Source: Breoghania sp.
GTDB taxonomy: Bacteria; Pseudomonadota; Alphaproteobacteria; Rhizobiales; Stappiaceae
DNA length: 64,000 nt
Direction of reading: 5' to 3'
NCBI RefSeq assembly: GCF_030066895.1
Contig: NZ_JASJAV010000001.1
Coordinates: 434,001-498,000, forward strand
Shown piece by piece: positions 1 through 64,000 of the stretch. Position 1 is the stretch's first letter; each line of letters opens with the position of its first letter. The notes beneath the pieces were generated by a model. It saw only the letters and a list, made by a program, of their open reading frames with translations, did not search any database and was not told the DNA's origin. Both the position numbers and the translations under genes were made by a program.

Positions 1-152
1 TGGGCGTTCTGGACGTGGGACAATTACCCCCAAAGCCTTTCCCCTATCCGGGATAACTCCGCATTCCCCCAAACGCCGATTGAAGCGGACGACATCATTC
101 GCATGGCATTCGTTTTACATACCTGAGCGATGTCGACTGTCGCGGCTAAAGG
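1..152. other. left edge, no gene recognised
   Basis: Downstream flank of the MFS transporter gene. No frame here gives a recognisable product, and no hairpin with a T-run is evident. Confidence 0.3.
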
Positions 153-1274
153 CTATTTCCGCTCGCGTTTCAGTGCGGCGATATAGATTGCCAGGAAGAT
201 CACCAGCAATATGGGCGACAAGCAGTACATCTCGGCATAGCTCGTCGCCAAAACAATTGCCCCGGTCAGAACGGCCCCGCTGGCATAGCCGAGGTCCAAC
301 GACGACATGAAGATGCCGTTGGCCGCGCCCTTGCGATCGGCGGGTGAACGCCCGACCGCCCAAGCCTGCAGAGAGGGCTGCACCATGCTGAACCCCAGGC
401 CATAGAAGAGCGACGAGACGACCAGCAAAAGCTCCGAGTGGGAACAGGACAGCAGGAGAAGCTCGACAATCATCGCCACGATACCTGGAATGATGATGAC
501 GGCGTGCCCCTTGCTGTCGAAGATCCTCCCCACCAGCGGACGGCTTATGACGATCATCAGCACATAGCCGATGAAAAACATGAAAACATTTGCGATGCCG
601 CTTTCGGCGCCGAACAGCATGATGAACGTAATGATGCCGCTGAAGGCAACCGAATGGAGGAAGCACAGAAAGGCGGGAAGAACAGCGCGCGGCTCAAACC
701 GTCTCGCCGGCAGCGAGACGAACGGCTTTCGTGCCGCATCCGGCCGATTGAAAGGCGAAGCGCCAAATCGCAGACACACCATGAGCGCGGCGGCAAACAA
801 TACCGTCGAACAACCAAGCATCGCGGAAAAACCGGCCCAATTCATCAGCCATGCCCCCACCACAACGGACAGGGACGTGGCGAAGACGATCGATAGGGCG
901 AAATAGCCGATCCCCACCCCCATTCGACGCGGCGGAACGATATCGGAGGCGATCGTCGCCAAGGCGGTTGACGTCATGCCCCATCCGACACCCTGACAGA
1001 AGCGGAGGACGCACACCGACGGGATCTGCGATACGGCGAAAAGCAGAAGATTGGTGACAACCAGAATGGCACCGCCGATCAACAGAACCGGTTGTCGTCC
1101 GACCCTGTCCATCAGCGAACCGAAGACGGAGCGCGACAACAGGGCGGCAATCGCAGCCGCGCTGTAGGTGAGACTGGCACTCAGGTTGGATCCGCCGGCT
1201 TGCCGAATATGCGCGGTCAACGTGGGAACGAGCATTTGAAAGCCGACATAGGCAATGAAAGTGCTGAAAAGCAA
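153..1274 (-). CDS. MFS transporter
   Basis: Product is a 373-residue hydrophobic protein with about 11-12 predicted membrane helices and a typical MFS loop (SLMDRVGRQ, near residue 55), so an inner-membrane secondary transporter; the substrate cannot be read from the sequence. The only start in the open frame is a TTG inside the first helix, so the N-terminus is probably longer. The same frame continues upstream as TGRYISLL, then a TGA at 1293..1295, then a further stretch beginning with TTG at 1319 that has a purine-rich ribosome-binding site (complement of 1329..1340). The gene probably started at 1319 and carries an in-frame stop, either a real mutation or an error. Confidence 0.75.
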   Translation of the reverse strand: MLFSTFIAYVGFQMLVPTLTAHIRQAGGSNLSASLTYSAAAIAALLSRSVFGSLMDRVGRQPVLLIGGAILVVTNLLLFAVSQIPSVCVLRFCQGVGWGMTSTALATIASDIVPPRRMGVGIGYFALSIVFATSLSVVVGAWLMNWAGFSAMLGCSTVLFAAALMVCLRFGASPFNRPDAARKPFVSLPARRFEPRAVLPAFLCFLHSVAFSGIITFIMLFGAESGIANVFMFFIGYVLMIVISRPLVGRIFDSKGHAVIIIPGIVAMIVELLLLSCSHSELLLVVSSLFYGLGFSMVQPSLQAWAVGRSPADRKGAANGIFMSSLDLGYASGAVLTGAIVLATSYAEMYCLSPILLVIFLAIYIAALKRERK

Positions 1275-1319
1275 CGAGATGTACCGGCCCGTTCAGAGGT
1301 CGGCCGTAGATCGATTCAA

Positions 1320-1660
1320 GGCAGAAACTCCCCGTCCTCTGCCAGCTAAGATCAATCCTTTATTCCGGAGCGCCCGAAACCGGGCGACAGGTTGCCGGAC
1401 TCGGAAGTCCTAGCGTGGCAGACCGCAAGCACAATAAGTCGAGATTGGAGAAAACTGCAGGAATTTCGCTCTCGTGCGACGATATGGGGGGCGACGCGAC
1501 CGCACCTTCAACGCTCAATCAGCCAATAAACATCCAGCACGAACACGAGATTTACATGCGGATAAAATTCACCTTGATACAGCTCAGGGGAAGTTTCTGC
1601 GCCACCCTGTGATGGATACCGCCGATACGTGGCTTGTGAAGGATTGGCGTAAAGAGCTTG
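1320..1660. other. intergenic, no gene recognised
   Basis: About 340 bases between the presumed start of the MFS gene and the end of pleD. Short frames here have no recognisable motifs and no terminator with a clear T-run was seen. Confidence 0.3.
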
Positions 1661-3033
1661 TCAGGCCGCATCAGCGACGACGCGGTTGCGCCCGTCCCGC
1701 TTTGCGGCATAGAACGCGGTATCAGCGCGTTTGATCAGGTGTTCGATCGTATCGTCACGCCCGGCGACCGCCGCCACGCCGACGCTCACAGTCACATCGA
1801 TCGCCTTCGCCCCGCCCTGCACCATGAACGGCTCGTACGCGATGCGCTTGCGCACCCGTTCCGCCACTCCATAGGCAAGAGCCAGGATCCGTGTCCGGCA
1901 TCACGATGACGAATTCCTCACCGCCATAGCGGCACACCAGATACTGCCCACGCAACGAGCAGTGCATCCGGTACGCGAATTCCTTCAACACCTCATCGCC
2001 CACATCGTGGCCGTAGGTGTGGTTGATCGACTTGAAGAAATCGATATCGCAGATCAGGAAGGTCAGCCCCGTGCGTCGCTGCTGCGCCTGCTGGAAAGAG
2101 CTTTCCAGATGGGTGAGCAAATAGCGCCGGTTATGCAGGCCGGTCAGCTCATCGGTGACGGCCATTTCCATGGTCTCGCGCACCGAATGCAGCAGATAGT
2201 CGGCATAGCGCTTGCGGCGCACCTGCGTGCGCGTGCGTGCGATTAGTTCGTTCGTATCGACCGGACGCCGGATATAGTCGTTGACGCCGATTTCCAGTCC
2301 GCGGACCAGCCGCTCTTCGTCTTCCGGCTCCACGATCAGCAGAATTGTCAAGGAACGTGTCCGCTCAAGAGAACGCAGTTGCGAGCACAGACGCAGGCTG
2401 TCGAAGCCTTCCAGAGATAAGGACAGAAGGACAACGTCGAAATCGCCGCCCGCAACCCGAAAGAGCGCCTCCTACGGGTTGGTCTCCACCGAAACGTCCA
2501 ATGCGCTGGAGAGCCCCCGGCAATCCGCTCATAGGACGAGCGCCGGTCATTGACCAGCAGCGCCTTCCCGGCGCTGACGCGCAGAGTGTCCTCCACGTCG
2601 TCCATCTCGTCGTGGCCCATCTCCCGATTGGTGTGGGCCCGCATGGTCAGTTCGTCGGCGGCACGCTTCAGCCGGATGAGATTTCTCACACGCGCGATCA
2701 GCGCGATCTCGCTGTCGGGCTTGGTGAGAAAATCATCCACTCCGGCTTCGAGCCCACAGACCCAATCGGACGCCTGTCGAGCGCCGTCACCATGACGATC
2801 GGTACATGACGGGTCACCGGATTGGCCTTGAGACGTCGGCAGACCTCGAACCCGTCCATGCCCGGCATCATCACGTCGAGCAGAACGATGCCGCATTCTT
2901 CGTTTTCGCAGATCTCGAGCGCTTCCTGACCGCTGGTGGCAGTCAGGACCTCGAAATACTCCGCCATCAACCGCGCCTGAAGCAGCTTGACGTTGGCAGG
3001 TATATCGTCGACCACTAGGATGCGTGCGGACAT
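1661..3033 (-). pseudogene. pleD: PleD-type response regulator diguanylate cyclase, frameshifted
   Basis: Encodes two receiver domains followed by a GGDEF domain, the PleD architecture, which makes c-di-GMP when phosphorylated and controls the swarmer-to-stalk or motile-to-sessile switch. The first receiver starts MSARILVVDD and carries the phospho-acceptor Asp in LLDVMMPGMDG; the second keeps VNDYIRRPV; the cyclase has DELTGLHNRR, DIDFFKSIN and the active-site RYGGEEFV. The pieces lie in different frames, with breaks near 2760, near 2350-2550 and near 1880. The gene follows divK by 21 bases, a conserved pairing in this order. Start is ATG at 3033. As written, only the first receiver would be made. 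Confidence 0.85.
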
Positions 3034-3054
3034 GGGCTCGCATGAGCTCCTTGT

Positions 3055-3426
3055 TCAAGCTTCCCCGAGATAGAAACGGACCGTTTCCAGAAACTTCGCG
3101 ACGGAAATCGGCTTGGAGATATAGGCTTCGCATCCGCCCTGGCGGATTCGCTCCTCGTCCCCCTTCATTGCGAAGGCAGTGACGGCGATGACCGGAATGG
3201 TCTTGAGATCGTCGTCTTCCTTGATCCATTTGGTCACCTCCAACCCCGAGACCTCGGGCAACTGGATGTCCATGAGGATCAGGTCGGGCCGGTGGGCGCG
3301 CGCCAGGTCGAGCGCTTCCAGACCGTTTCGGGTCTGAAGCGTTGCGTAGCCATGCGCTTCGAGCAGGTCGTGGAAGAGCTTCATGTTGAGCTCGTTGTCT
3401 TCCACGATGAGCACGGTTTTTGCCAT
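3055..3426 (-). CDS. divK: DivK single-domain response regulator
   Basis: Product is 123 residues and a lone receiver domain: Asp pair in IVEDNELN, phospho-acceptor in [13 protein letters not shown], Thr/Ser switch in [11 protein letters not shown] and conserved Lys in YISKPISV. It is nearly identical in motif to Caulobacter and rhizobial DivK, which is phosphorylated by PleC/DivJ-type kinases, acts with DivL-CckA on CtrA, and controls asymmetric division. Start is the ATG at 3426, giving [10 protein letters not shown]; an upstream in-frame extension is not conserved in type. It is intact, unlike pleD immediately downstream, and is probably cotranscribed with it. Confidence 0.95.
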
Positions 3427-3536
3427 CAGAGCGCCTCTACTGGCGGGGCGAGGACGGCTGACGGCTTGCGAGGGTCTCTTCCCTTGCAGCACACTTTCAG
3501 CAACCCCGTCCCCCGGATATCGGTGAAAAGACTAAC

Positions 3537-3866
3537 GTGGATTCGTTTCGGAAAGGCAAACAGGTGATCGGAATCGAGCGAGACAGCGGATTGACGCCGC
3601 AAGAGGCAGAAGGAATCGCCGTCGAGGCACTGGGCTTCATCGCCCGTGAACCGGATCATCTTGGCCGTTTTCTCGCTTTCTCGGGCCTTGGTCCCGACAC
3701 CTTGCGCGATGCGGCGGCAGAACCCGGCTTCCTCGCAGGTGTCCTGGAATTCCTCATGTCGGACGAGTCGCTGCTGCTCACCTTTACCGAAAACGCGCGG
3801 ATACGGCCGACGATGATCGCCGTCGCCCATTTCCGCCTCGTTGGATCGGTCGACGACGATGTCTGA
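3537..3866 (+). CDS. DUF3572 family protein
   Basis: A 109-residue small acidic, mostly helical protein with the DUF3572 core (GLTPQEAEGIAVEALGFIA, then SGLGPDTLRDAA and FLAGVLEFLM). Function is unknown; genes of this family commonly sit divergently next to divK in Hyphomicrobiales, as here. The start used is GTG at 3537. The 110-base gap to divK must hold both promoters. Confidence 0.8.
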   Translation: MDSFRKGKQVIGIERDSGLTPQEAEGIAVEALGFIAREPDHLGRFLAFSGLGPDTLRDAAAEPGFLAGVLEFLMSDESLLLTFTENARIRPTMIAVAHFRLVGSVDDDV

Positions 3867-4156
3867 AGGCCGGGCCGGAGTAAACCCCGCATTCGGACAA
3901 ATCGCGAACCTGACGTCGGTACGCAACGCGGTTCTCGGCGTCCACATCATCCAGTTCATCGCCGATCCACGCTTTTTCGCCGGAGCAGATCCCGTGGAAG
4001 GCGCGACACTCTTCACCAACGACTGGCAGCGACCCGCGCCCATATCGAAACGCTGCTTGAGGCGGGATAACAGCGCCGCCGACAATCAAGGCGCGTGCTG
4101 ACCGCCGAGCTTCGGGTTATAATTTCCCCTCTTCACTACGACGGGTTCGTCAAGCC
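3867..4156. other. gap between DUF3572 gene and dinB
   Basis: An 80-residue frame begins at an ATG (3859) overlapping the DUF3572 stop, but its translation shows no family motif and switches composition half way. I do not call it as a gene. Confidence 0.3.
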
Positions 4157-5456
4157 ATGCAATCAGGCCCCTCCCAGCCCGGCCGGCCCCTCAAGGCGCT
4201 ATGCCGCGATTGCATGACGCCCGTCTCCCCGACTGTGCCGCACTGTCCCTCCTGTGGCAGCCCGCGCATCGTACGGCATGACGAACTGGATGAGTTGACG
4301 ATCGCCCATATCGACTGCGACGCCTTCTACGCATCGATTGAAAAGCGCGACGATCCGAGCTTGCGCAACAAACCGCTCATCGTCGGCGGCGGCAAGCGGG
4401 GCCTGGTCTCCACCGCCTGCTACATTGCCCGTATCTCCGGCGTGCATTCGGCCATGCCGATGTTCAAAGCGCTGGAAACCTGCCCGGACGCGGTTGTCAT
4501 TCCGCCCGACATGGAGAAATACAGCCGGTATCGGACGCGAGATCCGCGAAATGATGCGGGCGCTGACGCCACTCGTGGAACCGCTTTCCATCGACGAGGC
4601 CTTCCTCGATCTCACCGGCACGAAACGCCTGCACCATGCAAGCCCGGCCGAAACGCTCGCCCGTTTCGCCGCCACGGTCGAGCGGGAGATCGGCATCACC
4701 GTCTCCGTCGACCTGTCGCACAACAAGTTTCTGGCCAAGATGGAGTCCGACATGGACAAGCCGCGTGGGTTTTCCATCATCGGCCGGGCTGAAACGGCCT
4801 CGCTGCTGGCATCCCTGCTGGTCTCGAAGATCTGGGGCGTGGGCAAGTCGCTGGAGGGAAAGCTCGCCGCCGACGGCATCACGGCCATCGCGCAATTGCA
4901 GGCAACCGACGAAACGGATCTCGCCAAGTACTACGGCACAATAGGGCTCCGTCTGGCCTACCTTTCCCGCGGCCGCGACGATCGGAAAGTCTCACCAGAC
5001 AACGAAGCCAAGAACGTATCGGCAGAAACGACCTTCAACACCGACATCCGCGATGCGGATGAATTGATCCGGGTGCTACGCCGTCTGTCCGAGAAGATCT
5101 CCTTCCGGCTAAAGAAGGCAGGCATTGCCGGACGCACGGTCACGCTGAAGCTCAAGACACCTGATTTCCACATCCATACCCGCTCCCGTCAGCTTGCCGA
5201 TCCGACCCAGCTTGCCGACAGGATCTTCCGCACGGGACGCGAAGTGCTTCTCGGAGAGACGAACGGCCGCCGCTTTCGCCTCCTCGGCATCGGCGTTTCA
5301 GATCTCTGCGATGCAGCCTTTGCCGACCCGAACGATCTGGTCGACGAGGCCTCAACCCGCGCCGCCAAGGCAGAGCACGCAGTCGATACGCTCAGGGAGA
5401 AGTTCGGCAAGGACGCGGTCGAGCTAGGCTTCGTTTGGGGCGGCAAGCGGTCCTAA
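4157..5456 (+). pseudogene. dinB: DNA polymerase IV (Y family), one-base insertion
   Basis: Y-family translesion polymerase. An N-terminal Cys4 zinc-ribbon-like segment (CRDC and CPSC) precedes the palm motif [14 protein letters not shown], which is common in rhizobial DinB; further on are the catalytic [13 protein letters not shown], thumb helix-hairpin-helix [11 protein letters not shown] and the little-finger domain. An extra G at about 4527-4528 shifts the frame: the first frame reads ...MEKYSR and the other continues IGREIREMM. Removing one G restores a protein of about 432 residues, the expected length. As written, the catalytic SIDEA is lost. The stop overlaps the convergent eipB stop. 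Confidence 0.9.
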
Positions 5457-6358
5457 TTTGCCGGGCACGGAGCCGCGGGCTTGTAAAACTCGATATCGCT
5501 CAGGCCTCCGTCGATGGAGAAATCGCCATAATCGAGCAGCAAGCGGCGGGTGATGCCGTTGGCGTAGAGAAGAAACGATATCTCGTAGATCGGCGCGCTT
5601 TCCGTCATCTGCGTGCTGGAATCGTAGTAGCTGACCGTGACCGGCCAGGCACGTTCCTTGCCGATCTTGGCGACGACATCCGCATGATCTTCCCCGCGCA
5701 CGGCAGCGTTTGCGGACGCCTCGTTTCCATCTGTCTTGTCAACGGGCTTGCCGATAACCGTCAGAGTTGGGAACACGGCTCGGCCGCTTTCCGACCCGTC
5801 AAACGTATCCGCTTGAAGAATATGCCTTCCCGCCTGTGCAGCAGCGATGATCGCCTTCGTGTGTTCGACAGGGAGAAGCGCGTCGCCTTCGAAGGAAAGC
5901 GTTTCCTCGTCCGAGCGCTTCAGATCGACGACGATCCCGGTATCGTCATGGCGCGCATGCCCGAGCGTGTCTTCCGTTTGCACGCCGTTGGCGAAGGTAC
6001 GCACGGTGAAATCGAAGCCATTGCCACCTTCGTGGGACGACGTCTTCAGGTCCGTAAGCTGAGATCCGCCCTTGGTATCGAAGGCCCTCATCACCAATCG
6101 AAATGTCGACGTATACCCCTCACACCGCGATCCGCTAATGTCGTAGACGATGCGACCGTCAACGGCGGCGATGCCGGACCGATCGCTGGCGTCGTGCAAT
6201 TTCAGGTTATAGACCGCGCGATGCGGTACCAGATCCTCAACATTGGAAAGGGCCTGAGCCTGAGCGGCCGACAAGCCCATGAACGCGGCGGTCGCAATCC
6301 CCGCAACGCCCGAAAACAAACGGAAGGATTTGAAGGAACGACGAACGGAGTGCGGCAC
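5453..6358 (-). CDS. eipB: EipB family periplasmic envelope-integrity protein (DUF1849)
   Basis: A 301-residue exported protein: basic start, hydrophobic stretch and AQAQA cleavage site, then a beta-rich domain with [17 protein letters not shown] near its start. Brucella EipB is a periplasmic spiral beta-barrel needed for envelope integrity and held by one disulfide; the corresponding cysteines here are in GSRCEGY and in the last residues, APCPAN. The GTG at 6358 is chosen because GAGAGG lies six bases upstream and gives a standard signal peptide; an ORF extends to 6457 but its first 33 residues look non-coding. Intact. Confidence 0.88.
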
Positions 6359-6584
6359 GGATGAGCCTCTCGACCTGGGGACGTTTACGCGCGCGCCACA
6401 CCTTGGAATGGGGATGCGCTCCGCGCCGAAACCCGACGGAGACAACGGATGAAACAAGTCGGCGCCATGCGCCTGTCCAAGCTTGATAACATCCCCGCAT
6501 GAAAAGAAAGGATAACCCCGTTGCCGCCATTCGCAAATTGCGCCAATGCCCCCACCTCATTTTCCTGATCTGCCGGAGCCTCCC

Positions 6585-7048
6585 ATGAGTGCATCGATCG
6601 AAACCAGACTTGCCGATCTAGGCATTGTCCTGCCCAGTCCCGCCGCCCCTACCACCAACTATGTGCCCTATGTACTCAGCGGACGCACCTCTATATCTCC
6701 GGGCAACTCCCCTCCGACAGCTCCGGCATTGGCTTTAAAGACCGCTGCGGCGAAGATCTCTCGGTGGAAGACGGTCAAAAGGTCGCCCGCCTGTGCGCCA
6801 TCAACCTTCTTGCCCAGGCCAAGGCCGCGACCGGCGACCTGAACCGCATCGCCCGGCTGGTCAAGCTGACCGGCTTCGTCAACTGCACGCCCGATTTCGG
6901 CGACCAGCCGAAGGTCATCAACGGCGCGTCGGAGCTGATAGTCGAGGTTCTGGGCGACAAGGGACGTCATGCCCGTTCCGCCGTCGGCGTCGCCGGGCTT
7001 CCCTTCGGCGTTGCGGTCGAGGTCGAGGCGATCTTCGAGCTGTCCTGA
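6585..7048 (+). pseudogene. RidA family protein, one-base deletion
   Basis: RidA/YjgF family (imine or enamine deaminase, about 153 residues). The N-terminus (MSASIETRLADLGI, then NYVPYVLSGR) and C-terminus (DLNRIARLVKLTGFVNC, FGDQPKVINGASELIVEV) are in different frames. Restoring one base near 6690 yields the family-typical SGRTLYISGQLP. It belongs to the longer RidA subgroup without the canonical catalytic Arg context. It sits head to tail with a GDPD and a GNAT gene, a recurrent alphaproteobacterial order. Confidence 0.8.
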
Positions 7049-7075
7049 GACCATCGCTGAACGGGACACGTGCCC

Positions 7076-7829
7076 ATGTCTGCCCCCGATTGGCTGACCG
7101 CCCGACCGATTGCCCACCGCGGATTGCACGACGCATCCGCCGGTCGCATCGAAAACAGCCCAAACGCGGTTGCCGCTGCGCTTGAGCGCGGTTTTGCCAT
7201 CGAAGTCGACCTGCAGGAAACGGCCGACCAGGGAGCCGTCGTCTTCCATAACGACAATCTCGATCGGCTGACCCGCGAAACGGGTCCGGTCCGGACGCGC
7301 ACGCTTGCCGAGCTCGTAACCATTCCGAGTTCGCGACGGCAAGGACAGGCTTTGGGATCTGGATGCCCTCGTCGCCGGTCGCGTGCTGCTCATCATCGAG
7401 TTGAAGTCGCTCAACGCCCGCAACGGCCAACGTGCCTTCGTCGAAGGTGTCGCCGAAAAGCTCGCCTCCTATGACGGGTCGGTGACGTTGAAAACGTTCG
7501 ATCCCGAAATTCTGACCAATATTCGCCACGCCATGCCGGACCGCCCACGCGGCATCCTGGCGGAGAACACGCGCAGCGCGGAATGGCGCCGACAATTTGG
7601 CGTCATGGAACGCTTCATCCTGCGCAACATGCTGCATTGGCCACGCACCCGGCCCGATTTCATATCCTACGGCGTGCACTCCCTGCCCGCCCCCGCGCCC
7701 TGGATCATGCGCCACCTTTTCGGCGTGCCGGTCATGACCTGGACAGTGCGCACGGCCGACGATCGCGCGGCAGCTGCCCGCTATGCAGATCAGATCGTTT
7801 TCGAAGGCTTTGATCCGGATCGGATCTAG
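7076..7829 (+). pseudogene. glycerophosphodiester phosphodiesterase, frameshifted
   Basis: GDPD-family TIM barrel hydrolysing glycerophosphodiesters to glycerol-3-phosphate and an alcohol. Visible are PIAHRGLHD with ENS, metal-binding EVDLQETADQ and FHNDNLDRLT, then after a frame change near 7330-7340 LIIELKS and a C-terminal FGVPVMTWTVRT. The expected total of about 250 residues is met only if the two frames are joined. ATG at 7076 preferred over GTG at 7070. Only 27 bases follow the RidA gene, suggesting one transcript. Confidence 0.85.
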
Positions 7830-7951
7830 TCTCCGATCTCGACGGATCCCGCATTCCGATTTCCACGCGGATCATCCAGATCGCGCGTGACCATAGAACT
7901 GCCCGAACGACGTACTAGATATTCAAGAGCCTCGTCCCAAGCCATCAAGCG

Positions 7952-9267
7952 ATGACCGACAGTTCGAACCACATCATCCGCGTCCTCTCCACCCTCGCCG
8001 ATATTCCGGCAACCCGCTGGGACCGACTGGCCAATCCAGGCTGGATCCTGAGTGAGAGAGGACGACTTGAATCGTCACATCAAGCAGAGCGCACCTCTGC
8101 CCCAACAGGCGCGACCAAGCCCCTGACAGGCGGCGCAGATCCTCGACCGCCTGAATCAAAACTTCAAGAACCTGAATCAAAACGCGAAGAAACCACCTTC
8201 AACCCATTCATTTCAAATGCGTTTTTATACACACTTGAGGAGTCCGGCTGCGCAGCGCCCCGCACGGATTGGTTGGCACAGCACCTGTTGCTGGAAGACG
8301 AGGACGGGTCACCGCTGGCCGCAGCCCCCTGCTATGTGAAGACGCATTCGCAAGGCGAGTACGTCTTCGATTATGGCTGGGCGGATGCATTTGAACGGAC
8401 CGGCGGGCGCTACTATCCCAAGCTGCAGATCTCGGTGCCGTTCACGCCCGCAACCGGTCGCAGGCTGCTCGTGGGTCCCGACATCGACCGCGACACCGGC
8501 CGTGCCGTTCTGGCCGCCGGTCTCCATCAACTGTGCGACCAACTCGGCCCCTCTTCCGTCCACCTCACCTTCCTGCCGAAGGACGAAGCCGAGTTTCTCG
8601 ACCGCGACGATTTTCTCATTCGCACCGATCGCCAGTTCCATTGGACCAATCGCGGTTACGAGACATTCGACGACTTCCTCTCCACGCTGGCCTCGCGCAA
8701 GCGCAAGGCCGTGCGTCGCGAACGTCGCGAAGCGCTGCAGAACGACATCACGATCGAATGGCTCACCGGCAAGGACATCACCGAGGACCATTGGGACGCC
8801 TTCTACGAATTTTACATGGACACCGGCTCGGGCAAGTGGGGACGGCCTTACCTCAACCGCACCTTCTTTTCGATGCTGGGGGAGCGCATCCTGCTGGTGA
8901 TGGCCCGACGGGATGGTCACTACATTGCCGGAGCGCTCAACATGATCGGCTCCGATACCCTCTATGACCGTTACTGGGGCTGCACGGAGGATCACCCCTT
9001 CCTGCATTTCGAGCTATGCTACCACCAGGCCATCGACTACGCGATCAGCCACCGCCTCAGGCGCGTGAAAGCGGGAGCTCAGGGAGCACAACAAGCTCGC
9101 CCGCGGAATACATGCCCGAGACGACCTGGTCGGCCCACTGGATCGCCCATCCCGGCCTGCACCGTGCGGTTGAGGATTACCTAGAGGATGAACGCCGCGC
9201 GGTGGCGGAAGAACAGGAGGTCCTGAGCCACCACGCCCCCTACAGACGGGGTGAAGGGACTGAGTGA
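7952..9267 (+). pseudogene. GNAT-fold acyltransferase (DUF482/PF04339-like), frameshifted near its end
   Basis: Homologous in style to the FemAB-like GNAT proteins found next to HIT genes in Hyphomicrobiales (core: NPFISNAFLYTLEESG, YGWADAFERTGGRYYPKLQ, SRKRKAVRRERREA, GADTLYDRYWGC-like region). Reaction unknown. Two oddities: about 48 residues of low-complexity, charged sequence (about 8037..8195) are inserted just before the NPF motif, containing an in-frame 13-base direct repeat (8150..8162 and 8171..8183); and a frame change near 9065 moves the last 65 residues (MPETTWSAHWIAHPG) to another frame. Joined length is about 438 residues, longer than usual because of the insert. Confidence 0.75.
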
Positions 9268-9426
9268 GAGCCCTGAAACGACTCCCGTTTCGGCGCGAGT
9301 TGAATCGTTTTCTCAATGCCGGGCGCCGCGGCGCGACTGCGTCGTGCACCTTCGTCTCGTTTTGTCCGAAGCGAATTTGAGCTATAGGAAACGCGATCCT
9401 AACAACAACCGGTGGAAGCTGAGTCC

Positions 9427-9860
9427 ATGACCACGCCCGACTATGCCGACCAGAACGTCTTCGCGAAAATCCTGCGCGATGAATTACCCTGCCACAAGAT
9501 CTATGAAGACGACAACACCCTGGCCTTCATGGACGTGATGCCTCGCGGCGACGATCATGTGCTGGTGGGTCCCCAAGGCCGCTTCGCGCAACCAACATTT
9601 TCGACATCGCCCCCGCCGACCTAACGACGCTGATGGCGACAGTCCAGAAGGTCACCCGCGCCAGCATCGCCGCCTTTGAGGCCGACGGCTGCACCATCCA
9701 GCAGTTTTCAGAAGAAGCAGGCGGACAGGCGGTCTTTCACACCCACGTCCACGTCATTCCGCGCTTCACCGGCGTGAGCCTGCGCCCCCATACCGGCGAG
9801 ATGGGCGATCAGGACGTGCTGGCCGCTCAGGCCGAAAATATCCACCAGGCGCTGTCCTGA
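9427..9860 (+). pseudogene. HIT family protein, two one-base insertions
   Basis: Histidine-triad nucleotide-binding hydrolase of about 143 residues. ATG at 9427 starts TTPDYADQNVFAKILRDE; the signature FHTHVHVIPRF is in the C-terminal part. Between them, one extra G in the GGG near 9568 and one extra C near 9590 break the frame; removing both restores VLVVPKAASRNIFDIAP. It probably ends the RidA-GDPD-GNAT-HIT run. Confidence 0.85.
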
Positions 9861-9936
9861 CCATCTTCAAAGAGCGCTTCACACGATGACCGGCACGAAC
9901 GCCGCGCGAAACCTGTCTCCGCAGCGTTCCGTGCGT

Positions 9937-10289
9937 TCATAACTCCAGCACCATCCAGCCGCCGATCGGGATCGCCCCAGCGCTCAATATCCCGAATATG
10001 AGGCGCTGACGGGTGCTCAGAAATACCGCGAACCCGGCCACAGCCGCGACAACGCGCAGCCAGATCGGCGCCTCCGCCAGCGAACCGGCCGGAAACAGGA
10101 TCAGCCTCGCGATGACGCCCGCCACCAGCGCGGTCGCCACCGCCTTGACCCAGGCGAGTATCTCGCTGTCCTCGCGCAGACGACCCGCGACCACCACGCC
10201 AATCCAGCGCCATATGTCAGTCGCAAGCCAACCTGCGACGATGATCATCACATAGAGGGCCACCACCAGGCATCTGTCATCGCATTCAT
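9937..10289 (-). pseudogene. azlD: AzlD family branched-chain amino-acid exporter subunit, frameshifted at the start
   Basis: Small four-helix membrane subunit that partners AzlC to export branched-chain amino acids or their analogues. Most of the protein (VALYVMIIVAGWLATDIWRW through QRLIFGILSAGAIP) is open, but the start (MNAMTDAWWW) lies in another frame because one base is missing near 10258. The ATG at 10289 overlaps the azlC stop (ATGA), the usual coupled arrangement. Confidence 0.75.
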
Positions 10290-11023
10290 GGCCGCACCGC
10301 GTTGGCGATGCGCGTCCCGGCATAAGCCAACGTGCCGCCGAGAAGTCCGGTTCCACAGAAGATCGAGCCCCAGCACATAGACATAGAAGAGCGGTCCCAG
10401 AACGAGCCCGGCGGTCATAGCCGGCTTTTCCTCGCTCTGCCGCGACGCCTCCCACAAGTAACAGAGAAAGTAGACCGGGATCAGCAGGAACAATGCCGCC
10501 GTCAGAGGCTCAGGCATGGCACCCACAAGCTCATAGGCAATGCCGGTCATGCAGAAAAGACGAACCCGGAAATCGTCGCCCCGAACCCCAGGAAGAAAGG
10601 CAACCTCCCCTCTCTCGGCAGGTTCGGCAGGTGGATCATCGCGTAGACCCAGGCCGTCACCGCGACGAAATGAGAGGTCAGACAATTTCCAGCGCGGCAT
10701 TCGACGCCCTTCGACCCGCAGGACGGGCATCAACGCCACGGACATGGGCATCAAGCGCACCGATGCGAGCGCCACGGCGATCTCGGTGGGAATGAGCTCC
10801 ATGCCGGAGGTGATAGCTCCCGTCATCACCACGATGGAAGGCAGCGCCCACACGAGCCCGGTCAGCGCCAGCGTTTCGCCGAGCGACAGCCCGCTCCCAC
10901 GCGCAAGCCCGGCATATCCGATAAAGGCCGCGGTCTCAGAATGACGGCAGGAAGTGAAACCACGGCACGAGCACCGCGAAAGAACCGGACGCAACCGGAA
11001 GGACAAGGCTCCGGCCGTGACAT
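10286..11023 (-). pseudogene. azlC: AzlC family branched-chain amino-acid exporter, several frameshifts
   Basis: Membrane permease subunit of the AzlCD pair. Recognisable parts are FIGYAGLARGSGLSLGE, WALPSIVVMTGAI, the conserved ALASVRLMPMSVALMP and the late helix PLTAALFLLIPVYFLCYLW. Frames change near 10940, near 10600-10700 and near 10340-10370; the true C-terminus LAYAGTRIANAVRP ends at 10286. Start is placed at ATG 11023, giving MSRPEPCPS, followed by the FFRGARAVVSLPA segment. At least three indels make this one of the worst-damaged genes of the window. Confidence 0.7.
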
Positions 11024-11199
11024 CTCATCGACTTCAGACAAGGGACAGATCCATTTGGAGATTTAAAAATTAGAGATGACACACTAACAAGCCGGAACCG
11101 CTAGGTCAGGTCATAAGATGCATGTGCTGACGGATAGCCTACGCATTTTTGTCATAGCTAAAATGGAAAAATCGGCTCTGGAAAAGGATTTCCTCCCCC

Positions 11200-11235
11200 A
11201 AAACAAAAAGGGCCGCCCCACGGGACCGACCCTTT
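11200..11235 (-). terminator. Rho-independent terminator of clpA
   Basis: On the minus strand AAAGGGTCG pairs with CGGCCCTTT (one G-T pair), followed by TTTTTGTTTT. It lies 23 bases after the clpA stop. Confidence 0.8.
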
Positions 11236-11257
11236 CTCTGTTTCGTATGGCGCAGGC

Positions 11258-13678
11258 TCAATCGGCTAGCGGCACCTTCGGCACCAGCGAACGCTTTGCG
11301 TCCTCACCGCCGCCGTCGCCCTTGGGCGCTGATTTCGCCTTGGAAGTGCTCTTGCGCTTTTTCGCGGCCGTCGGCTTTTTCGGCCGAACCAGCGTGTCCT
11401 CGATGGCCTCAAGCTTCAGACCCGGCTTGCCGTCCTTCGGCGTTTCCACCGAGACCTTGACGGTGCCGCCCTTCTGCAGCTTGCCGAACAACACCTCATC
11501 CGCAAGCGGCTGCTTGATGTTGTCCTGAATGACCCGCGACAACGGGCGCGCGCCCATCTGCGGATCGTAGCCCTTGTCGGCCAGCCATTTGACCGCCTCG
11601 TCCGTCAGCTCGAACGTCACGCCACGGTCGGCGAGCTGGGCTTCGAGCTGCATGACGAACTTGTTGACGATCTGGTAGACCACATCCATCGGCAGGTTGC
11701 CGAAGGCGATGATCGCATCGAGACGGTTGCGGAATTCCGGCGTGAACAGCCGGTTGATCGCCTCCGTATCGTCGCCCTCGCGCTTGGTACGCCCGAACCC
11801 GATTGCCTCCTTGGCCATGTCGGCCGCGCCCGCATTCGTGGTCATGATCAGGATCACATTGCGGAAACCGACGGTCTTGCCGTTGTGATCGGTCAGCTTG
11901 CCGTGATCCATCACCTGCAACAGGATGTTGAACAGGTCCGGATGGGCCTTCTCGATCTCATCGAGCAGCAGCACGCAGTGCGGATGCTGGTCGACGCCAT
12001 CGGTCAACATACCGCCCTGATCAAAGCCGACATACCCCGGAGGCGCACCGATCAACCGCGAGACGGTGTGGCGTTCCATGTACTCCGACATATCGAACCG
12101 GATCAGCTCCACGCCAAGCGACGAGGCGAGCTGACGGGCAACTTCCGTCTTGCCCACACCGGTCGGACCGGAGAAGAGATACGACCCGATCGGCTTTTCC
12201 GGCTCGCGCAAGCCCGCACGCGCCAGCTTGATGGCCGACGACAGCGCATCGATCGCAGCATCCTGGCCGTAGACCACGCGCTTCAGCGAGGCCGACAGTC
12301 CCAACAGCATCTCCGCATCGTCGCGCGACACGGACTTCGGCGGGATCCGCGCCATGGTGGCGATGGTGGATTCGATCTCCTTCACACCAATTGTCTTGCG
12401 ACGGCGGCTCTCCGGAAGCAGCCTCTGCGAGGCGCCGGTTTCGTCGATCACGTCGATCGCCTTGTCCGGCAGCTTGCGGTCGGAGATGTAGCGCGCCGAC
12501 AGTTCCACCGCCGACTTGATCGCATCGTTGGTGTAGCGAACCTTGTGATAAGTCTCGAAATAGGGCTTCAGCCCCTTGAGGATGGCGATCGCATCGGTGA
12601 GCGACGGTTCGTTCACGTCGATCTTCTGGAAGCGGCGGACGAGTGCCCGATCCTTCTCAAAGAACTGGCGATATTCCTTGTAGGTGGTCGAGCCGATGCA
12701 GTGGATCGCGCCCGACGCCAGGGCCGGCTTGAGCAGGTTGGAGGCATCCATCGCCCCACCCGACGTCGCCCCGGCGCCGATCACCGTATGGATCTCGTCG
12801 ATAAACATGATCGCGCCCGGATAATCTTCGATCTCCTTGACGACCTGCTTCAGACGTTCCTCGAAATCGCCGCGATAACGGGTTCCCGCCAGAAGCGCGC
12901 CCATGTCGAGCGAGAAGATGGTTGAATCACGCAGGACCTCCGGCACGTCCGCACTCACGATGCGCCGGGCGAGACCTTCCGCGATGGCAGTCTTGCCCAC
13001 ACCGGGATCACCGACGAACAGCGGATTGTTCTTCTGGCGGCGACACAGCACCTGAATGGTGCGCTGGATTTCCTTGTCGCGACCGATCAACGGATCGATC
13101 TTGCCCTCACGGGCCTTCTCGTTGAGGTTGACGCAATACGCCTCCAGCGCATCCGTCTTCTTCTTAGTCGGCTCCTGATCCTCCACGGTCGCAGCATCCT
13201 CGTCGACCCCACGCACCGTGCGCTGTTCGGAGGAACCCGAACGCTTGGCGATGCCGTGCGAGATGTAGTTCACCGCGTCGTAGCGCGTCATGTCCTGCTC
13301 CTGCAGGAAATAGGCGGCATGGCTCTCGCGCTCGGCGAAGATCGCCACGAGCACGTTGGCTCCCGTCACCTCTTCGCGCCCCGACGACTGCACGTGAATG
13401 ACCGCGCGCTGTATGACGCGCTGGAATCCGGCTGTTGGTTTGGAGTCGTCGTCCGTGTCGTGGACGAGGTTGTCGAGTTCGGTGTCGATATATTCGATCA
13501 GGTTGCGCCGCAGGAGATCGAGATCGACATTGCACGCCCGCATGACTGCGGCCGCGTCCTGATCGTCGATCAGCGCCAACAGAAGGTGTTCCAGCGTCGC
13601 GTATTCCTGGTTGCGTTCATTTGCATGGGCGAGAGCCTGATGCAGGGCTTTTTCCAGGCTGCGGGAGAATGACGGCAC
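11258..13678 (-). CDS. clpA: ATP-dependent Clp protease ATP-binding subunit ClpA
   Basis: Unfoldase of the ClpAP protease, about 806 residues. Order of parts: N-domain with two Clp repeats ([12 protein letters not shown]), first AAA+ module (Walker [13 protein letters not shown], Walker B IMFIDEIH), second module ([24 protein letters not shown]), and the ClpP-docking loop EAIGFGRTK. The tail is Lys/Ala-rich. The GTG at 13678 is preferred because AAGGGGA lies six bases upstream and the product begins VPSFSRSLE; the frame runs on to 13738 without support. clpS lies just upstream in the same direction. The whole 2.4 kb is open. Confidence 0.95.
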
Positions 13679-13688
13679 GTGGGTCCCC

Positions 13689-14018
13689 TTATTTCTTCTC
13701 CATGACGCACTGCAGCGGATGCTGATGTTTGCGCGCAAAATCCATGACTTGAGTCACTTTGGTCTCTGCGACCTCGTAGGTGAAGACACCGCACTCCCCG
13801 ACACCGTGATGGTGCACGTGAAGCATGATACGGGTGGCGTCCTCCTGGTTTTTCTGAAAGAAGCGCTCCAGCACATGAACGACGAACCCTATCGGCGTGT
13901 AATCGTCGTTCAGGAGCAGCACGCGATACATGTTCGGCCGTTTCGTTTTCGACCGCGCCTTCGTAACTATGACGGTTCCCGTATCACCGTCATTTTCGTG
14001 ACTATTGTCTCTACTCAT
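13689..14018 (-). CDS. clpS: ATP-dependent Clp protease adaptor ClpS
   Basis: A 109-residue N-end-rule adaptor that delivers substrates to ClpA. It shows the core [29 protein letters not shown], the histidine-rich [10 protein letters not shown] and C-terminal HPLQCVME. The start is ATG 14018 (MSRDNSHEN) rather than upstream starts in the same frame, whose extension lacks family resemblance. It is ten bases upstream of clpA, so the two are cotranscribed. Confidence 0.93.
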
Positions 14019-14470
14019 CCCCGTCCGGTCTGTCTTGCCGCCGACCCCGATCAGTCCTACCGTTGATCCCAACCTCGGGGGCCCCGAAGCAACCCCGTGA
14101 CCATTCTCGATCCTCGAGAGCGGCGCCCGGGAAACCGATCCTGAACTCCGCTTCGCCTCCCATCGGCACCGGATGTGCCATTGCATCGTCCGGTCCTGGG
14201 AATCTCGTTCGCCGATCGCCTCCGACAAGGCCCCTTCGAGCCTTCTTTCGGGACGTTCCTAGTCGCCGTATCCGGCATGGCCTTCCCGACAGACCATGTA
14301 GGTCACTTTATGCGAATTGTAAGCCGCTTGCCGATTGGCGCAATGGGGCTTGTCCGCATTCGCAGCGTCAAAGCCATTAAAATTCGCGCATTCAACCGTC
14401 TGGCCCCGCGAAAAATTGCGATGGAGGATCCCGGGTTGAACAACGTCGATCCGATATGAAATAGAGAGCA
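14019..14470. other. upstream region of clpS, no gene recognised
   Basis: About 450 bases between clpS and the phasin terminator. Short frames are present but none has recognisable motifs; it probably carries the clpSA promoter. Confidence 0.3.
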
Positions 14471-14502
14471 CAAAAACAAAGAGGCCCGGCGTGCCGGACC
14501 TC
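14471..14502 (-). terminator. Rho-independent terminator of the phasin gene
   Basis: Minus-strand hairpin GAGGTCCGGC / GCCGGGCCTC with a short loop, followed by TTTGTTTTTG. It lies about 40 bases after the phasin stop. Confidence 0.85.
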
Positions 14503-14540
14503 GAACATTCCAAAACCATCGCTGTGTCAGTGACGAATGC

Positions 14541-14876
14541 CTACTTGGAAGCGGCCTTGCCGATCATTCCCTCGAAAGGCTTGTAGGCTTCCTTGCCGAG
14601 ATCGAGATACATCTCGGAGAGCTTGTTGAACTCGCCGACCATGTTCTCGTAGGCGCTCTTCATATAATCCGACTGCACTTCGAAGGCTTTGTCCGGCGAT
14701 TTCGCGGCGACCATCTTCTCAAACGCAGCGGTCCAGTCCTCTACGGACTTCTTGGAGAAATCGGCATACTCGGTCGCAATCGCCTGAAGACCCTTGGAAA
14801 AAGCGCCAAAGCTCTTGGACGCCATATCCATGCTGTCCTTGTTGGCCTTCTGCAATTCATCAAACCCGTTAATCAT
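14541..14876 (-). CDS. phasin family protein
   Basis: A 111-residue amphipathic helical protein of the phasin 2 family (MINGFDELQKANKDSMD, TEYADFSKKSVEDWTAAFEK, SDYMKSAYENMVGEF). Phasins coat polyhydroxyalkanoate granules; in Hyphomicrobiales a phasin of this type is commonly found near clpS/clpA, as here. The start at ATG 14876 has GGTGGGG upstream. It has its own promoter and terminator, so it is a single-gene unit expected to be highly expressed. Confidence 0.88.
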   Translation of the reverse strand: MINGFDELQKANKDSMDMASKSFGAFSKGLQAIATEYADFSKKSVEDWTAAFEKMVAAKSPDKAFEVQSDYMKSAYENMVGEFNKLSEMYLDLGKEAYKPFEGMIGKAASK

Positions 14877-14952
14877 CTGGTTGAACCCCACCTTCGCTTT
14901 GCACGCAGATAGACACCCCCGGATAACGACCGGACACTGAAACAATAGCTCA

Positions 14953-15004
14953 GAAATAATGCACTGCACAAAAAATGTCAAGGTTTTAATATTGCATTGC
15001 AATA
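14953..15004 (-). promoter_or_regulatory. phasin promoter with palindromic TTGCA/TGCA elements
   Basis: On the minus strand a perfect -35 TTGACA (14976..14981) is followed at about 17 bases by an AT-rich -10 (TATTTC-like, near 14953..14958). A perfect palindrome TATTGCA-T-TGCAATA lies at 14990..15004 just upstream of the -35, and a shorter TGCA-C-TGCA lies at 14960..14968 between the two boxes. Such TGC-rich palindromes resemble binding sites described for the PHA regulator PhaR; that assignment is inference. Confidence 0.55.
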
Positions 15005-15288
15005 GTTTAATCGCTCGTCCCGAAGCGAGACGGATAAGCACAAGCTGTCTCCCCAACTTTACAGATTCGTAACCGCGTTTATTCATCCTGTCCTGACATC
15101 GCGGTGACGGTCGAACGGACCGACTGGATCGGTCTTCGCCAAGTAGCTGAAGGCACTAGGAAACAAAGCGGGCATTGCATTTCGCACGGCACGGGTAAAC
15201 AGGAACCATGGCGTCACGTACCCGAAAGCGTCAATGTGTTCAGGCTGGGAAGCAAGCAAACCCGGTCGGTAATGGGGTTGTCTTGATC

Positions 15289-16758
15289 ATGCATTCGCGT
15301 AACCGCCGCTCCGCTGCGCTGTCGACGCCGATCAAGGTCTGGGTGATGCTATGCATCGCCACCGCCGCCACGTTTGCCGTGGCTCCTCCGGCTTCGGCCA
15401 ATAGTAAATACGCAGGCATCGTGGTGGACGCAAAGACCGGCAAGATCCTCTATGCCAACCACGCTAACTCGCACCGCTACCCTGCCTCGCTAACCAAGAT
15501 CATGACGCTCTATATCCTGTTCGAGGAGCTGGAAGCGGGCCGCATGTCGCTCAGCACGCAGCTGAAGGCGTCCCGGCACTCGGCCGGAATGCCGCCTTCC
15601 AAGGTCGGCCTGCGTCCCGGACAGACGATCCGCGTACGCGATGCGATCGGCGCGCTGGTTACCAAGTCCGCCAACGATGTCGCCTCCACGGTCAGCGAAA
15701 ACATTGCCGGGTCCGAACCCGCATTCGCAAGGCGCATGACCCGTACGGCCCATCAGCTCGGCATGCGCAACACCCAGTTCCGCAATGCGTCCGGCCTGCC
15801 GAACAGCCACCAATACACGACCGCCGCTGACACGGCCCGCCTCGGGCGCGCCATCCAGGAGCGGTTCCCCAAGTATTACAAACACTTCTCCACGCGGGTC
15901 TTCACCTACAAGGGCCGCCGCTATGGCAACCACAACCACCTGCTCGGCCACGTGGAGGGTGTCGACGGCATCAAGACCGGTTACATCCGCGCTTCGGGCT
16001 TCAATCTGGTGACCTCCGTTCGCAAGGACGGCCGCCACATCGTTGCCGTCGTGTTCGGCGGACGCACCGGCCGCTCCCGCGACGCCCAGATGTGCAAGCT
16101 GATCGCAACCTATCTGCCCAAGGCCAGCCGTGCCACCAAACGGGATTTCATCATCGTCGCTCGTCGTGCACCATTGCCCTCCGCCAAGCCTGACGACACT
16201 TCGTCCGCACCGGACGAGCCGATTGTCGTCGCCGACATTCCCTTGCCGCCGGTCGCAGTGACCGAGCCCGATACGCCTGAAAATGCCGATGATCTCGTTC
16301 CCCCGGTTCTGGCCGAGGGCGACGCGGATTCCGAATCCACGATCGAGACCGCCAGCATCGTGCCGGCGCCCAAGGCCATCAACGTCGCCATCGCACGGGC
16401 CCATGCTCTGGCTGAAACGGCGGAGCTGAAAGACCTCTCCGCCGCAAAGGCACAGCCCAAGGCCAAGACGATCACGGTTGCCTCCACGCCGACTGATCCA
16501 ACCCCCGTCCGCCCCGCCGGCTGGCACGTACAGATCGCCGCCACCCCGTCGGAAGCCGGCGCGCTCGAAATGCTCAAGAAGGCGGAAGACAAGGCGGGCA
16601 AGGTCCTCAAGGGCCGCACGCCCTTCACCCAGACCATTCAGAGCAATGGCCAGACGCTCTATCGCGCCCGCTTCGCGGGCTTTCCCAACCAGGATGCAGC
16701 CGTTGCAACATGCCGGTCTCTCAAGCGCGTAAAGGTCGGTTGCTACGCCACACAGTGA
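15289..16758 (+). CDS. D-alanyl-D-alanine carboxypeptidase with C-terminal SPOR domain
   Basis: Serine-type penicillin-binding protein of the S11 family, 489 residues. After a signal peptide (residues about 12-36, ending PPASA) it has the three active-site motifs SLTK, SAN and KTG (in GIKTGYIR), a Pro/Ala/Asp-rich linker, and a last 75 residues with a SPOR fold (WHVQIAATPSEAGALEML ... YRARFAGFP) that binds denuded septal peptidoglycan. It trims peptidoglycan pentapeptides in the periplasm, probably at the division site. ATG 15289 gives the signal peptide directly; the frame runs further upstream. Intact. Confidence 0.93.
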   Translation: MHSRNRRSAALSTPIKVWVMLCIATAATFAVAPPASANSKYAGIVVDAKTGKILYANHANSHRYPASLTKIMTLYILFEELEAGRMSLSTQLKASRHSAGMPPSKVGLRPGQTIRVRDAIGALVTKSANDVASTVSENIAGSEPAFARRMTRTAHQLGMRNTQFRNASGLPNSHQYTTAADTARLGRAIQERFPKYYKHFSTRVFTYKGRRYGNHNHLLGHVEGVDGIKTGYIRASGFNLVTSVRKDGRHIVAVVFGGRTGRSRDAQMCKLIATYLPKASRATKRDFIIVARRAPLPSAKPDDTSSAPDEPIVVADIPLPPVAVTEPDTPENADDLVPPVLAEGDADSESTIETASIVPAPKAINVAIARAHALAETAELKDLSAAKAQPKAKTITVASTPTDPTPVRPAGWHVQIAATPSEAGALEMLKKAEDKAGKVLKGRTPFTQTIQSNGQTLYRARFAGFPNQDAAVATCRSLKRVKVGCYATQ

Positions 16759-16841
16759 ATTCGAATTGTTGTCGCCTGCGGCCGGAGCGGCGTTCATCGC
16801 ACCGGTCGTTTCTTGGAAAGCCTTTGCTTTCCGACCTCCAG

Positions 16842-17572
16842 CTAGTTTTGCGTATGGAAGGATCCATGATTTCTGAGAAGTCTGTCCTTGGCCTCGTTGA
16901 TCTTGGCCGCAAGGAAAGTCGAGCCCCCCTGGTCGGGGTGCAATCTAAGCAGAAGACGTCAGTGGGCCGCTCGGATTTCCGCCTCCCCGGCGCCGGGCGA
17001 AAGCCCAAGCACCTGATAGGCCTCCTCCTCGCTCATGGCGCCAGAGCTCGTCGGGCCGTTCTGCCACGGTGCGCTATCCGCCTCGAAGTCTACACGCCAT
17101 CCGGGATGCCTGCGGTCGAGATAAGCTTCGAGTAAGGAACGGCTTTCGCCGTCCCCTGCCGTTTCGCGCCACAACTCGACCATCTCGTCGCGTGACAGCG
17201 CCTCGAGGCTTCGCCCGTCAAAGGCGCCCGCGATCACGCTCCCCTGCAGATCACCCGAATCTTGATCGAGCACCATTTCCAGCATCGCTGAACGCACCGT
17301 GGAGCGCTTGCCCGGCGAAGGCCGGGAGCGCGTACGCCCGAAACCGGGCGCGCTGCCCCATCCCAGGACAGACAAAGCCAGCGCGCCGACGGGAATGGCA
17401 ACAGCCAATCGTCAGGTAATGAGAAAGGCCGCGGCAATCCCCAGCAGCACGATCCCGCCCACCATCTTGATCCAGAAAGCGAGCTGCGCCGGATCGGCCG
17501 AAATGAATGAATTGGCGAATAACAGCAGCTACACTACAGCAGGATGACAACGCCGATCACAAAAAATGCCAT
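16842..17572 (-). pseudogene. membrane-anchored DnaJ-domain protein, frameshift and two in-frame TGA codons
   Basis: The restored protein has two or three N-terminal membrane helices (MAFFVIGVVILL; FWIKMVGGIVLLGIAAAFLI; LAVAIPVGALALSVLG), a middle region (LEMVLDQDSGDLQGSVIAG) and a short C-terminal J-domain with the HPD motif (LHPDQGG). Interruptions: a one-base change near 17535, a TGA at 17412..17414, and a TGA at 16959..16961 just before RLLLRLHPD, where related proteins have Arg. It is four bases downstream of the VWA gene. The J-domain implies recruitment of an Hsp70; the client is unknown. Confidence 0.7.
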
Positions 17573-17577
17573 GCCCG

Positions 17578-18294
17578 CTAGCTCCGCATCTGTTCGATAA
17601 GCAGCTGGGCTCCGGCATTGCCCCGACTGTTCAGATCCTCCAAAGCGGCACGACCGCCCGCCGCATACGTCGCGACCGCGGCGAGCAAGTCCCGCAACTC
17701 CTTCGCCGAAGCCAACGAAAAGCGGCAGAACGCCCCGCCCGTCAGCCGCGCGATTTCCAGGATCCGACCCTTCCTGAAAGACGAAAGCTGGCACGCCGAG
17801 CAATCCCAGCTCCTCGGCGAGCGCGCACAGATCGTCGGCTTTCTCCTCCATGCAGTCGCCCACATAGACCAGCGCCTGAACCTTGCGCGTCTTCGTCTCG
17901 TTGATTGCGTGGCGCAGCACCTTCCGGATCTGGGTATGTCCGCCCCGGCAGTCGATCCGGCTCATCAACGATCCGAGTTTCGTCGCATCTCCCGCCCATT
18001 TGCTTGCCCGGCATTCGCCAAGCCCGCAAAATAGACGAGCCACACATCCAGTCCGCCGATGGAGGGGGTCACGTCAAACATGTCGCCCTGAATGGCGCAG
18101 GCACTGTCCCAGGTCGGTTGACGGCTCATCGTGGCATCGAGCGCAAAGACAAGACGCCCCCGCCCTGTCGTCTGAGGCGGATCTCGCGCGTGCGTCTGTT
18201 CCAAGAAGGCGTCGATCTTGGAATAAGAAAATCGAGGCTTTTCCTGAGGCAGCGGCCCGGCCTCTCGTCGTGCCGGGATCTTCTTCTCGCCCAT
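17578..18294 (-). pseudogene. VWA-domain protein, two frameshifts
   Basis: About 238 residues when joined. The N-terminal part (MGEKKIPARREAGPLPQ, KIDAFLEQ) leads into a von Willebrand factor A fold: RLVFALDATMSRQPTWD carries the MIDAS DxTxS-like motif, followed by YVGDCMEEKADDL and a C-terminal helix ending AQLLIEQMRS. Frames change near 18015 and near 17765. It is divergent from panC and just ahead of the membrane DnaJ gene, a pairing seen in other Hyphomicrobiales; function unknown. Confidence 0.75.
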
Positions 18295-18488
18295 CCTCTC
18301 CTCCACGTGACTGTTTTCTCCGACATAATTTGGAGCCTCGCTTGCCCGCTCGCAAGCGATCGCCCCCGCATCGCGTTCAGGAAATGCGGTGCGCCCGCCC
18401 CGATCAACACGGGTGCAATTGCCGGTACGCTCTGCTAAACCCCTCCGCAACAGAGCTTTTCCCATAACAACGATCCGGAGACAGCACC

Positions 18489-19350
18489 GTGACGGCCCCC
18501 GGCGACCCCACGTCTCATTCGCACCACCAAAGAGCTTCAGGCCTGGTCCGACGACTGCCGCAAACAGAGCCACAGCATAGCCATGGTTCCAACCATGGGC
18601 ACGCTCCACGCCGGTCATCTTTCGCTGGTCGAGGCCGCTGCAGCCAAGGCCGACGCAGTGGTCGTCTCCACTTTCGTCAATCCGACTCAGTTCGGTCCGA
18701 GCGAGGATTTCGACGCTTACCCGCGAACGGAAGCCGAGGATGTGAAGAAGCTCACCGGGCGCGGCGTGGACGTAGTCTTCGCTCCCAACGCCGCGGAGAT
18801 GTATCCGCAAGGGTTCGCGACCTCGGTGACCGTCGGCGGCCCGGCCGCCGGACTGGAAACCGATTTCCGCCCTCACTTTTTCGCCGGTGTCGCCACCGTG
18901 GTGACGAAGCTGCTGCTCGCCGCCCGCCCTCATTTCGCGTTCTTCGGTGAGAAGGACTATCAGCAGCTTCTCGTGGTCAAACGCCTGACCGCGGATCTCA
19001 ATATCGGCACCGAGATCATCGGCCGCCCGACGGTGCGCGAAGCCGACGATCTCGGCCTATCCTCACGCAACGCCTATCTGGACGGCGCCGCCCGGCGCAG
19101 TGCAAGCCGCCTGCCGGCGATCCTGAGGTATGTGGTCGTGGCTCTGGAAGCGGGCGCTCCGGTCGAGACGGCCCTTGCCGACGGCCATACGGCACTGGAG
19201 CGTGAAGGGTTCGAAGTCGACTATCTCGCCTTGTGCGATGCCGCGACACTGGCAGCACCGAAGTTCGGCGCTGCCCGCCGCCTGCTCGTCGCCGCACGCA
19301 TCGGCTCAACGCGACTCATCGACAACATGGCGGTTGCCGCCGAGGCGTAG
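18489..19350 (+). pseudogene. panC: pantothenate synthetase, one-base insertion near the start
   Basis: Condenses pantoate with beta-alanine using ATP. Signature regions are MVPTMGTLHAGHLSLVE, STFVNPTQFGPSEDFDAYPR, FFGEKDYQQLLVVKR and DDLGLSSRNAYL. A GTG at 18489 begins TAPATPRLIRTTKELQAW only if one G is removed from the run near 18500; otherwise the frame is lost after five residues. An internal ATG at 18583 could in principle start a protein, but it would lack about 30 N-terminal residues ahead of the ATP-binding HxGH region. No panB is adjacent. Confidence 0.88.
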
Positions 19351-19382
19351 GTGCGGGAGCGCGGATCGCACTCTCCTTCCCT

Positions 19383-19817
19383 TCACAGCAAACCGAGTTC
19401 GGCCAGCTCACGCCGCATGTCCGCAGGCATGTCGGGCGCGTCCGCGACCACATGGGCATCCCTCGGAGCATCTTCCGGCTTGAGATACCGCCAGCCCTGA
19501 AAGGGCCGTCGCGGCTGGGTTTCGGTGCGGATCAGGCGCGGATCCATAACGAGTTCGCAGCGCTTGATCCCCGCGCCGTCGGTGAACGGCCGGATATCGA
19601 TCAGCCGTGAGCGCACCTGTATCTGTCCCTTGATCACCCAGTAGAGCGAGCCCCCGTCGAGGATCTCGTCGCGCTTGGTCGGCACCATGCGGGTCACGTG
19701 CGTCCGCTCGAATTCGCGGCCCGCAACCCGGGCCTCGTCGCGCGTGAAATCGATCCAGGCCTGGAGGTCCTCAACGGACTCAATGCCGACACAGAGCTTG
19801 ACGAGATGAAGGACCAT
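19383..19817 (-). CDS. DUF1489 family protein
   Basis: A 144-residue protein matching DUF1489 (MVLHLVKLCVGIESVEDL, RMVPTKRDEILDGGSLYWVIKG, RPRRPFQGWRYLKPEDAP-like end). Function unknown; the family is largely restricted to Alphaproteobacteria. Intact, convergent with panC. Confidence 0.88.
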   Translation of the reverse strand: MVLHLVKLCVGIESVEDLQAWIDFTRDEARVAGREFERTHVTRMVPTKRDEILDGGSLYWVIKGQIQVRSRLIDIRPFTDGAGIKRCELVMDPRLIRTETQPRRPFQGWRYLKPEDAPRDAHVVADAPDMPADMRRELAELGLL

Positions 19818-19883
19818 GGGAGGTAATTTATCAGGAGCGAGGCCCAGCGCAAAGCCGAAGCCTCCTTTTGCACAGGGCCGAGA

Positions 19884-21818
19884 TCAACCCGTTGCCTCCA
19901 GCTCCATCTCTTCCAAGACCACGATCACGGCCCCTTCCTCGACCTGGTCGCCCTCTCCGGCTGCGACACGCTCCACCCGGCCGTCGCGAGGGGCATTCAC
20001 CGCATGCTCCATCTTCATCGCCTCCACGATGAAGAGTCGGTCGCCGCGAGAAACCTCGCTGCCTTCCTCCACAAAGACGGCAATCACCTTGCCGTGCATC
20101 GGCGCCTTGACGGCGGCATGACCGCTATCGTCCTTCGCCTCACGCAAGAGACTGTCGGCAAGCGCAACCTTTACCGCACGACCGCCTTCGAGCGCCACGA
20201 CGCCATCGGCGATGCGAACAACCTCTGCGTTTTCCACGGTCGGCACGACCGGCTTGCCATTGCGCCAGTCCATCCGCATTTCGCGTTCCACGCCATCGAC
20301 GACGACCCGCACGCCCACTTCGCGATCCCCGGAAAGTTGGAAGGCATCGCAGATCGACCATGGGTCAGACCAGCCGCTGGAGACTTCCGGCTCTTTTACC
20401 AAACCGTTCAGGATGGAAACGGCTGCCGCGATTGCAGCATCGGACACCTCGCCGCCGGTCAACGTCTCGATTTCGCGATCGATCAACCCGGTATCGAACC
20501 CGCCAGCCCGCACGGCCGGATGATCGACCAGCTTGCGCAGGAAAGCGAGATTGCAGCGCGGGCCCACAACCGCCGTTTGCGCGAGAGCTGCGGAAAGCCG
20601 CTCCATGGCCGCGTCTCGCGTCGCCCCGTGCACGATCACCTTGGCGATCATCGGGTCGTAGAAGGACGAGACCGCAGCCCCCTCCTCCACACCGGTATCG
20701 ATGCGGATGCCTTCGCCTTGTGGGAAACGCAGAAGATCGAGCGTACCGGTGGACGGCAGAAAGCCGTTATCCGGATCCTCGGCATAGAGGCGCACTTCAA
20801 CGGCATGACCATTCAAGGTCAGGTCCTGCTGCGCGCGCGGCAAGGTCTCGCCGGAGGCCGCCCGAAGCTGCCATTCGACGAGATCGGTTCCCGTCACCAG
20901 TTCGGTGACCGGATGCTCGACCTGAAGGCGCGTGTTCATTTCCATGAACCAGAAACCGTCCGCCTTCAGTCCGCCCGAGCCGTCCGCAATGAACTCCACC
21001 GTACCGACGCCGACATAGCCCACGGCAAGCGCGGCCGCGACGGCCGCATCGCCCATCGCTTTTCGCACCTCAGTGGTCATGCCCGGTGCGGGAGCTTCCT
21101 CGATCACCTTCTGGTGGCGTCGCTGCGCAGAGCAGTCGCGCTCGAAAAGATGCACCGCATTACCATGCCCGTCGGCGAAGACCTGGATCTCGACATGGCG
21201 CGGATTGGTGACGAACTTCTCGATCAGAACGCGGGGATCGCCGAAGGCGTTCTGAGCCTCGCGTTTGGCGTATTCCAGCGCGTCATCGAATTCGACCGCC
21301 TTGTCCACCCGGCGCATCCCCTTGCCGCCGCCGCCTGCCACAGCCTTGATCAGAACCGGATAACCGATCTCGTAGGCCTTCTGCTTGAGAAAGGCCGGAT
21401 CCTGCAGATCTCCGTGATAGCCGGGCACAACGGGAACCCCGGCCTTTTCCATCAGCGCTTTCGCGCCGTCCTTGAGCCCCATCGCACGAATGGCGGAGGC
21501 CGGCGGGCCGACGAAAATTACGCCTGCCTTCTCGCATGCCTCGGCGAAGGCGGCATTTTCGGACAAGAATCCGTAGCCGGGGTGAATGGCCTCCGCCCCG
21601 ATCTGTCTCGCCGCGGCAAGGATCTTCGCACTGTCGAGATACGATTCGGAGGCCGGGGCAGGTCCGATGGCGACCGCTTCATCCGCCAGCCGCACATGCA
21701 GCGCGTCGCGATCCGCCTCCGAATAGACGGCAATCGTGCGCACTCCCAGCGCGCGGGCGGTCTTGATGATCCGGCAGACGATTTCGCCACGGTTGGCGAT
21801 CAAAAGCGATGAAAACAT
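19884..21818 (-). CDS. mccA: methylcrotonoyl-CoA carboxylase biotin-containing subunit alpha
   Basis: A 644-residue acyl-CoA carboxylase alpha subunit: biotin carboxylase N-domain (MFSSLLIANRGEIVCRI), ATP-grasp with glycine loop AVAGGGGKGMR, HPVTELVTG, a linker, and the C-terminal biotinyl domain with VEAMKMEH, whose Lys is biotinylated. Assignment as the leucine-pathway enzyme rests on the mccB and ivd genes on the same strand further right and on the separate pccA/pccB pair. Start is ATG 21818; the frame extends 27 residues upstream without support. Intact. Confidence 0.85.
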   Translation of the reverse strand: MFSSLLIANRGEIVCRIIKTARALGVRTIAVYSEADRDALHVRLADEAVAIGPAPASESYLDSAKILAAARQIGAEAIHPGYGFLSENAAFAEACEKAGVIFVGPPASAIRAMGLKDGAKALMEKAGVPVVPGYHGDLQDPAFLKQKAYEIGYPVLIKAVAGGGGKGMRRVDKAVEFDDALEYAKREAQNAFGDPRVLIEKFVTNPRHVEIQVFADGHGNAVHLFERDCSAQRRHQKVIEEAPAPGMTTEVRKAMGDAAVAAALAVGYVGVGTVEFIADGSGGLKADGFWFMEMNTRLQVEHPVTELVTGTDLVEWQLRAASGETLPRAQQDLTLNGHAVEVRLYAEDPDNGFLPSTGTLDLLRFPQGEGIRIDTGVEEGAAVSSFYDPMIAKVIVHGATRDAAMERLSAALAQTAVVGPRCNLAFLRKLVDHPAVRAGGFDTGLIDREIETLTGGEVSDAAIAAAVSILNGLVKEPEVSSGWSDPWSICDAFQLSGDREVGVRVVVDGVEREMRMDWRNGKPVVPTVENAEVVRIADGVVALEGGRAVKVALADSLLREAKDDSGHAAVKAPMHGKVIAVFVEEGSEVSRGDRLFIVEAMKMEHAVNAPRDGRVERVAAGEGDQVEEGAVIVVLEEMELEATG

Positions 21819-22033
21819 GTGTCCCCTGAACGTTCCCTCTGGCCTGTCACGCAAGCTCCCTTTGGGGGCGAGGAAAGCCCAGTCGGGCAAGAACTGCAAG
21901 TACCGCTTTACGTTATGTCAGATTGAGTGACAGCGGCAGCAAACGCCAGCACGCGCAAAGCGTGTGTTGCGACGGTTCCACGCCACAACACACCAAATGA
22001 GGTTGGTCGAAAACGAGCCGATCAACGTCCCAC

Positions 22034-22900
22034 TCAGCCGGCGAGCTTTACCGGCACCTTGAGATAGGAAACGCCGTTCGCTTCGGCTGGCGGCGGCTTA
22101 CCGGCGCGCATGTTCACCTGAATGGAAGGCATCAACAGGTTGGGCGCGGCCGGGGTCGCATCGCGCGCTTCGCACATGGCGACATAGTCGTCCTCGCTCT
22201 TGCCCCGCCCACGTGGATGTTGCTCTCCCGCTCTTCCGCCACCGTCGTCTCCCAGGCATAGGAGTCGCGGCCCGGTGCCTTGTAGTCGTGGCACATGTAG
22301 AGCTTGGTATCTTCAGGCAGGCTCAGCAATCGGTGAATGGAACGATAGAGCCGGCGCGCATCGCCGCCGGGGAAATCCGCCCGCGCCGTCCCGTAGTCCG
22401 GCATGAAGAGCGTATCGCCGACAAACACCGCACCGTCGATCTTGTAGGAGATGCAGGCGGGCGTGTGACCGGGCGTGGCGATCACCTCCCCCCTTCAGCG
22501 AACCGATCTCGAAAATCTCACCGTCGGAGAACAGATGATCGAACTCCGAGCCGTCGCCGGAGACGTCGTCCGCATTGAAGACCGGACGGAAGATCTTCTG
22601 CACCTCGCGAATGCTCTCGCCGATGGCGACTTTGGCGCCGATCTTGAGCTTGGTATAGGGCGCGCCGGACAGGTGATCCGCATGGACATGCGTCTCCAGA
22701 ACCGAGACAATCTCCAGCCCCCTGTCGGCAGCCGTTTTCAGGATCGCATCGGCCGATCGGGTGGATGCCTTGCCGGACTTGTGGTCGTAGTCGAGGACCG
22801 GATCGACCACCGCCGCCTTGTGCGTTGCAGGGTCGACGACGAGATAGCTGACCGTGTTCGTCGGCTCGTCGAAAAAGGCCTGTATCTCCGGGGCGCTCAT
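22034..22900 (-). pseudogene. blh: Blh-type MBL-fold persulfide dioxygenase-like hydrolase, two frameshifts
   Basis: Metallo-beta-lactamase-fold enzyme of the ETHE1/Blh group, which oxidises glutathione persulfide to sulfite. Visible are VDPVLDYDHKSG, the metal motif THVHADHLSG, GHTPACISY, VGDTLFMPDYGTAR and MCHDYKAPGR. One extra G in the G-run near 22490 and one missing base near 22210 split it into three frames; the last begins at GKSEDDYVAM. It is divergent from bigR across a shared operator, as in Agrobacterium and Xylella. Confidence 0.85.
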
Positions 22901-22987
22901 GGTTCACTCCTTGGCCGTTTCTGGATTGTCGGTTTCCTGCGCCCCCTTCCTATTCTCTGATCGGCAAGGGACCGCATATACACGTTC

Positions 22988-23021
22988 TTGACAAATATAT
23001 TCATACATTCTAATGTTAGAA
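22988..23021 (+). promoter_or_regulatory. bigR promoter with overlapping AT-rich operator
   Basis: TTGACA (22988..22993), 17 bases, then TAATGT (23011..23016) form a near-consensus sigma-70 promoter reading toward bigR. The inverted repeat TTCTAA-TG-TTAGAA (23008..23021) covers the -10, and the flanks are AT-rich and partly symmetric (ATATATTC ... AAATATAT). Binding of reduced BigR there would repress both bigR and blh; known BigR boxes are similar AT-rich palindromes. Confidence 0.7.
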
Positions 23022-23047
23022 ATATATAATATACAATCTCGTCGAGG

Positions 23048-23365
23048 ATGGGAGCGATGCGTCCCTTGAGCGATACGGATGATCTCTCTGCGCGCGCCGG
23101 TGATGCGGCACGCCTGCTGAAGCTTATTGCCAGCGAAAGCCGGCTGCAAATCCTTTGCGAACTGGCCCATCACGAAGCTTCGGTCACCGCCCTGACCAAG
23201 GCGATCGGCCTGGGCCAGTCGGCGCTCTCGCAGCATCTGGCAAAGATGCGGGCGGAGGGCCTGGTCACGTTCCGCCGCGATGGGCAGACGCTTTACTACC
23301 GTATCGACAACCCGGCCGCCGAACGAATTCTGGTGCTGCTCAAGGATGTCTTCTGCGAGGTTTGA
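23048..23365 (+). CDS. bigR: BigR/SqrR-type ArsR-family sulfide-responsive repressor
   Basis: A 105-residue winged-helix ArsR-family regulator (LLKLIASESRLQILCELA, recognition helix GQSALSQHLAKMRAEG, wing FRRDGQTLYYRID). Two cysteines, in RLQILC and in DVFCEV, are 66 residues apart, exactly the spacing of the redox pair in SqrR (C41/C107); in that family polysulfide cross-links them and releases DNA. No metal-binding His/Cys cluster is seen. It heads a run with a rhodanese and a TauE gene. ATG 23048 or 23057 could start it. Confidence 0.9.
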   Translation: MGAMRPLSDTDDLSARAGDAARLLKLIASESRLQILCELAHHEASVTALTKAIGLGQSALSQHLAKMRAEGLVTFRRDGQTLYYRIDNPAAERILVLLKDVFCEV

Positions 23366-23480
23366 GCCCCGCCGTTCTCCCTTTTCACGACACCGACCCG
23401 ACAACGGACACACATCACGACAGGTTCCGCGATCAGTCCCTTCCCGGACGACGGATCGCGATCACAATGAGGACCCGACC

Positions 23481-24038
23481 ATGAACCTGAAATCGATAGA
23501 TGCCCGCAAGGCGCAATCGCTGGTGGAAGCCGGCGCGGTTCTGATCGACGTGCGAGAAGCCTGCGAATTCGACCGCGAACGCATTCCCGGTTCCCTCCCC
23601 CATCCCATGTCGGAGATGCGGGACGGAAAGCCGGTTACCAGCAACAGCAGCAAGTTCATCTTCCTCTGTGCCACCGGTGCGCGCACCAATGCCAACAGCC
23701 CCGCGCTGGCCGGTTGCACCGATTGCGACGCCTATGTGCTGGAAGGCGGCCTCAGCGCCTGGAAGCCTGCAGGTCTGCCGATCGAACGGCAGGAGCGCAA
23801 GCCGATCTCCATCCTGCGCCAGGCCCTGATGGTAGCGGGCGTTCTTGCCATCGCAGACTTTGTGCTCGGCACCTACGTGGCGCCCGCCTGGCATCTTCTC
23901 TCCCTGCTTGTAGGGTGCGGCCTGCTCTTTTCCGGCTCCACCAACTTCTGCCCGATGGCCTTCTTCGTCTCGCTGCTGCCGTGGAACCGTAACCGTCCGC
24001 AACTTCCCGGAACAACCGGCATCGGCCAGTTCGGATGA
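23481..24038 (+). CDS. rhodanese-DUF2892 membrane protein (YgaP-like)
   Basis: A 185-residue two-part protein. Residues 1-105 form a rhodanese domain (IDVREACEFDRERIPGS) with the catalytic-loop Cys in FLCATGARTN, an unusual loop lacking the common CxxGxR pattern. Residues 110-185 have two membrane helices (LMVAGVLAIADFVLGTYV; LLVGCGLLFSGSTNFCPM) of the DUF2892 type. It probably relays sulfane sulfur at the membrane. GAGGA lies nine bases before ATG 23481. The stop overlaps the tauE start (ATGA). Confidence 0.88.
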   Translation: MNLKSIDARKAQSLVEAGAVLIDVREACEFDRERIPGSLPHPMSEMRDGKPVTSNSSKFIFLCATGARTNANSPALAGCTDCDAYVLEGGLSAWKPAGLPIERQERKPISILRQALMVAGVLAIADFVLGTYVAPAWHLLSLLVGCGLLFSGSTNFCPMAFFVSLLPWNRNRPQLPGTTGIGQFG

Positions 24039-24800
24039 TAGCAGCCCTGGCCAGCGGCGCTCTTGTCGGAGGGTCGCTAGGATTGATCGGCGGCGGCGGC
24101 TCGGTTCTGGCCGTGCCGCTGCTCGTCTATGTCGTCGGGGTTCCCGCGCCCCACATTGCGATCGGAACGAGCGCGCTGGCCGTCGCTGTCAATGCCGCGG
24201 TCGGGCTGGCCGGTCATGCGCATGCGCGGACGGTGAAACGGCCGTGCACGCTGGTTTTCGCCACCAGCGGTCTTGTCGGCGCGGCTCTCGGCTCACCCCT
24301 CGGCAAGGCGATCGACGGCGAGAAGCTCCTCGCCCTGTTCGGCCTGATCATGATCGTGGTGGGAATTTCGATGCTGCGTCGGCCTGCTTCCCATGACAAA
24401 TCCCGACGTTCATCTCGACCGAAGCAACGCCAAACGCCTGCTACCGCGTCTGATCCTCACTGCTTTTGGCGTCGGCGCTCTTTCCGGATTTTTCGGGATC
24501 GGCGGCGGCCTCCTGATCGTGCCGGGTCTGATTGCGGCGACCGCCATGCCCATTTTGAACGCGGTCGGCTCCTCGCTCGTGGCCGTGACCACTTTCGGCC
24601 TGACGACAACCTCCAACTACGCGCTGGCGGGTCTTGTCGACTGGTCGCTCGCCCTGCAATTCATCGCAGGCGGCGTCATCGGCACCAGCGCGGCAGGGCG
24701 TTTGGGAAAACGCAAGCACTCATTGACCCGGATCTTTTCCGCCGTGGTGATTTGCGCCGGTGTCTACGTGGTCGCCAAGGGCACGACCACATTCATCTGA
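24035..24800 (+). pseudogene. TauE/SafE family anion exporter, one frameshift
   Basis: Eight-helix membrane permease of the TauE/SafE family, about 255 residues. Each half has the repeat GxIGGGGSxLAVPLL: here GLIGGGGSVLAVPLL and GFFGIGGGLLIVPGLI. The first half ends MLRRPAS and the second begins PMTNPDVHLDRSN in another frame, so a base is missing or added near 24390. In the bigR operon it would export sulfite or a related anion made by Blh. Confidence 0.85.
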
Positions 24801-24823
24801 GCAAAATCCGAAAACGCCATTCC

Positions 24824-24853
24824 CCTCACTCGCTCCTTATCCGGCGAGTGAGG
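24824..24853. terminator. convergent hairpin between tauE and a response-regulator gene
   Basis: Perfect 10-base inverted repeat CCTCACTCGC / GCGAGTGAGG with a 10-base loop, 23 bases after the tauE stop and overlapping the last codons of the opposite-strand gene. T-runs are weak on both sides, so termination is likely but not certain. Confidence 0.5.
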
Positions 24854-25697
24854 ATACGGGCTTGTTCGCCGACGGAGCACGCTGAGACAGCTTGTCGACG
24901 ATCACCTTGAAGATCTCCACCGGCCGGAACGGGAATTCGATCTGGCCGTCGATCCCGAGTTCGTGCAGGGCTTCCTTGGCATTCTTGTTGAAGCCGGAAG
25001 GCACCAACACGACGATCTTCGACACCTTGTTCTTATGCGCCGAATTCTCCAAATATTGCAGCAGGTAATGCACCTTCTTGGAATAAACTAGGGAGCTCAC
25101 GTCAAAGCTCTGCTCCACGAAGGTATTGGCATGCAGCGTATCCTCCGGGATCACCGTGACCATGCAGCCGACTTCGCTGAGCGCTGACGTGATCGGCACG
25201 ATCGTCTTTGTATTGGCCGTGACGACGCACACCTGGATCGGCGGCTTTTCCTTCTGCGTTTCCTTGTAGACCTTGTAGAGCTTAGCCAATTGCTGACGGG
25301 AGTGCTCCGCCATCCGCTTGACGCCCGCAAGCCGCGTTTCGCTCGTCGCCAGCAGCATGTCGTAGTCGACAGGCTTGGCCAGATAATCGTCGGCGCCGAG
25401 CTTCTTGCCATCGATCACATCCTCGCGCGAGGAACACGCGGTGAGGAAAATAAACAGCACCTGACCCAATGTAGGCATCGTCTCGCGGATCGTCTTCAGC
25501 AATGTCGGACCGTCCACTTCCGGCATCATGACGTCACACAGAATGAGATCAGGCTTCATGGTCTGGAGAATATCCAGCGCCTCGCGGCCGTTGCACGCAG
25601 GCATCACGCCATAGTCGGAATCCTCCAGTTCCCCGACCAGATCGCCGAGCACCAGCTCTTCGTCTTCGACGCACAGGATGTTGATTTCTCCACTCAT
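24837..25697 (-). CDS. response regulator with uncharacterised C-terminal domain
   Basis: A 286-residue protein. Residues 1-125 are a receiver (acidic pair VEDEELVL, phospho-acceptor LILCDVMMPEVDG, switch FIFLTACS, Lys in DDYLAKPVDYD). A helix (MAEHSRQQLAKLYKVYKETQ) leads to a second alpha/beta domain (QVCVVTANTKTIVPITSAL, KIVVLVPSGFNKNAKEALHE) that resembles a degenerate receiver without the Asp. No DNA-binding or enzyme motif is seen. It lies 81 bases downstream of a PAS-containing kinase and is presumably its partner. Intact. Confidence 0.8.
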   Translation of the reverse strand: MSGEINILCVEDEELVLGDLVGELEDSDYGVMPACNGREALDILQTMKPDLILCDVMMPEVDGPTLLKTIRETMPTLGQVLFIFLTACSSREDVIDGKKLGADDYLAKPVDYDMLLATSETRLAGVKRMAEHSRQQLAKLYKVYKETQKEKPPIQVCVVTANTKTIVPITSALSEVGCMVTVIPEDTLHANTFVEQSFDVSSLVYSKKVHYLLQYLENSAHKNKVSKIVVLVPSGFNKNAKEALHELGIDGQIEFPFRPVEIFKVIVDKLSQRAPSANKPVSSLAG

Positions 25698-25778
25698 CAC
25701 CGATCCCCTTCGCTTCGAATAACCACTCACGTCCTCCTCGAACCGGGCGAAACCCTTCCGCCCGGCGATATTTGCGGG

Positions 25779-27415
25779 CTACGCCGCTTCCACCTTGCCG
25801 GTCTCGGCTTTGGTCTTGTCTGCGTCTTGCGACAAGGCATCCGTTTCCGCCGCCTTCGTATCCGGTGCCATGATCGGCAACCGCAAGGTGATCGTGCTCC
25901 CCTTGCCCAATTCACTCGAAATCGCCACGCGCCCCTTGTGACGCGAAATGATCATCTCGGTCAGATTGAGCCCGATGCCGGTTCCCGGAATGCCGCTCGA
26001 GGTGGAGGCCCGGTAAAACCGGCCGAACACCTTCTTGATCTCGCTCTTGGGAATACCGACGCCGAAATCGGAGACCGTGATCGACACGAACTTGTCGTCC
26101 CGGAAGACGTCGACCAGCACCTTGCCCGGCCCCTCGTCCTTATCCTTTACCGGCGAGTACTTGATCGCATTGCCGATGACATTGACCAGGCACTGTTCGA
26201 TCATGCGCCGGTCAATATTCAGCACCAGATTCCCGATCGTCTCATTCAATATGATCTCGTGGGTTTTCTGACCCGCCTGCTGCTGCTCACACACCGTCTG
26301 GATGATCGTCAGGAATTCATGCCGTTCCGGCGAGATTTCCAGAGAGTCGTCCTGTGAAATCAAGAAATCGATGAACCGCTTGATCAGGTAGTTGATGCGC
26401 CGCACGGCCTCACGGACATTGTCCAGCCGTTCAAGCACTGCCTCCGGCTCCAGATGCCCGAGCCCGCGCTTCAGCCACTGGGCGGCGCCGTCGATAATCG
26501 CCAGCGGCGTGCGGAATTCGTGCGAGGTCATGGAAACGAACTGCCGCTGCATTTCGTTCAGCCTCTTCTCCTTGCGCAGATGCTTCACGAGCTGATCGGT
26601 ATGAGCTCACAGCTTCTTGTGCTGCTCCTTGAAGTCGGAGACATCGGAAAAGACGACGATGTACCCGCCCGTAGCCACGCTGGAGACCTGGATGCGGAAC
26701 CAGCGGTCGAACATCCGCTGATCGCTTTCCACGGCAACCTGGGAGAAGAAATCCTCCAGATCCTGTACCTCGCCCATTCGAACGGAAACGCATCCTTGAG
26801 ATGCGCCTGAACCGCGAGATGGGCATCGATCTCGGGGTAAAGGCTCTTCATGTTGGAATTGGCGAGCATCAACCGACCCCGACCGTCTGTCATCACCAAA
26901 GCATCGGGGATCGCGTCCACCGCGGAGGAGAGAAGATCGCGGCTGAGTTCCAGTTCCCGCGACCGGCTCTGCAGGGTCCTCACAAGCTGAAGCTGGCTTT
27001 CTTCAAGCTGCAGCTCCACCTTGCGATAGTCGGTGATATCGGAATAGACGGTGACCTGCCCCCCTTCGGGAAGCGGCGTCACCTGAACCTTCAGCATCCG
27101 GCCGTTCGGCAAAGCGCGATCGAAGGCCTCAACCTTCGTCCTCTTCGATTCCGCCGTGACCCGCGCCACCAATTCATCGATATCGCCGGGCCCGTAATCT
27201 CCGCGCAGGGCGAAGTAGCGGATGATATCGGACAGGTTCGGAGCCGTATCGAACAGACACTCCGGCGGATCGAGCAGATCCTTCGCCATGCGGCTGAAGA
27301 CGATCACATTGAGATCGTCATCAAGAAGCGCAATGTCCTGATGAATCGAACTCAACAGGGCCGGAACGAGAGCCGTGTCCTTTACATTCTCTCTTATGAA
27401 ATGCCCAGACAGCAT
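25779..27415 (-). pseudogene. PAS-domain sensor histidine kinase, frameshift and in-frame TGA
   Basis: Soluble kinase with two PAS-like domains (LLDDDLNVIVFSRMAKDLL ending VTVYSDITDYRKVE, and VDAIPDALVMTDGRGRLML ending IVVFSDVSDFKEQHKKL), a coiled-coil, then HisKA H-box SMTSHEFRTPLAII and HATPase (NAIKYS, SDFGVGIP, GTGIGLNL). A base is missing near 26780 and a TGA sits at 26607..26609 in KKL-stop-AHTDQ. The kinase core from 26588 down remains open and has a GTG that could start it. The ATG at 27415 is preferred; a TTG at 27442 is in frame. Confidence 0.8.
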
Positions 27416-27580
27416 CGCAGCACCGATCCAAGAATTATCCAACTTCTCAAACCGATTACCAGAAGGAACTTAAATTATAAATAAATGAAATAGTTCAATT
27501 TATATTCCTATCGTTACGTTTGATAAACGTAATTTTGCACTAGGGGTTATTACTCTGATATTTTAACACAAAGCCGAAGA

Positions 27581-29188
27581 TCACATACGGAATACTCCGA
27601 GGGGAGTCGGTCCAATCGGCGCATTCAAGGTTGCGGAGAAGGCAAGACCCAGCACGCGACGCGTCTCGGACGGCGCGATGATACCGTCGTCCCAAAGTCG
27701 CGCCGTGGCGTGATAGGGATGGCCTTCCTCCTCGTAGCGGGCACGGATGGGAACCTTGAAGGTCTCCTCGTCCTCCGCACTCCACTCCCCGCCGTCGGCC
27801 TCGATATTGTCCCGCCTGACGGTCGCCAGAACGGAGGCCGCCTGCTCTCCGCCCATCACGGAAATCCTTGCATTCGGCCACATGAAGAGGAAGCGCGGAG
27901 AATAGGCGCGCCCGCACATGCCATAGTTGCCCGCTCCATAGGAGCCGCCGACGATGACGGTGATTTTCGGCACCCTGGCGCAGGCCACGGCCGTCACCAG
28001 CTTCGCGCCGTCCTTGGCGATACCGCCCGCCTCGTATTCGCGCCCGACCATGAATCCGGTGATGTTTTGCAAAAAGAGAAGCGGAATGCGCCTCTGGCAA
28101 CACAATTCAACGAAATGCGCGCCCTTAAGAGCTGACTCGGAGAAAAGAATGCCGTTATTGGCAACGATTCCGACCGGCACGCCGAAAATTCTCGCAAAGC
28201 CTGTCACCAAAGTCGTGCCGTAGAGCTTCTTGAACTCGTCGAACTGCGAGCCGTCGACCAGGCGGGCGATGACTTCGCGGATATCGTATTGCTTGCGCAG
28301 ATCGCTCGGAACGACCCCATCGAGTTCGCTCGGATCGTAGAGCGGCTCGCAAGGCGGAGCGAGGTCCAGCGTCGCAGGCTTCACCGAGTTGAGGTTTGCC
28401 ACCGCACGCCGCGCCATGGCAAGCGCCTGATCATCATCGACGGCATAATGATCGGCCACACCGGAAATCCTGGTATGGACGTCCGCCCCGCCGAGATCCT
28501 CGGCCGAGACCTCTTCCCCGGTCGCAGCCTTCACCAACGGCGGACCGGCCAGAAAGATAGTTCCCTGCTGGCGCACGATGATCGTCTCGTCCGACATCGC
28601 CGGCACATAGGCACCGCCCGCGGTGCACGATCCCATCACCACGGCAATCTGCGGAATGCCCGCTGCCGACATGTTGGCCTGATTGTAGAATATCCGCCCG
28701 AAATGCTCCCGATCGGGAAAGACGTCGGTCTGGTTCGGCAGGTTGGCCCCGCCGGAATCGACCAGATAGATGCACGGCAGACGATTCTCCAGCGCGATCT
28801 CCTGAGCGCGCAGGTGCTTCTTCACCGTCATCGGATAGTAGGTGCCGCCCTTGATGGTCGCGTCGTTGCACACGATCATGCACTCGCGCCCCGAAACACG
28901 CCCGATACCGGTAATCACGCCCGCGCCTTGGATCGCAGCGTCATACATGCCGGTGGCTGCCAGCGGCGACATTTCAAGAAACGGCGCGCCCGAATCCAGA
29001 AGACGCGTTACGCGCTCGCGCGGCAGCAGCTTGCCCCGCCCCACATGCCGTTCGCGTGCCCGCTCCGGACCGCCCAGCGCCGCCTCCACCCGCCGCGCGC
29101 GCAGATCCTCGACCAAGGCCCCCATTTCCGCTGCCTGAGCGCGAAAGAGATCGGAAGAAGAAGAGATTTCAGACTTTAACAGTGCCAC
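27581..29188 (-). CDS. mccB: methylcrotonoyl-CoA carboxylase carboxyltransferase subunit beta
   Basis: A 535-residue carboxyltransferase. Signature stretches are [16 protein letters not shown], the acyl-CoA site [34 protein letters not shown], and C-terminal [18 protein letters not shown] and [15 protein letters not shown], the last typical of MccB rather than PccB. It carboxylates 3-methylcrotonyl-CoA in leucine breakdown with the mccA product. The start is GTG 29188. Intact. Confidence 0.92.
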
Positions 29189-29233
29189 CGCAAAGGTCCC
29201 CCCCGGTCGCCGGACTATGTTTGTTTTATGATT

Positions 29234-29888
29234 TCAATCGACTTCATCGGACGGAACGATCCAGGCCTCCGCGAGAGCGGCCTCATACCATTCGCGCATG
29301 GCCGGGTGGTTGAGAACCGCATCTATATAAGCGCGGGCCACATCGTCCACGGCCACGTCATAGGTGACGAGCCTACTGACAACGGGCGCATAGAACGCAT
29401 CGGCCGCACTGAAAGATCCGAACAGGAAATCCCCCCGCGCCGAACCGCGTCCGCATCTCGCGCCAGATCTCGACGATCCGCGCGACATCGGCCTCCACAT
29501 CGTCGACACGCGAGCGTGCCGCGGGAACCCGACGGATATTCATCGGATAGTAGCCGCGCAAGGCGGTGAAGCCGGAATGCATCTCTGCAACGACCGCACG
29601 GGCGTGAGCCCGAGCCTCCCGATCTGCCGGCCACAATCCCGCCTGAGGAAACCGTTCCGCCAGATATTCGACGATCGCCAGACGGTCCCAGACCGAAAGG
29701 CTTCCGTCGATCAGAACCGGCACGCGCCTCGCCGACGAATAATCACGGATTGCATCGTGCGTATTCGGCGTATCGAGCGGAACCATCACCTCCGTAAATT
29801 CCGCCCCCGTCTGTTTCAGGGCGAGCCAGCCGCGCAGCGACCAGGTGGAATAGTTCTTGTTGCCGATGACAATCTTCACGCCTGACAC
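29234..29888 (-). pseudogene. glutathione S-transferase family protein, one frameshift
   Basis: About 217 residues when joined. A thioredoxin-like N-domain (IVIGNKNYSTWSLRGWLAL, RRVPVLIDGSLSVWDRLAI) precedes a helical C-domain (EMHSGFTALRGYYPMNIR, FLFGSFSAADAFYAPVVSR). One extra G in a G-run near 29430 shifts the frame. It sits between mccB and a rhodanese gene on the same strand with short gaps. Confidence 0.85.
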
Positions 29889-29911
29889 TCCTCACACGCC
29901 CCCCAAAGGAA

Positions 29912-30307
29912 TTACCACTTCGGATCGGGAAGCTCAGCCGCACCGCTGGCTTCCTGCCATGCGCCGAATCCGCCCGCAATGTGCGCGACGTTTTCCAGTC
30001 CCATGTCCTGCACGGCCTTGGTCGCCAGCGCCGACCGCCACCCGGCGGCACAGAAAAAGATGAAGCGCTTGGGCTCCGAAAAGACCGGGCGATGGTAGGG
30101 ACTGTCGGGATCGACCCAGAATTCGAGCATGCCTCGTGAGGCATGGACGGCCCCGGGCATGCGCCCCTGACGGGACAACTCGCGGATATCCCTCAGATCG
30201 ACGAAAACCGTATCCGCCTCACCGAAAGCCGTGATCGCCTCCTCCACCGGCAACGTGACGGTTTCCGCCTCAGCCTCCTCGATGAGCTGGCGGTATCCCT
30301 TTTTCAT
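29912..30307 (-). CDS. rhodanese-like domain protein
   Basis: A single 131-residue rhodanese domain: VFVDLRDIRELSRQGRMPGA, then the catalytic loop FFCAAGWRSALA with its Cys, and HIAGGFGAWQEASG. It is cytoplasmic, with no signal peptide. It lies 23 bases before the GST gene on the same strand. Intact. Confidence 0.9.
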   Translation of the reverse strand: MKKGYRQLIEEAEAETVTLPVEEAITAFGEADTVFVDLRDIRELSRQGRMPGAVHASRGMLEFWVDPDSPYHRPVFSEPKRFIFFCAAGWRSALATKAVQDMGLENVAHIAGGFGAWQEASGAAELPDPKW

Positions 30308-30423
30308 CGCTATCGAACCCCTCCCTTTTTGAGCGACGGAGTGTCGTGTGCCTTGACGAGATTCACAAGAGGCAATCCCGCACGTGCCGAGAATTCGAGA
30401 GGACAGGAATGTGGAAAGGGGGA

Positions 30424-30466
30424 GAAAAAACGAAGAAGGGGCACGGTCCGCCCCGCGCCCCTTCTT
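30424..30466 (-). terminator. strong Rho-independent terminator of the 43-residue ORF
   Basis: Minus-strand AAGAAGGGGC pairs perfectly with GCCCCTTCTT across a 14-base loop and is followed by CGTTTTTTC. It lies 42 bases after the stop of the small ORF. Confidence 0.8.
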
Positions 30467-30483
30467 ACCGCGCCCCTTCTTAC
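30454..30483. repeat. 15-base perfect tandem duplication
   Basis: CGCGCCCCTTCTTAC occurs twice in direct succession (30454..30468, 30469..30483). One copy forms the 5' arm of the terminator, so the duplication gives the RNA two alternative 5' arms. Confidence 0.9.
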
Positions 30484-30507
30484 TAGAGTCATCGTACCAG
30501 CTGCAAG

Positions 30508-30639
30508 CTATTGAGCGGCGCTTGCCGTTACCGCAGGGTCGAACCTGCCGAACAGGTAGATGAGCAACATAGCGCCTCCAAGGGTCAAAACCGTCCAGGT
30601 CATGAACCCCCAGCAGGACTTCTGCACGTGGTCGTCCAT
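30508..30639 (-). CDS. small single-pass membrane protein, 43 residues
   Basis: Starts MDDHVQKSCW, then one clear membrane helix (FMTWTVLTLGGAMLLIYLF) and a short polar tail ending ASAAQ. Support for a real gene: TTAGGAG lies four bases before the ATG, and a strong terminator follows the stop. No family recognised; the size and topology resemble small subunits of respiratory or transport complexes, but nothing nearby identifies a partner. Confidence 0.65.
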   Translation of the reverse strand: MDDHVQKSCWGFMTWTVLTLGGAMLLIYLFGRFDPAVTASAAQ

Positions 30640-31198
30640 AGAACTCCTAATTGCTGAACAGGGCCAAAGGCCACCGATCTAAAACCGGCACCCGGCACCG
30701 TGAAGCTGCGCTCATTTAACGACTTGGTAACTTCTTCGCAAGCTTGAAAAGGGATCGCCTGTGGAGGGAACGGGAAATCAACCTCAAAACGCGGCTTATG
30801 ACGGGAATAAGCCGTTGATTTTCATATATATTAAGGAAGGAACCCGTAGCATTTCGTATTGCACGTATTGTGAGCAGGAAACGTATTCGCGAAAAGTGAC
30901 TATTCATTGGGCGTTTTTACGAGAATTTCTTCCTTCGTGCCCAGCGGACAATATCAGGGCAGCGTGCCTGCGATCGGCAGGAAACGAATAACCTCTCCGT
31001 CACCGGTCAAGCCACTGAAATCAAAGGGAATCTCCCGAAACGTGCGAATAGTCACAGTAGTGTCCGCACTGAAATGTTTAGCTCCGTTCCGCTGGAGGCA
31101 TAGAGCTGGTTTTCGAGGTGCGGCAATGACGACGCTCTATCTGAGATTAGACGGACGCGAAAGTTATTGAGCGTTTTACATTCATACTTATCGATTTG
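30640..31198. other. AT-richer intergenic region, no gene recognised
   Basis: About 560 bases of noticeably lower GC than the neighbours. Several short frames exist on both strands, none with motifs or a good ribosome-binding site. It should contain the promoter of the 43-residue ORF. Confidence 0.35.
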
Positions 31199-31492
31199 AT
31201 GCGCCACGACGACATTCTTGCGGAGGAATTGGACAGGATCGACCATTCCTGGGTTCACGATCGACTGAATTCCCTGCTGGTATTCATATTCGAGGGATCG
31301 CCGTTTTACGAAGGCGACTCCATACGCTCGGATTTCAAATCCTTGCTAGAGACGGATCACCACTACAACCGCTTTGCCAACCACTTCCAGACGACCCTTC
31401 ACGCAAGCCGCATCGCCCCCACGCTCCGGCAGGAAGCGCAGGCCGTGATCGAATTGGTGCGTGATTACATGCTGGAACGGCAGTTGGCCTAA
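31199..31492 (+). CDS. hypothetical protein, 97 residues
   Basis: Starts MRHDDILAEELDRIDHSWVH and ends IELVRDYMLERQLA; acidic and helical, no signal peptide, no recognised family. Composition is protein-like and the frame is followed directly by a long hairpin, but no good ribosome-binding site is seen and the upstream DNA is anomalous. The start could be the TTG three bases earlier. Confidence 0.4.
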   Translation: MRHDDILAEELDRIDHSWVHDRLNSLLVFIFEGSPFYEGDSIRSDFKSLLETDHHYNRFANHFQTTLHASRIAPTLRQEAQAVIELVRDYMLERQLA

Positions 31493-31501
31493 AAAGGCAA
31501 A

Positions 31502-31546
31502 CGTTCCGGCGAGCCAAACCGATTGCGGGTCTGGCTCGCCGGAACG
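31502..31546. repeat. 15-base perfect inverted repeat
   Basis: CGTTCCGGCGAGCCA (31502..31516) and its exact complement (31532..31546) are separated by 15 bases. It begins ten bases after the 97-residue ORF. A short T-run lies only on the minus-strand side. Confidence 0.85.
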
Positions 31547-31674
31547 GCAATCATTGTTCGGGAGCCAACAGCTCGGACCGGACATTGCCGGCGTTGTTGT
31601 GGGTTTCCACCTCACATCAGCGGCCGTTGCTCATCGGCGTCCGCCCCTTTCCCCACTCGGCCGCAGGGGTTTCC

Positions 31675-31719
31675 GGTTCGCACCAGTGCAGGCGAATGCC
31701 GCCTGTACTGGTGCGAACC
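31675..31719. repeat. 20-base near-perfect inverted repeat
   Basis: The arms GGTTCGCACCAGTGCAGGCG (31675..31694) and 31700..31719 are complementary at 19 of 20 positions around a 5-base loop. It follows the 48-residue ORF on the minus strand and could terminate it, although no T-run follows. Confidence 0.85.
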
Positions 31720-31761
31720 CTCCCAGCGATCAAGAATCCGGATCCATTTCCACATTGAGCA

Positions 31762-31908
31762 CTATAGATCCGCCAGAGCCCAGTAGCTCTGGTGATAGGG
31801 TGGTTGTGCCGAAGCGGAAGAGACGAGAAGGGAGAGGCAGCTCAGGCCGGAGACGAACAGTATCGCGGCGGACGCAATCGCCCGCCGCGCAAATTGTTTT
31901 TCGATCAT
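31762..31908 (-). CDS. possible small exported peptide, 48 residues
   Basis: Starts MIEKQFARRAIASAA with a classical signal peptide: basic n-region, hydrophobic core (ILFVSGLSCLSLLV) and SSASAQ cleavage site. The predicted mature part is only about 15 residues (QPPYHQSYWALADL). The ATG is 14 bases after the clpP-like stop. The ribosome-binding site is weak, and the abrupt end may reflect a frame break, so this may be the front of a longer secreted protein. Confidence 0.35.
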   Translation of the reverse strand: MIEKQFARRAIASAAILFVSGLSCLSLLVSSASAQPPYHQSYWALADL

Positions 31909-31922
31909 GTGCAGTCGCCGCT

Positions 31923-32561
31923 TCAGCCGAGTTCGGAAGCGGACTGCACGACCTTGCCGACGAGACCGTATTCGATGGCCTCATCCGGCGTCATCCAGTA
32001 GTCGCGGTCGGTATCCTTGTCGATGCGCTCGATCGACTGGTCGGTCGCAACCGAAAAGATCTTGTTGAGACGGTCACGCATCCGCAGCATCTCGCGTGCC
32101 TGGATCTCGATATCCGTCGCCGGACCGCCTGCACCGCCCGAGGGCTGGTGAAGCAGGAAGCGCGTATTGGGCGTGCAATAGCGATCTTCCTTGGGCGCGG
32201 CCACATAGATCAGCGCCCCGGCACTCGCCACCCAGCCCATGCCGAGCATGCGCACCTTCGGCGAGATGAACTTGATCGTGTCGTGGATCATATCGCCCGA
32301 TTCCACGTGCCCACCGGGCGACGAAACGATCACGTTGATCGGATCGTCGGAGACCTGGGCCAAGGCCAGCAGGCGCGCGCAGACATCGCGGGCAAGCTCC
32401 ATGGAGATCTGACCGATGATGAGCACCGTGCGCGAATCGAAAAGATGCTTGTCGACCTGGATCGACCCAGGCGTCTTGGTCTTTTCCTCGTCTTCTTCCT
32501 CGTCATCGAGGTGCGGAGGAACCGACGTGAAATAAGTGTTCATGCGCTGGATAGGCTCCAT
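31923..32561 (-). CDS. ClpP-family serine protease
   Basis: About 212 residues. After an acidic N-terminus ([11 protein letters not shown]) comes the ClpP fold: [20 protein letters not shown], nucleophile Ser in WVASAGALI, His in LLHQPSGG, and [19 protein letters not shown] at the end. It belongs to the divergent ClpP-like group of Hyphomicrobiales with the MNTYF start; whether it associates with ClpA is unknown. ATG 32561 ([11 protein letters not shown]) or ATG 32543 are both plausible; an extension to 32675 is not supported. Intact. Confidence 0.88.
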
Positions 32562-32819
32562 TGATTGCAGGGCGGCGTATCGGCCGCTCCGTTTTCCAAC
32601 TCCATGTGTATGAGATGCCGTCGCGCCTCGCAAACCATCCCCACCCAACCTTTTCGTAAAAAGGTTAGTCAACATTCACAACTCTCAACATGGGGTCCTG
32701 CACCAGGAGAAGAAAGGCATGCGGCGATAAAAACAGGGATAGCCGCCCTGCCCCGGCCATTCCGCCCGCCAGCAAGCACGACGCACCACACTTCGCGGCC
32801 AATCGTTCGTCCCTTTGCC

Positions 32820-33975
32820 TCAAACCGGGGCGGCGATCGCCACACGATTATGGCTGCCGTCCTTGGCGCCGTAAAGCCCCGCGGTCGGCGAGATCGATCA
32901 AATCGAGCAATGTTGTGGATCGGCCCTGGGTAGCCGCCACACCGATGCTCGTCGTGACCTGGAGACGCGTCTCCCCCCACTCGACCTACAAATCGGCAAT
33001 GTGCGTGCAGAGCTTCTCCGCCACCTGCCGCGCATCCTCGATATCCGCTTCCGGCAGCAGGACGACGAACTCCTCCCCACCATAGCGCGCAAGAAGATCG
33101 CTCTTGCGGAGCAATTCCTGCAGTGCCCGGCAAACACCCGCAGAACCTGATCCCCAGCCAGATGCCCGTAGTCGTCGTTGATCACCTTGAAATGGTCGAT
33201 ATCGATCAGCAGCAGCGCCATTGTGTCGTGCGGCGAGCAAACCCGCTTCAACAGCATCTCCGCATTGCGGTCGAACGCGCGACGGTTGAGGACGCCCATC
33301 AGGGGATCGATCTCGACCTCGTGCTGCAAATTGCCCGACCGCGCGCGCCTGCCAGAGCCAGAACCCCGCCATCGCCATCAACGCCACAAAGATCACCGGC
33401 GCGAACAAGGCCAGAGCGAGCCAGATATTGCCGTCAAGCAACTTGTTCGGCTGCCCAGTCACCAGGCTGTAGATCCCCTTGGCCCCGAAAACGAGCACAT
33501 TCGCGCCCGCCGCAAACAGCAGAACCTTCCGGTTCGACGCCTTGGTGGCGTGGGTCCGCATGAACTCGCACCAGTAGCCGCAGAACAGCCCGCACGCCAG
33601 AAGAGAGGCGATTGCCGTGCGCATGGACGTATCCGAATAGATGGCCGGGATCCGACAGGAGACGAACCACACCACGACAGGCAAGACGAGCGGCGCCATC
33701 AATACGCGACGACCGTTCATGAAGCGGAAGGTGTTCCACCCAAGCGCCAGGGCGGCGAATATGAGGATATTGTCGATATCGATACTCAGGAAATTCGGGA
33801 CGTGACCGCGCAAGGCAAGCAGCAGCATTCCGCTGCCGGTCAGCCCGAAAGTGACGGTCGAATAGCCGAGCAGACGGTCAGAAGGATTTCGCCACCAATT
33901 CACCAGAAAGGCGAACGCCACGGTCAGGCAAACCGTTCCCAACAGAACAAGAAGTGTAAAGATGTCCAACCGCAT
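32820..33975 (-). pseudogene. membrane-bound diguanylate cyclase, frameshifts and in-frame TAG
   Basis: Six or seven N-terminal helices (MRLDIFTLLVLLGTVCLTV through VIFVALMAMAGFWLW) form a sensor of unknown ligand, followed by a GGDEF domain: DPLMGVLNRRAFD, DIDHFKVINDDYGH, RYGGEEFVVLLP. The cyclase half is broken near 33330 and near 33110, by a TAG at 32986..32988 (IADL-stop-VEWGETRLQ), and by one extra G near 32890 before GAKDGSHNR. It would make c-di-GMP if intact. Confidence 0.8.
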
Positions 33976-34375
33976 ACTATGGTTCCCGCCCCGACCGCGT
34001 TTTCTCAGAAACGGCGAGCCGGGCACACCCCTGAGCGGGTGTTAATGACCGGAAGTTGGAAACATTGTCAAATTACTTAACAGAAAAGTTTTCTCAAAAG
34101 CGCAATATTGCCGCTACGTCATAGCACTTCGGGCAGAATGGTCTGATATTACAATATACATCTATACATATCGCGAGAGAAAACAGATCCGGAGATGCTC
34201 TCATACCAGAGTATGAACGCCTCTGATTGGCCAATGGAAGCCGCCCGAGCGCTGAAAGTCTCAAGATCGAAATCTTGAACTGACTTCCAACGAACGGACG
34301 ACTACAGCGAGAATGCAAAGCCACCGGAATGATTTCTTGTCGGTCGGGTTGATACCAGCCAGCCGAAACAAGCAT
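33976..34375. other. intergenic, no gene recognised
   Basis: About 400 bases, AT-rich in its first part, between the cyclase start and the ivd stop. It presumably holds the cyclase promoter; no convincing frame or terminator was seen. Confidence 0.3.
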
Positions 34376-35548
34376 CTAACGTGATGCTTCGAACAATTCA
34401 CGCCCGATCAACATGCGCCGGATCTCGCTTGTCCCCGCCCCAATTTCATAGAGCTTGGCGTCCCGGAGAAGACGACCGGTCGGGTATTCGTTAATGTAGC
34501 CGTTGCCCCCTAGAAGCTGGATCGCATCCAGGGCCACCTTCGTGGCATTCTCCGCAGCGTAGAGGATGGCACCGGCCGCATCCTGACGGATCGTCTCCCC
34601 ACGGTCGCAGGCCTGCGCCACCGCATAGACATAGGCCCGGCTGGCATTCATCGTCACATACATGTCCGCGACCTTGCCCTGCACGAGCTGGAAAGTCCCG
34701 ATCGGTTTGCCGAACTGCTCGCGTTCGTGGACATAGGGAATCACCACGTCCATCGCGGCCTGCATGATGCCGATCGATCCGGCGGCCAGGACGGCACGCT
34801 CGTAGTCGAGACCCGACATCAGGATATTGACGCCCTTGCCAACCTCACCCAGCACGTTTTCTTCCGGCACCTCGCAATCGCGGAACACCAGTTCGCCGGT
34901 CTCCGAGCCCCGCATGCCGAGCTTGTCGAGCTTCTGCGCCACCGAGAAACCCGAAAAATCCTTTTCGATGATGAAAGCGGTAATGCCACGCGGCCCGGCA
35001 TCCGGATCGGTTTTGGCGTAGACGATAAGGGTATCAGCCTGCGGACCGTTGGTGATCCACATCTTCGATCCGTTCAAGACATAACGATCGCCCTTTTTCT
35101 CCGCCTTCAGCTTCATGGAGACGACATCGGATCCGGCTCCGGGTTCCGACATGGCAAGCGCGCCGAGATGCTCGCCCGTGATCAGCTTTTCGAGATAGCG
35201 CTTCTTCTGCGCCTCGTTCCCCCACCGCCGCATCTGATTGACGCACAGGTTGGAATGCGCGCCATAGGAAAGCCCGATGGAAGCAGAGGCCCGGCTCACC
35301 TCCTCCATCGCCACACAATGTTCGAGATACCCGAGCCCTGCGCCGCCCCATTCCTCTTCCACCGTAATGCCGTGCAGGCCGAGCGTTCCCATCTCGGGCC
35401 ACAGTTCCAGCGGAAACCAGTCGTCGCGATCGATCTTTTCAGCAAGCGGCGCGATGCGATCCTGCGAAAAGGACTGCACGCTATCGCGCAGCATGTCGAT
35501 CGTCTCGCCGAGATTGAAATTGAACGCTGCGGGTGCGTTGGGGATCAT
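34376..35548 (-). CDS. ivd: isovaleryl-CoA dehydrogenase
   Basis: Acyl-CoA dehydrogenase of 390 residues: FAD site [18 protein letters not shown] and [17 protein letters not shown], catalytic base region [13 protein letters not shown], and C-terminal [20 protein letters not shown]. The Glu in LDYERAV matches the catalytic residue position used by isovaleryl-CoA dehydrogenase (in most other family members the base lies later). It feeds 3-methylcrotonyl-CoA to MccAB. Start is ATG 35548, preceded by GGAGGAGAAACG. Intact. Confidence 0.92.
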
Positions 35549-35784
35549 GCGTTTCTCCTCCCTGGCGGATCTCCCTGTCCGCCTGACTTTGGCGATCATG
35601 CGGCTTCACCAGCACCGGTCCCACTGCCGCCGGAAATCGACGACAGACGTCGGCCTGACGCCGATTGCAGACGAGATCGGTCAAACCGGATGCAACGAGC
35701 TCAACAGTTTCCTCTTCTGGCGGAAATTACCAAGGAAACCTAAAGGGCAACGCACAAATCCGCCAGCCCTTTGATGCGGACAAG

Positions 35785-35812
35785 AGAGAAAAGCCCCGTC
35801 GCGAAATGGGGC
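35785..35812 (-). terminator. terminator after the VOC gene
   Basis: Minus-strand GCCCC / GGGGC hairpin with a 10-base loop followed by TTTTCTCTC, about 30 bases after the VOC stop. It would end the mgtE-VOC transcript. The rest of the 35549..35842 gap shows nothing else. Confidence 0.6.
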
Positions 35813-35842
35813 CCCACCCCGTCTTCGCCGACGTGAAGCAGC

Positions 35843-36271
35843 CTATTCCTTGTAGTTCGCCCAAAGCGGCGGGGCCGCCAGTTCCAGCACTTTGCCGCCG
35901 GTATCTCTCTGAAATAAAGGCTCGTGCCGCCTGCAGGCAGACGACCTCGGAAATGACTGTGACATCGTTTTCCCGCAAATGGGTCCTCCGCCACGCGTCG
36001 AGATCGGCTTTGGCTATCTTGAATGCGAAATGGCTGTGGCACACGCTGTGATGCCCCGGCACCGTCCCCCCGGGTGACTTGATGTCCTCGTCCGTCGTCC
36101 GCGCCGAAAGACCAGCAACGTCTCGCCGGGCCCCGCATCGTAGGCATGGAGCCGACTGCCCCCATCCATGCGCTGAAGCCCCAGCATGCCGGAATAGAAA
36201 CCGTGCACGGCCTCCATGTCGTTCACATAGACTACCGTTTCCAAAATGCCGCCGATCTTGGGTGTCTGCAT
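35843..36271 (-). pseudogene. VOC family (glyoxalase-like) protein, several frameshifts
   Basis: About 143 residues when joined: MQTPKIGGILETVVYVNDME, FYSGMLGLQRM, then GHHSVCHSHFAF, GGTSLYFRE and VLELAAPPLWANYKE, the order expected of a VOC metalloenzyme such as a glyoxalase I-like lyase. Frames change near 36105, near 35950 and near 35900. The ATG at 36271 has GGAGGG upstream. The open frame joining it to mgtE is an artefact of one base in mgtE. Confidence 0.75.
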
Positions 36272-36327
36272 CACGGGCCCTCCCTTGCCCCCTGCGACCC
36301 GCTCCCGCGCCCTGCCCCCCGACTTGT

Positions 36328-37744
36328 TCAGTTGAGCCCGAACCACCAGGCCCGCAATGCCCAGAAATGCAAAAAATCCGACCACATCCGTAACCGTCGT
36401 CACGAAGACCGACGAGGCGACGGCGGGGTTGATGTCGAGCTTGTCCAGGGTGAGAGGAATAAGGATCCCCGCCGCCCCGGCCGCCAGCATGTTGATGATC
36501 ATCGCCACCGCGATGACCCCGCCGATCTGCGTACTCGAAAACCAGAAAGCAGCCACAGCACCGATCAAGACGGCGAACAGCACGCCGTTGATGAGCCCCA
36601 CCGCCGTTTCACGCAAAATGATGCGCATGGTGTTGAAGCTGCCCAGATCCCGGGTGGCCAACGCGCGAACGGCAACCGTCATGGTCTGGGTGCCCGCATT
36701 GCCGCCCATGGAGGCAACGATCGGCATCAGCACCGCGAGCGCCACCATCTGTTGAATGGTCGCGTCGAACAGCCCGATGACGAACGAGGCCAGAACCGCT
36801 GTCCCCAAATTGACCAGAAGCCAGACGAAACGCCCCCACACGGTTTCGAAGATGGAGTCGGAAATCTCCGCATCGCCACCGACACCGGCCAGCGCGAAGA
36901 TGTCCTCTTCGGCCTCCGCCTGGATGACATCGACGATGTCATCGATGGTCAGCACACCGACAAGCCGGTTCGAATCATCGACCACGGCCGCCGAAATCAG
37001 GTTGTAGCGCTCGAATGTCGTCGCCACCTCTTCCTGATCCTCGGTTGCCAGGATGGCATGCACCGTCTCGCCCATGATGCCTCTGATCTGCTCGCTGCGC
37101 TTGGTGCGCAACAGCTTGTCCAGAGCCACCGTGCCCACCAGCCGGAACTCCGGATCAATCACGTAGATCTGGTAGAAATCATCCGGCAGGGCATCGGATT
37201 CGCGCAGGTAGTCGATCGTCTGCCCCACAGTCCAGAACGGCGGCACGGCGACGAAGTCGCTCTGCATGCGCCGACCGGCCGATTCTTCCGGATAATCCAG
37301 TGCGCGACGCAGCTGCAGCCGGTCCGATTGCTTCAGTTCCTGAAGAATCGCTTCCTGGTCTTCCTGCGGCAGGTCTTCCAGGATGTAGACCGCATCGTCC
37401 GGATCAAGTTCGCCGATTCCCTCCGCCACGTTGCGGGCGGGCATTTCCTCCAGCAGGCGCGCACGGACGGAATCATCGAGCTCGGTCAGAACAGCGAAAT
37501 CAAAGGAATCGCCCAGCAGGCGAACCAGTTTCACCTGCTCTTCGGCATGCAACGTCTCGATCAGATCGCCGAGATCGGCCTCATGCAGATTGCCGGCAAG
37601 CTCAAGCGTATGCTCCTCGTCATCGGCCTCCACGGCCTCCTCGACGAGGGCCACGAATTCCTTGGAGACATAGCCATTCTCATCGCGAAAGGCGATTTCC
37701 GCAGGGGCGATGTCGGTAGCATCGACAGAATCGGTCTCAGCCAC
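36328..37744 (-). CDS. mgtE: magnesium transporter MgtE, one-base insertion at the last codons
   Basis: Mg2+ channel of about 471 residues. N-domain superhelix (DLGDLIETLHAEEQVKLVR), CBS pair (FRLVGTVALDKLLRTK, NRLVGVLTIDDIVDV) that senses Mg2+, plug helix, and five membrane helices with the conserved MGGNAGTQTM and DKLDINPAVASSVFVTT. The GTG at 37744 is chosen for its AGGAGGAGG site. The family ending GIAGLWFGLN appears when one G is removed near 36345; as written, the frame runs on into the VOC gene. Confidence 0.88.
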
Positions 37745-37921
37745 GATCTCCTCCTCCTGCGGTTGGTATGTTTGCGGTTGGGATGAGCGTGCCGGTACGC
37801 GTCGCACAGGTACGGGAGCAACCCGCAAAAGCTACGAAATTATCGGCGCTTAAGGAACAGCCTTTTCATGCTGATGAGTGCTGGAATGTCGATTTTCGAA
37901 AAGAAGGCGTATTGGCGGAAA

Positions 37922-37952
37922 ACAAAAAAAGCGACCCAAGGGCCGCCGCTTT
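37922..37952 (-). terminator. terminator after tRNA-Leu
   Basis: Minus-strand AAAGCG / CGCTTT hairpin followed by TTTTGTTTT, about 65 bases beyond the tRNA 3' end. Confidence 0.65.
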
Positions 37953-38017
37953 CCAAAACGAACACCGAATGCTCGCTTCATCCGGATGCTTCACCCGATA
38001 TCGGGACAGGTGAAGAG

Positions 38018-38105
38018 TGGTGCGGTCGAGAAGACTCGAACTTCCACGGGTTTTACCCCACAGCGACCTCAACGCTGCGCGTCTACCAATTCCGCCACGA
38101 CCGCA
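38018..38105 (-). tRNA. tRNA-Leu (GAG anticodon)
   Basis: Class II tRNA on the minus strand: acceptor TGCGGTC / GACCGCA, D-arm with GGCGGAATTGGTAGACGC, anticodon loop TTGAGGT (anticodon GAG, reading CUC/CUU), long variable arm, T-loop TTCGAGT and an encoded CCA. All stems pair; no damage seen. Confidence 0.95.
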
Positions 38106-38188
38106 TGTGACTGAAGCCGGGGGCGAACCCTCGGCGGAGGACCATGTATCAAACCCCCTGCCCCTGTTCAAGAAGCATTTGGGGAAAA

Positions 38189-38449
38189 TCAGATACGGAC
38201 ATTCTCAGGCTGTGGACGGAATTCCGGCGAGCGGATCAAAACCTCGGTAATCGAGATGCCGATCCGGTCCCCGCGAAGCACCACCTGACCGCGCGCGACA
38301 GGGATGTCATTGGCGAGAATCTCCACGTCGTCGTCCTCGGAAACGTCGAGCTCGATCACCGCGCCGCGGCCCATGCGCTAATGGATCGGCATCTCCGCAC
38401 GCCCGAGCACGACGGAGATATGGACGGAAATCTTGTCTACGCTGGTCAT
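38189..38449 (-). pseudogene. stand-alone SpoA/FliN-family motor switch domain, in-frame TAG
   Basis: An 86-codon SpoA domain: MTSVDKISVHISVVLGRAEM, then RMGRGAVIELD, VARGQVVLRGDRIGISITEV. FliN forms the C-ring of the flagellar switch; this orphan copy lies away from flagellar genes, beside lipB. A TAG at 38378..38380 sits where relatives have about three residues (PIHQ-LL-RMGRG), so a few bases also seem to be missing. Without repair, an internal start would give only the second half. Confidence 0.7.
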
Positions 38450-38602
38450 ACAAACGATCCGGGCCTATGAAGGCGCTCAAGAGACATGGAGTGTACGCTT
38501 CCCCTGTGGCAACCTCAAGACGGGAAAACAGATACCCGGTTTCGGGTCGTTAACAAAACCTTGCCAGCCAGGCGTTACTCGATGGTTAACAGGTATTAAT
38601 GC

Positions 38603-39310
38603 ATGACCCATGAGACGCGCGATTCCCTGACCGTGTCGATGCTGCCGCAGCCCGGCTCAGGCCCGGTGGAATGGCATGTCGAGGACGAACTGGTCGAATA
38701 CCCGAAGGCTCTTGCCGCCATGGAAGCGCGCGCCGCGGCTATCGCGGAGGGCAGCGCGCCGGAGCGCGTATGGCTGCTGGAGCACCCACCTCTCTACACC
38801 GCCGGTACGAGTGCGCATGAAGAAGACCTTGTAAGTCCCGACCGTTTCCCCGTCTTTAATACCGGGCGCGGCGGCCAGTACACCTATCACGGGCCCGGCC
38901 AGCGGGTTGCCTACGTGATGCTGGACCTCAAGCGCCGCAAGCAGGACGTGCGCGCCTTTGTCGCCGGGCTGGAGGAGTGGCTGATCCAGACGCTCTGGCA
39001 GTTTCACGTGCGCGGTGAGCGCCGGAATGACCGCGTCGGCGTATGGGTTCGCCGACCGGAAAAAGCGCTGGATGCGGAAGACAAGATCGCCGCAATCGGC
39101 ATCCGGGTGCGCAAATGGGTCACGCTCCACGGAATCAGTCTGAACGTGGAGCCGGAGCTGGAACATTTCTCCGGTATCGTGCCCTGCGGCATCTCCGACC
39201 ACGGCGCGACCAGCCTGGTGAATCTAGGCCTCCCCGTCACCATGGCGGAGGTAGATTCGATCATGCGCGGCGAATTCGAAGAGATTTTCGGCGAGACGAT
39301 CTCGGCCTGA
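38603..39310 (+). CDS. lipB: octanoyl-[acyl-carrier-protein]:protein N-octanoyltransferase
   Basis: LipB starts lipoate synthesis by transferring octanoate from ACP to lipoyl domains. The 235-residue protein has [15 protein letters not shown], the [16 protein letters not shown] motif, the catalytic Lys/Thr region and the acyl-accepting Cys in [14 protein letters not shown]. Start ATG 38603. Intact; it lies opposite the SpoA gene. Confidence 0.95.
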
Positions 39311-39457
39311 CACGGTTCCGGAGAGGTTTCTAAGGGCAGGAACGTCCGTTCCAAGACCTCATCAGATACTTTAAATACTTTCCCTAACGTCATTTTCTGT
39401 TTAGAGCAGCGGCATTCATTTCCTTCTGAAGTTTTCCCATAGCCTTTCTGGACTGTC

Positions 39458-40264
39458 ATGACGCCGATAGACATTCTCACGACCACCTTCAAGGCGGACA
39501 AGAGGTTCATACTTCCCATCATGGCAGGCCTCGCGGCACTGGCCGCGGCAACAATTTTCATGTCGTGGGCAGTCGACCTGGATTCCGCAATGATTGCGGG
39601 AATCTATATTCTCGCCTTCGGTCTTGTGCTAATTCTGATCCGCCAGATTCTTAGCAACGCCCTGCAACAAATGGTGTTGTCCTGGTTCGTCCTGATCATC
39701 GTCATGGCCTACACCGAATGCCTGTTCGTTGCCGCCATTATGCCGACCTTGAACATCCTGCCGCCGGCCATCTGTCTGATCAAGGCCTGGAACCCCTGCG
39801 AATCCAACCTCAAGATCGCGGCCAATACCCATCTCGGTCCCATGGTGGTTGCAAGCGCAGTGACAAGTGCGCCGGAAACTGCGGCCAAGGCCAAACGCCC
39901 CTCTCCACCGGCATTGCCGAAGCCCGCCATCGACCGCAGCGCCTTCAAGGTGTTCATCCAGTTCGCAACACCTTTGAAGCGGGACGCCGTACGCGAGACT
40001 GCAGCCAAACTGGCCGCGTTGAGCTGGAATGTTCAAGACACCTCGAATGGAGGAAAGTGGACGGCAAACGCCCGCGGCTTCAACGAGGTCCGATTTTCTC
40101 AGGAAAGTGCGCTGAAGGCGGCGGAACTTCTGGAGCAGGAAGTGGATGAGGTGGACGGACAAGCGCCGAAAATAGGCCTGAGGCACATCACATCGAGCCG
40201 TTTCCAGATCCCGCAAGACACCCTGGAAGTTTGGCTGAGCGCACCTGAGCCCGCGAAACCATAG
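39458..40264 (+). CDS. hypothetical membrane protein, 268 residues
   Basis: Residues 1-115 contain three hydrophobic segments (FILPIMAGLAALAAATIF; AMIAGIYILAFGLVLILIR; VLSWFVLIIVMAYTECLFVA). A Pro/Ala/Lys-rich linker (RPSPPALPKPA) follows, then a soluble domain (SAFKVFIQFATPLKRDAVRE to HITSSRFQIPQDTLEVWLS) with alternating strands and helices. I do not recognise a family. The start at ATG 39458 is the first in frame. Intact; transcribed after lipB but 147 bases away, so probably separate. Confidence 0.65.
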   Translation: MTPIDILTTTFKADKRFILPIMAGLAALAAATIFMSWAVDLDSAMIAGIYILAFGLVLILIRQILSNALQQMVLSWFVLIIVMAYTECLFVAAIMPTLNILPPAICLIKAWNPCESNLKIAANTHLGPMVVASAVTSAPETAAKAKRPSPPALPKPAIDRSAFKVFIQFATPLKRDAVRETAAKLAALSWNVQDTSNGGKWTANARGFNEVRFSQESALKAAELLEQEVDEVDGQAPKIGLRHITSSRFQIPQDTLEVWLSAPEPAKP

Positions 40265-40278
40265 ATATATATCGCCCG

Positions 40279-40578
40279 CTACTCGGAGCGGCACACCTCG
40301 AACGCTCCACCGACGAGGCCAGCCTCGCCCAGCATTCGAACACCAAAGACGCGCGCCCAACCGGGGCCTTCGAAAGCAGCGGCCAGCATCGCCTCCACAC
40401 TCTCCGACCTGCCGGAAAAGACCGCCTCCACCTCACCGGAGCGCAGATTACGCACCCAGCCGAAAAGCTCTAATGCTCGAGCCTTGTCAGCACACCAGGC
40501 GCGATAGCCCGCACCTTGCACACGTCCGCTGATGAGGACGTGCACGGCGCGCATCTCGGGCTCGTCATTGGCGTTCAT
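40279..40578 (-). CDS. acylphosphatase
   Basis: A 99-residue acylphosphatase hydrolysing acyl phosphates. The anion-cradle loop GRVQGAGYRAW supplies the catalytic Arg (usual form GRVQGVGFR), and Asn is in GWVRNLRSGEVEAVFSG. It follows the HAD gene and pccA on the same strand, and the stop is convergent with the hypothetical membrane gene. Intact. Confidence 0.92.
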   Translation of the reverse strand: MNANDEPEMRAVHVLISGRVQGAGYRAWCADKARALELFGWVRNLRSGEVEAVFSGRSESVEAMLAAAFEGPGWARVFGVRMLGEAGLVGGAFEVCRSE

Positions 40579-40606
40579 GGCCGGCCTCCCGCTCTATCCG
40601 CATCGA

Positions 40607-41320
40607 TCAGACGGGCGTCGCGTTTGCGCTCCATTCCACGACCAGATCCCCGACCTCGGTCGGATGTCGGCGATCGCCATCGGCTTTTCGGCTTGCAGTT
40701 CCTCGCGAGACCCGTAGCCGTAAGTCACTCCAATCACCGCGACGGCATTGGCGCGCACGCCGACAAGATCGTGCTTGCGATCACCGATCATGATGCTTTG
40801 CAACGCATCGACCTTTTCTTCGCGCAGGAGATACCCGATCAACTTGGACTTTGAATCCAGACTGCCATCGGGACGGGCGCCGTAAATGCCGGAGAACGTA
40901 AATGCCGGAGAAATAGTCCGCCAGATCGAAATGCTCCACGATCCGGACCGCCGTTCGAGCAGTTTCGAGGTCGCCACATAAAAGCGCATGACCGCGGTCC
41001 TGCAATGCGCTCAGAACCTCGCGGACGCCGTCGATCACCTGATTTTCGAACAATCCCGTCTCGCCGTAGCGCACGCGATAGTGACCGATTGCTTCTTGAA
41101 TCCGCTGCGGATCGTCCTTGCCGAGCAGCACCGCAAAACTGTTGGAAAGCGGCGGCCCGATGTACCGCAGGTCATCCGCATCGGGGACGTCCTCCACGCC
41201 CATGCATTCCAGGGCATATTGGAAGGAGCGGGTAATACCGGGAAAGGGATCAGTCAGCGTGCCGTCCAGATCGAACAGAACGGCACGCCCGCAACTATCG
41301 CCAGACAGGGTTGAGATCAT
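40607..41320 (-). pseudogene. HAD-IA family phosphatase, several frameshifts
   Basis: Phosphoglycolate-phosphatase-like hydrolase of about 237 residues. Motif I is in AVLFDLDGTLTDPFPGITRS, motif II in LYVATSKL, motif III Lys in DSKSKLIGYLL and motif IV in SIMIGDRKHDLVG. Frames change near 41005, near 40900 and near 40670; the correct end is VVEWSANATPV. The start overlaps the pccA stop (ATGA). One local duplication (GAGAACGTAAATGCCGGAG-like text near 40895) may have caused a break. Confidence 0.8.
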
Positions 41321-43317
41321 TCAAATTCCATGATCACGGCATCGACCGCGAGACTGTCTCCCGGCCCCACCTTGATCGTGGAAACCTTGACCTCGCGCTC
41401 CGCTACCAGAACGTTTTCCATCTTCATCGCTTCCACGATGGCAAGCCTCTGCCCCGCGCTGACCGTTTCGCCCTCTTCCACGTGAATGGAAACAACGAGC
41501 CCCGGCATCGGGCAAAGCAGCATCTTGGACGTGTCGGCCGGCACCTTCTCCGGCATCAGCCGATCGAGTTCCGCCATCTGCGGCAGCATGACGTGAACTT
41601 CCGTCGAACAGCCCTGCCAGTCCAGTTTCCAGCCGTTTTCGACCGCACGCACCTGGACGGCGACCACTTCACTGCCGACACGGCCCTTCCATAGCAGATC
41701 GCCCGGCACCCAGTCACTGGTCACCGGGAAGGTCTGCCCTTCGATGGTTACGTCGATTTCAACCGGCAGATCGGGATAACCTTCCGCCAACCCGACATCG
41801 ATATATTCGCCGTCGATCTTCACCACCCATTCGCGCCGAAGCTTGCCGGAATGCGGCCGCAGGCGTCCGGTCAGCCGATCCTTGCGCACGACCTCCATGG
41901 AAAGCGCAACGGCAGCCAGAACCACATGATCCGCATGGGTCGGCTCGACGGGGACGAACCCCTCCGGGTACTCGTCAGCGATGAAGCTAGTGGCAAGCTC
42001 CCCCGAACGCCAGCGCGGATGTTTCATCAGCGCCGCGAGGAACGGGATGTTGTGGCCGATACCGTCGATGACGAACTGATCGAGCGCCAGCCCCATCGCC
42101 TTGATCGCGTCTGCGCGGGTCGACGCGTGCGTGATCAGCTTGGCGACCATCGGATCGTAGAACATCGAGATCTCGGAGCCTTCCACGACCCCGGTATCGT
42201 TGCGCACTGTCATGCCGACATGGGACTTCTCGGCGGGCGGGCGGTAATGCACGAGCCGGCCGATGGAGGGAAGGAAGTTGCGGAACGGATCTTCGGCGTA
42301 GATGCGGCTTTCCACCGCCCATCCGGACAACGTTACGTCATCCTGCGCGATCGACAGCTTTTCGCCTGCCGCAACCCGGATCATCTGCTCCACCAAATCG
42401 ATGCCGGTGATGAGTTCGGTGACCGGATGCTCCACCTGAAGACGGGTATTCATCTCCAGAAAATAGAAGCTCTTGTCCTGCCCGGCGACGAATTCCACCG
42501 TACCCGCGCTGTCATAATCGACGGCTTTCGCCAGAGCGACGGCCTGCTCACCCATCTTCCGGCGGGTCTCTTCATCGAGCAACGGCGACGGCGCTTCCTC
42601 GATGACCTTCTGGTTACGCCGCTGGATCGAGCATTCGCGTTCACCCAGATAGATGACGTTGCCGTGCTTGTCGCCGATCACCTGAATTTCGATGTGACGC
42701 GGGTTCTCGATGAACTTCTCGATGAAAACCCGGTTATCGTCGAAGAAAGAAGCAGCTTCAGAGCGCGCGCGCTCAAACCCCTCATGGGTCTCCTTCTCGC
42801 TCCAGGCGACGCGCATGCCCTTGCCGCCGCCGCCCGCAGACGCTTTGATCATCACGGGATAACCGATCTCGGAGGCAACCTGAACCGCTTCTTCCAAGCT
42901 CTCGATCACGCCGAGATAACCCGGCACCGTGGAAACCTTGGCCTCGTTGGCGAATTTCTTCGATTCGATCTTGTCGCCCATCGCCTTGATGGCACGCTTG
43001 TTCGGCCCGATGAAGACGGTGCCGTTGGCCGCCAGCGCTTCGGCGAATTCCGCACGCTCCGACAGGAAGCCGTATCCCGGATGAACGGCCTGGGCACCCG
43101 CCTGCTTGCACGCGGCTATGATCTTGTCGATGACGAGATAGCTTTCGGCGGCGACCGCCGGGCCGATATGAACCGCCTCATCGGCCATTTCCACATGCAG
43201 CGCGTCCGCATCCGCATCCGAATAGACCGCCACAGTCGCGATACCCATGCGCCGCGCCGTCTTGATGACACGACATGCGATCTCGCCGCGATTGGCGATC
43301 AGGATTTTATCGAACAT
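41317..43317 (-). CDS. pccA: propionyl-CoA carboxylase biotin-containing subunit alpha
   Basis: A 666-residue alpha subunit: biotin carboxylase (MFDKILIANRGEIACRVIKT, ATP-grasp loop KASAGGGGKGMR, HPVTELITGIDLVEQM), the BT linker domain, and a C-terminal biotinyl domain with VEAMKMENVL. Together with pccB at 51158..52699 it makes methylmalonyl-CoA from propionyl-CoA derived from Val, Ile, Met and odd-chain fatty acids. Start ATG 43317. Entire 2 kb open. Confidence 0.94.
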   Translation of the reverse strand: MFDKILIANRGEIACRVIKTARRMGIATVAVYSDADADALHVEMADEAVHIGPAVAAESYLVIDKIIAACKQAGAQAVHPGYGFLSERAEFAEALAANGTVFIGPNKRAIKAMGDKIESKKFANEAKVSTVPGYLGVIESLEEAVQVASEIGYPVMIKASAGGGGKGMRVAWSEKETHEGFERARSEAASFFDDNRVFIEKFIENPRHIEIQVIGDKHGNVIYLGERECSIQRRNQKVIEEAPSPLLDEETRRKMGEQAVALAKAVDYDSAGTVEFVAGQDKSFYFLEMNTRLQVEHPVTELITGIDLVEQMIRVAAGEKLSIAQDDVTLSGWAVESRIYAEDPFRNFLPSIGRLVHYRPPAEKSHVGMTVRNDTGVVEGSEISMFYDPMVAKLITHASTRADAIKAMGLALDQFVIDGIGHNIPFLAALMKHPRWRSGELATSFIADEYPEGFVPVEPTHADHVVLAAVALSMEVVRKDRLTGRLRPHSGKLRREWVVKIDGEYIDVGLAEGYPDLPVEIDVTIEGQTFPVTSDWVPGDLLWKGRVGSEVVAVQVRAVENGWKLDWQGCSTEVHVMLPQMAELDRLMPEKVPADTSKMLLCPMPGLVVSIHVEEGETVSAGQRLAIVEAMKMENVLVAEREVKVSTIKVGPGDSLAVDAVIMEFE

Positions 43318-43580
43318 TGGACCTCCCAGCCCGTTATCGGCTCCTCAGGCTGCGTTGTAAGCCCGCTTCAAGCGCCACGCAACTATACGGAAGGCAAGGA
43401 AACCACCTAATCGATGGTTCGCGCGTTCGTCCTGAACGGAAGCGACGCGAAAAAGCTGCAAGCCCCGCCAAGCACAACCCTTAAGTACAACCGCGCACGT
43501 AAAATTAACGGCTCCGCATCAGTATTTCGCTCGAGGTAAAACTGGTAATGCGCCGCAGCGAAGGGGGGAGCACTCTCACC

Positions 43581-45097
43581 ATGACGATCAACACCAAACG
43601 CAGGCAGACCCCAAGGTTCGCCCGACTTGTCTTCCTTGCGTTCGGCGGCCTGATTGCCCTAACGGCCACGTCCCTTCTGCTGCTCGGCTATCTGGCCTCC
43701 CAGATCGCCGCCAAGGAAGCCTCGGCCGGTGACCGCCGCCTTTTCGACAATACCCTGCGCAGCCGCTTCCTCCTGATAACGCGCGATCAGCACACGCTTG
43801 CCCGCTGGGATCGCACCGTCGCCAACGTCGTGCTGACCTTCGACAAGATCTACGTGCAAGAGGAGATGGTGGACTCTCTTTGGCACGACTTCCGCCACGA
43901 TCGATCCTGGTTCATCGCGGCCGACGGCAAGGTCCTGGCCGAAGCCTGGCGCAACGAGGTCGATTTTTCCGGCAAAACACTCCCCGGGGGGGGGCACGAC
44001 GTCCGCCTGATCGCCGAACTAGCCGCCCGCCGGCACACGGAAAACCGCATCTCCATCCCCGGTGGATACGGCCAGCGCAAGGTCGCCACCACGCAGGCCG
44101 GGCGTCCGCCACAGGCTTCGCCACGGTCGACGGGCGGCCCGCCATGATCAGCGCCATGGCGATCGTACCGGATGACGGCACCGTCGCCCTGCCCGACGAC
44201 CCGCCGACGATCCTCGTCTCGGCGAAATATATCGACGCAACCCTGACCGAGAACCTGAACGCTCAACTGGGTTTCCAGGACATCGCCTTCACTCCAGGCC
44301 AGTCGACAGGCCAGACGACCGCGGAAACGGGATAGCCGCTCCTCTCAATCGACAATGAACCGTTGGGTACCTTCACCTGGCGTGCCCACAAGCCGGGCAG
44401 TCAGATCTGGTCGACGGTCATACCGTTGATCGCGCTCATCGCCACCACCCTCGCCCTGGCGGCCCTGTTCGTGGCGCGCCGGATCGGCAGGCTTTCCCGT
44501 CGTCTTGAGGAGAGCGAAAGGCACAACCGACATCTGGCCAGTCACGACCATCTGACGGGACTCGCCAACTGCCATCAGTTTGAAACCGCACTGTACAAGG
44601 CGCTCGCGCAACTTCCCGATCTCCTCTTCGCGATTTTCGCCTTCGACCTCGACCGCGTCAAGGCCGTCAACGACACCTACGGCCACGCGGCGGGAGACAT
44701 CGTCATCCGCACGGTCGGAGAACGGCTTTCGCAGATTGTCGGCGGAAACGGTCTGGTGGCTCGCACCGGGGGCGACGAGTTCATCGCGCTCATCTCCGGT
44801 CAGGTCGACCGGCTGCGACTTTCCACACTGTGCGGCGAGGCAATTGCCGCCATGTCCGCCCCGATCTCCGTGAACGAAGAGGCGACCACGGATGTCGGCG
44901 CCAGTATCGGAATTGCGATTGCCCGTCATGCAGATACGGAAAAGACGGCACTGCTCGCCGCCGCCGACCACGCGCTCTACGCAGCAAAGAGCAACGGCCG
45001 CGGTCAAAGCGTCTTTGCCGAGGATCTGACCGAAGGCATTGCCCCGCCCGAAGACATGCCGCAGATTTCCCGACACCAGCCGCGGCGTCTGGCCTGA
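43581..45097 (+). pseudogene. CHASE4-like sensor diguanylate cyclase, frameshift and in-frame TAG
   Basis: N-terminal helix (LVFLAFGGLIALTATSLLLL), an extracytoplasmic CHASE4-like domain (DRTVANVVLTFDKIYVQ, FIAADGKVLAEAWR, AKYIDATLTENLNAQ), a second helix (VIPLIALIATTLALAALFV) and a GGDEF domain (DHLTGLANCHQFE, DLDRVKAVNDTYGH, RTGGDEFIAL). A base is lost near 44105 and a TAG lies at 44333..44335 before PLLSIDNEPLG. AAGGGGGGAG precedes ATG 43581. Confidence 0.82.
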
Positions 45098-45224
45098 CGG
45101 CTGCCCAGAAGTTCGCGTCGTGCGACCGCACAGAAAACGGCACCGCAGACAATAGTGTAACGTCGCCTCCATCTTGTAATCAGAGCGTCAGGGGAAGCAA
45201 AACCGCCTGTCAAAGGAGGCCGCT

Positions 45225-46199
45225 GTGAGCCACAACCACACGCATGATCACGACCACGTGCATGACCACTGTTCCGGCCACGCGCATTCGCATGGTCATG
45301 GCCATCATCATCACGTCGATCCGAATGCCGGCGATTTGCGGATTGCTTTCGCCATCGGCATCAACTTCCTGCTAACCGTCGTCCAGATCATCGGCGGCGT
45401 CATGGCCAGAAGCCTGGCTCTGATCGCAGACGCGCTGCACAATTTCTCCGATTCCATCTCCCTCGTCATCGCCTTCGGCGCGCGCAAGATCGCCCGCCGC
45501 CCCTCCGATGCACAGATGACCTTCGGCTACGACCGGATCGAGATTGTCGCCGCTCTGATCAACTACACCGGCCTGATCATCGTCGGGCTCTATCTCGTCT
45601 ACGAAGCTATGCTGCGCTTCATTCAGTCCGAAGTGGTCGACGGCTGGCTTGTCATCATCATTGCCGCCGTCGCACTCGTGATCGACCTGGGGACTGCCCT
45701 CCTCACCTTCACCATGTCGAAGACCAGCGTGAACATCCGCGCCGCTTTCCTGCACAACGTTGCCGATGCGCTGGGATCCGTCGCCGTCATTTTCGCCGGG
45801 ACGCTGATTCTGCTCTATGACTGGCGGCTCATCGACCCGATCGTGACCTTGATGATCGCCGGCTACATCCTGTGGCAGTCATTTGTCGAGATCGGTCCTG
45901 TCATCCGCATCCTGATGCTGGGAAGCCCACCGCATATCGCCGCTGAATCCGTGCTGGAAACCCTGCGCGCCGTCGACGGCGTTGCCGATATCCATCACGT
46001 TCACCTGTGGCAGATGAACGAGCACCAGAATGCGGTCGACGCCCATCTCGTCATCGCCGACGGATGCTGGACCAGAGCCGACGAAATCAAGGCGGCGGCG
46101 AAGGCCCGGCTGATGCAGGAATTCGACGTCAGTCATACGACGCTTGAGATGGAATGCACGCATCACGCCTGCAGCCAACCGCGCACGATCGGTCATTGA
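45225..46199 (+). CDS. cation diffusion facilitator family transporter
   Basis: A 324-residue CDF proton antiporter for Zn2+/Co2+/Cd2+-type ions. It begins with a His/Asp-rich cytoplasmic tail (about 15 His in the first 31 residues), then six membrane helices with the metal sites ADALHNFSD and HNVADALGS, and a C-terminal ferredoxin-like domain (ADIHHVHLWQMNE). GTG 45225 has AAAGGAGG about five bases upstream. Intact. Confidence 0.93.
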   Translation: MSHNHTHDHDHVHDHCSGHAHSHGHGHHHHVDPNAGDLRIAFAIGINFLLTVVQIIGGVMARSLALIADALHNFSDSISLVIAFGARKIARRPSDAQMTFGYDRIEIVAALINYTGLIIVGLYLVYEAMLRFIQSEVVDGWLVIIIAAVALVIDLGTALLTFTMSKTSVNIRAAFLHNVADALGSVAVIFAGTLILLYDWRLIDPIVTLMIAGYILWQSFVEIGPVIRILMLGSPPHIAAESVLETLRAVDGVADIHHVHLWQMNEHQNAVDAHLVIADGCWTRADEIKAAAKARLMQEFDVSHTTLEMECTHHACSQPRTIGH

Positions 46200-46224
46200 C
46201 GAGAAGACGAAGCGTTCCACGTAC

Positions 46225-46971
46225 TCAATCGAGCAGCCAGGCGAAGGCGCGGCGCAATTCCACCGCGCCATCCCGCTCGTACCAGCGCCCGTGGGCCAGG
46301 ATCACCCGTTCCGGATCAAGCGCGATCATCCGCTCCACCGCATGGCGCAGGTCACCCCTGTTTTCCGCGAAGGTCCGCCAGAGGTCGGACGGCATGGAGC
46401 CGTGCGGATCGAGCACACCGCCCAGGCGATAGAGCAAGCGCTTCGGCCAGCTTCCCACCTTTTCCGGCTCGAAATTTTCGATGAGATCGGTGAGGACCAG
46501 CGTCCGGCTGGGGTGATGAAAGAAATCGACCTCGCTCATGAAGGCGCCGGGGACAAGAATGGTTTCGATATCCGCGTCCCACGGATACCCTTCATCGGTA
46601 TCGATCTCGAAGGCCGGGAAGTCGATACGCATATCGGCCTGCTCGCGGATGCGAGGGGCAAGCCAGACGTCTTCGGACGGAAAGGCCGCCCTCCATTCCG
46701 GCAACCACCAATAGTGGATCCGGTTGGGGCCGATCAGGTGACGGATCGGACCTTCCGCCTCCATCTGGCTCCTGAGCTTCGGTGTGAGCGGTGTCTGCGA
46801 ATGGACGAACAGGTCGCCGTTGGAAAGCCGGACGACGGTCATCCAGGTGGCGAACGTCAGTTTCGGCCAAGGCAATCTGAAGTGAATCGTCGGACCGTCG
46901 ACAATCCAGACATTGTCGGCAACTTGCTTCAGGCAATTAAGGGGTGGATAGGTGGACGTTGATCTAAACAT
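46225..46971 (-). CDS. DUF4336 domain-containing protein (MBL-fold-like)
   Basis: A 248-residue DUF4336 protein: VADNVWIVDGPTIHFRLP, TVVRLSNGDLFVHSQTPLT, HLIGPNRIHYWWLPEW, VLTDLIENFEPEKV and RVILAHGRWYERDG. The family looks like a metallo-beta-lactamase fold with altered metal ligands; activity unknown. Intact, convergent with the CDF gene. Confidence 0.85.
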   Translation of the reverse strand: MFRSTSTYPPLNCLKQVADNVWIVDGPTIHFRLPWPKLTFATWMTVVRLSNGDLFVHSQTPLTPKLRSQMEAEGPIRHLIGPNRIHYWWLPEWRAAFPSEDVWLAPRIREQADMRIDFPAFEIDTDEGYPWDADIETILVPGAFMSEVDFFHHPSRTLVLTDLIENFEPEKVGSWPKRLLYRLGGVLDPHGSMPSDLWRTFAENRGDLRHAVERMIALDPERVILAHGRWYERDGAVELRRAFAWLLD

Positions 46972-47139
46972 GGCGCCTTGTGCTAAATTTCCGGGATTTG
47001 GCGCAATGGCGGCAACCAGGATGCATGACTATACATTGCGGCAATCCACGGTAGAACCGAGTTCGGTTTTGCACCAACCTCCAAATTGTTTCGTCACCAT
47101 GAAAACGCGCGGCTCAGCCGACGCGTCAAACGTGCTTTC

Positions 47140-47501
47140 ATGATAGCAGCTCTGACCATCCTTCTCCTGTGCCAGCTCATGGGCGAGATCATCGTCCGTC
47201 TCTTGAGCCTGCCCCTTCCCGGCCCGATCGCCGGCCTTGTCCTTCTCGCAGTTGGCCTGAGCATTCGTGGCAACGTCCCGGAAAATGCCGAGGCGCAGCC
47301 ACCGGCATCCTGTGTAACCTTGCCCTGATGTTCGTGCCCGCCTCCGTGGGCATCATCACCCAGGTGCATGTGCTGGAAGCGCACAGCCTCGCCCTTGCGG
47401 CCTCCGTCGTCGTTTCCACAATCCTCGCCATGACGGTCACCGCGATCGTTTTCCGCTGGGCGACCTTGCGCGCCACTCCCGGCCACAAGAACGAGCGCTA
47501 G
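47140..47501 (+). pseudogene. lrgA: CidA/LrgA family membrane protein, one-base deletion
   Basis: Holin-like four-helix protein of about 121 residues: MIAALTILLLCQLMGEIIVR, LPLPGPIAGLVLLAVGL, then in the next frame GILCNLALMFVPASVGIIT and a last helix. One base is missing near 47297. It precedes lrgB by 13 bases, the standard pair affecting murein hydrolase activity or metabolite export. Confidence 0.82.
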
Positions 47502-47514
47502 AGGAAGACCCGTC

Positions 47515-48026
47515 ATGGTGAATGTCGAAAAACTTTGGGTCTATCTCGCCGAACAGCCGCTGATGTGGCTGGCGGTCACCCTTACCGCCTACACGATTGC
47601 GGACTGGATCGCCCTGCGCGCCAAGCGTCACCCGCTCGTCAATCCGGTCGTGATCTCGACCGCGATCATCGTCCTCGTGCTCAGTCTGTCGGGCACGGAC
47701 TACAAGACCTACTTCAGCGGGGCGCAGTTCGTTCATTTCATGCTCGGACCGGCCACGGTCGCGCTTGCCATTCCGCTGGTGGACAACCTTCCGCAAATCC
47801 GGCGCGCGGTCATTCCCATTATGCTCGCGCTGACGGCAGGATCCGCAACCGCCATCGTTTCGGCCGTCGGCACCGCCTGGCTCTTTGGCGCACCGCGCAA
47901 CCTGCTGATGTCGCTCGCGCCCAAATCCGTCACAACGCGCTTGCGGGCACTTTCGCAGGTCTTGCAATGGGGCTGAACGGTCTGATGACCGCGCTTCTGG
48001 TGCCGTTTCTCAACGACTTCTTCTGA
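47515..48026 (+). pseudogene. lrgB: LrgB family protein with internal deletion
   Basis: The first 140 residues are normal (VEKLWVYLAEQPLMWLAVTL, QFVHFMLGPATVALAIPLVD, NLLMSLAPKSVTT). At about 47938 the sequence jumps to the family's C-terminal GTFAGLAMGLNGLMTALLVP in another frame. Roughly 60-65 codons covering two or three helices and the AAHGIGTARA-type motif are absent, so the product would be about 170 rather than about 230 residues. This is a true deletion or a collapsed assembly, not a one-base error. Confidence 0.8.
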
Positions 48027-48128
48027 ACGGAGGAAGGCGGACGTCCCGCGGGAGGCAAGACCACCGCTGGCCTTTGAGCGCACAATGCGCTAAAGCCCGC
48101 CTTTCCCCCACACGTACCGGGCACCCCG

Positions 48129-48488
48129 ATGGACCGCATCATTCTGGAAGATTTGAACTTCTTCGCCTATCACGGCGTTTATGACGAAGAAACGCGCCTC
48201 GGCCAGCGCTTTCACGTCGATCTGACCATCTGGGCAGACCTGTCGAAAGCAGCCGAAAGCGACAATTACGACGACGCCATCTGCTACGCGCACATCACCC
48301 GCACTGTCGAAGAAGTCGTGATGGGACGTCGGTTCAAGCTGATCGAACGCCTCGCCCAGACAATCGCGGACGCCGTTCTGGCCGATAAGCGCATCAAACG
48401 GGTTGCCGTGCGCGTGCACAAACCCGGTGCCCCGCTTCCCATCGCCACCGGTAGCGTGTCGGTCTCCATCGAGCGCGAGCAGTCCTGA
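48129..48488 (+). CDS. folB: dihydroneopterin aldolase
   Basis: A 119-residue folate-pathway aldolase: MDRIILEDLNFFAYHGVYDEE with the substrate Glu, ERLAQTIADAVL, and the catalytic Lys in VRVHKPGAP. Intact; convergent with a sensor kinase gene. Confidence 0.93.
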   Translation: MDRIILEDLNFFAYHGVYDEETRLGQRFHVDLTIWADLSKAAESDNYDDAICYAHITRTVEEVVMGRRFKLIERLAQTIADAVLADKRIKRVAVRVHKPGAPLPIATGSVSVSIEREQS

Positions 48489-48495
48489 AGGGCCG

Positions 48496-48515
48496 GAGGC
48501 GGGAAATCCCGCCTC
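48496..48515. terminator. bidirectional hairpin between folB and the sensor kinase
   Basis: GAGGCGGG / CCCGCCTC, eight perfect pairs around AAAT, starting eight bases after the folB stop and 14 bases before the opposite stop. Followed by TCTTGC only, so the T-run is poor. Confidence 0.55.
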
Positions 48516-48528
48516 TCTTGCGCCATGC

Positions 48529-49811
48529 TCACTTACGTTTAAGCGGCAATTCCACCCGAACGGTCAATCCGCCGCCAGGCGTATCGAGCAGCGTGAACGC
48601 GCCGCCGTATCCCCAGACGATCGACCGGCAGATTGCCAGTCCGAGCCCGAAGCCCATGGCCCAGTCCTTGTTGCGCGCGACATCACCGCTCACAAAAGGC
48701 TCCAGCATCGCGGTCTTGTTCTCATCGGCTATGCCGGGCCAGTAATCGACCACATCGACGCGGGCCATACCGTCCTCCACCACCAGACGGATCATGCCGT
48801 CTCCACTGTGCTTGAAGGCTTTGTCGGCCAGATTCGAGAACACGCGGAGCAATTCCGACGGCCTCCCTTCGACCGGCACCCGGCCCGAAACACCCTCCAA
48901 AGGCAGATCCTGACCGAGATCGGCGAACTGATCGCTGACGGTCGACAGCAGGCTCGCCAGATCGACCGATACCGTCGCCTCGCCGCTGCGCCCCTCGCGC
49001 AGATAGGTGAGCGTGCTCTGCAACAGCACATTTATGTGGTCGAGATTGTCGACGAAGGCCTGCCGGAGGGCATCGTCCTCTACATAATCGGCGCGAAGCC
49101 GCACCGATCGCGGCCAGCATGCGCACCTGATTTTTCAAAAGATGATCAATCCGGTGCTGCATCCGATTGAGAGCAGAGGCCACGCGGCGGACTTCCGCTG
49201 GACCTTCACGCGGCAGAGCTTCCGGCTCCACCGTATCGCTGCCGAACCGCTCCACCGCAGCGGCCAGCCGCTGCAGCGGACGGATCAACTCGTGAGCAGC
49301 CCAACCGATGAGAACGATGAGAGTGACCGCAGGAAACAACCCTGTCACGATCACAGGGCCGCCCCAGCTTGGCACCGGCGGCAGGAGAACCCCGTTGCCA
49401 GCAGGATCTTGCCGTCATCCAGCCGGAAGGCCATCCGGGTCGTATCGTCAACCCGCTCCTGGGTGGAGAGGCCGATATCGAACTGAGGGCCCAATTCCTC
49501 GATAAGGGGGATCGGAACATCTTGCCCCGACCAGTAGAATCCCGAAACCTCCTGATCGGTCAGAACCAGATTGAGGTCGGGATCACCTTCGTTGAGGGCT
49601 TGCAGGCTGTTCATGCGGTTCTCGCCCGACAATCGGTCGAGAACCACACAGCCGCGGCAACCCGATGCATCTGACCGGGCACGTCTTCGCTCTTGCCGCT
49701 GCCAAAGGCGAAATAGAGGAAGATAACCCCGTGGATCACGATCAAAGACGCAACGAGCGCAACGGCCATCCGCCCGGCGACACCGCGCGGCAGAGGCAAG
49801 CGCAAACTCAT
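48529..49811 (-). pseudogene. sensor histidine kinase lacking its H-box, frameshifted
   Basis: Membrane kinase of the EnvZ type: N-terminal helix (MAVALVASLIVIHGVIFLYF), periplasmic part (GLSTQERVDDTTRMAFRLDDG), second helix, HAMP (ELIRPLQRLAAAVERF), dimerisation helices and HATPase (VFSNLADKAFKHSGDG, GFGLGLAICRSIV). Between LKNQVRMLAAIG and RLRADYVEDD (near 49100) about 29 bases are missing that should encode the His-containing HDLRTPLTR motif. More frame changes lie near 49365 and near 49650. The N of the usual N-box is Asp-like (NLADKAFKH). Confidence 0.8.
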
Positions 49812-50520
49812 TCCGCGGCAGCCTCCACGGACTCACCGACGAACTCGTAGCCACCCGATCGAACGGTACGGATCAACCGGGGCTGGCCCGTATCGCTTTC
49901 CATCTTGCGCCTCAACCGGCTGATCAGGATGTCCACGCTGCGTTCATTGGGACCGGCAACGCGTCCCTGGGTCAAATCGATGAGCTGTTCGCGGCTGAGC
50001 GCCCACCCCGCACGCTCCACCAGTACCTGCAGCAGATCGAACTCCGCCGGCGTCAGCATGACCAGCGCGCCGTCCACATTGGTCAGGATACGCTGGCGGG
50101 TATCCATCGTCCATCCGGAGAAGATCAGCCGCTTGCCGCGCACCACCACTTCGTTGGCCGACAGCATCGCTCGACGCAGAAGCGCCCGCGCCCGAGCGAC
50201 AAGCTCGCACGCATTGAACGGCTTGGGCAGATAGTCATCCGCTCCGATCTCAAGCCCGACCACCCGATCGACGTCGTCGCCACGGGCCGAAACAATGAGA
50301 ATTGGAATGGCCGACGACGGCACAGGCTCAGCCCGTCCTCGCCCGGCAGCATCACATCCAAAACGATCAGATCGATGCGTGACGAATTCAGGTAGGCATC
50401 CATTTCCCGCCCATCAGCAACCTGTGTAACGCACCATCCCTCAGCGCTCAGGGTGCGAGAGACGAGAGCTCTAATTTCACGGTCGTCTTCGACGACAAGA
50501 ACATTGGCAGATGAGAACAT
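49808..50520 (-). pseudogene. OmpR-family response regulator, frameshifted
   Basis: Receiver (VLVVEDDREIRALVSRTL, LIVLDVMLPGEDG, LIVSARGDDVDRVVGLEIG, DDYLPKPF) plus an OmpR winged helix (LTPAEFDLLQVLVERAG, NERSVDILISRLRRKME, TVRSGGYEFVG), about 238 residues. A small deletion or frame change near 50325 sits between LSLCRR and SSAIPIL. The stop overlaps the kinase start (ATGA), marking an operon. Confidence 0.85.
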
Positions 50521-50790
50521 GATGGCGAGATTATGCAGAAAACTCGCGCCCCGTCAGGCATTTATTTATTTCCAAGAGTTTCCGCAAAGACGGTCGTGCG
50601 CTGCGCTTCGTCGTCTTCCTTGAATGCCGTCACGTCGCTTTTTCGTAACCTGCATCATGGTGTTACAGCCGAAGATCGCTTATCAGCAAAAAATCAACGA
50701 CCGCCATGCGCGACGAGGCGGGGAGCTAAAGGGAAGTAAAGCCAAACATTTCCGCCCCTCACCCAACGCGACCATGACAGGAGACATTCA

Positions 50791-51099
50791 ATGCGCAGCC
50801 CCTTCGTCGGCACGCTTCTTTTCCTCACTGCCGCCGCCCTCGGCACAAAGGCCGGAACCGCCTACGCGCGCGCCGACACACACACTCTAACCTGTGCACA
50901 AGTGCAGGCTCTCGTGCGCGATAGAGGCGCAATCACGGTCACGACGGGGGCCCACACCTACGAGCGGGTCGTCGCCGACAAGGGCTATTGTCTGCGTATG
51001 GAGATCACCCAGCCCGCCTACGTGCCCTCAAACGATTCTCGCCAGTGCTTCGCCGGGTTTCGCTGTGTGCCGATCACCATCCTGAAAATGTACGACTGA
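50791..51099 (+). CDS. small secreted cysteine-containing protein
   Basis: A 102-residue protein with a signal peptide (VGTLLFLTAAALGTKAGTAYA) and a mature part with four cysteines (TLTCAQV, GYCLRM, RQCFAGFRC), probably two disulfides in the periplasm. Similar short proteins of unknown function occur in Hyphomicrobiales. ACAGGAGA lies about nine bases before ATG 50791. Intact. Confidence 0.75.
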   Translation: MRSPFVGTLLFLTAAALGTKAGTAYARADTHTLTCAQVQALVRDRGAITVTTGAHTYERVVADKGYCLRMEITQPAYVPSNDSRQCFAGFRCVPITILKMYD

Positions 51100-51157
51100 C
51101 GCACAGAATGCGGAGAGGAGGACGAGGCCGCGCTCCCTCTCTCCTCCCGCCGACATT

Positions 51158-52699
51158 TTACAGAGGAATGTTGTCGTGCTTCTTCCACGGTAACTCGTCT
51201 TTCTTGGTGCGCAACATTGCCAGCGCCCGGGAAACCCGCCGCCGCGTGGAATGCGGCATGATCACCTCGTCGATATAACCGCGCTCGGCAGCCACGAACG
51301 GGTTGGCGAAGCGATCCTCGTATTCCTTGGTCCGCTCAGCGATCTTTTCCTTGTCGTTGAGTTCCGCGCGATAAAGGATCTCCACCGCGCCCTTGGCCCC
51401 CATCACGGCGATTTCGGCCGTCGGCCAGGCATAGTTGATATCGCCGCGGATGTGCTTGGAACTCATCACGTCATAGGCGCCGCCATATGCCTTGCGGGTG
51501 ATGACGGTCACTTTCGGGATGATCGCTTCCGCATAGGCGAACAGCAGCTTCGCCCCGTGCTTGATCAACCCACCATATTCCTGCACCGTTCCCGGCAAAA
51601 AGCCCGGCACGTCGACAAAGGTGACGATCGGAATATTGAAGCAATCGCAGAAGCGCACAAAACGCGCCGCCTTGCGGCTGGCATCGGAATCGAGCACGCC
51701 CGCCAGCACCATCGGCTGATTGGCCACGATCCCCACCGTACGTCCTTCGATGCGCCCGAAGCCTGTCACGATGTTGGCGGCGAACTTCTCCTGCAACTCG
51801 AAGAAATCGCGCTCGTCCAGAACCTTGCAGATCAGTTCCTTCATGTCGTAGGGTTTGTGCGGATTGGCCGGGACCAGCGTGTCCAGGCTCTTCTCAAAGC
51901 GCGACGGATCGTCGACAACGGAAATCTCCGGACCGTCCGCCAGATTGTTCATCGGCAGATAGTCGATCAGACGCCGCATCTGCTGTAGCGCGTCGACGTC
52001 GTTGTCATAGGCGCCGTCGGCGATAGACGACTTGGTGGTGTGGATCGAAGCCCCGCCCAGTTGCTCCGCTGTGACCGTCTCGTTCGTCACGGCCTTCACC
52101 ACATCCGGGCCGGTGACGAACATGTGGGAGGTATCGCGCACCATGAAAATGAAATCGGTCATGGCGGGCGAATAGACGTCACCGCCCGCACACGGTCCCA
52201 TGATGAGCGAAATCTGCGGGATGACGCCGGACGAGGTCACGTTGCGCTGGAAGACCTCGCCGTAACCCCCGAGCGCAGCCACACCTTCCTGAATACGCGC
52301 GCCGCCCGCATCGAACAGACCGATGATCGGGGCGCGATTGCGCAAGGCCATGTCCTGGATCTTGGTGATCTTTTGGGCATGGGTTTCCGAAAGGGAACCG
52401 CCGAAGACGGTAAAGTCTTTGGAGAAGACATAGACCGTTCGACCGCTGATCGTGCCCCAGCCGGTGACGACACCGTCGCCCGGTATGTGGCTCTCCTCCA
52501 TGCCGAAATCGGTGCAGCGATGCTGCTTGAACATGTCGTATTCTTCGAAGGATCCCTCATCGAGCAGAATGTCAATGCGCTCGCGCGCGGTCAGTTTTCC
52601 GCGCTTGTGCTGCGCCTCGATACGCCGCTCTCCGCCGCCCAACCGCGCCACATCCCGCCGCCGCTCGAGCTCCGCCAGGATCTCATTCATCGTCGACAC
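51158..52699 (-). CDS. pccB: propionyl-CoA carboxylase carboxyltransferase subunit beta
   Basis: A 513-residue carboxyltransferase: [74 protein letters not shown], ending KKHDNIPL as in other PccB proteins. It partners PccA encoded about 8 kb to the left. Start at ATG 52699 or ATG 52690. No pccR-type regulator gene is seen upstream in 52700..52974, which is AT-rich and otherwise empty. Intact. Confidence 0.94.
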
Positions 52700-52974
52700 T
52701 CCTCCACTACCTTCCTCTGAAGCAGGCTATTAGCACGCGCGGCGATTCCGGCAAAGCACGCCGTTTGCCGGAATCGGCAACATGCCGCACCCTGAGAACT
52801 CCACAATTCATCTTATTTGCCTAATTTTCGAGCACTTACAGTGCTACATTTGTCCCTGGCGAGAGTGATAGAATTTGCAATGATTTTAGGCAACTAACGC
52901 AGTGGAACGAACCAAACGGCCAGTATTGCATTCTTAACGCAAGGACACCTTGGAGACGGAGACATCATACTCTC

Positions 52975-54398
52975 ATGGCCAACACGAGCTTTTTCAACGA
53001 GATGCTGACAAATGACGGAACTCCGCGCGCCGCCTACCGGCAACTCGAAAACTGGCTGGAACAGATTCCCAACAAAGACTCAAGCGCCTTTCCAGCGAAG
53101 CGGAGACGATATTCCGCCGCCACGGCATCACCTTCGCCGTCTATGGCGCCGACGAGGAAACCGAACGCCTCATTCCCTTCGACATCGTTCCCCGCATTCT
53201 TGATTCGCGCGAATGGTGCAGGCTTTCCGCCGGCATCGACCAGCGCGTGTGCGCGCTCAACGCGCTCATCCACGATCTCTATCATCGCCAGGAAATCATC
53301 CGCGCCCGGCGCCTGCCCTCCGAACTGGTGGTTCAGAACGAGGCGTTCCTGCCCGAGATGGTCGGCCATACGCCCGCCCGGCAGGTCTATGCCCACATCA
53401 TCGGCACGGATCTCGTCCGCGTCTCCGAAAACGAATTCTACGTGCTGGAAGACAATACCCGCACCCCGTCAGGCGTCTCCTACATGGTGGAGAACCGGGA
53501 AACGATGATGCACATGTTTCCCGAGCTGTTCCAAAGCCACCGCGTAGCACCGATCGAGCATTATCCGGAACTGTTGCGCGAAACGCTGGAAAGCGTCGCA
53601 CCGCCCGCCTGCGACGGCTCGCCGACCATCGCGGTCCTCACCCCCGGCATATACAACTCCGCCTACTATGAGCACGCCTTCCTGGCCGACACGATGGGCG
53701 TGGAACTGGTGGAGGGACGCGATCTCTTCGTCAATGACGGCTATCTCTACATGCGCACCACGCGCCAGTCGGAGCGCGTCAACGTGCTCTACCGCCACAT
53801 CGACGACGCCTATTTGGATCCCCTCACCTTCCGCCCCGATTCAACGCTCGGCGTTCCGGGAATTTTCGACGTCTATCGCGCAGGACACGTGACCATCACC
53901 AATGCGCCGGGCTCCGGGATCGCCGACGACAAGGCGATCTTACTTCTACATGCCGGAGGTGATCGAGTTCTACACCGGCGAAAAGCCGATCCTGAACAAC
54001 GTCCCGACCTGGAAATGCGAGGATAAGGACAGCCTGGCCTACGTGCTCGAGCACCTGGAAGAGCTGGTCGTGAAGGAAGTCCATGGCGTGGGCGGTTACG
54101 GCATGCTCGTCGGGCGCCCACCTCATCCAAGAAAGAGCGCGCCGCCTTTGTGAAGAAGCTGAAGGCACAACCGAGCAACTACATCGCGCAGCCGACATTG
54201 GCGCTGTCCGCCTGCCCGGCCTTCGTCGGCGCAAGCATTGCACCGCGCCATGTGGATCTGCGGCCTTATGTTCTTGTCGGCGACAAGGTGCGCATCACGC
54301 CCGGCGGGCTCACCCGCGTCGCTCTCAAGAAGGGATCGCTCGTCGTCAATTCCAGCCAGGGAGGCGGCACCAAGGATATCTGGGTGCTGGAAGATTGA
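52975..54398 (+). pseudogene. circularly permuted type 2 ATP-grasp protein, several frameshifts
   Basis: About 474 residues when joined, the family length. Segments: FFNEMLTNDGTPRAAYRQLE, then RLSSEAETIFRRHGITFAVY, ENEFYVLEDNTRTPSGVSY, IYNSAYYEHAFLADTMGVEL, YMPEVIEFYTGEKPILNNVP, VVKEVHGVGGYGMLVG and GGTKDIWVLED. A one-base loss in an A-run near 53072, a change near 53940 and changes near 54110-54150 break it. First gene of the Anbu locus; such enzymes are thought to ligate amino acids to a peptide or carrier. Confidence 0.88.
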
Positions 54399-54426
54399 TG
54401 GATAAGACAGATACGAAAGGCGCGTC

Positions 54427-55355
54427 ATGCTAGGTCGTACCGCCAGTTCACTGTCCTGGCTTTCACGCTATGTGGACGCTCCGAGGATATGGCCCATCTG
54501 CTTGATGTGAGCTATCGCATCTCACTGCTTCCCGGCATCAGCAACGGCGGCCACAGGGCGGACTGGAATTCCACCCTGGTCAGCGCCGGATGCGACTGGG
54601 GCTTCAAGCAGAAATACGACGAGGTGAACGAGCGCGACGTCGTCAACTACATGCTGTTTGACGGGAAAACCCATCGAGCATGCGCTCCTGCCTGCGCACA
54701 GCGCGCGACAATGCGCGTTCCGTCCGCACCGCTTTGACGCGGGAAATGTGGGAGAGCCTCAACACCACCTGGATCGAGTTTTCTCCGACGTCAAGCCGCA
54801 TCACATGACGCGCAACAAGCTGCCGACCCTACTCGACTGGATCAAGGAACGCTCCATGTTGTTCCGCGGCGCAATGCTAGGCACCAGCCTGCGCAACGAC
54901 ACCTTCCATTTCAGCCAGTTCGGCGCCTTCATCGAACGCGCGGACAACACCTCGCGCATTCTCGATGTGAAATACCACCTGCTCCTGCCGCAAAACGAGA
55001 TGATCGGCGGCGGCATGGACAATTACCAGTGGTCGACGATCCTCAGATCCGTCTCCGCCCACCGCAACTCCGGCCGAACCCCTGGCACGTGGCGGAGTTC
55101 CTGATCCTGCGCCGCGAGATGCCCCGCTCGCTGCTTCATTGCTACAACTGGCTGAACGAGAGCACGACTGGGCTGGAGCAGCTTTATGCCGAACACAGCC
55201 CCTCGATGGATATCGCACGCGAGACCTACGACACCTTGCGCAACGGGGACATGAACTCGATCTTCTCCGACGGGCTGCACGAATTCCTGCAGAATTTCAT
55301 TACGTGCAACAACAAACTGACGACGGCCCTCGCAACCAACTATAACTTCGCCTGA
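54427..55355 (+). pseudogene. alpha-E domain-containing protein, several frameshifts
   Basis: All-helical protein of about 309 residues restored from at least four frames: MLGRTASSLSWLSRYVE, MAHLLDVSYRISLLP, MWESLNTTWIEF, NDTFHFSQFGAFIERADNTS, FLILRREMPRSLLHCYNWL. Alpha-E proteins always accompany circularly permuted ATP-grasp enzymes and transglutaminases; their activity is unproven. Starts 28 bases after the ATP-grasp gene. Confidence 0.85.
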
Positions 55356-55428
55356 ACCGGGCTTCCCGCTCGATGCTTTCCACCTGACACCCAATGAAGC
55401 CTGCGACAGGCCCTTGCTGGACGGACCG

Positions 55429-56244
55429 ATGCGCATCGAAATCAGCCATTCCACCCACTACCGATATGGCGCACCGGTCTCACAATCGGTTCAGCACTTG
55501 CGCCTCACCCCGCCCTCCGATACCTGCCAGAGCATCCTGGACTGGCACATCGAGACCCCGGGCATGGAGAAGGCGCTGGCCTACAACGACGCCTTCGGCA
55601 ATGTGGTCCACCTGATCTCGCAGGGCCGCATTGGCGACACCATGACCATCACCGCATCGGGCACGGTGGAGACGCGCGACAATCACGGCGTGATCGGCCA
55701 TCTGCCGGAGATGATGCCGCCCCGCGTCTACCTGCGCCAGACCGAGCTGACGCATCCAAATGCCGGCATCCGCAAGCTCGCCTCCCTCGTCGACCAACCG
55801 GATGACGTCGCCAGCTTCCACAAGCTGATGGACAAAATCCGTGATCAGATCACCTATCGCGTCGGCGTCACGGAACCCCATATGGCTGCGGCCGAGGTAT
55901 TGGACCCGGGCGAAGGCGTCTGTCAGGACCATGCTCACATCTTCATCGCGGCGGCACGTCATGCGGGCGTGCCTGCACGCTACGTCTCCGGCTACCTGTT
56001 TCTGGAGGACGACGAATCCTCCGAGGCCCATCACGCATGGGCGGGGGTTCTGATCGAACAGCTCGGCTGAGTAGGCTTCGACGTCTCCAACGGCATCTCG
56101 CCGACGGACCACCACGTACGCCTTTCGGTGGGCCTCGATTCCCGTTCCGCGGCTCCGATTCGCGGTGTACGCTGGGGCGGTGCACAAGAGGCGCTGGCCG
56201 TGGAGATTCGCGTTGATCGTGCCGCGCAACAGCAACAGAAATAA
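55429..56244 (+). pseudogene. transglutaminase-like protease, in-frame TGA before the catalytic Asp
   Basis: A 271-residue transglutaminase-superfamily protein with N-domain (RIEISHSTHYRYGAPVSQSV, QHLRLTP), catalytic Cys in GEGVCQDHAHI, His in AHHAWAGV and Asp in VGFDVSNG. The only defect is a TGA at 56068..56070 where relatives have Trp (LG-W-VGFDV), two residues after the His block; the frame is otherwise open to the natural TAA. As written, the Asp of the triad is cut off. Confidence 0.88.
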
Positions 56245-56301
56245 CAACCACTTGCCGCGCAGAGCGGGAACTGATCTTCGCGGGCGTTCTGAGGAACGGA
56301 A

Positions 56302-57032
56302 ATGACCTATTGCGTCGCGTTGCGGCTCGAGCGCGGTCTGGTATTCGCCGCCGACACCCGCACCAATGCGGGACTCGACAACATCGCCACGTTCCGCAAG
56401 CTTCACATCTTCGAAAAAAGGGCGACCGCGTCATCACCATGTGCGCAGCGGGCAACCTTGCGGTGACGCAATCCGTGGTGTCGCTGCTGCACGAGCACGC
56501 CCACGACGAAACGATCTCCCAGCCCACCATCATGACCGCCTCGACCATTTTTCAGGTCGCACGCGTGGTCGGCCAGGCAGTGCGCGACGTCCGTACCATC
56601 GACGGGGAGGCGCTGGCCGCCAACAGCGAGAATTTCGGCGTTTCCTTCCTGCTCGGCGGTCAGATCGGCAAGGAGGCCCTTCGCCTCTTCCAGATCTATG
56701 CGGCAGGAAACTTCATCGAGGCGACCGACGACACGCCCTTCTTCCAGATCGGCGAACACAAATACGGCAGGCCGATCCTGGACCGTGTCACCCGTTCCGA
56801 CATGACGCTCGGCGATGCGGCAAAGCTTGTGCTGATCTCATCCGATTCAACACTGCGCTCCAACCTCTCCGTCGGCATGCCGATCGATCTCCTACTCTAT
56901 AACCGCGATACGCTGGAGGTGAACCGCCAGACCCGCATCGAGCAGGACGACCCGTATTTCAGACAGTTGTCAAACAGCTGGTCGGACGCCTTGCGCGACG
57001 CCTTCTCCCACTTGCCGCGATTCGACGTGTGA
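56302..57032 (+). pseudogene. Anbu (proteasome-related) peptidase, one-base change
   Basis: Ntn-hydrolase related to proteasome beta subunits (Anbu), about 243 residues. The nucleophile would be Thr2 exposed by Met removal (MTYCVALRLERGLVF), followed by DTRTNAGLDNIATFRK and GDRVITMCAAGNLAVTQSV, then LLGGQIGKEALRLFQIY and MTLGDAAKLVLIS. The frame changes near 56415 between LHIFEK and GDRVIT. Last gene of the four-gene run; GGAACGGAA lies before the ATG. Confidence 0.88.
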
Positions 57033-57099
57033 GGAACAAGGAAACGTGCGCGCCCTTCGGAGAGGGAACGCGCAAATTCTTTCGAACCAATATCGGACT

Positions 57100-57868
57100 T
57101 CAGAGAAAATCCATGACGCCGCCTTCAACACGGAGGCTTGCGCCCGTGGTGGCGGAGGCCTGTTCGGAACAGGCGTAGACGATCATGTTGGCGACCTCTT
57201 CCACCGTTGCCGCGCGCTGAATGATCGAGCTCGGACGGTGCGCCATGATGAAGCTCTTGGCTGCCTCTTCCAAGCTCTTGCCCGTCTTCTTCATTTCCTC
57301 CTCCATGATGGCCGCGAAACCATCTCTCAGCGTCGGTCCCTGCAGCACGGAGTTGACCGTCACGCCCGTGCCCACCAGTCGCTTGGCAAGACCGCGCGCG
57401 AATGCGACGTCGGAGGCTTTGGACACGCCGTAATGAATCATGTCGGAGGGAATGTTGAAGGACGATTCCGAACCCAGCATGATGATCCGGCCCCAGCCCT
57501 TCTTCACCATCGCAGGCACCAGCGCCCGGCAAAGCCGCACCGGGCCCATCACGTTGACCTGCCAGTGCTGTTCCCAGACCTCGTCATCACCCTCGAAAAA
57601 GTCCGAAGTCTCGAAGATCCCGGCATTGTTGACGAGGATCGACGTGCTCGATGGACTTCACCAACCGCTCGCAGCCTCCGACGGAGGAAAGATCCCCCGA
57701 GATACCGCGCGCGCCGATCTTTCCGGCGGCAGCGGAGGTGCTCTCCTCGCTGCGGCCGTTCACGATCACGTCGGCCCCGGACTCTGCGAGCGCCTTTGCC
57801 GTGGCAAAGCCGATCCCCTTGGTCGCCCCCGTCACCAAGGCGACCTTTCCTGTGAAGTCGAGCTTCAT
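57100..57868 (-). pseudogene. SDR family oxidoreductase, one frameshift
   Basis: NAD(P)-dependent short-chain dehydrogenase of about 256 residues: cofactor motif [24 protein letters not shown] (in the repaired frame), active site Ser in MLGSESSFN and YGVSK, and C-terminal GASLRVEGG. The frame changes near 57645 between EHVD and LVNNAGIFE. Start ATG 57868. Substrate unknown. Confidence 0.87.
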
Positions 57869-58120
57869 TCTTTTGTCCTTTCGGAATTCGTCGGAGAAAC
57901 TGATCCTCGCCCGAACGGCGCGGATGCCGCTCAGAGCGGCAAACGGACGGCACAACTCGTCGTTGCATACAGTCTTGTATGTGGGGTATCAGGCCTCGGC
58001 GACAACATCCGAAATGGAATAAATTTGATTACAAGATCATATAGATAGAGAAAAGTGCCGATCCTCTCGCAAGGACGCTGCGAAATCGCATCGTTCACGA
58101 AAAACGGCGAGAACGCCGTA

Positions 58121-58918
58121 TCAGCGAGGATCCTGCCGCCCGACCATCGCCTTCAGAATCAACACCGCAGCATCGAACTCCGCCCGCTTGCATTCCCGAT
58201 GCTGCATGGCTTCCGCGTCCTGCCCCCACAGTTCCGCGTTCCAATCCTCATCGACGTGCGCAGCCGCCCAGGTTCGGTCGGCATCAATCTCACCGGCGGC
58301 AAGCGCCAGCGCCAGAAGGACGGATCCCGTTAGCGTCGTCACCGTATGAAGCGCGGCCAGTTCCAGTGCTCCGAACCGGCCGACGGCCTCGCGCACCGTG
58401 GCGAGTGCATCCTCGGGCTGATCGACCGGCATGATGCCTTCCACCAGCATGAGGCGTGCGCCGAGTCCGCTTTCCGCCCAGGCCAGCACCGGGCCCCAAG
58501 TATCGGTCTGACGGGCCACAAGCCGGTCCGGGCCTTCGGCGCGATAACACAGCAGGTCGGACCCGGCATAAGCGGCCACCGCCTCGACGACTTCCCCGTG
58601 CCGGGCAGGCACCGCTTCGATCCCCGAATTGACGATACGCGTCAGATGCATGGTATCGGGATCGATGACCTCGACCTGCGCCCGCCATTCCTCGGCCACC
58701 GCCTTCGCCAGACCGGCCAGAGGCAGCGCGAGGGTCAGTTTCCCAGGCGTCTTGACTGGTCGAGCGTCGAGAAGGACCACATGTCCCTGGTCACGCTCTT
58801 CGACTGTCACGTCCTTGTAGAAGCGCTTGGGCAGCGCCGGGTGCATCAGCTCCTGCGCCTTGTGTATCGGATCGCTGCCGGCCTGCGCTTCGTGCTCTTC
58901 GAAAGTCTCACGGCTCAT
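58121..58918 (-). CDS. ATP12 family F1-ATPase assembly chaperone
   Basis: A 265-residue ATP12 protein (PKRFYKDVTVEERDQGHVVL, LDARPVKTPGKLTLALPL, AEEWRAQVEVIDPDTMHLTR, DLLCYRAEGPDRLVARQTD, DEDWNAELWGQDAEA). It escorts the F1 alpha subunit in mitochondria and Alphaproteobacteria. Start ATG 58918, overlapping the stop of the HAD gene (ATGA). Intact. Confidence 0.92.
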   Translation of the reverse strand: MSRETFEEHEAQAGSDPIHKAQELMHPALPKRFYKDVTVEERDQGHVVLLDARPVKTPGKLTLALPLAGLAKAVAEEWRAQVEVIDPDTMHLTRIVNSGIEAVPARHGEVVEAVAAYAGSDLLCYRAEGPDRLVARQTDTWGPVLAWAESGLGARLMLVEGIMPVDQPEDALATVREAVGRFGALELAALHTVTTLTGSVLLALALAAGEIDADRTWAAAHVDEDWNAELWGQDAEAMQHRECKRAEFDAAVLILKAMVGRQDPR

Positions 58919-59604
58919 GCGATGCCCTCGATCTGCCAACCGAACTTGCGGCCGAGTTCCGGCACCAGATCGGCGAAATCATCAAGAATAGTGGCCGCCC
59001 CGGCCTGCGTCAGAAGCGGGCGGTCGTGATAGCCCCAGGAAACGCCCATCCCGGTCACTCCGGCATTGCGTGCCATCGCCACGTCATAGCTGGTATCGCC
59101 ATAGCTGGTATCGCCGATCATGACGGTATTTTCCGGTGAGGCCCCGGTCTCCTCTTCCATGGCTTGCAGGATCATGCCCGGATGCGGCTTGGAGGGCGCG
59201 CGGTCGGCCGTCTGGATGGTCACGAGACGATCGTGCACCTCGACCATACGAACCACCCCGCGCAACGCCTTGCCAGTGGCAACGCCCAGAAGCACGTCAT
59301 CGCGCGCATGAAGCGCATCGATCGCCGCACGAGCACCGGGATAAAGCGGATCCAGCCCGCCGCCCACCTTGCGCTCGGCGATCTTCGAGGCCCGGTAGAC
59401 CTCCGCCATCTGAGGCACGAGATGCCGGTGCTCGTCTTCGACAAGCCGATCGATTGCCACTTCCAGCGAGAGCCCCACGATCCCCAGTGAGGCCGCGCGC
59501 GGCGGCACCAGCCCGACCGCGGAAAAGGCGGCGTCCATCCCGGAAACGATGGTGTCCTGGCTGTCGACGAGCGTGCCGTCGCAATCGAATATGATGAGAT
59601 ACAT
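58915..59604 (-). CDS. HAD-IA family hydrolase with duplicated motif IV
   Basis: Phosphoglycolate-phosphatase-like protein of 229 residues: motif I IIFDCDGTLVDSQ, motif II GVATGKALRGV, motif III Lys in SKPHPGMI and motif IV. Motif IV, normally GDTSYD, reads GDTSYGDTSYD because of a 15-base tandem duplication that keeps the frame; the five extra residues lie at the Mg2+-binding loop and may disturb activity. Coupled to the ATP12 gene, a conserved neighbour. Confidence 0.9.
   Translation of the reverse strand: MYLIIFDCDGTLVDSQDTIVSGMDAAFSAVGLVPPRAASLGIVGLSLEVAIDRLVEDEHRHLVPQMAEVYRASKIAERKVGGGLDPLYPGARAAIDALHARDDVLLGVATGKALRGVVRMVEVHDRLVTIQTADRAPSKPHPGMILQAMEEETGASPENTVMIGDTSYGDTSYDVAMARNAGVTGMGVSWGYHDRPLLTQAGAATILDDFADLVPELGRKFGWQIEGIA
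59085..59114. repeat. 15-base tandem duplication inside the HAD gene
   Basis: CATAGCTGGTATCGC is repeated exactly (59085..59099, 59100..59114), adding GDTSY to the protein. Confidence 0.92.
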
Positions 59605-59763
59605 GTGCGTGCCGAAGCTGTTCCTTGAGGCCCCGATGTGGCGGCTTTTCCGTCCCCGGTCAAGGGCGGGAGCCGTGTTCGCCCTGCCGCCTCACCGCTG
59701 GACACATCCCGCAGGGACGCCTATTGGTCGGCCGCAGACAGATCTCCAGCCAGGCGGGGAATC

Positions 59764-59925
59764 GTGACCAAGGCCATCGTTCTGTTCTTCGCGCTCATTG
59801 CGCTCATCCAGATCATCCGCCCGCTCGGGTGGCCGGGTCTGAAACGTCGCAAGGATGCCTGGAAGCTCGTGGCCGCCGGTTTCGCCCTGTCGGTCGTGGT
59901 AGTCGGCTGGTCGCTGACGCGCTGA
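59764..59925 (+). CDS. small membrane protein, 53 residues
   Basis: GTG 59764 gives MTKAIVLFFALIALIQIIRP, a basic loop (LKRRKDAWK) and a second helix (LVAAGFALSVVVVGWSL). AGGCGGGGAA lies just upstream of the GTG. Short two-helix proteins of this kind lie beside rluA-type genes in Hyphomicrobiales; function unknown. The longer frame to 59638 has no protein-like sequence. Confidence 0.7.
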   Translation: MTKAIVLFFALIALIQIIRPLGWPGLKRRKDAWKLVAAGFALSVVVVGWSLTR

Positions 59926-59958
59926 AAACGACGGTGCCTCGACCAGAGATCCGGGATC

Positions 59959-60951
59959 TCACACCTCTTCTTCATCCTCTTCCGGATCATAATCGGACGT
60001 ATCGAAGCCAAGCAGGTTCCACGACTGCTGCATATGCGGCGGCAGCGGAGCGGTGACGTCGAGCTTTCCGCCCCGCGTGGGATGCGGAATGATGATCCGA
60101 CGGGCCAGCAGATGCAGCTTGTTCTGCATGCCACCCGGCATTTCCCAGTTCTCAATATCAAAATATTTCGGATCGCCGATGATCGGATGGCCGATATGGG
60201 CGGTGTGCGCGCGAAGCTGATGGGTGCGCCCGGTAACAGGTTTCAGGCTCAGCCAGGAGAGATTCGGCCCCGCATTGTCGACCACCGAATAGAAGGTCAT
60301 CGCGTGCTGGGCGTCCTCGTCCCCGTGATGCACGATCGCCATCTTCTCGCCGTGCTCCTCGCAGGCGAGATAGGTCGAGATCTTGCCCTGACGCTGCTTC
60401 GGCACGCCCTTGACGAGCGCCCAGTAGACCTTGCGGGCCGAGCGCGCACGAAACGCCTTGGTGAGCGCCTTAGCGGACTTGCGCGACCGCGCCACCACGA
60501 GGCACCCCGCCGTATCCTTGTCGAGCCGGTGAACGAGACGCGGCTTGTCGCCCGACTTCGTTGCAAAGGCACTCAGCATGCCATCGATATGGCGCTTGGT
60601 GCCGGACCCGCCCTGCACCGCCAGACCGGCGGACTTGTTCAGCACCATCAGGTCCTTGTCCTCATAGAGGATCATCGCCTCGATGGCCGCGCGATCGTTG
60701 TCTGAGATCTTTTTCGGCGCCTGTTTTTCCACCTTCCGGGGATCGACGCCGAGCGGCGGGATGCGGATCTTCTGGCCGGCCGCCACCCGCGTATCGGTCT
60801 TGGCGCGGCCGCCGTCGACGCGCACCTGACCGGTGCGGACGATCTTCTGCAGTTGCCCGAAGCCGAGACCGGGGAAATTGCTCTTGAACCACCGGTCGAG
60901 ACGCATTCCGGCTTCATCTGAGGTAACGGTGCGGGTTTCGATGCCGCTCAT
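59959..60951 (-). CDS. RluA/RluC-family pseudouridine synthase
   Basis: A 330-residue rRNA-modifying enzyme. S4 RNA-binding domain (MRLDRWFKSNFPGLGFGQLQ, VRVDGGRAKTDTRVAAG), then the synthase domain with catalytic Asp in HRLDKDTAGCLVVAR and GRTHQLRAH, and an acidic tail. The extended S4 to synthase order resembles RluC (23S rRNA), but the site is not proven. Intact. Confidence 0.9.
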   Translation of the reverse strand: MSGIETRTVTSDEAGMRLDRWFKSNFPGLGFGQLQKIVRTGQVRVDGGRAKTDTRVAAGQKIRIPPLGVDPRKVEKQAPKKISDNDRAAIEAMILYEDKDLMVLNKSAGLAVQGGSGTKRHIDGMLSAFATKSGDKPRLVHRLDKDTAGCLVVARSRKSAKALTKAFRARSARKVYWALVKGVPKQRQGKISTYLACEEHGEKMAIVHHGDEDAQHAMTFYSVVDNAGPNLSWLSLKPVTGRTHQLRAHTAHIGHPIIGDPKYFDIENWEMPGGMQNKLHLLARRIIIPHPTRGGKLDVTAPLPPHMQQSWNLLGFDTSDYDPEEDEEEV

Positions 60952-61041
60952 ATCGAGGTGCTTTCGCTGGCGTTGGTATTTGCGCGCCTTATAGCCTCAG
61001 CGCGACAGGAACGCCATTCCCGCGCCGGGAGAATTCGTTCC

Positions 61042-61535
61042 TCAAGCGGGTTTGAAGACCAGAACCACACCGTTGATGCAATGCCGCTTGCCGGTCGGCG
61101 GCGGATCGTCATCAAAAACATGGCCCAGATGCCCGCCGCACCGACTGCAATGCTCTTCGGTGCACGCGAAGAAGAGCCTGTAATCCTTCCGGTAGGCAAC
61201 AGCATCGGGCAAGGCCCGTTTAAAACTCGATCAGCCTGTCCCGCTGTCGAACTTGTCCTTCGATGAGAACACCGCCAGGTCGCAGCCTGCGCAATGGAAG
61301 GTTCCCTCACGCTTTTCATCATTCAGCGGACTGGTGAAGGCCGGTTCCGTCGCTTCCTCGCGCAGGACGGCATACTGCTTGTCCGTTAGAAGCTTGCGCC
61401 ATTTTTCTTCCGAATGAGATACCTCGAACGATCCATCCGTTTCCGCCTTGACCGAATAATAGGCGCCACCGTCCAGAGCACCGCGACGGCTCCGCCGAGA
61501 AGCATCTTCCGTCTGCTGATCGTTCTGCCCACCAT
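61042..61535 (-). pseudogene. msrB: Tat-exported methionine-R-sulfoxide reductase, frameshift and in-frame TGA
   Basis: MsrB of about 164 residues. A twin-arginine signal (GRTISRRKMLLGGAVAVLW) predicts folded export. The enzyme part has zinc cysteines CAGC and CSRC and the catalytic Cys in [13 protein letters not shown] base is lost near 61465 between LW and AYYSVKAE. At 61231..61233 a TGA replaces the Trp of the invariant SGTGWPSF motif, and the next codon reads Ser instead of Pro (GGCC changed to GATC). Confidence 0.85.
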
Positions 61536-61874
61536 GATGTTCCTCCAGGTTTTCAAAAGCGCCGCCCGTATCGGTCGCCCGGACAGGTACGGCACCTCGC
61601 CTCCCATGTGGAAGTGCATGTCCTCGTTGCCACCACCTTTACGCCAAGACGCAGTATCGCGGCGATCAGATCTCCTTGAAGAGATTGTGAGCCGACACAT
61701 CCTCAATCAGGACCCAGTCTCCTCCAAATCCGGGGATGCCGTAGCGGTTCTCCCCATCACTGACGATGACAAGCGACAATACATCCGCGCAAAAAGGCGT
61801 GAATTCACGATAGGCTTACGTTTGTTGAGCGATAGTCCGGGCAACACGACGTTCGGGGACTGCAGGAAGTTTCC
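61536..61874. other. divergent intergenic region, no gene recognised
   Basis: About 340 bases between msrB and the patatin-like gene. Only short frames without motifs; it should hold both promoters. Confidence 0.3.
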
Positions 61875-64000
61875 ATGAAGGAACTGGAGCTGCGTCTGGC
61901 CTTGGTTTTCTACGGTGGCGTTTCCCTCGCCATCTACATGCACGGCGTTTCACGCGACGTGCTGGCCCTTGTGCGCGCCTCCGCCACCCGACATCGCGAC
62001 AACGGCACAGATCCGGCCCCCGACGACACAACGTCTCCCCTGGAAGCCGCTTGGGCGAAGCTTTTCGACGCTCTTTCAAACCGCGTCGAACTGTGTGTCG
62101 TGGTCGATGCCATATCCGGGGCCTCGGCAAGCGGCGTGAACGGCATCATGCTCGCCCGCGCGCGCCCACGACCTGCCGCTCACCGATCATCGCGTCCTGT
62201 GGCTCGAAAATGCCGATGTTACCCGCCTCGCCAAGCCCCAGGACGGGCTCATCCGGTATCTCAAGCGCTCTGTCACCCCCGTCATCGACAGGCGAGTCAC
62301 CACCACACTGAAAAGTCAGATCGACGATCCCGAGACACGGGAGAAACTGCGCGCCTTCGTCCAGTTGCGCTGGTTCACCCCGACCTTTTCCGACAAACGC
62401 TTCGCGGGCTGGATGCTCGATGCCTGCGCGCACATGGATGCCCATTGGAAGCCGGGTGCCAGCCTTCTTCCGCGCGGCCAGCGGCTCGACCTGTTCGTGA
62501 CGTTGACCGATTTTCACGGAGAACGCCGCAAGATCCTGGTGGAGGGCTCCACCGAGCTGGAAGAGACCAACCACCGCCGGATCCTGCACTTCCGCGCCGA
62601 CCATCGCGCCAAGGGCATCGTCAGCGACATGGGAGCGAGAACGTGGCCGACATTATTTTCATTTTCGCCGCGCGTGCCACCGCCTCCTTTCCCGGCGCCT
62701 TTCCGCCTGCGACCGTCGCCGAGATGGACGAATTGCTGGCCGAGCGCGGAGATCCCTGGCCGGATCGAGACAGGTCCCTGCGCCACACGCTCGGCATCGA
62801 TCCGGACGATCCCATCCCCAGCGTCTTCGTTGACGGCTCGGTCGTCATGAACAAGCCGTTTGCGCCGGCGATCGGCGAGCGCCCGGCCATGCGCGAAGTG
62901 GTGCGCCGCCTGATCTATATCGATGCGATACCGGAGACGGAGCGCCGCCCGGTCGACAGGGAAACGGTGCCGGGCTTCTTCCGCATCATCCTCGCCTCGC
63001 TCGCCCATATCCCGCGCAGCGAACCGGTCGGGGACGAACTGGCGGGCATCGAGGAAGCGAACCGCAAGGCCCGCCATCTAAGCGACCTGATCACCGCGAC
63101 CGACCCTTTTGTGACCAGCGAAGTCGCGACGATCCTGAGCCGCGGCGGCAACGATGCCCCGGCCACGCAACACATATGCGCCTGTCGTCGGGAAGCGAAC
63201 GCCAAGGCCCACCATCAGGCGGGCTTCATGCACCTGCCCTATCTGAAACTGAAGCTCGCAGCCCTGTCCGACCATCTGGCGGAGCTTATTGCGCGACTTG
63301 CGGACACCGACGACACGCTCTCCCTGACCCGGTCGTTGGAGCGACGGATCACCGCCTACCTGAACCGTCTGGAAGAAAAGGCGCGCCGCCTTGATGCGGG
63401 CCAGGAAGAGGCGATGGGAGCCGTACCGGAGCCCATCGTGAACCTGCTGCGCGATCTGGACGTCGACTACCGGATCCGGCGTCTGCGCTTCGTCATCCGC
63501 CGCCTGAACGGACTCTACCATCGCCCTGAAATTCGTACCTTCGAGAAATCCTCTCAACGCATGGATGAACTGAAGGCAACGCTCTACGAACAGATCGAGC
63601 ATCTCGCGCTCTACTGGCAGCCGAACCACCACGACGAGGATCTGCGCCAGATCGCGCGCGATCTGTGTGCGGACGACGACAACGACGACAAGCAGCTCAA
63701 GATCTTCTTCGGCGCCTTTGCGCGCACCACCGCCCTGCCCACACTCGACGATCTGCATGACGACATCTTTTCCGTGGTCAGCTTCGCCTTCATCGCCGCC
63801 CCGCTGCGCCGCCGCCTCAGCGAGGCCTATATCGGCTTCGCGTTCTACGATCTGGTGACCTTCCCCGTGATGCATCGCAGGGAATTCACCGAGGTGAACG
63901 AGATCCTCGTGGAGCGGATATCCGCGGCGGATCCCGGCGCGCTCAACGACGAGCCGGGCAAGCTGAAGGGCGTCGCCCTGTCGCTTTTCGGAGCCTTCTT
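61875..64000 (+). pseudogene. patatin-like phospholipase family protein, frameshifted and cut by the window edge
   Basis: Large patatin-like protein (DUF3376 type) with over 700 residues visible. It opens with the oxyanion-loop segment LALVFYGGVSLAIYMHG and the nucleophile elbow SGASASGVNG (usual form SGTSAGGING, so the last Gly of GxSxG is replaced by Ser). The Asp of the dyad lies in FVDGSVVMNKPF. Frames change near 62160 and near 62640; the long C-terminal region is open to the edge. Likely a lipid acyl hydrolase at the membrane. Confidence 0.78.

Follow-up and report, generated by a model that had tools for sequence, protein, structure and literature searches.

Over which letters of its own promoter an ArsR-family regulator would lie, and which neighbouring genes it would control from there, is the question raised by the 64,000-nucleotide stretch of DNA analysed here (the window), which is C1:434001-498000 of genome G000 (4.65 Mb in 52 contigs, completeness 94.89). 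The original prediction had placed a BigR operator, the palindrome TTCTAATGTTAGAA, directly over the −10 box of a near-consensus promoter, and had proposed from it a steric repression, relieved by sulfide, of bigR, rhodanese and tauE genes and probably of a divergent blh gene.

Genes of the locus and register of the putative operator

The regulator gene is followed on the same strand by the genes of a rhodanese and of a TauE/SafE-type exporter, and it faces a divergent gene on the other strand. The features of the locus are collected in Table 1. The alternative ATG of the regulator has, as judged by eye, the sequence GAGG nine bases upstream. The regulator shares 91% identity with that of Breoghania corrubedonensis, and the match in genome G002, which like G001 belongs to a congener of the window genome (genus Breoghania), likewise reaches 91%. 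The divergent gene had been labelled blh, and this label was not retained: the gene matches only positions 141-374 of the 423-position Blh model, in two pieces lying in two frames, and the matching part is the metallo-beta-lactamase part. It is probably better read as a stand-alone gene of the persulfide-dioxygenase type than as a Blh fusion. Its frame is open in B. corrubedonensis and broken in the window.

Table 1. Coordinates of the genes, promoter elements and putative operator boxes of the regulator locus in the window.
Feature	Coordinates	Strand	Remarks
Divergent persulfide-dioxygenase-type (ETHE1-like metallo-beta-lactamase) gene	22037..22900	−	start 22900; frame-broken in the window assembly
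−35 TTGACA of the putative regulator promoter	22988..22993	+	6/6 consensus; TTGAC recurs in relatives
Candidate −10 TATATT of the divergent dioxygenase promoter	22994..22999	−	8/12 with either −35
Box 1 (putative), ATTCATACATTCTAAT	22999..23014		outer half-site TTCA degenerate (for TTAG); minus strand ATTAG-N9-AT
Palindrome TTCTAATGTTAGAA	23008..23021		arms TTCTAA/TTAGAA, gap TG; seam between box 1 and box 2
−10 TAATGT of the putative regulator promoter	23011..23016	+	falls on the box 1/box 2 seam; relatives have TAANTT
Box 2 (putative), GTTAGAAATATATAAT	23015..23030		outer half-site ATAA in place of CTAA
Candidate −35 of the divergent promoter	23016..23022	−	TTCTAA (N16) or TTTCTA (N17); weak
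ArsR-family regulator gene	23048..23365	+	Cys37, Cys103; alternative start ATG 23057
Rhodanese gene with YgaP-like membrane part	23481..24038	+	
TauE/SafE-type exporter gene	24035..24800	+	two frames, switch near 24397

Frame changes were found at four places of the window, namely 22037-22900 (−), 24035-24800 (+), 25779-27442 (−) and 29373-29888 (−). The third of these is a PAS sensor kinase gene split into the ORFs 27442-26585 and 26588-25779 (−), and the fourth, as judged by eye, is a GST-like ORF. The completeness of the window genome is 94.9%, against 99-100% in the two congeners, and the frame changes together with this lower completeness suggest indel errors in the assembly, while decay is possible. 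A response-regulator gene (24837-25730, −) follows the sulfide genes directly and adjoins the split kinase, and B. corrubedonensis also has a response-regulator gene beside its sulfide genes. In addition, a second rhodanese-like ORF occupies positions 29912-30307 (−).

The register of the operator was examined by comparison of the upstream regions of relatives. The best 80 of 313 from a genome-contig search and 29 from other genomes gave 109 relatives, two of which were excluded for having less than 150 nt upstream. Once duplicates were merged, the remaining 107 represented 92 different upstream regions, of which 70 belong to the 80 genome-contig relatives; the window itself is not among the 92. 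TTAG-N6-CTAA was present in 61 of the 92 regions, CTAA-N1-TTAG in 46, and at least one of the two in 69; in the regions from the genome-contig relatives (best 80 of 313) this last figure was 64 of 70. In dinucleotide shuffles the mean was at most 0.3, with a maximum of 3 in any one shuffle. At other spacings TTAG and CTAA were combined in only 0-2 regions, with the exception of N21 (26 regions), which is the composite read from end to end. The exact composite with all four half-sites was found in 16/92 regions and neither exact motif in 23/92 loci. There were 23 loci with TTAG-N6-CTAA and without an exact CTAA-N1-TTAG, and 8 with the reverse; among the former, L013, L025, L030, L044 and L049 have a single box that runs into CTAATATAT. 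We conclude from these counts that the minimal unit is the box and not the seam. With respect to the neighbouring genes, a divergent dioxygenase gene starting within 600 nt was found in 45 of the 92 loci, 44 of which have a motif, and the genes downstream included a rhodanese in 44 of the 92 loci and TauE in 33, some loci ending early.

The conserved unit of the relatives being TTAG-N6-CTAA, and TTCTAATGTTAGAA being the seam at which two such boxes adjoin, the 14-bp palindrome was not supported as the operator. We re-draw the operator as, probably, two adjoining 16-bp boxes whose seam lies on the −10. When at most one mismatch per half-site was allowed, the seam of the two-box composites measured one base in 47 cases, two bases in 1, three bases in 1 and four bases in 4; that of the window measures two bases, which among the 92 regions is shared by B. 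corrubedonensis alone. The composite score threshold (at least 11/16) was reached by 78/92 loci versus 4/92 mononucleotide-shuffled regions, and the two-base-seam composite of the window, at 23000, has 13 of the 16 letters. Box 2 of B. corrubedonensis is perfect. Against two boxes, it should be noted that both outer half-sites of the window are weak and that its seam exceeds the usual length. A search tolerating 3 mismatches gave one match to the two-base-seam composite versus 7 for the reversed control, and also one, elsewhere, to the one-base-seam composite versus 10 for the reversed control.

An EM motif search was carried out on 90 upstream regions, with Breoghania excluded, and the symmetrised matrix was scanned over the 64 kb. 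The best 16-mer was ATTAGcAatt.CTAAt. At this width the two highest scores in the 64 kb were those at 23015 (10.8 bits) and 22999 (9.9 bits), and the palindrome register, at 23007, came 24th with −0.84 bits. With a width of 14, the top score belonged to box 2 (14.2) and box 1 ranked third (7.1), with an unrelated site at 11148 (7.5) between the two; the palindrome register had −2.9. With a width of 30, both box-centred places took the first two ranks and the palindrome register the sixth (1.5). A second operator near 27467, with 8.4 bits at width 30, was considered and rejected; it lacks the TTAG/CTAA core and was taken as an AT-rich chance match.

At the level of whole genomes, the sole exact ATTAG-N6-CTAAT of G001 lies 17 bases upstream of the orthologous regulator match. 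The sole one of the window genome is found at C1:91010-91025 (L146) and not at the regulator promoter, and the G002 genome has none; the exact motif alone would therefore have missed the window site. The site at C1:91010 precedes an HlyD-like membrane-fusion gene (−), and by our estimate chance alone would produce about one such match. It is a possible second target of the regulator.

Family of the regulator

The regulator belongs to the ArsR/SmtB family (Pfam HTH_5, E 8.8e-12; NCBIfam HTH_metalloreg, 85.6 bits with a cut-off of 55). When compared with solved structures, it scored 78 bits with 6o8l, which we take to be SqrR, and with others listed as 'ArsR family', and 74 bits with 5znx ('transcriptional activator'). 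The scores with solved relatives of known name were 73.5 and 68.5 bits for HlyU (3jth and 4k2e, respectively), 67 for YgaV, 66.5 for NolR and 58 for BigR of Xylella. The BigR label was abandoned in view of these values, HlyU, YgaV and 6o8l all scoring above Xylella BigR, and of the score of about 75 bits (75.5/74.9) with the BigR model NCBIfam NF040642, whose cut-off is 155. TTAG-N6-CTAA was found in none of the 30 loci retrieved with the BigR model (two scoring over the cut-off; approximately 3 kb per locus). BigR in the strict sense was thus rejected, both for the score below the cut-off and for the lack of this motif in the BigR-model loci. A paralogous regulator of the window genome (C1:202577-202861, L002/L134), with 45% identity, reaches 102.8 bits with the same model versus 74.9 for the window regulator, and has no TTAG-N6-CTAA nearby.

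The cysteine spacing of 66 residues, which had been taken as a match to SqrR/BigR, is indeed present, and both residues align with cysteines of 6o8l and HlyU. The same spacing occurs in BigR (42/108), in SoxR and sHdrR (50/116) and in HlyU (38/104), and since SoxR, sHdrR and HlyU share it, it does not single out SqrR/BigR. Both cysteines were kept in 65 of the 69 loci with the motif and in 21 of the 23 others. The core of the recognition helix, QSALSQH, was present in 68 of the 69 motif loci and also in many of the 23 motif-less ones. The recognition helix of HlyU (3jth, 4k2e) reads QSALSQHLA, while most BigR-model loci have helices of the RQPTVSQQL or RQAAVSQQL kind and 6o8l has RQAAVSQQL.

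Candidate promoters on the two strands

The letters reported for the regulator promoter are exact, with TTGACA-N17-TAATGT at 22988-23016 and the palindrome over its −10. To call it near-consensus is generous: the −35 agrees with the consensus in all six positions but the −10 in only 3/6 with respect to TATAAT, giving 9/12 in total, and a promoter scan at its own thresholds did not list TTGACA-N17-TAATGT. TTGACA-N17-TANNNT occurs a single time on the two strands of the 64 kb taken together, where perfect 6-N2-6 inverted repeats number 25; therefore, a palindrome of this type is not rare per se and the promoter is the more notable of the two. The 14-mer itself, with up to three mismatches allowed, was matched only at its own position. 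In B. corrubedonensis the 32-base block TTGACA...GTTAG is conserved with one difference and the outer arm of the palindrome is broken (TTAGCA instead of TTAGAA). TTGAC was located 11, 12 or 13 bases upstream of box 1 in 36 of the 78 composite-scored relatives, 39 being without TTGAC there, and this distance puts the seam TAANTT at 16-18 bp, that is, at the position of a −10. The relatives thus argue for TTGACA/TAATGT as the putative promoter of the regulator.

On the minus strand of the window, TTTCTA-N17-TATATT and TTCTAA-N16-TATATT agree with the consensus in 8/12 letters each. ATATA directly preceded box 1 in 36/45 loci with a divergent dioxygenase versus 7/33 without (Fisher p 2.5e-7), and CAA followed the TTAG of box 2, giving a −35 TTGCTA on the other strand, in 31/45 versus 8/33 loci (p 2e-4), although these p values are too small because the loci are related. 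This CAA is missing in the window, and B. corrubedonensis retains TTGCTA. TTGAC was likewise commoner with a divergent dioxygenase (32/45 versus 6/33). Among ten phylogenetically independent pairs, 7 spoke for the ATATA link and 1 against, with 2 ties (6 versus 1 with L017 corrected). The divergent dioxygenase promoter thus probably overlaps the same operator as the regulator promoter. In L017 (2438-2845, −), which had been counted as non-divergent, the two-box region, ATATA and TTGAC are accompanied by a divergent neighbour that is AhpD-like, as judged by eye, and not a dioxygenase, and the switch may drive other genes there.

Proposed mechanism, known systems and alternatives

We propose, with a probability of about two in three, that a dimeric ArsR repressor of the SqrR/BigR/HlyU kind acts from two adjoining boxes on two overlapping divergent promoters. 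The boxes, the −35, their conservation, the two cysteines and the neighbouring genes are seen in the sequence. Repressor dimers would bind the two ATTAG-N6-CTAAT-type boxes at 22999-23014 and 23015-23030. The boxes begin shortly after the −35 of the regulator promoter and would reach approximately to its start point, and their seam falls on the −10 TAATGT; for the putative dioxygenase promoter, read on the opposite strand, they would overlap the −35 and directly adjoin the −10. The reduced protein would exclude RNA polymerase from both promoters. On exposure to persulfide or polysulfide, Cys37 and Cys103 would become bridged and the DNA freed, with induction of the dioxygenase on one side and of the regulator, the rhodanese and the TauE exporter on the other. 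From the comparisons we infer the binding, its two dimers, the response to persulfide and both start points. As far as comparison goes, the steric model originally put forward is supported in its autoregulatory, thiol-sensing ArsR repressor over its own −10 and in its shared divergent control, and was revised in the palindromic operator and the BigR label. A more tentative extension, to which we give somewhat less than even odds, is that of a sulfide switch, widespread in proteobacteria, whereby two dimers on adjoining NolR-type boxes shut both divergent promoters, the half-sites doubling as −10 and −35 letters, and of which Breoghania would be a variant with one extra base in the seam.

BigR blocks the transcription of its own operon, whose −10 region it recognizes (PMC5823870), and steric repression at this element has therefore been published for BigR and is a known mechanism. 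Like the BigR operon of Xylella fastidiosa and Agrobacterium tumefaciens, in which sulfide or polysulfide releases BigR and sulfur-dioxygenase and TauE genes are controlled, the window locus has a putative ArsR repressor with two cysteines 66 residues apart and genes of these two kinds, whose control is proposed here from their sequence (PMC5823870). It differs in that Blh is there a DUF442-ETHE1 fusion inside the operon (PMC5823870), whereas the dioxygenase of the window is encoded alone, by a divergent gene, and the rhodanese has a gene of its own. No description of the two-box arrangement was found in the open-licence literature, as searched outside the primary BigR papers.

Vibrio HlyU is similar in its helix core, its cysteines 66 residues apart and the presence of CTAAATTAG in the hlyA site (PMC4330345). 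Unlike the repression over the promoter proposed here, it is described as an activator that acts 173 bp upstream of the hlyA promoter (PMC4330345, PMC10509353); after treatment with GSSH it showed virtually no DNA binding (PMC10509353). HlyU shifted the 35-bp probe O1 but not the first-half probe O2; O3, where a run of G makes up most of the first half and CTAAATTAG is left untouched, was not shifted either (PMC4330345). That O3 was not bound despite its intact seam fits the box model, but a run of G can disturb the shape of the DNA; the centre of the 17-bp palindrome drawn by the authors lies approximately 2.5 bp off the position expected for a box (PMC4330345).

YgaV of E. coli protects its own promoter elements, and for SqrR of Rhodobacter capsulatus the site ATTC-N8-GAAT has been deduced (PMC9774250). 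A thiol switch of the persulfide type, proposed in our case, and an operator span of 16 bp are common to these systems and the window, and the half-sites differ, ATTC in SqrR and ATTAG in the boxes of the relatives (PMC9774250). NolR of Sinorhizobium, the ArsR-family relative with 66.5 bits, has the consensus (A/T)TTAG-N9-A(T/A), whose geometry is that of a single box; the minus strand of box 1 (ATTAG-AATGTATGA-AT) fits it exactly and box 2 (GTTAG-AAATATATA-AT) misses it at the first base (PMC12445080). Unlike the window regulator, NolR regulates nodulation genes (PMC12445080).

A single dimer on TTCTAATGTTAGAA, or on the SqrR-like ATTC-N8-GAAA in the same register, could also block the −10, and the Breoghania site might have drifted from a two-box form. 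The perfect arms in the window, the agreement of this register with the deduced SqrR site (PMC9774250) in 7 of 8 fixed letters and the weakness of both outer half-sites are in its favour, but B. corrubedonensis, with a 91% identical regulator, breaks the GAA arm and has a perfect box 2, ATTC-N8-GAAT is present in 0/92 and TTC-N8-GAA in 3/92 upstream regions, the register ranks low in the motif scan, and the HlyU oligonucleotide with an intact seam was unbound (PMC4330345). The SqrR consensus was ruled out as the operator of the relatives by its count of 0/92. The palindrome as the whole operator was rejected on the spacing spectra, the motif register and the HlyU O3 probe, and we keep it as an alternative for the window strain only, where we consider it unlikely.

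Somewhat less likely still is that the operator is the same but the −10 of the regulator is the TATAAT at 23025-23030, with the boxes lying between the −35 and the −10. This TATAAT is perfect and, with CATACA 17 bases upstream, reaches 9/12, equal to TTGACA/TAATGT; however, CATACA makes a poor −35, the corresponding letters in B. corrubedonensis are TCTAAT, and TTGAC lies 16-18 bp from the seam in the 36 of 78 relatives mentioned above. That the conserved letters are only those of promoters, in an AT-rich start region devoid of operator function whose repeat symmetry is incidental, would agree with the weak half-sites of the window and with box parts that double as a −10 and, on the other strand, as a −10 and a −35. 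The fixed N6 spacing in 61/92 regions, against 0-2 at nearly all other spacings, and the near-invariant recognition helix across the motif loci make this very improbable.

The two adjoining boxes under two divergent promoters are thus, in our reading, a probable regulatory site with a known mechanism, ordinary in kind and useful in detail, for which the register of the operator and the label of the gene have been corrected. Two TTAG-N6-CTAA boxes would provide a concrete operator model for a group of sulfide-detoxification loci. This model replaces the register to which a lone palindrome would point, and the motif may be used to find further targets of these regulators.
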